A stretch of 33,974 nucleotides of DNA. Origin: Longilinea sp. (GTDB lineage Bacteria > Chloroflexota > Anaerolineae > Anaerolineales > Anaerolineaceae). Positions within the stretch are counted from its first letter, which is position 1; every line of letters starts with the position of its first letter. The notes under the pieces are model-generated. The model saw only the letters and a program-made list of their open reading frames with translations. It did not search any database and had not been told where the DNA came from. The stretch lies in assembly GCA_026645875.1 (NCBI GenBank), contig JAPKMQ010000008.1, forward strand, positions 1-33,974. Direction: 5' to 3'. The translations under genes were made by a program, and so were the position numbers. Shown here one piece after another: positions 1 through 33,974 of this stretch.

Positions 1-1160
1 ACAGAACCCATCGCCGCGATGGCGGGCATCATGGTGGCTTTTTCGCCGGCCACGGACATGGCCAGCAGGTCAGGATCATCGGTCTTTTCGAGAACCGGGA
101 TGTAGGCGGACGGGCGCTTGCCGGCATCGTAGAGTGCCTGCATAACGTCATCGGTCGCAACGAACTCGGTCAGGAAGGCCTGGGCCAGCAGAACGTTCTT
201 GCTCTGGGCATTGATGAAGAAGCCCTGAGTACCGGCGAACGGATAGCCGCCGCCAGGGAAGTTGGTCACGGCGTACTTGACGCCGGACTGGCGAATGCGG
301 TCAAGTGCCCAAGGGCCAGCCATGATGAAGGGGGTCTTGCCGGTCTCGAACAAAGCATGGTTATTCGCCCAGTCGGTATCGGTGGGCAGATTGCCCTTCT
401 TAACGTTATCCTGCAACCAGGCAGCCGCAGCAATCATACCTTCATTGTCCACACCCAGATCCTGGGGATTGTAGTTACCCTTGTCATCCTTGCCGAAGAT
501 GTAACCGCCGAACGCGGTGAACAGCGGGTAAATATCGTAGGTGGTGCCAGTGAGGGACATGATGTAATCGACTTTGCCTTCGGCCTTCAGGGCTTCACCC
601 ATGCTCACAACCTCGTCCCAGGTGGTGGGAGGAGTGGCAACCAGGTCGGTGTTGTAGAAGAAGCCCAGGTTTTCGGTCGCGTAGGGCATGCAATACAGGA
701 TGCCGTCGAAGGTGCAGGCCGCTTTGGCATTTTCAACAAACTGGTCGGCTTTTTCGCCCAGGTCAACCGGGGCGAGCAGGCCGTTGGCAACCAGCGTGCC
801 AGCCTGGTCATGGGCAATGACGATAATGTCAGGGCCTTCGCCAGTGGGGGCTGCATTCTGGAAGTCGTCGCGGATGGAGGATTTCAGTTCCACGACCAAT
901 TCAACACCGTATTCTGCCATGAAGGCAGGGGCGATGTCCTGGAGGACCGGGGCGCGGGTGTCATCTGCCCAAACGCGCAGGGTGGCAGCCGGAGCAGCTT
1001 CGGTGGGGGCCACAGTGGGCTCGACGGGAGCTGCAGTCGGTTCGACGGGAGCCGCAGTCGGCTCGACAACCGCTGTCGGGGTCGCTGCGGGAGCGCAGGC
1101 GGCCAGGACAAACACGGCGATCAGCATGACACTGATCAGGGTTAAGAATTTCTTCGACAT
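1..1160 (-). CDS. Sugar ABC transporter extracellular solute-binding lipoprotein (MalE/family-1-like), 3' end truncated by window edge
   Basis: Reverse-strand reading from ATG at 1160: MSKKFLTLISVMLIAVFVLAACAPAATPTAVVEPTAAPVEPTAAP...; lipobox LAAC, Pro/Thr/Ala linker, then maltose-binding-like motifs (GPDIIVIAHDQAGTLVANGLLAPVD, ...ENLGFFYNTDLVATPPTTWDEV, ...GPWALDRI...). SD AGGAG 7 nt upstream of ATG. Absent from the ORF track because it runs off the edge. Confidence 0.9.
   Translation of the reverse strand, partial: MSKKFLTLISVMLIAVFVLAACAPAATPTAVVEPTAAPVEPTAAPVEPTVAPTEAAPAATLRVWADDTRAPVLQDIAPAFMAEYGVELVVELKSSIRDDFQNAAPTGEGPDIIVIAHDQAGTLVANGLLAPVDLGEKADQFVENAKAACTFDGILYCMPYATENLGFFYNTDLVATPPTTWDEVVSMGEALKAEGKVDYIMSLTGTTYDIYPLFTAFGGYIFGKDDKGNYNPQDLGVDNEGMIAAAAWLQDNVKKGNLPTDTDWANNHALFETGKTPFIMAGPWALDRIRQSGVKYAVTNFPGGGYPFAGTQGFFINAQSKNVLLAQAFLTEFVATDDVMQALYDAGKRPSAYIPVLEKTDDPDLLAMSVAGEKATMMPAIAAMGS
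1015..1077 (-). repeat. 21-bp imperfect tandem repeat (~3 units) encoding the VEPTAAP linker of the lipoprotein
   Basis: gtgggctcgacgggagctgca / gtcggttcgacgggagccgca / gtcggctcgacaaccgct read directly from the + strand. Confidence 0.8.
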
Positions 1161-1318
1161 CTCTTTTCTCCTATCTTACAAATTGAGCGGTTTCTCGTAT
1201 CCGGTTGGCAGTTTCCATCCGGTTGACGACATCTTTGAAACGGCAATGAGAGTATCTTGTCCGTTGATGTGATCGTAGAGTATCTCTGCGCTTGCCACCT
1301 CCCAGGATTGATTTGGGA

Positions 1319-2557
1319 TCATTCATGATCCGCAAGACGGTGCAGGACGATGGATAACGCTTGAACCACTGCACCCATTGCAGATGATCGCCGGCCGAGC
1401 AGCCCGGAAGTGATCCGCACCGATCGGGAGGCGGGAAGCAGGCTGCGTTGATGCACGGTTTCGCGGATCGGTTCCAGCAGCAAGTCACCAATTTGGGCAA
1501 CGCCGCCTCCGACCACCACCATGCTCGGATTGAAAAGGTTCACCAGGCTTGCCAGGGCCGTACCCAGGTGCACGCCCGCCTCGGTAACGATCTGTTGAGA
1601 GGTCAGGTCGCCGCGCCTGGCTGCCGCGATGACATCGCGCGAGCGGATGTTGCTGACTGGCGAAATTTCAGCCAGCATCGTGCGCCGGCCGCTGTTGACT
1701 TCCTGGATTGCACGCCGGGCAATCGCGCGGCCGCCAGCCAGCGCCTCCAGGCAGCCGCGATTTCCGCAGGTGCAAATTGGGCCGCTCTCATCGATTGTAA
1801 CATGCCCAATTTCGCCCGCCGATCCGTTCGCGCCGCCGTAAACCTGCCCGTCCAGGAGCAACCCGGCGCCGATGCCCGTGCCGACCTTGATGTAAGCCAG
1901 GTGGCGCTCGCCACGCCCGGCGCCGTAAGCCCACTCCCCAATCGCGCCCAGTTCAGCATCGTTGCGCAAGGAAACCGGCAGGCTAAACCGCTTGGACAAA
2001 TCGTCCCGGATGGGATAGCCATCCCAACCTGGCATGATCGGCGGACCGCTCACGCCAATTCCTGCAACCACCGGCCCCGGAACGCCGGCGCCAATGGCAG
2101 AGACATCCTTAATCGTCAGACCGGCTTCGGCCAGAATTCGATACACCAGTTCCTCAACCCGGGGCAGGCAAACCTCCGGCCCGGCGTTGATATCCAACGT
2201 TTCATCCAGTTCACGCACCACCCTGGCGGAATAATCCGTCACCAGGATGGTGACATGCGTGGCGCCCATATCGATGCCGACCACGTACCCACGATCTGGA
2301 TTGATTTCCAGCACAATCGGCCGCCGGCCGCTGGGATAGTGCGATTCCACCTCGCGAACAAGGCCCACAGATTGTAAATCCGAAACAATCGTGGTGATGG
2401 CAGCGCGTGTCAGGTTCATCTGGCGGGATAATTCAATTCGCGATATACCGCCCGATGTGAATCGAATGAGATCCACAACGGCGTGTTTGTTAATGTTCTT
2501 TACATTTTGTGTTGGGAGTGTCCAAAAGAACGTGCTCAAAACCCCGCCTTGACCCAT
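1319..2557 (-). CDS. ROK family transcriptional regulator (N-terminal winged HTH + ROK sugar-kinase-like domain)
   Basis: HTH region ISRIELSRQMNLTRAAITTIVSDLQSVGLVRE; ROK motifs GIDMGATHVTILVTD, GTGIGAGLLLDGQVYGGANGSAGEIGHVTID, Zn motif CTCGNRGCLEALAGG. Start codon uncertain (ATG 2557 or TTG ~2539). Confidence 0.93.
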   Translation of the reverse strand: MGQGGVLSTFFWTLPTQNVKNINKHAVVDLIRFTSGGISRIELSRQMNLTRAAITTIVSDLQSVGLVREVESHYPSGRRPIVLEINPDRGYVVGIDMGATHVTILVTDYSARVVRELDETLDINAGPEVCLPRVEELVYRILAEAGLTIKDVSAIGAGVPGPVVAGIGVSGPPIMPGWDGYPIRDDLSKRFSLPVSLRNDAELGAIGEWAYGAGRGERHLAYIKVGTGIGAGLLLDGQVYGGANGSAGEIGHVTIDESGPICTCGNRGCLEALAGGRAIARRAIQEVNSGRRTMLAEISPVSNIRSRDVIAAARRGDLTSQQIVTEAGVHLGTALASLVNLFNPSMVVVGGGVAQIGDLLLEPIRETVHQRSLLPASRSVRITSGLLGRRSSAMGAVVQALSIVLHRLADHE

Positions 2558-2569
2558 CTGGATGATTGA

Positions 2570-2597
2570 ATTTTAGCACAAAGAGCTTAAATGTCAA
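2570..2597 (-). promoter_or_regulatory. Sigma-A-type promoter for the ROK gene
   Basis: On - strand TTGACA (2597-2592), 16-nt spacer, TAAAAT (2575-2570). Confidence 0.6.
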
Positions 2598-2721
2598 GTA
2601 ATTTAACATAGGTCAGGTCAGGCGAAACAAAACAGATTGTCCGGACAACCTCTCAGAACTCATCATACACGATAATTTCTGAAACACAAAAGGGTTTTAT
2701 TGACAAATTTTGTACAAAGGA

Positions 2722-3432
2722 TCATGGATTTGGCAATGGCGTCGGCGTCCGCACAGCAGGATGATCAAACATAATCTCCTGGTAACCCAAATTTCTCAAC
2801 AGGCTCTCCAGGTAGGTCTCTGCGTTGTCATAAGCCCGATCAAGGATGCCATCCTCAATCGCTGAGCGCAGGATTTCAGCTTCAGCCACCTGTCGGGCTG
2901 TGGTTTCCAGGTCTTCGTCACCATGCGTCAATAAACCCAGTTCGCGGTCATAAACATAGGACTTTTCGTTATCCAGCGTGGCGACAAAAACCTCCGAGGC
3001 TGGCAGGCGCACATGGAGCACGCCATTTTGCATATACAGGTCATTTGATTCCAGCCTTGCCAGGTCCACCCCGGCAATCACTCGCCCATAAGCGATGAAC
3101 AACAGGCGGTCGCCAAACAGGATGGCCAGATCCTGTCCGGTCTCTGCGGTGATTACCTTTTCTACCGTGTATTCGATCGTCTCCAGGCGCGCCAGCGCGC
3201 GCACCTCATGAATGATCGTGACCGGATCGGGCAGAATGGTGGGAGTTGGGTGCAACAGCGCCGACACCTGGGTGCTGAGGCTCTGGTTTGATTGCTCGAG
3301 TGGCGCCAGCACCCGATCCGTCGTCTGTTTTACAAACAACAGGATTAAGAACAGATACGCTATCAGAATAAATCCCATGATCCCAAGCACGATCAAAAAT
3401 GGATTCACCCTGCGGTTGGTTTCATTGTTCAT
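2722..3432 (-). CDS. DUF4230-like protein, single N-terminal TM
   Basis: Likely start MNNETNRRVNPFLIVLGIMGFILIAYLFLILLF at 3432 (the 3510 extension in the ORF track looks like intergenic sequence). EVRALARLETIEYTVEKVITAE...LLFIAYGRVIAGVDLARL pattern typical of DUF4230. Confidence 0.7.
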   Translation of the reverse strand: MNNETNRRVNPFLIVLGIMGFILIAYLFLILLFVKQTTDRVLAPLEQSNQSLSTQVSALLHPTPTILPDPVTIIHEVRALARLETIEYTVEKVITAETGQDLAILFGDRLLFIAYGRVIAGVDLARLESNDLYMQNGVLHVRLPASEVFVATLDNEKSYVYDRELGLLTHGDEDLETTARQVAEAEILRSAIEDGILDRAYDNAETYLESLLRNLGYQEIMFDHPAVRTPTPLPNP

Positions 3433-3470
3433 TTCGTTTGCCTCGATCGATTTCTTGCGCCGTTGATTAT

Positions 3471-3482
3471 TGATTATAATCA
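3471..3482. promoter_or_regulatory. Perfect 12-bp palindrome TGATTATAATCA containing a TATAAT -10-like hexamer on both strands, between divergent genes
   Basis: Directly readable; lies between the DUF4230 start (3432) and the PhnD-like start (3525). Confidence 0.5.
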
Positions 3483-3524
3483 GGCTGTGATCTTTCACCC
3501 AGCCCAACATACAAGGGGACTGCT

Positions 3525-4565
3525 TTGAGTGTACTAAAAAACCGCCGGTGGTTCAATGGATTGCTGGTTTGCCTGTTCCTTTCGCTCAATCTGATAGGCT
3601 GCCAGCGCGCGCCAACGTCAGAGCCTGAGCCCGAGGCGACCGCCACGCTGCAGCCTTCGCCGACACCCACCCCGGCGCCCCTGGGCAGCCCGGATAATCC
3701 CTTCATCCTGGGGATTGTCCCGAGCGATACCGCGCCGGATCAGGCCTCCCAGGCTGCCGCGCTGGCGCTCAAACTCAGTGAATTGACGGGCAGCTCGGTG
3801 GACATCCTGGTACTGGACCGCTACGACCTTTTGCTGGCTGAGATGGATGCAGGCAACATACAACTCGCCTTCCTTCAGCCGCTCACCTACCTCGCGGCCA
3901 GCCAGAACCAGATTGCAGATGTTGCCCTGCTGACCAACCACTTCGGCGTGTATTATTACGGGGCGCAATTCCTGGCCAACGTGGAAAGCGGGCTCTCCTT
4001 TTACTTTGACCCTGACACCAACCTAAACACGGCAGACGCGGCCACGGCCCTTGCCCAGTTGAACGGCATGAAACCGTGCTGGGCCGATTCGACCTCCATT
4101 TCAGGTTACGTTTTGCCAGCCGGAATCCTGGCGCAAAATCAAATAAACATCGGCGGTGGCGCATTAATCCCGACGCAAACAGGCATCATTCGGGCCCTGT
4201 ACATCAAAGGCGTATGCGATTTCGGCGTCACCTTCTCCATCAGCGGCGACCCGCGCACATCATCCACCGTCATCGCCGACCTGCCGGATGTCCGCGAGCG
4301 CGTGAGGGTGGTCTGGCAGAGCGACCCTGAAATTCCCAACCTCAATCTGTCGTACACCCCTTCGCTCCCGGCGGAAATGCGCCCTGCTTTTACCCAGGCG
4401 TTTATGGATCTATGCAAAACCGAGGAAGGCAAGGCGCTGTTGAGCGCGGCGGCGGGCGCATATGAAATCCAGGACATGCGGGTGGTGGACGATTCGGTTT
4501 ACGATCCGCTGCGAGACGCGGTCAATGCCATCGGCTACGACATTTACAACGCGCTGGGGCGGTGA
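3525..4565 (+). CDS. Phosphate/phosphonate-type ABC transporter substrate-binding lipoprotein (PhnD-like)
   Basis: TTG start with AAGGGG SD; lipobox LIGC; FILGIVPSDTAPDQASQAAALALKLSELTGSSVDILVLDRYDLLLAEMDAGNIQLAFLQPLTYLAA is typical of PhnD-like binding proteins. Confidence 0.82.
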   Translation: MSVLKNRRWFNGLLVCLFLSLNLIGCQRAPTSEPEPEATATLQPSPTPTPAPLGSPDNPFILGIVPSDTAPDQASQAAALALKLSELTGSSVDILVLDRYDLLLAEMDAGNIQLAFLQPLTYLAASQNQIADVALLTNHFGVYYYGAQFLANVESGLSFYFDPDTNLNTADAATALAQLNGMKPCWADSTSISGYVLPAGILAQNQINIGGGALIPTQTGIIRALYIKGVCDFGVTFSISGDPRTSSTVIADLPDVRERVRVVWQSDPEIPNLNLSYTPSLPAEMRPAFTQAFMDLCKTEEGKALLSAAAGAYEIQDMRVVDDSVYDPLRDAVNAIGYDIYNALGR

Positions 4566-4601
4566 TTTCCTGCCGAAATTCGGCATGGTACAATTCGCCA
4601 G

Positions 4602-5267
4602 GTGATTACCAAATTTTTCAAAATGATCCTGCGTCTCATTGTATTGATCGCTGCTGCCGGCATCCTGATTTTCGGCCTGCCGCGGTTGGTCTCGGGGCTG
4701 TATTCCATCAGCCGAATCGCCAGCGTTAACTCGGCTTCCCAACGCCCGGTGGCCATTGTGTTCGGCGCGGGCTTGCTGCGTGACGGTTCGCCCACCCCCG
4801 TGCTGCGCGACCGCGTGGAAACCGCGGCCGAGCTCTATTTCGCCGGGAAGGTTCAAAAACTGCTGATGAGTGGCGACAACCGCTTCGTGGAGTACAACGA
4901 ACCCGCCGCGATGCGCGCCTACGCGCTTGAACTGGGCGTTCCGGATGACGCCATCGTCCTCGATTACGCCGGTCGTCGCACCTATGACACCTGCTACCGC
5001 GCCAAAGAGATCTTCGGCGTGGACCAGGCACTGCTGGTCACACAGCGCTTTCACCTGCCACGCGCGCTTGTCATCTGCAACGGGCTGGGTATAGAGGGCC
5101 AGGGCGTCTCTGCCGACCGGCGCGCGTACCGCCGGTCATCGCTTGGCATCTGGAACCTGCGCGAACTGCCAGCGACACTGGTGGCCTTTATTGACACATT
5201 TATCACGCGGCCGCTGCCGGTGCTTGGCGATAAGGAACCCATCTTTCCAGAACCGCCCTCTCGCTAA
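4602..5267 (+). CDS. SanA/YdcF-like DUF218 domain membrane-anchored protein
   Basis: GTG start; N-terminal TM; VAIVFGAGLLRDGSPTPVLRDRVETAAELYFAGKVQKLLMSGDN...RTYDTCYRAKEIFGVDQALLVTQRFHLPRA matches DUF218/SanA. Confidence 0.88.
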   Translation: MITKFFKMILRLIVLIAAAGILIFGLPRLVSGLYSISRIASVNSASQRPVAIVFGAGLLRDGSPTPVLRDRVETAAELYFAGKVQKLLMSGDNRFVEYNEPAAMRAYALELGVPDDAIVLDYAGRRTYDTCYRAKEIFGVDQALLVTQRFHLPRALVICNGLGIEGQGVSADRRAYRRSSLGIWNLRELPATLVAFIDTFITRPLPVLGDKEPIFPEPPSR

Positions 5268-5327
5268 ACCGCCGCGGGTATGAATAATGCAACTGAATCA
5301 GGTGAAAACCGGATTCCGAGGACATCC

Positions 5328-5918
5328 ATGAACCGTGATACAGCCTACAAAATCGTGCGGAATGCCATCCAGAGCGACAACCTGGTAAACCACATGCTGG
5401 CCGTTGAGGCTGCCATGCGCTTTTATTCCGAAAAGCTCAGCCAGGATGCAGAGATCTGGGGTATGGCCGGCCTGCTGCACGATTTTGACTGGGAAATGCA
5501 CCCCACCCTCGAGGATCATGCCATCGCCGGCGCGCCCATCCTGCGGGAAAAAGGTGTACCGGAAGAGATTATCCGAGCCATCCTGGCGCACACCGACCGC
5601 TCCGGCGTTCCGCGCGATACGTTGCTGTCCAAAGCGCTGTTTGCCTGCGATGAAATCACCGGCCTGATCACCGCCGTGGCATTGGTGCGTCCTTCGCGCT
5701 CGCTCTACGACCTGACCGCCAGTTCGGTCAAGAAAAAGTGGAAAGACCGCGCGTTTGCCGCTGGCGCGAACCGGGAAGAGATCGCAGCCGCCGCCGCCGA
5801 CTTTGGGATCGATCTCTGGCTGCATACCGACAATGTTATTATGGCTATGCGCAGCATTGCACCGCAATTGGGCCTGGCCGGCAACCTGCAACCGAATGGC
5901 CTGCCCGCCGACCTGTAA
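5328..5918 (+). CDS. HD domain-containing phosphohydrolase-like protein
   Basis: Internal ATG 5328 preferred over 5280; HDFDWEMHP, H..IAGAPILREKGVPEEIIRAILAHTD pattern of HDIG-type proteins. Confidence 0.8.
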   Translation: MNRDTAYKIVRNAIQSDNLVNHMLAVEAAMRFYSEKLSQDAEIWGMAGLLHDFDWEMHPTLEDHAIAGAPILREKGVPEEIIRAILAHTDRSGVPRDTLLSKALFACDEITGLITAVALVRPSRSLYDLTASSVKKKWKDRAFAAGANREEIAAAAADFGIDLWLHTDNVIMAMRSIAPQLGLAGNLQPNGLPADL

Positions 5919-5947
5919 GGATCATTGAACTCCAGGAGTAAATCTGC

Positions 5948-7051
5948 ATGCCACTTCAGGGTAAAGGGTATTTCATCTGGAAGCTGCCCAAATGCGAGAA
6001 CGCAAATCCCGCTGCGATTGGCCGGTTGGCCCGCTCGGCCAACCTGACCCACGTGCTGATCAAAATAGCCGACGGCATTTACAAGTACAACGTGGAAAAA
6101 TCCACCCTCTACGATTACATCCCACCGGTGGCGGCTGAACTCAAACGCCACGGCATCCAGGTGTGGGGCTGGCACTACGTCTACGGCATGGATCCGCAGG
6201 GCGAGGCGCGCATTGCCATCCAGCGCGTCAAAGACCTGGAACTGGACGGTTACGTCGTTGACGCCGAGGTGGAGTATAAAACAGCCGGCCGTGCAACCGC
6301 CGCGCGCGCGTTCATGTCAAAAATCCGCGCCGAGTTGCCCAACACACCTATCGCGTTAAGTTCCTATCGATATCCTTCCTACCATCCCCAATTTCCATGG
6401 AAGGAATTCCTGAACAAGTGCGACATCAATATGCCGCAGATGTATTGGGAAAAAGCCCACAACCCGGCTTCCCAACTGGCCCGCTGCATTAAGGAATTTC
6501 AGGCCATGACGCCGTACCGGCCTGTGCTCCCCACCGGCGCCGCTTACGGGGCCGGCACCTGGCGCCCCACCCCGGCGGACATCAAGGAATTCCTGGACAA
6601 GGTGCAGGACTTAAAGATCCCCGCCGCCAATTTCTACAGTTGGGATGAATCGCGCAACCGCTTCCCCGATCTCTGGCAGGCTGTCTCGGAATATCCCTGG
6701 GGAGAGCTGCCGCCCGAACCGCCCAAGGATGTGGCGGATCAGCTGATCGATGCCTGGAACGCCAACGACATTGAACAGATCGCGGCCCTGTATTCGTCCA
6801 ACGCCGCGCATATCACCCGCGCCCGCACCGTTCACGGATTGCTGTCCATCCGCGCCTGGTACAACACCTTCCTCAATGAACTGCTGCCCGGTGGACGGTT
6901 TACCCGCACGGCACTCAGCGGCACCGGCAATATGCGCCACCTGACCTGGTCAGCTACCAGCAGCAAAGGCCAGGTCACGGATGGAGTGGATACGTTGGGG
7001 TTGATGAACGACAAAATCGTCTATCATTACACCAACTTTAAAGTCACCTGA
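5948..7051 (+). CDS. TIM-barrel glycoside-hydrolase-like domain fused to a C-terminal NTF2/SnoaL-like domain
   Basis: N-term GYFIWKLPKCEN...VLIKIADG...HGIQVWGWHYVYG...DGYVVDAEVEYK...PIALSSYRYPSYHPQFPWKEFLNKCDINMPQMYWEK; C-term DVADQLIDAWNANDIEQIAALYSSNAAHITRARTVHGLLSIRAWYNTFLNELLPG resembles SnoaL-like folds. Confidence 0.6.
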   Translation: MPLQGKGYFIWKLPKCENANPAAIGRLARSANLTHVLIKIADGIYKYNVEKSTLYDYIPPVAAELKRHGIQVWGWHYVYGMDPQGEARIAIQRVKDLELDGYVVDAEVEYKTAGRATAARAFMSKIRAELPNTPIALSSYRYPSYHPQFPWKEFLNKCDINMPQMYWEKAHNPASQLARCIKEFQAMTPYRPVLPTGAAYGAGTWRPTPADIKEFLDKVQDLKIPAANFYSWDESRNRFPDLWQAVSEYPWGELPPEPPKDVADQLIDAWNANDIEQIAALYSSNAAHITRARTVHGLLSIRAWYNTFLNELLPGGRFTRTALSGTGNMRHLTWSATSSKGQVTDGVDTLGLMNDKIVYHYTNFKVT

Positions 7052-7057
7052 TTACTT

Positions 7058-7087
7058 AAAAAAGATGGCCTTGCGGCCATCTTTTTT
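7058..7087. terminator. Bidirectional intrinsic terminator between convergent genes
   Basis: AAAAAAGATGGCC-TTGC-GGCCATCTTTTTT: 13-bp perfect stem, 4-nt loop, A-tract and T-tract on opposite sides. Confidence 0.93.
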
Positions 7088-7106
7088 ATGCAAACAAAAA
7101 TTGGGG

Positions 7107-9947
7107 TTACTTTTCCGCCGGTTTCTTCCGTGCAGACGGCTTTTTCACCTCGTCCAGCGGCGCGGTTGACGGTTTTTTGACTGTTTTGTCGCTGGTGGGT
7201 TTGGGGACGCCGGCTTTGGACGGCACGGGGGGCTTTCCTCCGCCGGTCGGTTTTGGGGGAACCTTCTTCTCAGCCGAGGAAGTCTTCTTTGGCGCGGCCG
7301 GTTTTTCAGCCGGTTTATTGGCTGTTTTTGCGGCTGCACCAGCCGTTTTTTTGGCAGCCGGTTTGGCTGCTGTCTTCTTCGCGGCTGGTTTGGATTTGGC
7401 TGCCGAAGTGGCTTTTGGTTTCTTGCCGCCGTCGACATCCAGGAGCGTGGGTTGCTCCACGGTTTGGGGCGCAGCCGCGGCTTTCGTCTTGATCGCCGCC
7501 GCCTTGCCCTCCCAGAATTCAAGGCTGTCAAAAGGCGCGGCCAGTTCCAGGGCGGCGTCGCCTGCCTTGACCGGAACCAGCTCCTTTCCCATGGCGCCGC
7601 GCTTCGCGGCAGGAATCTCATCCACGCGCACCTGTTTTGCCGCCAGCACCTGCATGTGAATCCAACCCGTCGTGTTCTTCTTCCCGACCAACAAACCAAC
7701 CAGATCAGTACGCGGCGGCAATTTGCACGCGATCACGCCCTGCCCATAGCGGCCTTGCAATGGAAAATCTTCCACTGCCAGGCGCCAGCCCTGGCCGTTT
7801 GACGCCAGCAGCAAGGCCTCCAACCCGGTTTTCACAATCTGAGCGGCACACACCGCGTCGTTGGGCGACAACTTAATTCCGCTAACCCCGCCAGCGATCA
7901 GGCCCATCGGGCGCACTTCCTTTTCCGAGAAGCGGATGGCCATGCCGCGTGCCGTGAGCAGCAATATTTCCTCCTCGCCACGGGTCAGGAAGGTCCAACC
8001 CAGCAAATCCTCGCCGTCCACCTTGCACAGGGTAAAGGATTGCGTGGATGGCCCGGGCAGATCGTTGACGGAGGTCTTCTTGACCATGCCCTGCTGCGTG
8101 ACGGCCACGACAAACCGCTCCACCTCCTTATCCCGCTGGAAGGGTACGCAAAACATGCCCACCAGCATGGAATCCTGGTCGAGGGAGGAAATTTTATAAA
8201 ATGGAACGCCGTCTCCAAATTTCTCCACCTCAGGCAGCGCGTGCAGCGCAATGGCAGCTGCTTTTCCGTCCTGGTCCACAAGGTAAAGCGTCTGGTGCGT
8301 GTCGGCACGCAGCAGGAAGCGCGGCGCCGCCCGGCCGCTGACGCGCGGAAGCTCATCGTTGTTGGTGCGGCCAATGATGCCTTCGGGGGTCACGCCCACC
8401 CAGACCACCTGCGCCGGGGTGATGTCGGTTGCAGTCAAGCGATCCACGGCCGCCTCACCCTCACGCAGTGAAACAATTTGGGTGCGCCGGCGGTCGCCGT
8501 AAGTGGTCTTCATCGCCAACAACTCGGATTCGATCACCTCGCGCATCTTCTTGGGCGATTTTAAAAGCGCTTCCAGTTCCTTGATCTGCGCCATCAAATC
8601 CTTGTACTCATCCTCTATCTTCTTCCGTTCCAGCGCGGCCAAGCGGCGCAGGGGCAGTTCAAGGATCGCGCGCGACTGAAGCTCAGAAAGTGAAAAACGC
8701 TTCATCAGGCGGGCATGGGCGGTTTCCACGTCAGGCGCGGCCCGGATCAACGCGATCACCTCATCCAGGAACTTGATGGCGATGCGCAGTCCCTCAAGGA
8801 TATGCGCGCGCGCCCTGGCCTTCGCCAAGTCAAACTCGGCACGCCGGCGGACGACCTCCAGGCGGTGTTCAAGATAAACGCGCAGCGCCTGTTTGAGCGT
8901 CAACAAATGGGGCTCATTATCCACCAGCGCCAGCAGGTTGATGCTGAAAGTGGATTGCAAAGGCGTACGTTTATACAGTTCGCGCAGAATATTGTTCTCG
9001 GCGGCGGCCTTGTTGAGTTCGATCACAATCCGCATGCCCTGGCGGTCCGACTCATCCCGCAGGTCGCTGATACCCTCCAGGTTTCCTTCTCTCACCAGCT
9101 CGGCGATGCGCTCGATCAGCGCGGCCTTGTTGACCTGGTAGGGCAACTCGTTGATGATAATGCGGCTCTTGCCGCGTCCCATATCCTCCAGGTGCACTCG
9201 TCCGCGAACGGTCACCCGGCCTTTGCCGGTGGCATACGCCCCAAGCAATTCATTTGTATCGTGCTCCTGCAGGATGATGCCCCCCGTGGGAAAATCCGGG
9301 CCTTTGACGAAACGCATCAGATCGGTAATGGACACATCATCCAGTTTTTCCCAGCCATGCAACATGAAGATCAGCGCGTCAATCACCTCGGCCAGGTTGT
9401 GCGGCGGAATACTGGTTGCCATGCCTACCGCAATCCCGGAAGCACCATTCACCAGCAGGTTGGGCACCGCCGCGGGTAACACATCCGGCTCATCAAGCGA
9501 ACCGTCAAAATTGCGCCCGAAATTGACTGTATTCCGGTCGAGCTGATTGAGAATTTCAATGGCAAAAGGTGTCAGGCGTGCTTCAGTATAGCGCATCGCC
9601 GCGGGCGGGTCCCCGTCCACGCTGCCAAAATTGCCCTGGCCGTCCACCAGCATATTGCGCATGGAAAAATCCTGGCCCAGGCGTGCCATGGCCTCATAAA
9701 CGGCCATATCACCGTGGGGATGGTACTTCCCCAGCACTTCGCCTACGATTCTGGCGGATTTCTTGAACGCCGAATCCGGGCGCAATCCCATGTCGTACAT
9801 GGCATACAGAATGCGCCGCTGCACCGGTTTTAGCCCGTCCCGCGCATCGGGGAGCGCACGGGCAATGATCACGCTCATGGCATAATCAAGATAGGATTGC
9901 TGCATTTCGTGGTCGATATCAATCTTACGGATCTGGCCAATTTCCAT
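7107..9947 (-). CDS. gyrA: Type IIA DNA topoisomerase subunit A (DNA gyrase subunit A-type)
   Basis: [106 protein letters not shown], six-bladed CTD-like repeats, plus an A/K/P-rich C-terminal tail. Confidence 0.93.
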
Positions 9948-10009
9948 TCATGCACTCCAGGGTTGGATTGAAACAATAATTCCAGCGATTCTCATTGTAC
10001 TTGAAATCA

Positions 10010-10042
10010 AAAAAGCCTGAGGAAACAATCCTCAGGCTTTTT
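10010..10042 (-). terminator. Intrinsic terminator downstream of rpoC
   Basis: AAAAAGCCTGAGG-AAACAAT-CCTCAGGCTTTTT: 13-bp perfect stem followed by a T-tract on the - strand. Confidence 0.92.
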
Positions 10043-10067
10043 GTGGTTAACTCATTGCCAGCAGCAA

Positions 10068-14303
<4,236 letters not shown>

Positions 14304-14435
14304 TAAAATCGCCTCCTGAACTGAGAACCGTGACAGATAGATTAATGATTGCTTAACCAATTTCAGCGCACAGGAGTTTTCTCGCCGGCGCTGTAATACA
14401 AATCAATGACGGGTATAGCACACATGCAAACGGAC

Positions 14436-14462
14436 ATTATATCACAAAATGTGTAATGTCAA
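14436..14462 (-). promoter_or_regulatory. Sigma-A-type promoter for rpoC
   Basis: On - strand TTGACA (14462-14457), 15-nt spacer, TATAAT (14441-14436); about 125-nt leader to the GTG start. Spacer is shorter than the 17-nt optimum. Confidence 0.65.
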
Positions 14463-14517
14463 GCACCGAATTTTCGTTTTTCCGGCTTTCCTTGCGTTCC
14501 ATCCGCCGAGGTGCATT

Positions 14518-17500
14518 TCAGGAGGAACGCGATTCGGGGATTTCAAAATAAAAGGTGCTGCCCTTGCCAAGCTGGCTTTCCACCCAAACGCGCCCTTTGT
14601 GCCGCTCGGCGATCGACTTTACGATGGCCAACCCAAGCCCGGTTCCGCGCTGTTGGTAGGCTTCGCGGCGGCCGCTGCGGTAGAATTTTTCGAACAGCCG
14701 CGGTAGATCCAGGGGCGCGATCCCGATGCCATTGTCGTTCACTTCAAACAAAATGCTATCCGCGCGGCGCATCAACCGGACTTTCACATGGCCGTTGGTG
14801 TGCGTGTATTTCACCGCGTTTTCAATCAGGTTGTAAAACGCCTGTTGCAGCAAGGCCGGGTCAGCATCGACGACAATCGGTTGCAGGTCAGTGGTATCCA
14901 ACGCCAGGGTGATGTTATTCTGAACCGCCTGCGGCTGCAGGGAAGTCATCACCTGGTCCACAATCTCGTTGAGAAGCACCCGTTCGGTCCGCAAGCCAAT
15001 GCCGGTTTCAATGCGACCCAAATCCAGCAAGTTGTTCACCAGGCGGGTCATATTCTCCACCCCGGTCATGATTTTGCGGGTATAGCCCTGCTGCTGGTCG
15101 TTCAATTCGCCGACCATCTGAAGCATGGCAGTGTAGCCTTTCATGAGCGTCAGAGGCGAGCGCAAATCGTGACTGACCGTGGAGACAAAGTCGGACTTGA
15201 TCGCGTCCAACTCCTTATACTGGGTGATGTCCTGTAGGATTAAGATTCGTCCCACTTTGCGCGCCTCAGCCACAACCGAGGATACGCTGGCGTGGTAAAC
15301 CTTGTTGTTCGGAAGTGTGATTTCGCTGGATTGGATGCGATCCGTCAACGGCGCTTTGGCCAGATTAAGCAGTTCCGTAACGGCCAGCACGTCCTCCATG
15401 TTCCTGCCTGTGGTGGCCGAGGCAATCAGGCCGACTGTTTGCAGCGCTGCAGGGTTAACCAGCAGTAGCCGGCCCTGCTCATCGAATACCAGGACGGGTT
15501 CGGGCGTGGAGGAAAGGACCGCCTCCAGCCGCTGGCGTCCCACTTCGGCGTTGGCGTACAGGTTGGCGTTGGCCGCAGCGAGCGCAGCCTGAGCAGTCAA
15601 CGTGGAAATAAACCGGATTTCCTCCTCGGAAAATTGCCGGGGGGTATCATAACCGACCCACAAGGCACCAAAGAACAGGCTCTCATGGTAAATCGGCATG
15701 GCCAATAATGCGGCCGGCGCAGGCTGGCCGGCTTTCAAATTCAGCCGGCGCATGCGCGCCATGTTGGGCATCACCAAAACGTCCATGCGCTGGACCTGTT
15801 CGATGATCAAGGCATCCAGGCCAGAGTACAGGTTGGCGGCCGGGCCAGCGCCAAAGGAGGCCGGTTGCCCTTCCACCTGCCCCAGGGAAACCGGTTGAAC
15901 GATCACAACCCGGGCTGTCGACACGCCATCTCCCAGAGCGGCATGGATGATCGGCGCTACGGCTTTTTCAATCTCCAGGTTGGCTGCCACGCCCTGGCTG
16001 ACCGTGAGCAGGCGGTTCAACTCGTGCAGACGCGCCTTCAAGCTCAGCCGCATGCGTTCAAACGCGCCGCTGAGCTGCCCCACCTCGTCAACCCCGGAAA
16101 CCATCAGAGGAGAATCCAACTGCCCCTGCGAGATCAGTGCGGCCTGCGATGCTACCGTGCGCAGCGTGGTTGTAATCCCGCGCAGGCTGAAGCGCAGAAG
16201 TACGAATACCACCACGATTAACCCCAACAGGATGAGCAACAAAGGCACCGCAATGCTTAATGCCAGGCTCTGAACCTGCGTCGATGGAAGGTTGACAACC
16301 GCCTTCCAGGAATGTCCCAGACTCGGTTGAACGAACACCATGCGCTGCGTGCCCATCTGCGAAATTTCTTCAAAAAAATCCGCTGTTTCCGGGATCTTAC
16401 CCGGATAGTCGCTCATCACCAGCGAAGAGGTATTCAGGGTGGTATAGAGAATTTTTCCAAATTCATCCAGGATCACGCCTTCGCCGCCCATCGCGCTGAT
16501 CTCTTGCAACGCTTGGATCGCGGGTTGGGTAAACGGGTTGCTCTGCATGTCCGTCCACCCCATGATAACCCCCAGACCAGATCCAGTCGCATCCTGGATG
16601 GCGGCAACAAACACAACTTGTGCAGATGTTTCGCCGGGAATCGCGTTCAGCGTGTAGGTCTGCACCAGGACGCCCTTCATGGCTAAATCGATCGCAGTTT
16701 TTTCCTGATCGCCCAACGAGAACTGGCGGTCACCCGGGGCCTGGGCAATCAGCATGCCGCTGGCATCAAACAGCCCCAGCCGGGTGAAAAATGGCACCGA
16801 GCGGAGCATCTGTTCCAACTCAGCCACCTGGTTCTCCGGCGGCATGGTCATCAGGTCTGGCTGCGCATGGCTTAACACCAGTCCCTGTCCGCTCTCAAGA
16901 AAATACGGAATGCTGCCAGAGGCTACCTGGGCGGTGGTGGACAACCGCTCCCGGATCATTTGCCTGGCAGCATTTCCGGCCACGATCCAATCGCCAAACA
17001 TGATCGCCAGCAAGAGCGCGGCAATCAATGGGAATGTCCATAGGAAAAAGCGCACCTGAAGGCTGGTCTCGGAAGGTGAGGGAACCAACGGCCCCGACCG
17101 GCCCCACAATTTGGGCTTCACGATGTAAATGATTTCAGCCACCACGCAGGCGGTCAGAAGCTCAAGAATCCGAACCATTACCACCGGCCACGAACCAGTC
17201 AGCGCATAATCCAACCGTACTGAGACCTCACCTCTTGCGGAGAAAAAGGTAGTGGTCAGGATGATTGGAATCAGGACCAGGCCAATGGCGACCGCCGCGC
17301 CCAGCGGATTGCGTAGGAAACGAAAGAAACCGGTCCGGTAGCGCTGCCGGACAGCTGCCGAAAAGAGCAGCGCCAGGATGCCAAACTCCAATGGCGTGAA
17401 CAGGCTATGCGTTTCCCAGCGGGCAAACAGGAAACCGCTGAACATGGCGATCGCCACCGACGCTAGCGGTCCAAATAGCCCGGCTGCCAGCACCCAGGGC

Positions 17501-17796
17501 ACCGCCTGGAAGAACATCAACGCTGGAGAGGAAAAATCGCGGGGCAGGTTGGGCAACGTAACCGCGCCGTCGCCCGGCAGACGGATGCCTATGAAAAGCG
17601 TGGTAATGGGTACGACCGCCACCAACAAAGCCAGCAACGGCCAGCGCCGCTTATACCGCTCCAGGCCGGGTTCCCACCAATGCCGGATCCCCAAGAGCAG
17701 AAGCGCAGCCAGCGTCACCCAACCGATCCAGGCGCCAGCCCCGGTTGGAAGATCAATGTACGCTGTATTTGCTAGAAGCGAGAGAATATTCTGCAT
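14518..17796 (-). CDS. Membrane sensor histidine kinase (multi-TM N-terminus, extracytoplasmic sensor, HAMP, GAF, PAS, HisKA, HATPase_c)
   Basis: H-box FVSTVSHDLRSPLTLMKGYTAML; N-box YNLIENAVKYT; G boxes VNDNGIGIAP and RGTGLGLAIVKSIAERHKGRVWVESQLGKGSTFYFEIP; HAMP-like SLRGITTTLRTVASQAALISQGQLDSPLMVSGVDEVGQLSGAFERM. Confidence 0.93.
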   Translation of the reverse strand: MQNILSLLANTAYIDLPTGAGAWIGWVTLAALLLLGIRHWWEPGLERYKRRWPLLALLVAVVPITTLFIGIRLPGDGAVTLPNLPRDFSSPALMFFQAVPWVLAAGLFGPLASVAIAMFSGFLFARWETHSLFTPLEFGILALLFSAAVRQRYRTGFFRFLRNPLGAAVAIGLVLIPIILTTTFFSARGEVSVRLDYALTGSWPVVMVRILELLTACVVAEIIYIVKPKLWGRSGPLVPSPSETSLQVRFFLWTFPLIAALLLAIMFGDWIVAGNAARQMIRERLSTTAQVASGSIPYFLESGQGLVLSHAQPDLMTMPPENQVAELEQMLRSVPFFTRLGLFDASGMLIAQAPGDRQFSLGDQEKTAIDLAMKGVLVQTYTLNAIPGETSAQVVFVAAIQDATGSGLGVIMGWTDMQSNPFTQPAIQALQEISAMGGEGVILDEFGKILYTTLNTSSLVMSDYPGKIPETADFFEEISQMGTQRMVFVQPSLGHSWKAVVNLPSTQVQSLALSIAVPLLLILLGLIVVVFVLLRFSLRGITTTLRTVASQAALISQGQLDSPLMVSGVDEVGQLSGAFERMRLSLKARLHELNRLLTVSQGVAANLEIEKAVAPIIHAALGDGVSTARVVIVQPVSLGQVEGQPASFGAGPAANLYSGLDALIIEQVQRMDVLVMPNMARMRRLNLKAGQPAPAALLAMPIYHESLFFGALWVGYDTPRQFSEEEIRFISTLTAQAALAAANANLYANAEVGRQRLEAVLSSTPEPVLVFDEQGRLLLVNPAALQTVGLIASATTGRNMEDVLAVTELLNLAKAPLTDRIQSSEITLPNNKVYHASVSSVVAEARKVGRILILQDITQYKELDAIKSDFVSTVSHDLRSPLTLMKGYTAMLQMVGELNDQQQGYTRKIMTGVENMTRLVNNLLDLGRIETGIGLRTERVLLNEIVDQVMTSLQPQAVQNNITLALDTTDLQPIVVDADPALLQQAFYNLIENAVKYTHTNGHVKVRLMRRADSILFEVNDNGIGIAPLDLPRLFEKFYRSGRREAYQQRGTGLGLAIVKSIAERHKGRVWVESQLGKGSTFYFEIPESRSS

Positions 17797-17825
17797 TGAG
17801 TAACCTGAACGGCCCCCTGCAGAGT

Positions 17826-17834
17826 ATTATAGCA
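17826..17834 (-). promoter_or_regulatory. Extended -10 promoter-like element (TGCTATAAT) upstream of the kinase gene
   Basis: - strand atgctataatactc about 30 nt upstream of the ATG at 17796; no good -35 hexamer. Confidence 0.45.
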
Positions 17835-17910
17835 TCTGCCGGAGAAGCCAGCCACACGAATTCACAATGGATGAGTGGGTTAACTCAAAAATGGTTGCAG
17901 GAATAGTGCC

Positions 17911-19227
17911 TCAGATCACGCGAATTTTGGCATGCCGGTTAATCGCCGCCCAGGCACCATGGAACAGGATGGACCCTGAACGCCCTGGTGTGGATTTGAT
18001 TTTCTCCAACCATTCATACTCTTTATAAGCAGCCTGCTCAAAGCACTGTTCCGATAAGACCCGACCATTCTGGGTTCGCCGGTCGACGGCGTTCAAGAAC
18101 ATTTCTTCCAGTTGATCCCGATCCGTCTGGATGAGCTGGATGCGGCGTGGATAATCTCGCAGGATGGCCCGGTGCAACCGCTCGTGCTGCCACCAGAGCG
18201 AATCAGGGTTGAAGACCGCTTCCGGTTCAGGACCGGTGTCAGGCACGCCTGATGAGATCCAGACCGGTTTGAAAACCGAGGTACAAGGCGCCGCGGTACC
18301 GGTTACCCAAAAGGTCGGCTCGCGGTCGATGGGTAAATGCGCCACCAGCGATCCGGTCGTCTGGCTGTTTCGAACCGGACCGAAGGATGCGTGCATGCAG
18401 ACCTGCTGGTCAGTTAGCGAACCTGCGGGCACCCAAGAGTGTTGGCCGCCGTGCGACCGTAAAATGGCAATCGCGTCCTTCACAGTGACCTGCGGCGACC
18501 TGGCCTGCAACAGCCTCGATGTGCACGCCTGCCTTGTGTTAGCCTTGCTAAAGCCGGTATACAGCGGCTCGGAATAACAGCGGGCAAAATGAAATTCTTC
18601 CCGTCGATTGCACCAGCCCCGGTCCACGGCGTAATGGATCAAATCCGCCGATGCCAGGTCCCAGCGGTTGCCGATGGTGATTCCGTTGGAAATCGAACGA
18701 ATGCCGGTCACCCGTTCAGCCGCCCATTGCCTGCCGGCGGTTTCCAGCACCCAGCTTTCGTGCAAATCGGTGATCAGGAAGCTGTTCTGATAAAAAAACT
18801 GGTGGGTAAGACCGCAATTGCCGCTCTGGCCGTATTGCTCCAGCAATTGCGTGATCACCAGCAATGCCTCCTGCGCGCTGGCGCCACGCTCCAATCCCAA
18901 CCGGAGCAAGTCCATCCCAATCAACCCCGGGCTGGCTTCCTGGCCAACTTTTGTGAACAGCGCTTCATTGCCAATCGTCACGCCGCATTCGTTCGCGCCC
19001 ATTTCCGCGCCCCACATCCAGAACGGTTTGGAGACCAGAACCGCGTGCGTATGGCCGGCCTGGGGGATTTCAATGTAGGTGCATTTCAAGCGACTGCCGG
19101 CGGAATGATCGGCCGCGGGATAGCAAACCACCCACTGGGCTTCATTGGCCTCGCGGTCCGAATTCTTGCCGAAGATGACGCTGCCGTCTGCCGTCGTATT
19201 GCCTGGAGCCACAAAGGTATCGCACAT
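17911..19227 (-). CDS. C69/secernin-like Ntn-hydrolase family dipeptidase
   Basis: MCDTFVAPGNTTADGSVIFGKNSDREANEAQ: Cys2 nucleophile right after Met, hallmark of C69/U34; NECGVTIGNEA, GMDLLRLGLERGASAQEAL. Confidence 0.87.
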   Translation of the reverse strand: MCDTFVAPGNTTADGSVIFGKNSDREANEAQWVVCYPAADHSAGSRLKCTYIEIPQAGHTHAVLVSKPFWMWGAEMGANECGVTIGNEALFTKVGQEASPGLIGMDLLRLGLERGASAQEALLVITQLLEQYGQSGNCGLTHQFFYQNSFLITDLHESWVLETAGRQWAAERVTGIRSISNGITIGNRWDLASADLIHYAVDRGWCNRREEFHFARCYSEPLYTGFSKANTRQACTSRLLQARSPQVTVKDAIAILRSHGGQHSWVPAGSLTDQQVCMHASFGPVRNSQTTGSLVAHLPIDREPTFWVTGTAAPCTSVFKPVWISSGVPDTGPEPEAVFNPDSLWWQHERLHRAILRDYPRRIQLIQTDRDQLEEMFLNAVDRRTQNGRVLSEQCFEQAAYKEYEWLEKIKSTPGRSGSILFHGAWAAINRHAKIRVI

Positions 19228-19254
19228 CCCGTCACTCCTTGTCCCACCAACGCT

Positions 19255-19959
19255 TTAGTTGGATGCGCCTTTCGCCAGGTGCAAAATCTGGTCAACCACC
19301 TGTTCCGCGCTGACGCCGTCGGAGCAAATCTGCACCGCGTCGCTGGCCGGCCGAAGCGGCGCGACCGCGCGGGTTGAATCGATTTTATCGCGTTTCTTCA
19401 TTGCCTTGAGGATTTTTTCATAATCGGCCGGTTCGCCGCGGTGTTCCAATTCCTCAAAGCGCCGCCGGGCGCGCTCTTCCACGCAAGCATCCAGGTACAC
19501 TTTCAACTCCGCGTCGGGAAAAACCACCGTGCCGATATCGCGCCCCACCATCACAACCTGTCCACGCTGGCCGATGCGCCTCTGCTGCGCCGTCATGGCA
19601 TCGCGTACGCCCGGATAAGCGGAAACCTGCGAAACATTCGCCTCCACTTCCGGCGTTCGAATCTCCCAGGTGACGTCCTCGCCGTCCACCAGCACGTCCG
19701 ACAGGCGGCCATCTGCAAGGCTGGGCGGCTGAACGTCAATTTGCACCTGCTCTGCCAGCCGGGTGACGTCTACCTCCACATCGACCCGTTCCAGGCGCTG
19801 CAATGCGGCCCAGGTGACAGCCCGGTACATAATGCCTGTGTCAAAAAACAGGTAATCCAGTTTTCTGGCCAACAGCACGCCAACGGTTGTTTTACCGGAA
19901 GCTGCCGGGCCGTCGATCGCGATTATCGATGGAAATTTCCGATCCATTGCGTTCCTCAT
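19255..19959 (-). CDS. cmk: Cytidylate kinase
   Basis: IAIDGPAASGKTTVGVLLARKLDYLFFDTGIMYRAVTWAAL, VMVGRDIGTVVFPDAELKVYLDACVEERARRRFEEL. Confidence 0.96.
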   Translation of the reverse strand: MRNAMDRKFPSIIAIDGPAASGKTTVGVLLARKLDYLFFDTGIMYRAVTWAALQRLERVDVEVDVTRLAEQVQIDVQPPSLADGRLSDVLVDGEDVTWEIRTPEVEANVSQVSAYPGVRDAMTAQQRRIGQRGQVVMVGRDIGTVVFPDAELKVYLDACVEERARRRFEELEHRGEPADYEKILKAMKKRDKIDSTRAVAPLRPASDAVQICSDGVSAEQVVDQILHLAKGASN

Positions 19960-20645
19960 GAGAAAGAGTTGGTATCATATACGCCGCGGTACTCGGATGG
20001 CAGCAACGCTGCGATGTGCAGCATGACCTGGTCGGCATTTTTTTGCAGCGCTTCCCGCCGGTCCGGCGAAACCGAATCCAGCGTGGGAAGGTGGAACGGT
20101 TTGCCGATGCGCATTTCAAGCCCCGGCCGCTTGAGCGCCACCACGCGTTTTAGAAAATCTTGCGTGCTTCCCACCACACCCACCGGCACAATCGGCACGC
20201 GGGCTTTTTCCGCCAAAAAGGCAATCCCCCATTTAGCCCGGCGCAGACCGGGCTGGCGGGTCAACCGGCCTTCCGGCGAGATCAATAACGCATGGCCTGA
20301 GTTAAGCGCTTGCACCGCTTTAATCAAGGGTTCCCGGCTGACCTGATCGCGGTCCAGCGGAATACCGCCATACATGCGCGCGAGCAGCTTTTTATCTGGC
20401 TCATGCCAGACTTCCACCGCGCCGATGGCTTCCGGAGCCGTCGGCCACAGCGTCAGTAAAAATGGCGGCTCAAATATGGAGATGTGGTTAAACGCAATCA
20501 GGTAGGCCCCATCCGCGGGAACGTTTTCCAGGCCAGTAATGGTCACCCGTGCGAGCGTGCGATAGAGCAAACCGCCAACGCCGCGGATCAGGCCGCGGCC
20601 AATGCGGTTGCCGAACGAGACGCGGTAGGTTTCAGAAGCGTTCAC
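19956..20645 (-). CDS. PlsC-type lysophospholipid (1-acyl-sn-glycerol-3-phosphate) acyltransferase family
   Basis: NHISIFE (NHX4D-like motif), GGIPLDRD, ISPEGRLTR, VPIVPVGVVG; ATGA overlap with cmk. Confidence 0.9.
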   Translation of the reverse strand: MNASETYRVSFGNRIGRGLIRGVGGLLYRTLARVTITGLENVPADGAYLIAFNHISIFEPPFLLTLWPTAPEAIGAVEVWHEPDKKLLARMYGGIPLDRDQVSREPLIKAVQALNSGHALLISPEGRLTRQPGLRRAKWGIAFLAEKARVPIVPVGVVGSTQDFLKRVVALKRPGLEMRIGKPFHLPTLDSVSPDRREALQKNADQVMLHIAALLPSEYRGVYDTNSFS

Positions 20646-20660
20646 CGGTGGCCACTTGGG

Positions 20661-22364
20661 TCATGGAACAGACGGTGCGACATTCTCACCCGGGAATAAA
20701 TCGGTACGGGCCCACAGGATCAACCAGTAAGCTTCTTCCGGGTAATCCCTGAACACGAGCCAGCTCACCCATTCCTTACCGGTCATCAAGTCCCAGGCGG
20801 GTTGGACCTGCCAGCGGAAGTCCTGCCCGCGGTAGGTGCTGATTTGGCCGGGTTGCAACCGGTCATCCGAAATAATGACATCCGGCGTTTCGATTAAGGA
20901 GAGCGCGCTTGTGGATTGCACCTCGGGAAATTCCCGTAGCATCCAATTCAGCGCCGGGGAACTTAGGCCGACCACCGAAACCTGCACCTGGTTAATTTGC
21001 CCGTTTTTATACAGGGATAAGTCCTGCAGGGTTTGTTGCAGTAGATCCGCATCAGTAAAATATGGACCTGTTCGCCAAATTTCAGCCTGCGGCTTATTCC
21101 CCAACCCGGCGGCGTGGACGCTCATTGAGATGAGGATGACCAGCAACGCTGATCCTGAGCCCCAACGCACCCCCTGCCAGGCTGAATCCCATGACCAGCC
21201 CAGCCCCGCCAGCACCACCGCCAGCACCAGGACGACTACCGCCACAACGATCTTGACAACTTGCACATTGAAATTGGCCGACCAGCTCATCGGGTGCAGC
21301 ATGGCGACCGAATTGATCACCATGAAGAACAGGAGGACAAAAACCGTTACCCCGGCAGCCAGCGATATCTTCAAATTTGCATTTGGCCGGTAGAGCCAGT
21401 CGGCAGCCTGGCGCGCGGCCAGCGCCCACATCGGCAGCATCACCCACCCAGCGCCGCCTGGTTGCCGTCCGGGGTAGGCCATCCAGAGCAGCAGCGCCGT
21501 GAGCCACCAAAAGGATAGAAATTGATCCAACGGTTCGCGCCGGATCCAGGCCGAAATGCCGCGCACCGCCCCCAGCAAGAGCGGCAGCCAGGCATAGGTC
21601 AATAAGCCTACCACGGCATTGTTCAGGCTCATGGTGCCCGGCGTAGCCCAACCGCCGAAAAAGTCCGCCAGGCTGCCAGCGGCCATGCTCAGGCCAAAGG
21701 GTGCGAACAGGAACAGCGTTCCTGCCGCAGCAAGGGTGAGTAAGGCTGTGATCCACAACTCGCGCGATGCCAGCGACCGGATGCGTCCATCCGCCGGCAG
21801 GATTTCAGATCTTCCCACAATGAGCACGGCGACTGCCAGTCCCAGCCAACCCAGCCATAGCACCGGCCCGCCCAATAGTGCCAGTCCCAGGCAGATGCCT
21901 GCCCATTTCTTTTGACCGTTCAGGGCAAAACCAAGCGACAAAATCGAGAAGGACAAAGCCCACGAAGCGCCGTCCGCCTGGCGCGAGATGGCCGCCAAAG
22001 CCGGATCCAGGGCCAGTCCAAAGGCAGCGATCAACGCAGGCCACCGCCCGAGCGATTTGCGAAACAGGTACGGCGACAGAGCCAGCAGGCTGCCCGCCAA
22101 TGCCGGGATCAACCGCGCGGCGAAATTGGAACTGCCAAATAGCTGAAAGAACAGGCCGGCGGTTAGCACATAACCGGGTTGCGAACCGGACGGAATCATT
22201 CCTGACCGGATCCAATCAAACGCCTGCAAAGCATTGGCCGCTTCCCAATCGGTCAGGGGCAACCCACCCAGGTGTAAAAGGCGCAGCAGCAGAGCGAAAC
22301 TGGCCGCCAGGATCCATAGAATTTGTTCGATATCAACGCCTTTTTTCCTCATCGTTGATGCCAT
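20661..22364 (-). CDS. GT39/ArnT-like integral-membrane glycosyltransferase
   Basis: Multi-TM; LRLLHLGGLPLTDWEAANALQAFDWIRSG...PGYVLTAGLFFQLFGSSNFAARLIPALAGSLLALSPYLFRKSLG: PMT-type architecture with acidic pair in the first loop. Confidence 0.75.
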   Translation of the reverse strand: MASTMRKKGVDIEQILWILAASFALLLRLLHLGGLPLTDWEAANALQAFDWIRSGMIPSGSQPGYVLTAGLFFQLFGSSNFAARLIPALAGSLLALSPYLFRKSLGRWPALIAAFGLALDPALAAISRQADGASWALSFSILSLGFALNGQKKWAGICLGLALLGGPVLWLGWLGLAVAVLIVGRSEILPADGRIRSLASRELWITALLTLAAAGTLFLFAPFGLSMAAGSLADFFGGWATPGTMSLNNAVVGLLTYAWLPLLLGAVRGISAWIRREPLDQFLSFWWLTALLLWMAYPGRQPGGAGWVMLPMWALAARQAADWLYRPNANLKISLAAGVTVFVLLFFMVINSVAMLHPMSWSANFNVQVVKIVVAVVVLVLAVVLAGLGWSWDSAWQGVRWGSGSALLVILISMSVHAAGLGNKPQAEIWRTGPYFTDADLLQQTLQDLSLYKNGQINQVQVSVVGLSSPALNWMLREFPEVQSTSALSLIETPDVIISDDRLQPGQISTYRGQDFRWQVQPAWDLMTGKEWVSWLVFRDYPEEAYWLILWARTDLFPGENVAPSVP

Positions 22365-22365
22365 C

Positions 22366-24915
22366 CTATTGCTTCTTCACAACATCGCTTACAACCGGCA
22401 CCTGATAAATTACCAGGTCGCCAGAGCGGAAAATCGTCTGCAGGTTGTTATCGAATTTCGCCTGACTGACGCGATAGGCCGCTCTTTCAGGATTGCCAAC
22501 AACCACATAACGCACCTGGTATTGCTGCAGGATGAGGTTGGCTTCTTCCCAATCAGGCGTCGTATAGAGCCGCTCGAGGTCGGGTTCGCGCGTGCCAAGT
22601 TCAACGGTGCCGCCCCGCCACTGGTATTCATGGAATGGCCAGCCCAACACGTTGGTGTAACCGCTGTAGGTGGCAATGCGGCCGTACGAACTGTAGCTGC
22701 CACCGACGGCCTCGGCAATCACGCCGTAGGGCATTTGCTTCAAAAATTGCACAGCGGCATAATCATCCGGCGAGCCAATCTCAAATCCAAGCGTACCATT
22801 CAACGTCCAGGTTTCCACGCGGAGTTGGCCGGTTTGCGGGTCGGTCAGGTTCGTTTTCGCCTCGATCATGGTAGCAGGATAGACAAGCCCAGCCCCAACC
22901 GATACCAACCAGATCAAACCCACCGCCCAACGCCAGCCAGATCGAATCTCCGAAAGCAGCACAATCGATGCGAATGAAGCCCCGATTCCCCACAGGATCC
23001 AGGCCTGGAAGTAAAATTTAAAGATGGTGTTCATGCGGTTGCCAAACGAATCCCGCAGGAACACAAATTCCGGCGCCAATGTGAGAAACGCTCCCAACAA
23101 AACTAGCAGCAAAACAAATCCATGTGGGGCCGCCGGACGCACCTCGCCAGAATCAGTCACTTCATCCGGCTTTTTTGTCAATCTGGCCAGCAGCGCCCAG
23201 ATCAAGGTGAGTAACACCAGCAGTGTAATCCACGTTCCAGGAGATTGAAAACGCATGCCAAGGGATATCAGGAAAAGGTCCGCCGGCGAAGCGGCTCCCT
23301 GGCTGCCCAGGAACAGGTTCCCGTATTCGAGTAATTTTTGTCCCAGGGCAGCTCCAATGCCTGCCGCGGTGACCATTTTCCCGCCGATGTTGACCGCATT
23401 CGCGAAGAGGATGCCTACCAGAAAGGAGAATAACCAAAGCCCGCCGATGAGCAGGCCAGCAAATTTCAATCCAGTCTTCCAGCGTCCGGATTGACGTTGC
23501 AATTCAAAGAACAACCACAAAAATAACGGCACAAGCAGCGGCGCAAACATTACCCAGAAGTTTACGCCCGGCGTGAAGAAGGCCATGCTGGGTAATATGC
23601 CGCCCGCCTGTGAAGCAAAGCCCAGGTAAAACGGCAGGTACAGCAGCACGCCGGCGAGGCCGTAAAGCAGGCACAATCCCAAAAAGTCCCAGATGCGCCC
23701 CCAGCCCCAATGAATCTGGCGGGTTCGCACCAGGGCATATACCATCCCAAACAATGCCACGTAAATGGGAAAATCCCAGGTATTGAGAAAACCCAGCGCA
23801 CCCAAAACAAGCGCTGACAGCCAGAAATCCGGCCGTTTGATCCATTCGGCAGGGTTGATCGCGTGAAAGGTCCGCTGCGCGGAAGAATAGTAGAGGTTCA
23901 ACGCCAGCGCAACGGCAAGCAGCGCAAAAGGCATGGCTAATAAATGTGGGTGCATGTCACCCAGTAGGTATGTGAAAAATGGAAACTCATCAATGATTTC
24001 AATCTGTTCGCCGGAGAGCTTGAAATCGTTCAATACCCGCGAGCTGCGCCACCAGACCCACACACCGCGCTTAAGTTCCCAGGTGTAAGGCTGTGCTGGC
24101 GGTTCGTTCCATTCCTCAACCTTGAGAACATCCTGCCAGAACACGGATGATTGCGTGCCGTTCGCGGCGGTCTGCCAGAAAACGCCGCGTGCGTGCAATA
24201 CCTCCATCAACCCACCCAGGTTGGACACAATCAGGATGAAAACCGGCGCGGCCACAGCCGTGGCGCGCAGCCAACCAGTCACTCTTCGATCGCCCCGTAA
24301 CACGGCCAACAGATTGTACAGAATCCCATATGCACCCAGCGCAGTCAACCCAAACCACAATGCCTGTCCCAGGTTGAACGCATAGTTCGCGCCCACGCCG
24401 GATAATCGCGCCAGCACCGCCAGCATGACATAGCCAAAGTAATAGTAGGAAATGGCATAACCAGACAGCCACGGGTCAGCGGGTGGAAAGGTCGGAGATT
24501 GCAGAATGGAGTTGATAAAAGCCAGCTCCATGGGCTTTTCGGTATACTCAATGGCGGGGTCGAACCCTCGAATGAATCCCCAGCCCAACAACGCCACCAG
24601 GAAAACCACCTCCATCACGATCAGGGTGGCTTTTTGCGCTTTCATCCAGGCAATGAGTTCCCGCCACCTACCGCTCGCCGCGAGCGCGCCGAGGCCAGCC
24701 AGCACGAAGACCGCCAACAGGATTCCGCCCAGCGAGTTGGGCGCAGCCTGCAGCGATGCCAGTAGCCAGAATATGTAGCTGGTGATTAATAATCCCAGAG
24801 CGCGTGAAAAAGCATAACCGCGGTCCGGCAAAAAGGGCAACAAACGGTAAGCCAGTGGAAATGCCAGCAGGCCGATAAGGGTGATCAGGATGTACCAGAG
24901 GATGAGCGCAAACAT
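22366..24915 (-). CDS. DUF2298 / 'Chlor_Arch_YYY' family polytopic membrane protein
   Basis: EKPMELAFINSILQSPTFPPADPWLSGYAISYYYFGYVMLAVLARLSG, FPFFTYLLGDMHPHLLAMPFALLA, NRMNTIFKFYFQAWILWGIG. Confidence 0.87.
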   Translation of the reverse strand: MFALILWYILITLIGLLAFPLAYRLLPFLPDRGYAFSRALGLLITSYIFWLLASLQAAPNSLGGILLAVFVLAGLGALAASGRWRELIAWMKAQKATLIVMEVVFLVALLGWGFIRGFDPAIEYTEKPMELAFINSILQSPTFPPADPWLSGYAISYYYFGYVMLAVLARLSGVGANYAFNLGQALWFGLTALGAYGILYNLLAVLRGDRRVTGWLRATAVAAPVFILIVSNLGGLMEVLHARGVFWQTAANGTQSSVFWQDVLKVEEWNEPPAQPYTWELKRGVWVWWRSSRVLNDFKLSGEQIEIIDEFPFFTYLLGDMHPHLLAMPFALLAVALALNLYYSSAQRTFHAINPAEWIKRPDFWLSALVLGALGFLNTWDFPIYVALFGMVYALVRTRQIHWGWGRIWDFLGLCLLYGLAGVLLYLPFYLGFASQAGGILPSMAFFTPGVNFWVMFAPLLVPLFLWLFFELQRQSGRWKTGLKFAGLLIGGLWLFSFLVGILFANAVNIGGKMVTAAGIGAALGQKLLEYGNLFLGSQGAASPADLFLISLGMRFQSPGTWITLLVLLTLIWALLARLTKKPDEVTDSGEVRPAAPHGFVLLLVLLGAFLTLAPEFVFLRDSFGNRMNTIFKFYFQAWILWGIGASFASIVLLSEIRSGWRWAVGLIWLVSVGAGLVYPATMIEAKTNLTDPQTGQLRVETWTLNGTLGFEIGSPDDYAAVQFLKQMPYGVIAEAVGGSYSSYGRIATYSGYTNVLGWPFHEYQWRGGTVELGTREPDLERLYTTPDWEEANLILQQYQVRYVVVGNPERAAYRVSQAKFDNNLQTIFRSGDLVIYQVPVVSDVVKKQ

Positions 24916-24932
24916 AAAGGTTTCCCTTAATT

Positions 24933-25277
24933 TTACTCTGCACTGTCTGAGAATGGGTCGTCTGTGCCCGACGCAATTTGGAGCACGTCCACAACCGCAT
25001 CCAGGTTTAAAGGACCGTACAGGTGAGGAAACAATTGGCCATCCGCGGCATCGTAACGCAATTCCGCCTTCAGGCGGGCTACATTAACCGCCAACATCAC
25101 CAAACCGGTGTGACCAGCAAAGAAGCGCGCCAGCGTGCCCGGTACATGTGCACGCGTTGAAAGGTGGATGAAACCTTCCAGGGCCAGCGAAGCTGGCCGG
25201 TATTCGTCCGCCCGCCGAACGTTTTCCCACTCAGCCGGGGTCAGGATATGGTAAATCACTGCGTTACTGGTCATCAT
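24933..25277 (-). CDS. DUF952 domain-containing small protein
   Basis: IYHILTPAEWENVRRADEYRPASLALEGFIHLSTRAHVPGTLARFF...FPHLYGPLNLDAVVDV pattern typical of DUF952; ATGA overlap with the upstream gene. Confidence 0.85.
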   Translation of the reverse strand: MMTSNAVIYHILTPAEWENVRRADEYRPASLALEGFIHLSTRAHVPGTLARFFAGHTGLVMLAVNVARLKAELRYDAADGQLFPHLYGPLNLDAVVDVLQIASGTDDPFSDSAE

Positions 25278-28200
25278 GGCAACACCTCATAGATCACTGT
25301 CATTCCGTCGCGGTAAACCTCCTGCCACAAATCGCCGTTCCACTCATCAAAGCGGAGCAGACCCGCCCCGGCAAATTTCGCCCGTTCCAACTGGCCAAGG
25401 ATGACGTAACGTGCATTGTATTTCAGCAGGAATTGCTCAGCCTGGTCCCGTGAATAGGTCGTGTAGAACTCCGTGACTTCATTGACGCGGTTCGACACCC
25501 ACTCGCCGGGCAGAATGGCGCGTTGCTGGCGCTGGTGCCAGTCCCATCCCACCACGCCGGGCAATCCTGTGTAAATGGTAAAACGGTTAAACCAGCGGTA
25601 TAGATCAAAACTGTTGGCCTCGACGATCACCGTAGAGCCCTTAACGTTACGCTGCATCCATTGAATTGCACGGTAATCTTCGCTCAAATCCAGGTCGACG
25701 CCGGATTCGCTAAACGTCGAAGTCTGCATATAGGCCATGCCGTCCAGCGTGTGCGGCGCAAACCCGCTCATGCGGTCGTTAATTTTATCGGCGCTGGCCA
25801 TCACCGGGTATAAGGCGGCGCCAAACACCAGCAGAACCAGGGAAATTTGCCAGGCGGTCCGTCTTCCATGCGGCCAGAAAGCCACCCCGGGCAGCAGCCA
25901 GAACAGCGCAGCCGCAGCGCTCACCGAAAGCATTGTCCAGGCCTGCAGGTAGAACTTGAATACCGTGTTCATGCGCTCCACGTCGCCGCGCAACACAATC
26001 ACCTCGACCGCCAGCGTCAGCATCAGCGCCGCCGCCACGAGTACCAGCACGAAGCGTTTCACGTCCGGCTGTTTAGGCCGGAAGACCAGCGTGCCAGCCC
26101 AAATCGCCAGCGGTAGCGTAAACCAGGCGATCTGAACTTTTAGGAACAACAGATAAACCACAACCACCAGGAAAACCGCGAGCCCCACCAGGATCGCTGA
26201 CAGGTAAGGGCGCAGTTTGTGCAAGGAGGAGAGCGGCGTACTGGCCAGCCAATCGCGCGTTTCGCGGATCATCCAGCCAATAATGATGAACAGGAACAGA
26301 CCCCAGTGCGTGATATAGGACCAGAAGGGCGAGCGGTCGCCCTTCCAGAGGTCGACAGCGTTATACCCCTGCCCGTACCACTCACCAAACGGTTGGTACA
26401 ACAGAATTGTCAGTCCGGCTAGCAGCACCGCCGCTCCGAAAGCCGGCAATTCATGCCGCTCAGCATAAGGGAGTGCCAGCCTGCCTTCAGACACTGCACC
26501 ATAACGGTATGCCGTATATACCACAGCCAGCAGCGCCAGGCCCAGGTAAGCAGGCAGGTCCCAGGTGTTGGTGGGCCGCAGCGCGCCGATGATCACCCCG
26601 CCCAGCAGGAAACTGAGCGCAAAAGTCACCCACCCCGGAATGCGTTCCACCCTGTGCCATTGCCAGCGTCCCATCAAGATCGACAGGCTCCACAACAGTG
26701 CCAGCAGTGTTATGGGCAGTGCAAACATGTGCGCATGCGGGTCTGCGTACAGGAAGGTGAAGAATGGGAACTCGGTGATCACCCAGCCCGGATAAACGCG
26801 GCTGGGGATCCAGTACCAATCTCCCGGGTAGAAGGAGAATTTATCACCGGCGAACGTTTTTCCAATGCCCTGCAACGCCCAGCTCACGCGCGCAAACAGG
26901 TTGGCGGCTTCATCCAGCGCGGCCGGGTTGCCTAGCTTTTGCAATCCATGCCAGATCATGCGTACGGTGCCCAGGTTACCCAACACCGCCATGCCCAGCG
27001 CCGCTGAGATTCCACCCAGCAGCGGCGTGGTAACCCGATTTAGCCAGGTCCTCACCGGAGACGGCTCTTCGCCGCCATTGCGCCAGGATAGTAAATTCCA
27101 CACCAGTGAAAAAGCTCCCAACGCGGTGAAGCTGAACAGGCTGGGCAGCACCAGGTTGTAGGCCACCGAGGGAATGATCCCCAGCCATTTGACCAGCATG
27201 CCCACCACGACAAAGCCGTAGTAGTAATAGTTGATGTATCCGCCCGCGTACCACGGATCATACGGTGGAAATGTGCTGGACTTCAAGATTGCGTTGAAAT
27301 AGGAAAAATCCATGGGCTTTTCGCCGCCCTTGGATGGATGCCACAGATCCGAATTGCCCAGACGGATGAGCAGGAAAAAAATAAAGAAAGCCAGCGCGAA
27401 AAGCTCGACGGTGAGGAAATATTTCCGGCGGGCCTGCCATTCTGCTTTCAGCGACTCGCGCTGCCAGTACGCCAACCCGGCGTTGGTGGCCGCTAGCAGC
27501 AGCAGCACAAGGCTGAGCAACAGCCGGGACACGGTGATTCCGACCGAGCCGGCCCACCAGGCCATCAGCGCAAACAGCAGCATGCCGGCAAGTTTGCTGG
27601 CCGGGAAACCGCGATCCGGCAGCCCGCCGAATGCCAGGCGTACCGTAGGGTATACCACCCATCCCAACAGCGAAACCGCCAGGTACCAGACTACCATTGA
27701 AACCCACGGCGAGCTGTTCACCAGCGAATCCGGGTTGAACAGTTCCACCCAGGTGCCGCCGCTTTGCTGCTGCGCCAGACGGTCAGCCGGCAACTCCAGC
27801 GTGCCCGGAGTCTTGCCGGCCTGCTGGGGAGTCAGGTGAATCACCCGGGTCAGATCGACGCTCCCCAGGATGGCTCGCACGACCGCCGGGTCGTAATCGC
27901 TGGACTTGCGGAAGATCAGCACCTTCGGATGGTCGTATACCGTGAACGCCTCTTCGGCAAACTGGGTGTTGATTTTGAAGGGGCCAATGTTGGGATCAGA
28001 TTGAAACACCTCAATCAATTCAAAACCCAGGTCACCGGCATACAGGCCGGGCTGTGCCACGCGATAACAATCCAGCAGGTCCTGGTCATCCGGGCAGCCC
28101 AGAAGACTGCGGTAATACTGGGTGGTCAATGGATAGCGCTCGGGAACCCGCGTGGTGGTACCCCACTGGCGGTTGGAAGTAATGTAAATGTAGTCGGCCT

Positions 28201-30568
28201 GATCCAGATTGGTCAGAAAACGCTCCAGCTTGTCCGCGTTGTCGTCCCAGTACATCTCAAAATTCAGGTCGCTGCGATAAATTCCGCTGTCGCTGCCGAA
28301 GGGATCATAGCCATCTTTGCGCAAGGGCAAAGCGTCATCCCACGTGGTTTCCATGGCAGGCTTGCTGCCGTAGATGCCCAATTCTCCGCTGCCGCTGACC
28401 AACGACAGGCGCAAGGCATAAGTCACGCCCTGCGTCAACTCGACTGGCGAGTCAAACTGAAAAGTGACTTCGCCGCCGCGCCGGTCGTCCACCGCCAGGA
28501 AGGTGCCCTGGACTTGTGCCGTTGCCAGCGGGGCTGCTTCGGTCCCGGGATCGCTGATTTCCACCATTAAGGTCTTGAGTTCGTCTGTACCAGACCAATC
28601 CAAGACATGCGGCATCGTCACCTGCACCAGCCGGCCCGTTTCCGCCGCCGTGACCAGGTTGGTGAAGGGTGTGGCAGCGTCAATCAGGAAGACCGGATCG
28701 GCCAACGCCTGTACCTGCGTGCCAGCCGCATTGACCAGGCGCAGGCTCATTGTTCCGTTCAGGCGAATGGCTTGGTTCGCATCCGGGGTGGATAACGTCA
28801 GGATATATTGCCCGCCAACTTCCAACGGGATCGATTGCGTAAAGGCGGCTTTGTAATCCGACTCATTGGTAAAATCACCCGTCAGAGAGGCTGTTGCAGC
28901 CAACCCGGAAGGATCATCGGCCTTCACAACGGTGATATTCAACGTCCGCGTCGCCGGTGCCGTGGAATCACCGGCAGAAACCATGTTGCTGACAGCCTTT
29001 AGCGCAATCTCGCCCAGCAGTCCATTCTGCTCGGCGGTGAATTTCAACACAACGGGAGTTTCACCGGTGACATTGATGCCCCATCGGTAAGCCACCGGCT
29101 GGTTCAAGAGACCCGCCGCTGTTTCCATCGATAGGTTGATCGGCCCCGGCACGTTGGCATAAATCCATTCGCTCGCTGCCACGCGCGTCACCGGGCGGGT
29201 GTAAATGCGCGAAAACGCAAACGCCCAAGCGAACGTGGCTGCCAGGACAGTGCCAGCCAGCACCCCGGCGATTATTCGGGTCGCCCGCCCGCGCCGTTCC
29301 TTGCCCTCCTGGTCCAGCAATGCGCCGCCGTGTTCCCATAACGTCGCCAATCCCCAGGCGGCGATCACCGCCAGCGACGGATAAATGGGCAACTGATAGC
29401 GCATGGTCGGGTTTCCCTGCAATGACTGCCAGAGGAAGTAGCCGCCCGTCCACCCCCACAACAACAGCAAGCGCTTCCGATCACCCTTTAGAATTTGCCA
29501 AAACATCGCAAGGAAACTGACCCAAGCAGTAATTCCAAGCGGAATGCCCAACCCCCACAGCACCATGTTTTGCAGCGAGAATGTATTTGACCGCCGCGCC
29601 CATTGCAGCGCCGGCGGATAATCGACATCGCCGCTGGTCTGGTCTGCCAGTTCCTTCAGGTTTTGCACCCACTTTTCGTTGGGGATCAATCCGAAGAAAC
29701 CCGGCCCTGTGAAAGCATACGGCTGGAAGATGCGGAACACAAGCAGGGCCATCAGCCCGCCCAGCACCAGGTCGCGCAGCCCCCACAGCTCCTGATCGCG
29801 ACGCTGTCCGGCCGGCAGGCCCAGGTAGCGCAGTAGCATCGCCGCGGGCAGCAGCAGTGCCATTGGCCCGGTGTTCACTTTGCAGGCCATCGCCAGCCCG
29901 ATGGCCAGCCCAAACCAGAGCGAATAACTGAGCGTATTGGGCTGGGCAACGCGCCGCCGGTTTTCAGGATCGACCGGCTGAACCGGCTCGGTCAGCAGGC
30001 AAATGGCAAAGTACACCGCCAGGGTGGCAAAAGCCACGGCGAATGAATCCGAAACGTAAAAATGCGCCTGCTGGATTTGCATCACCGCAGCCGCCGAGAA
30101 TGCCGCCCCCAAAACGCCAATTTTCCGGTTGAACAGCCGCCGCCCAATGAGATAAACGAGAAATACGGTCAGCAAATCCAGGGACGCTGAAAGAATGCGG
30201 CCGATCAGGTTGATGTCTTCCCAGGAAGGGTTTTCCATCACCGAATTCGCCAGATAGCGCGTCATGAAAACCGGCAGGGTGCCGTAGACGTAAAAACCGT
30301 GCCCGCGGTTGTGCGGATTCAGGCTGGAGATTTCGGTGTTGAAATATTCAGAGAGGCTGTTGACCGGCGAGATATCCGCCGTGACCCACACAAAAAAGCG
30401 TTCATCCGGATGAAGGAACTGCCCTTCACCCCAGTTGATGCCCGTGAAGCGAAAATAGGCGCCGATCAGCAGGACAAGGATGAGCAGCACATCCCACAGC
30501 CGGGATTCTTGCGAGCGCGCGGTGGGCTCTGGCTCAAACTGGGGTTGTTGCGGAGTGCTTTCCAACAT
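25274..30568 (-). CDS. Giant 1764-aa fusion: N-terminal GT39-type membrane glycosyltransferase + beta-rich extracytoplasmic region + C-terminal DUF2298/YYY membrane domain
   Basis: N-term FTGINWGEGQFLHPDERFFVW ... GNPTMRYQLPIYPSLAV; middle ~aa 500-735 Thr/Ser/Val-rich without TM helices; C-term GEKPMDFSYFNAILKSSTFPPYDPWYAGGYINYYYYGFVVVGMLVKWLG ... FPFFTFLYADPHAHMFALPITLLA ... RMNTVFKFYLQAW. Confidence 0.88.
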   Translation of the reverse strand: MLESTPQQPQFEPEPTARSQESRLWDVLLILVLLIGAYFRFTGINWGEGQFLHPDERFFVWVTADISPVNSLSEYFNTEISSLNPHNRGHGFYVYGTLPVFMTRYLANSVMENPSWEDINLIGRILSASLDLLTVFLVYLIGRRLFNRKIGVLGAAFSAAAVMQIQQAHFYVSDSFAVAFATLAVYFAICLLTEPVQPVDPENRRRVAQPNTLSYSLWFGLAIGLAMACKVNTGPMALLLPAAMLLRYLGLPAGQRRDQELWGLRDLVLGGLMALLVFRIFQPYAFTGPGFFGLIPNEKWVQNLKELADQTSGDVDYPPALQWARRSNTFSLQNMVLWGLGIPLGITAWVSFLAMFWQILKGDRKRLLLLWGWTGGYFLWQSLQGNPTMRYQLPIYPSLAVIAAWGLATLWEHGGALLDQEGKERRGRATRIIAGVLAGTVLAATFAWAFAFSRIYTRPVTRVAASEWIYANVPGPINLSMETAAGLLNQPVAYRWGINVTGETPVVLKFTAEQNGLLGEIALKAVSNMVSAGDSTAPATRTLNITVVKADDPSGLAATASLTGDFTNESDYKAAFTQSIPLEVGGQYILTLSTPDANQAIRLNGTMSLRLVNAAGTQVQALADPVFLIDAATPFTNLVTAAETGRLVQVTMPHVLDWSGTDELKTLMVEISDPGTEAAPLATAQVQGTFLAVDDRRGGEVTFQFDSPVELTQGVTYALRLSLVSGSGELGIYGSKPAMETTWDDALPLRKDGYDPFGSDSGIYRSDLNFEMYWDDNADKLERFLTNLDQADYIYITSNRQWGTTTRVPERYPLTTQYYRSLLGCPDDQDLLDCYRVAQPGLYAGDLGFELIEVFQSDPNIGPFKINTQFAEEAFTVYDHPKVLIFRKSSDYDPAVVRAILGSVDLTRVIHLTPQQAGKTPGTLELPADRLAQQQSGGTWVELFNPDSLVNSSPWVSMVVWYLAVSLLGWVVYPTVRLAFGGLPDRGFPASKLAGMLLFALMAWWAGSVGITVSRLLLSLVLLLLAATNAGLAYWQRESLKAEWQARRKYFLTVELFALAFFIFFLLIRLGNSDLWHPSKGGEKPMDFSYFNAILKSSTFPPYDPWYAGGYINYYYYGFVVVGMLVKWLGIIPSVAYNLVLPSLFSFTALGAFSLVWNLLSWRNGGEEPSPVRTWLNRVTTPLLGGISAALGMAVLGNLGTVRMIWHGLQKLGNPAALDEAANLFARVSWALQGIGKTFAGDKFSFYPGDWYWIPSRVYPGWVITEFPFFTFLYADPHAHMFALPITLLALLWSLSILMGRWQWHRVERIPGWVTFALSFLLGGVIIGALRPTNTWDLPAYLGLALLAVVYTAYRYGAVSEGRLALPYAERHELPAFGAAVLLAGLTILLYQPFGEWYGQGYNAVDLWKGDRSPFWSYITHWGLFLFIIIGWMIRETRDWLASTPLSSLHKLRPYLSAILVGLAVFLVVVVYLLFLKVQIAWFTLPLAIWAGTLVFRPKQPDVKRFVLVLVAAALMLTLAVEVIVLRGDVERMNTVFKFYLQAWTMLSVSAAAALFWLLPGVAFWPHGRRTAWQISLVLLVFGAALYPVMASADKINDRMSGFAPHTLDGMAYMQTSTFSESGVDLDLSEDYRAIQWMQRNVKGSTVIVEANSFDLYRWFNRFTIYTGLPGVVGWDWHQRQQRAILPGEWVSNRVNEVTEFYTTYSRDQAEQFLLKYNARYVILGQLERAKFAGAGLLRFDEWNGDLWQEVYRDGMTVIYEVLP

Positions 30569-30601
30569 GCAGGTAATGCTCCTGACCGGTAGATACCGGC
30601 A

Positions 30602-32746
30602 TCAAGGGATGGAATAGATGAGAAAATCCTTGCCATCGCGGCCAGAGTCATACAGAAACTCGCGTGCCTGAGGGTAGAGCTGGCGAAGTTTTTCAAGCGC
30701 AGCCTGATCCTCAGGGTTGACAATAAACAGCTTGGGTGTGTCGATCTCTAATGTCGTCTCAAGTTGATCGGCCCAAAGGGCATAATCCTTCAGCGGATAA
30801 CCGGCGTTAATCCCCACCAGGCGGGTATCCACCCAGTAAGGGTATGGGATGACATATGCATGATCCGGGTCACCAGTTGATTCTGCAAAACCGCGAATCA
30901 CTCCGCCGATCTGCGAGGTGTTCCACGCGCCGGCCATGAATTGCTCGTCATACTTGTGGAAAACCAGGTCGTAATTCAGGTTGGCTGAATTGCCAAGCAG
31001 CGCGGCGGCCAGCCCCACGATTGCAATGCGGCCGCCCGGCGAGGTCACGCGCGCCCAAAGCGAAGCCAGCAGGCTTTCCAGCCCGATTGCCGCGATGATG
31101 AAGATCGGTATGTACGCCGCGCCGCTGCGGTTAAGCGAAGGATTTTCCTCCGGGAACGCCAGCGAGAGAATGGACGGCAACATCAGCAGCGGAATGGAAA
31201 CCAGCAGAAACAGGTCCACCCAGTCGCGTTTTCGGATGTAGCGCACAATCACCAACACCAGACCGATAAAATACAAGGCCGCAGTGATGACATCCAACGC
31301 AGGCCGGCCTGTGACGGAATGCACCCAGATATTGTTGTTATCCCAGAATGGCATGATCAGCGACTTGCCCAGGTTTTCCAGGAAGATCAAACCAACCGGG
31401 CCTGGATATGCCCGTTCCGTTGTCGCCAGGCGGCTAAAGGCGCGGAATCCGAAGATATCGGGGTTTTGCGACCAGTAACGCAACAAAGGAAGAAAAACAA
31501 CCACCGAAACCAGCACCAGAACCACCAACGCCCACAGCACTCCAATGCGCTTACCCTGTGATTGGCGGTGCAACAGGTAAATACCGACGGCCACCAACAC
31601 CACCAACGGCAGCAGGCGGCTGGGACTGTAGCCGTGAAGTGCCAACCCCAGCGCGATGCCAGCTTTTAGGAAATCGTTGCGATCCGACCGCCGCAGGCCG
31701 CGAATGAGATAAAAAAGCATCGGCGCGGCAAACAGTGGGTAGAGCGGGAAACGCAGCCCCACGCGTGAGATGACGTTGGGCCAATAAGCCACCCCCGCGA
31801 GAAAAAGCGCGAACAACCCCACCCAGCGCGAACCGATTTCCTTTCCCAGCCGGTAGATATACGGCAATGTGAATAAACCTGCCAGCGCCGTGCCCAGTTT
31901 CAGGCTCATGAAGGTCAGCCCGGTACCAAACAGGTTCGCGACAGCCGCGGTCAGGTAAAACTGAAAATCCTCGCGCCCGGTATTGCGGTCGAAAAAAACT
32001 TTGTACTGACCATTCATCAGGTCCGAAACGTCCAGCAGCTTTTCGGCGTGGTCGCTGAACATTTCGCCGGGCACTTGATCGAGCCGGTAGAAGCGGAAGA
32101 AGACCATGAGGATCAAAACCGCCAGGACCAGAACATGCCAGGGTTTGATGGACAGCTTCCATTCAGGATGGCGAATCCAGGCCCAGAAGCGCTGCCAGAG
32201 AGATGGACTGGTTTCACCCGGCTGCCACACAGCAACGGTTATCGCCACAAAGGTTAGTATCCACCCTAAAAGGTTAATGAAATTGTAAGTTCCGCCAGTG
32301 AAAAGAAGAAAGGTGACCAGAACGAGCACCAGGCCAATGTAAAGCGGCACGCGAAGAATATCAAAGGAATACACTTTTTCAGTTGCCTGAGGGAGTTCGG
32401 GCAATTTCCAGGTGCGTTTCCATAAGAAAAACAACAACAGGGCAAGCGCAACCACGTAAAGGACCAGCGCGGCTTTCCAGTTTCGCCGCACCGGCTCAAT
32501 CATCACCTGGGCGATCATCGCAAACCCAATCACCCCCAACAGGCTGAGCGCGCCAATCCGGTCCATCCATCGAGCTGCCGGCAGCACCCGTGTCCCGGTT
32601 TCAACCTTGTCTTCAATATGCACTGATGGAATAGGTGCAGTCTCATCCTCGGGCAGCGGGGGGATTTCAGGTGCGGGGCCTTTCCAGGGGGTCAATCTGG
32701 CCTTGAGATAATCGAGAACGCTGGGTTCGGTCTTTTCTGGGTCCAT
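30602..32746 (-). CDS. GT39-type membrane glycosyltransferase with additional N-terminal TM segment
   Basis: FFRFYRLDQVPGEMFSDHAEKLLDVSDLMNGQYKVFFDRNTGREDFQFYLTAAVANLFGTG...GKEIGSRWVGLFALFLAGVAYWPNVISRVGLRFPLYPLF. ATG at 32746 preferred over the TTG at 32749. Confidence 0.78.
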   Translation of the reverse strand: MDPEKTEPSVLDYLKARLTPWKGPAPEIPPLPEDETAPIPSVHIEDKVETGTRVLPAARWMDRIGALSLLGVIGFAMIAQVMIEPVRRNWKAALVLYVVALALLLFFLWKRTWKLPELPQATEKVYSFDILRVPLYIGLVLVLVTFLLFTGGTYNFINLLGWILTFVAITVAVWQPGETSPSLWQRFWAWIRHPEWKLSIKPWHVLVLAVLILMVFFRFYRLDQVPGEMFSDHAEKLLDVSDLMNGQYKVFFDRNTGREDFQFYLTAAVANLFGTGLTFMSLKLGTALAGLFTLPYIYRLGKEIGSRWVGLFALFLAGVAYWPNVISRVGLRFPLYPLFAAPMLFYLIRGLRRSDRNDFLKAGIALGLALHGYSPSRLLPLVVLVAVGIYLLHRQSQGKRIGVLWALVVLVLVSVVVFLPLLRYWSQNPDIFGFRAFSRLATTERAYPGPVGLIFLENLGKSLIMPFWDNNNIWVHSVTGRPALDVITAALYFIGLVLVIVRYIRKRDWVDLFLLVSIPLLMLPSILSLAFPEENPSLNRSGAAYIPIFIIAAIGLESLLASLWARVTSPGGRIAIVGLAAALLGNSANLNYDLVFHKYDEQFMAGAWNTSQIGGVIRGFAESTGDPDHAYVIPYPYWVDTRLVGINAGYPLKDYALWADQLETTLEIDTPKLFIVNPEDQAALEKLRQLYPQAREFLYDSGRDGKDFLIYSIP

Positions 32747-33552
32747 CAAGCATCCACCTTGCGGGCAATATAAAAAGTATACGACCCTTTGGGCTGGTTG
32801 TCAGCTTCATCGTAGGCTGGTTGGCAGATAGCCTTGGCCAGCATCAGGTTCCACGGCTGGCGCGCCAGGATCCATCGCCGCGTGAATACGTGGATGATTA
32901 ACGAGGGCAAGCCAAAGTAGTGCCCCCACTCCAGCACGTGCAACGATTTTGGCGAAAAGTAGTGCCACCAGCGCTCAATATGAAAGCCCGCCCGCGCCAG
33001 CCGTTCTTCCCACACCTGGGGGCTGTCGCAATGATGGTGCCGGCTGATGCGGTTGAAAAAAGCGCGGTAGGCATTTCCCAGGAATTTCAGGCCGACACGG
33101 TCAAAGAAGGTGGAAACCGACAGGTTGCCCAAAAAGTTGTGGTTTGGCACGCAAAAGACAAACAAACCACCCGGCTGCAACACGCGCGCAACTTCCCGAA
33201 TCACGGGGTCAAGGTCTGGGATGTGTTCCAGCACCGAATTGCTCATCACGCTGGCGAAACTGCCGTCCGGCACGGGAATCTCATCCCCGGCCCCCTGCAC
33301 CACCGCGCGGTAACCGCCGCGGCCAATAGCCTGATGCACCGGCCCGGTCCACGGATCAATGCCAAATTCAATCGGGGCATCAAAAGTGACGGTCACAAAA
33401 TGGCCATCGCCGCAGCCCAGGTCGAGCACCGGCCGCGGTAGTTCGATATCCTGATAAAAGCGCGATTCGACTGCACGCAGCACGCCGCGGAAGTAAGGCA
33501 AATCGCGCAGTTGTAACCACAGGAAGTCTTTCTTTTGGGTGGATGATGGCAA
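32746..33552 (-). CDS. Class I SAM-dependent methyltransferase
   Basis: PVLDLGCGDGHFV (motif I), IPVPDGSFASVMSNSVLEHIPDLDPVIREVARVLQPGGLFVFCVPN. TTG start at 33552 with GGAGG SD; the N-terminal ~99 aa of the 367-aa track ORF are out-of-frame translation of the upstream gene. Confidence 0.87.
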   Translation of the reverse strand: MPSSTQKKDFLWLQLRDLPYFRGVLRAVESRFYQDIELPRPVLDLGCGDGHFVTVTFDAPIEFGIDPWTGPVHQAIGRGGYRAVVQGAGDEIPVPDGSFASVMSNSVLEHIPDLDPVIREVARVLQPGGLFVFCVPNHNFLGNLSVSTFFDRVGLKFLGNAYRAFFNRISRHHHCDSPQVWEERLARAGFHIERWWHYFSPKSLHVLEWGHYFGLPSLIIHVFTRRWILARQPWNLMLAKAICQPAYDEADNQPKGSYTFYIARKVDA

Positions 33553-33574
33553 GGAACGACCTCCGGGGTGCGGG

Positions 33575-33974
33575 TTAGTGTTGCAGTTCGCGCTGCATTT
33601 CATCAAATAGTTTTTCGTACTCCGTCGCGATGGTGCCCGGATCGTAGCGGCGGGCAATTTCAGCGGCGTCCGCTTGATACTTTTCACGATGATCCAGCAC
33701 TTCCAAAACCGCCTCCGCCAGACCCCGGCTATCGCCAATCGGCGCGATTTGTCCCATGCCGTGAATTTTGACCGGCTGGCGCACGCCCGGCAGGTTCGAG
33801 GCCACGCTGGGCACGCCGTTAAGCATGGCTTCGATCTGCACCAGGCCAAACGCTTCGGTTGAATTCAGGGAGGGCAGCACCAGCACGTCCAGATTGGGGT
33901 AATAAGCTGCCATTTGCTCCGGCGAGAGTGAACCGACAAAGCGCCAGTTGCCCGAAGCGACGTACTTCTCGATG
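33575..33974 (-). CDS. GT4-type glycosyltransferase, C-terminal part (5' end outside the window)
   Basis: FVGSLSPEQMAAYYPNLDVLVLPSLNSTEAFGLVQIEAMLNGVPSVASNLPGVRQPV: E-X7-E motif of GT4 (EAFGLVQIE). Reading frame is open to the window edge. Confidence 0.87.
   Translation of the reverse strand, partial: IEKYVASGNWRFVGSLSPEQMAAYYPNLDVLVLPSLNSTEAFGLVQIEAMLNGVPSVASNLPGVRQPVKIHGMGQIAPIGDSRGLAEAVLEVLDHREKYQADAAEIARRYDPGTIATEYEKLFDEMQRELQH

Follow-up and report, generated by a model that had tools for sequence, protein, structure and literature searches.

The question raised by this locus is whether a single long protein really joins a GT39-type enzyme to a complete YYY (DUF2298) membrane domain, and whether the two act as a physical pair, as the original prediction proposed. 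The window, that is, the whole stretch of 33,974 nucleotides that was analysed, is one contig of a draft genome (3.07 Mb, 387 contigs, 91% complete) which was most likely metagenome-assembled; the relatives of the source genome are Anaerolineae of the Chloroflexota. The fusion gene is one ATG-started open frame over its full length and lies on the minus strand, which had not been specified before. The motifs first read from the protein are all present: HPDER at residues 53–57, INYYYYGF at 1112–1119, DPHAHMFALP at 1276–1285 and RMNTVFKFYLQAW at 1532–1544. The architecture has three parts and not two, since an extracytoplasmic module of ~470 residues (~477–935), which had been overlooked, lies between the two membrane domains. 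As computed, one chain starts with a GT-C domain resembling PMT, ArnT and STT3, continues through a soluble module and ends in YYY, itself of predicted GT-C fold. The features are collected in Table 1.

Table 1. Features of the fusion gene and its neighbours, with positions in the window
Feature	Residues	Positions	Strand	Basis or remark
Fusion gene: GT-C (PMT_2/GT39-like) membrane domain, extracytoplasmic module, YYY/DUF2298 membrane domain	1764 aa	25274..30568	minus	
N-terminal GT-C membrane domain	20-457	29198..30511	minus	AF2, Foldseek, PMT_2 in 27/27 orthologues
HPDE acid motif, first outer loop directly after TM1	53-56	30401..30412	minus	invariance
Tandem beta-sandwich insert, lineage-specific	477-739	28352..29140	minus	strands in AF2 model
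Extracytoplasmic alpha/beta part, conserved	740-935	27764..28351	minus	phylum-wide conservation
YYY/DUF2298 domain, GT-C-like membrane domain after three extra helices	940-1764	25277..27751	minus	TIGR03662, AF2, Foldseek
EKPMD motif, proposed first outer loop of GT-C core	1083-1087	27308..27322	minus	invariant Glu
NYYYYG signature	1113-1118	27215..27232	minus	conservation
DPHAH motif	1276-1280	26729..26743	minus	both His invariant
RMNTVFK motif	1532-1538	25955..25975	minus	R1532, N1534, F1537, K1538 invariant
DUF952 small gene, 4-base overlap with fusion gene end		24933..25277	minus	PF06108 101 bits
Standalone YYY protein, separate ancient paralogue group	849 aa	22366..24915	minus	479 bits; tree
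GT-C-like protein (P0004), weakly Agl23-like	567 aa	20661..22364	minus	TIGR03663 43.7 bits, cut-off 126
GT39/PMT_2 protein (P0003)	715 aa	30602..32749	minus	PMT_2 38.1 bits
Methyltransferase		32746..33849	minus	PF08241 from residue 142
GT4-type (Glycos_transf_1) glycosyltransferase, C-terminal part, cut by contig end		33575..33973	minus	PF00534 63 bits

The joined form is widely distributed. A match was found in 60 of 61 genomes (the source and 60 relatives), and dozens of them have one open frame of 1740–1890 aa that aligns nearly end to end with the window fusion at 40–74% identity. Complete fusions in named Anaerolineae-type genomes number 68, and the protein is present in Longilinea arvoryzae, Bellilinea caldifistulae, Leptolinea tardivitalis, Ornatilinea apprima and Anaerolinea thermolimosa. 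Among 20 regions taken from further families of the phylum, 19 keep the same domain order, mostly in 1413–1814 aa, and in the twentieth (L120) the two parts are neighbouring genes. Chloroflexus-like genomes encode a GT39-YYY-YYY order in 2333–2691 aa, and TPR-like repeats close the one such protein that was read to its end. That two genes were joined by frameshift, read-through or assembly, as the fragmented MAG source and the splitting of one relative (L094) into two frames might suggest, is practically excluded by open frames of equal length in dozens of genera of the order, named strains included, and by the recurrence of the architecture across the phylum; the fusion is real with near certainty. 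Restriction of the fusion to the source genome was rejected on the same phylum-wide occurrence. An apparent second fusion of 1420 aa in L122 (4821–9083) was also set aside; it looks like a GC-rich open frame running over the fusion gene, with no real N-terminal extension.

The N-terminal half is modelled by AF2 with a pLDDT of 90.5 as a first helix (residues 20–41), an outer loop with the HPDE motif, a membrane domain that extends to residue 457 and then the extracytoplasmic part. Its Foldseek matches in the PDB (AglB, Pmt4, ArnT, EmbC/EmbA-EmbB and OST) are all GT-C proteins at probability 1.00. By sequence, the assignment to GT39 is right as a type and borderline for the window protein alone, which scores 21.9–25.5 bits against PMT_2 (cut-off 26.1) and 21.2 bits against PMT (cut-off 22.7), whereas all 27 orthologous N-terminal halves match PMT_2 and 21 of them match PMT (E ≤ 0.01; best E 6e-14, for PMT). 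Membership of the Agl23-type family (TIGR03663) was rejected, as the window protein has no match to it and only 10 of the 27 relatives have weak ones. The HPDE motif, with D55 and E56, is invariant in the 27 phylum-wide N-terminal halves and in 69 Anaerolineae-type sequences. Other positions invariant in the 27 include R40, W46, H53–E56, R124, D131, Q166, H169, R390 and Y391, so that HPDE is accompanied by Rx6D (R124–D131) and by R390. With the PMT/PMT_2 enzymes (GT39 and the GT83 enzyme ArnT), this half shares the DE motif after TM1, Rx6D, a late outer-loop arginine and the GT-C fold; it differs from them in lying just under the Pfam cut-offs, in having another soluble part and in being fused to a partner.

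In agreement with the original prediction, the C-terminal half belongs fully to the DUF2298 family. TIGR03662 (YYY) matches residues 954–1762 over positions 1–726 of a 727-position model at 477.9 bits (cut-off 300), and PF10060 (DUF2298) matches residues 998–1547 over the whole model at 384.5 bits (cut-off 27.8), both far above threshold. In the window the domain does not stand by itself in this chain, where a GT39-type enzyme and the extracytoplasmic module precede it. The AF2 model (pLDDT 93, pTM 0.94) places three helices ahead of a GT-C-like core, and its top Foldseek matches are DPY19 (E 1.4e-5) and AftA (E 8e-5), both at probability 1.00, followed by the globular domain of an AglB. DPY19 and AftA are the only PDB matches with E < 0.001; lower in the list, Pmt1-Pmt2 reaches a probability of 0.82 and transporters and pumps remain below 0.3. 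Because Foldseek places YYY with DPY19 and AftA, DUF2298 most likely has the GT-C fold, and for the modelled domain we hold this to be very probable. The TM-scores are moderate (0.31–0.54, with an rmsd of 15–18 Å over the full alignment), so that the assignment is a strong inference and not a proof. A viral fold search gave no match, a PDB sequence search with either half gave no useful match, and a YfhO match was found in one of 40 YYY domains (E 0.0014). The two halves themselves have no significant similarity in profile-profile comparison (hhalign probability 8%). Both were thus modelled and searched as had been proposed originally, and with confident models and invariant motifs neither is degenerate.

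GT-C enzymes are characterised by an acidic motif close behind the first transmembrane helix of their core, by arginine or lysine residues conserved in further outer loops, and by the use of lipid-linked donors (PMC6801728, PMC11127046). Of these hallmarks, the acidic motif and the conserved basic residues were tested and fitted; in the aligned sequences both halves keep invariant acid motifs and basic residues. In YYY, E1083 and M1086 of the EKPMD motif are invariant in 40 domains from across the phylum and from a clostridium. The positions that stay invariant with the clostridial outgroup included are, among others, E1083, M1086, D1104, W1106, R1257, E1266, H1278, H1280, N1334, D1337, R1532, N1534, K1538, H1678 and R1694. 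E1083 sits 12 residues after the fourth helix in a loop that is net negative, the charges being consistent with an acid motif that faces outward; the loop is equated with the first outer loop (EL1) of GT-C enzymes by helix order and not by superposition. In DPY19, Glu71 in the first outer loop is the proposed catalytic base (PMC10154233), and the invariant YYY glutamate may be its counterpart. The invariant arginine and lysine of RMNTVFK could possibly bind phosphate. DPY19 and AftA are the best fold matches of YYY, yet they have no detectable sequence relation to it, and YYY has three extra N-terminal helices and motifs of its own (YYY, DxHAH and RMNxVFK).

Between the membrane domains, the alpha/beta part is conserved throughout the phylum, W743, D744, R800, E873 and D879 being among its conserved residues. 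The beta-sandwich insert is 241–280 aa long in most relatives of the order and 133–146 aa in another group, and it is absent from nearly all other phylum members, in which residue ~473 runs straight into ~740. In L122 the site is taken up by material peculiar to it. Besides the GT-C matches of the N-terminal half, Foldseek found weak similarity of the insert region to tandem CBM22 beta-sandwiches. By analogy with EmbC and AftD, in which carbohydrate-binding modules do this, the Anaerolineae insert would serve to hold the acceptor glycan.

The history of the fusion bears on whether the halves belong together. In the YYY tree the fused domains form one clade (SH-aLRT 99), implying that the fusion is ancient, and the standalone domains fall in separate groups. 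These trees come from quick searches with SH-aLRT support only and leave the deep standalone branches without resolution; the fused clade takes in every FUS and FUS2 row retained in its tree, from which the long-branch copy 1 of L114 had been left out. Family f36 contains both arrangements. One sister genome, G173, has a fused protein of 1443 aa with a standalone YYY gene adjoining. In G108, G117, G126, G165, G189 and G205, a gene for the N-terminal half (619–621 aa) is followed 260–350 bases later by a YYY gene (793–819 aa); in G181 the two proteins have 602 and 857 aa, and in G080 they are encoded on different contigs. The YYY protein beside these separate N-terminal halves groups with the standalone copy of G173, outside the fused clade. 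The fused YYY was therefore lost or never gained in most of f36 and the N-terminal half adjoins another YYY, which suggests that partners are exchangeable or that the units are partly independent. Of the 61 Anaerolineae-type loci, all found through the fusion, 16 have no standalone YYY beside it. Taken with the f36 genomes (allowing for the contig break in G080 and leaving out G197), these loci indicate that the orthologous N-terminal half keeps a YYY domain either in the chain or beside it. The pairing is not obligatory: in at least seven genomes whose flanking sequence is long enough, N-terminal-half paralogues of ~790 aa have no YYY gene in their vicinity (L125–L134, some of them ended by contig ends), and G115 has YYY with an Agl23-type neighbour and no N-terminal half. 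The proposal that GT39 and YYY act as a pair has gained ground through the single ancient clade and the six genomes with adjoining genes without holding as a general rule, and the two halves probably form a functional pair.

The minus-strand order of the cluster is a GT4-type transferase, a methyltransferase (whose true start is probably further in than the start of the open frame), P0003, the fusion, DUF952, standalone YYY, P0004, a PlsC-like acyltransferase and cytidylate kinase. The standalone YYY gene noticed at the outset was borne out. Of the two standalone GT39 genes reported with it, P0003 is clear, while P0004 is a weak case with a sub-threshold TIGR03663 score and no Pfam match. The GT39 gene lies upstream of the fusion in 59 of 64 loci; downstream, a P0004-type gene is found in 59 and Cmk in 56 of 61, which gives a conserved cluster GT39-fusion-(YYY)-GT-Cmk. 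A gap of 340–420 bases occupies the site of the DUF952 gene in 17 of 45 related loci. Among the plasmid records searched, one clostridial YYY and one haloarchaeal fragment were found; on the clostridial plasmid, YYY stands alone in a locus that also encodes glycosyltransferases, a protein of the O-antigen ligase type and a sugar epimerase. In Haloferax volcanii, DUF2298 and Agl23-type proteins were detected as products of separate genes. By association, the neighbourhood points to surface-glycan synthesis.

The same cluster, dense and with overlapping genes, would also be expected if gene order had simply been compacted, so that two independent surface-glycan enzymes are co-translated in one chain and need no contact. 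The genes adjoin in the split state, and GT39-like and YYY proteins each occur alone, as this explanation would have it. It appears rather improbable nonetheless, because the fused state has persisted throughout the phylum while adjoining gene pairs of this cluster have not merged, and because Chloroflexus-like genomes have taken a second YYY into the chain.

We lean towards the fusion protein being a GT-C enzyme with two heads, seated in the cytoplasmic membrane and acting outward in surface-glycan synthesis, and it is fairly likely that both heads are catalytic. Both would face outward, and each would transfer a sugar from a polyprenyl-phosphate or similar lipid donor onto a glycan or glycoprotein growing at the surface. 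By analogy with the heterodimers Pmt1-Pmt2 and EmbA-EmbB, in which two GT-C units likewise function as a pair, the fusion would keep close together two transfers that follow one another or share a donor; those units are separate and closely related chains, whereas the window protein has distant GT-C types in one polypeptide. The main rival takes YYY for a GT-C-fold relative that transfers no sugar and serves the GT39 head, for instance by binding or presenting the lipid-linked donor or acceptor or by moving it across the membrane. TIGR03663, with which YYY is usually partnered in genomes, bears the name 'flippase activity-associated protein Agl23', three helices precede the YYY core, and catalysis by a YYY protein is not reported in the literature found, all of which would suit such a role. 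This alternative is nevertheless considered unlikely, since an invariant glutamate at the position of the GT-C acid motif, with invariant arginine, lysine and histidine in outer loops from the phylum to a clostridium, is the pattern of an enzyme, and since YYY stands alone in the clostridial polysaccharide locus.

DUF2298/YYY is widespread in Chloroflexota, occurs also in some archaea and clostridia, and is a family without an assigned function; the fold evidence and the invariant acid motif turn it from an 'unknown membrane protein' into a 'candidate glycosyltransferase' with named residues to mutate. The fusion supports a hypothesis that can be tested: YYY proteins may themselves transfer sugars in building the cell surface. 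It would be unusual for surface-glycan steps to be coupled by two or three distant GT-C units in a single chain, and the envelope of this phylum is poorly understood. More tentatively, DUF2298/YYY may be an unrecognised GT-C glycosyltransferase family, and the surface glycan of Chloroflexota may be built by a single-chain enzyme with two or three heads that carry out consecutive transfers, a type not described before. The Chloroflexus-like GT39-YYY-YYY-TPR proteins (2500–2700 aa) have the same N-terminal domain order and belong to the same fused YYY clade, and differ in having another YYY and, for the member read to its end, C-terminal TPR-like repeats. The NCBIfam text for TIGR03662 already describes a class in which an additional N-terminal region, two copies of YYY and TPR repeats occur, and it links YYY to TIGR03663. 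The literature on DUF2298 is almost absent, and neither the fold-based assignment of YYY nor the phylum-wide single-chain pair turned up in the papers covered. One published table places a DUF2298 protein of Chloroflexi bacterium 44-23 near PMT2 proteins (PMC8756737).

The three-unit single chains GT39-YYY-YYY, of about 2500-2700 aa, are found in Chloroflexus-like genomes (L103-L105, L118, L121), and the second YYY of these chains forms a clade of its own. The GT39 half together with the soluble part also occurs in Anaerolineae as paralogues of ~790 aa (L125-L134), which are located apart from YYY genes in at least seven genomes with enough flanking sequence, some of the loci reaching contig ends. 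At one related locus, in an Anaerolineaceae MAG (L094:5995-11548), the fusion is split into frames of 1607 and 291 aa, probably by a sequencing frameshift.

The end of the fusion gene is overlapped by a DUF952 gene (Table). A gap of equal size is again present at this site in 17 of 45 related loci, the others being without it. Elsewhere in the window, rpoC adjoins the histidine kinase gene, and a similar kinase is found in 51 related loci; a homologue of the peptidase family C69 gene is found in 28.

Additional genes of the window
Feature	Position	Strand	Remarks
DUF952 gene	24933-25277	-	between fusion gene and standalone YYY
Histidine kinase, 1092 aa	14518-17796	-	membrane N-terminus, HAMP, GAF, PAS
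Peptidase family C69 gene	17911-19227	-	terminal in glycosyltransferase cluster
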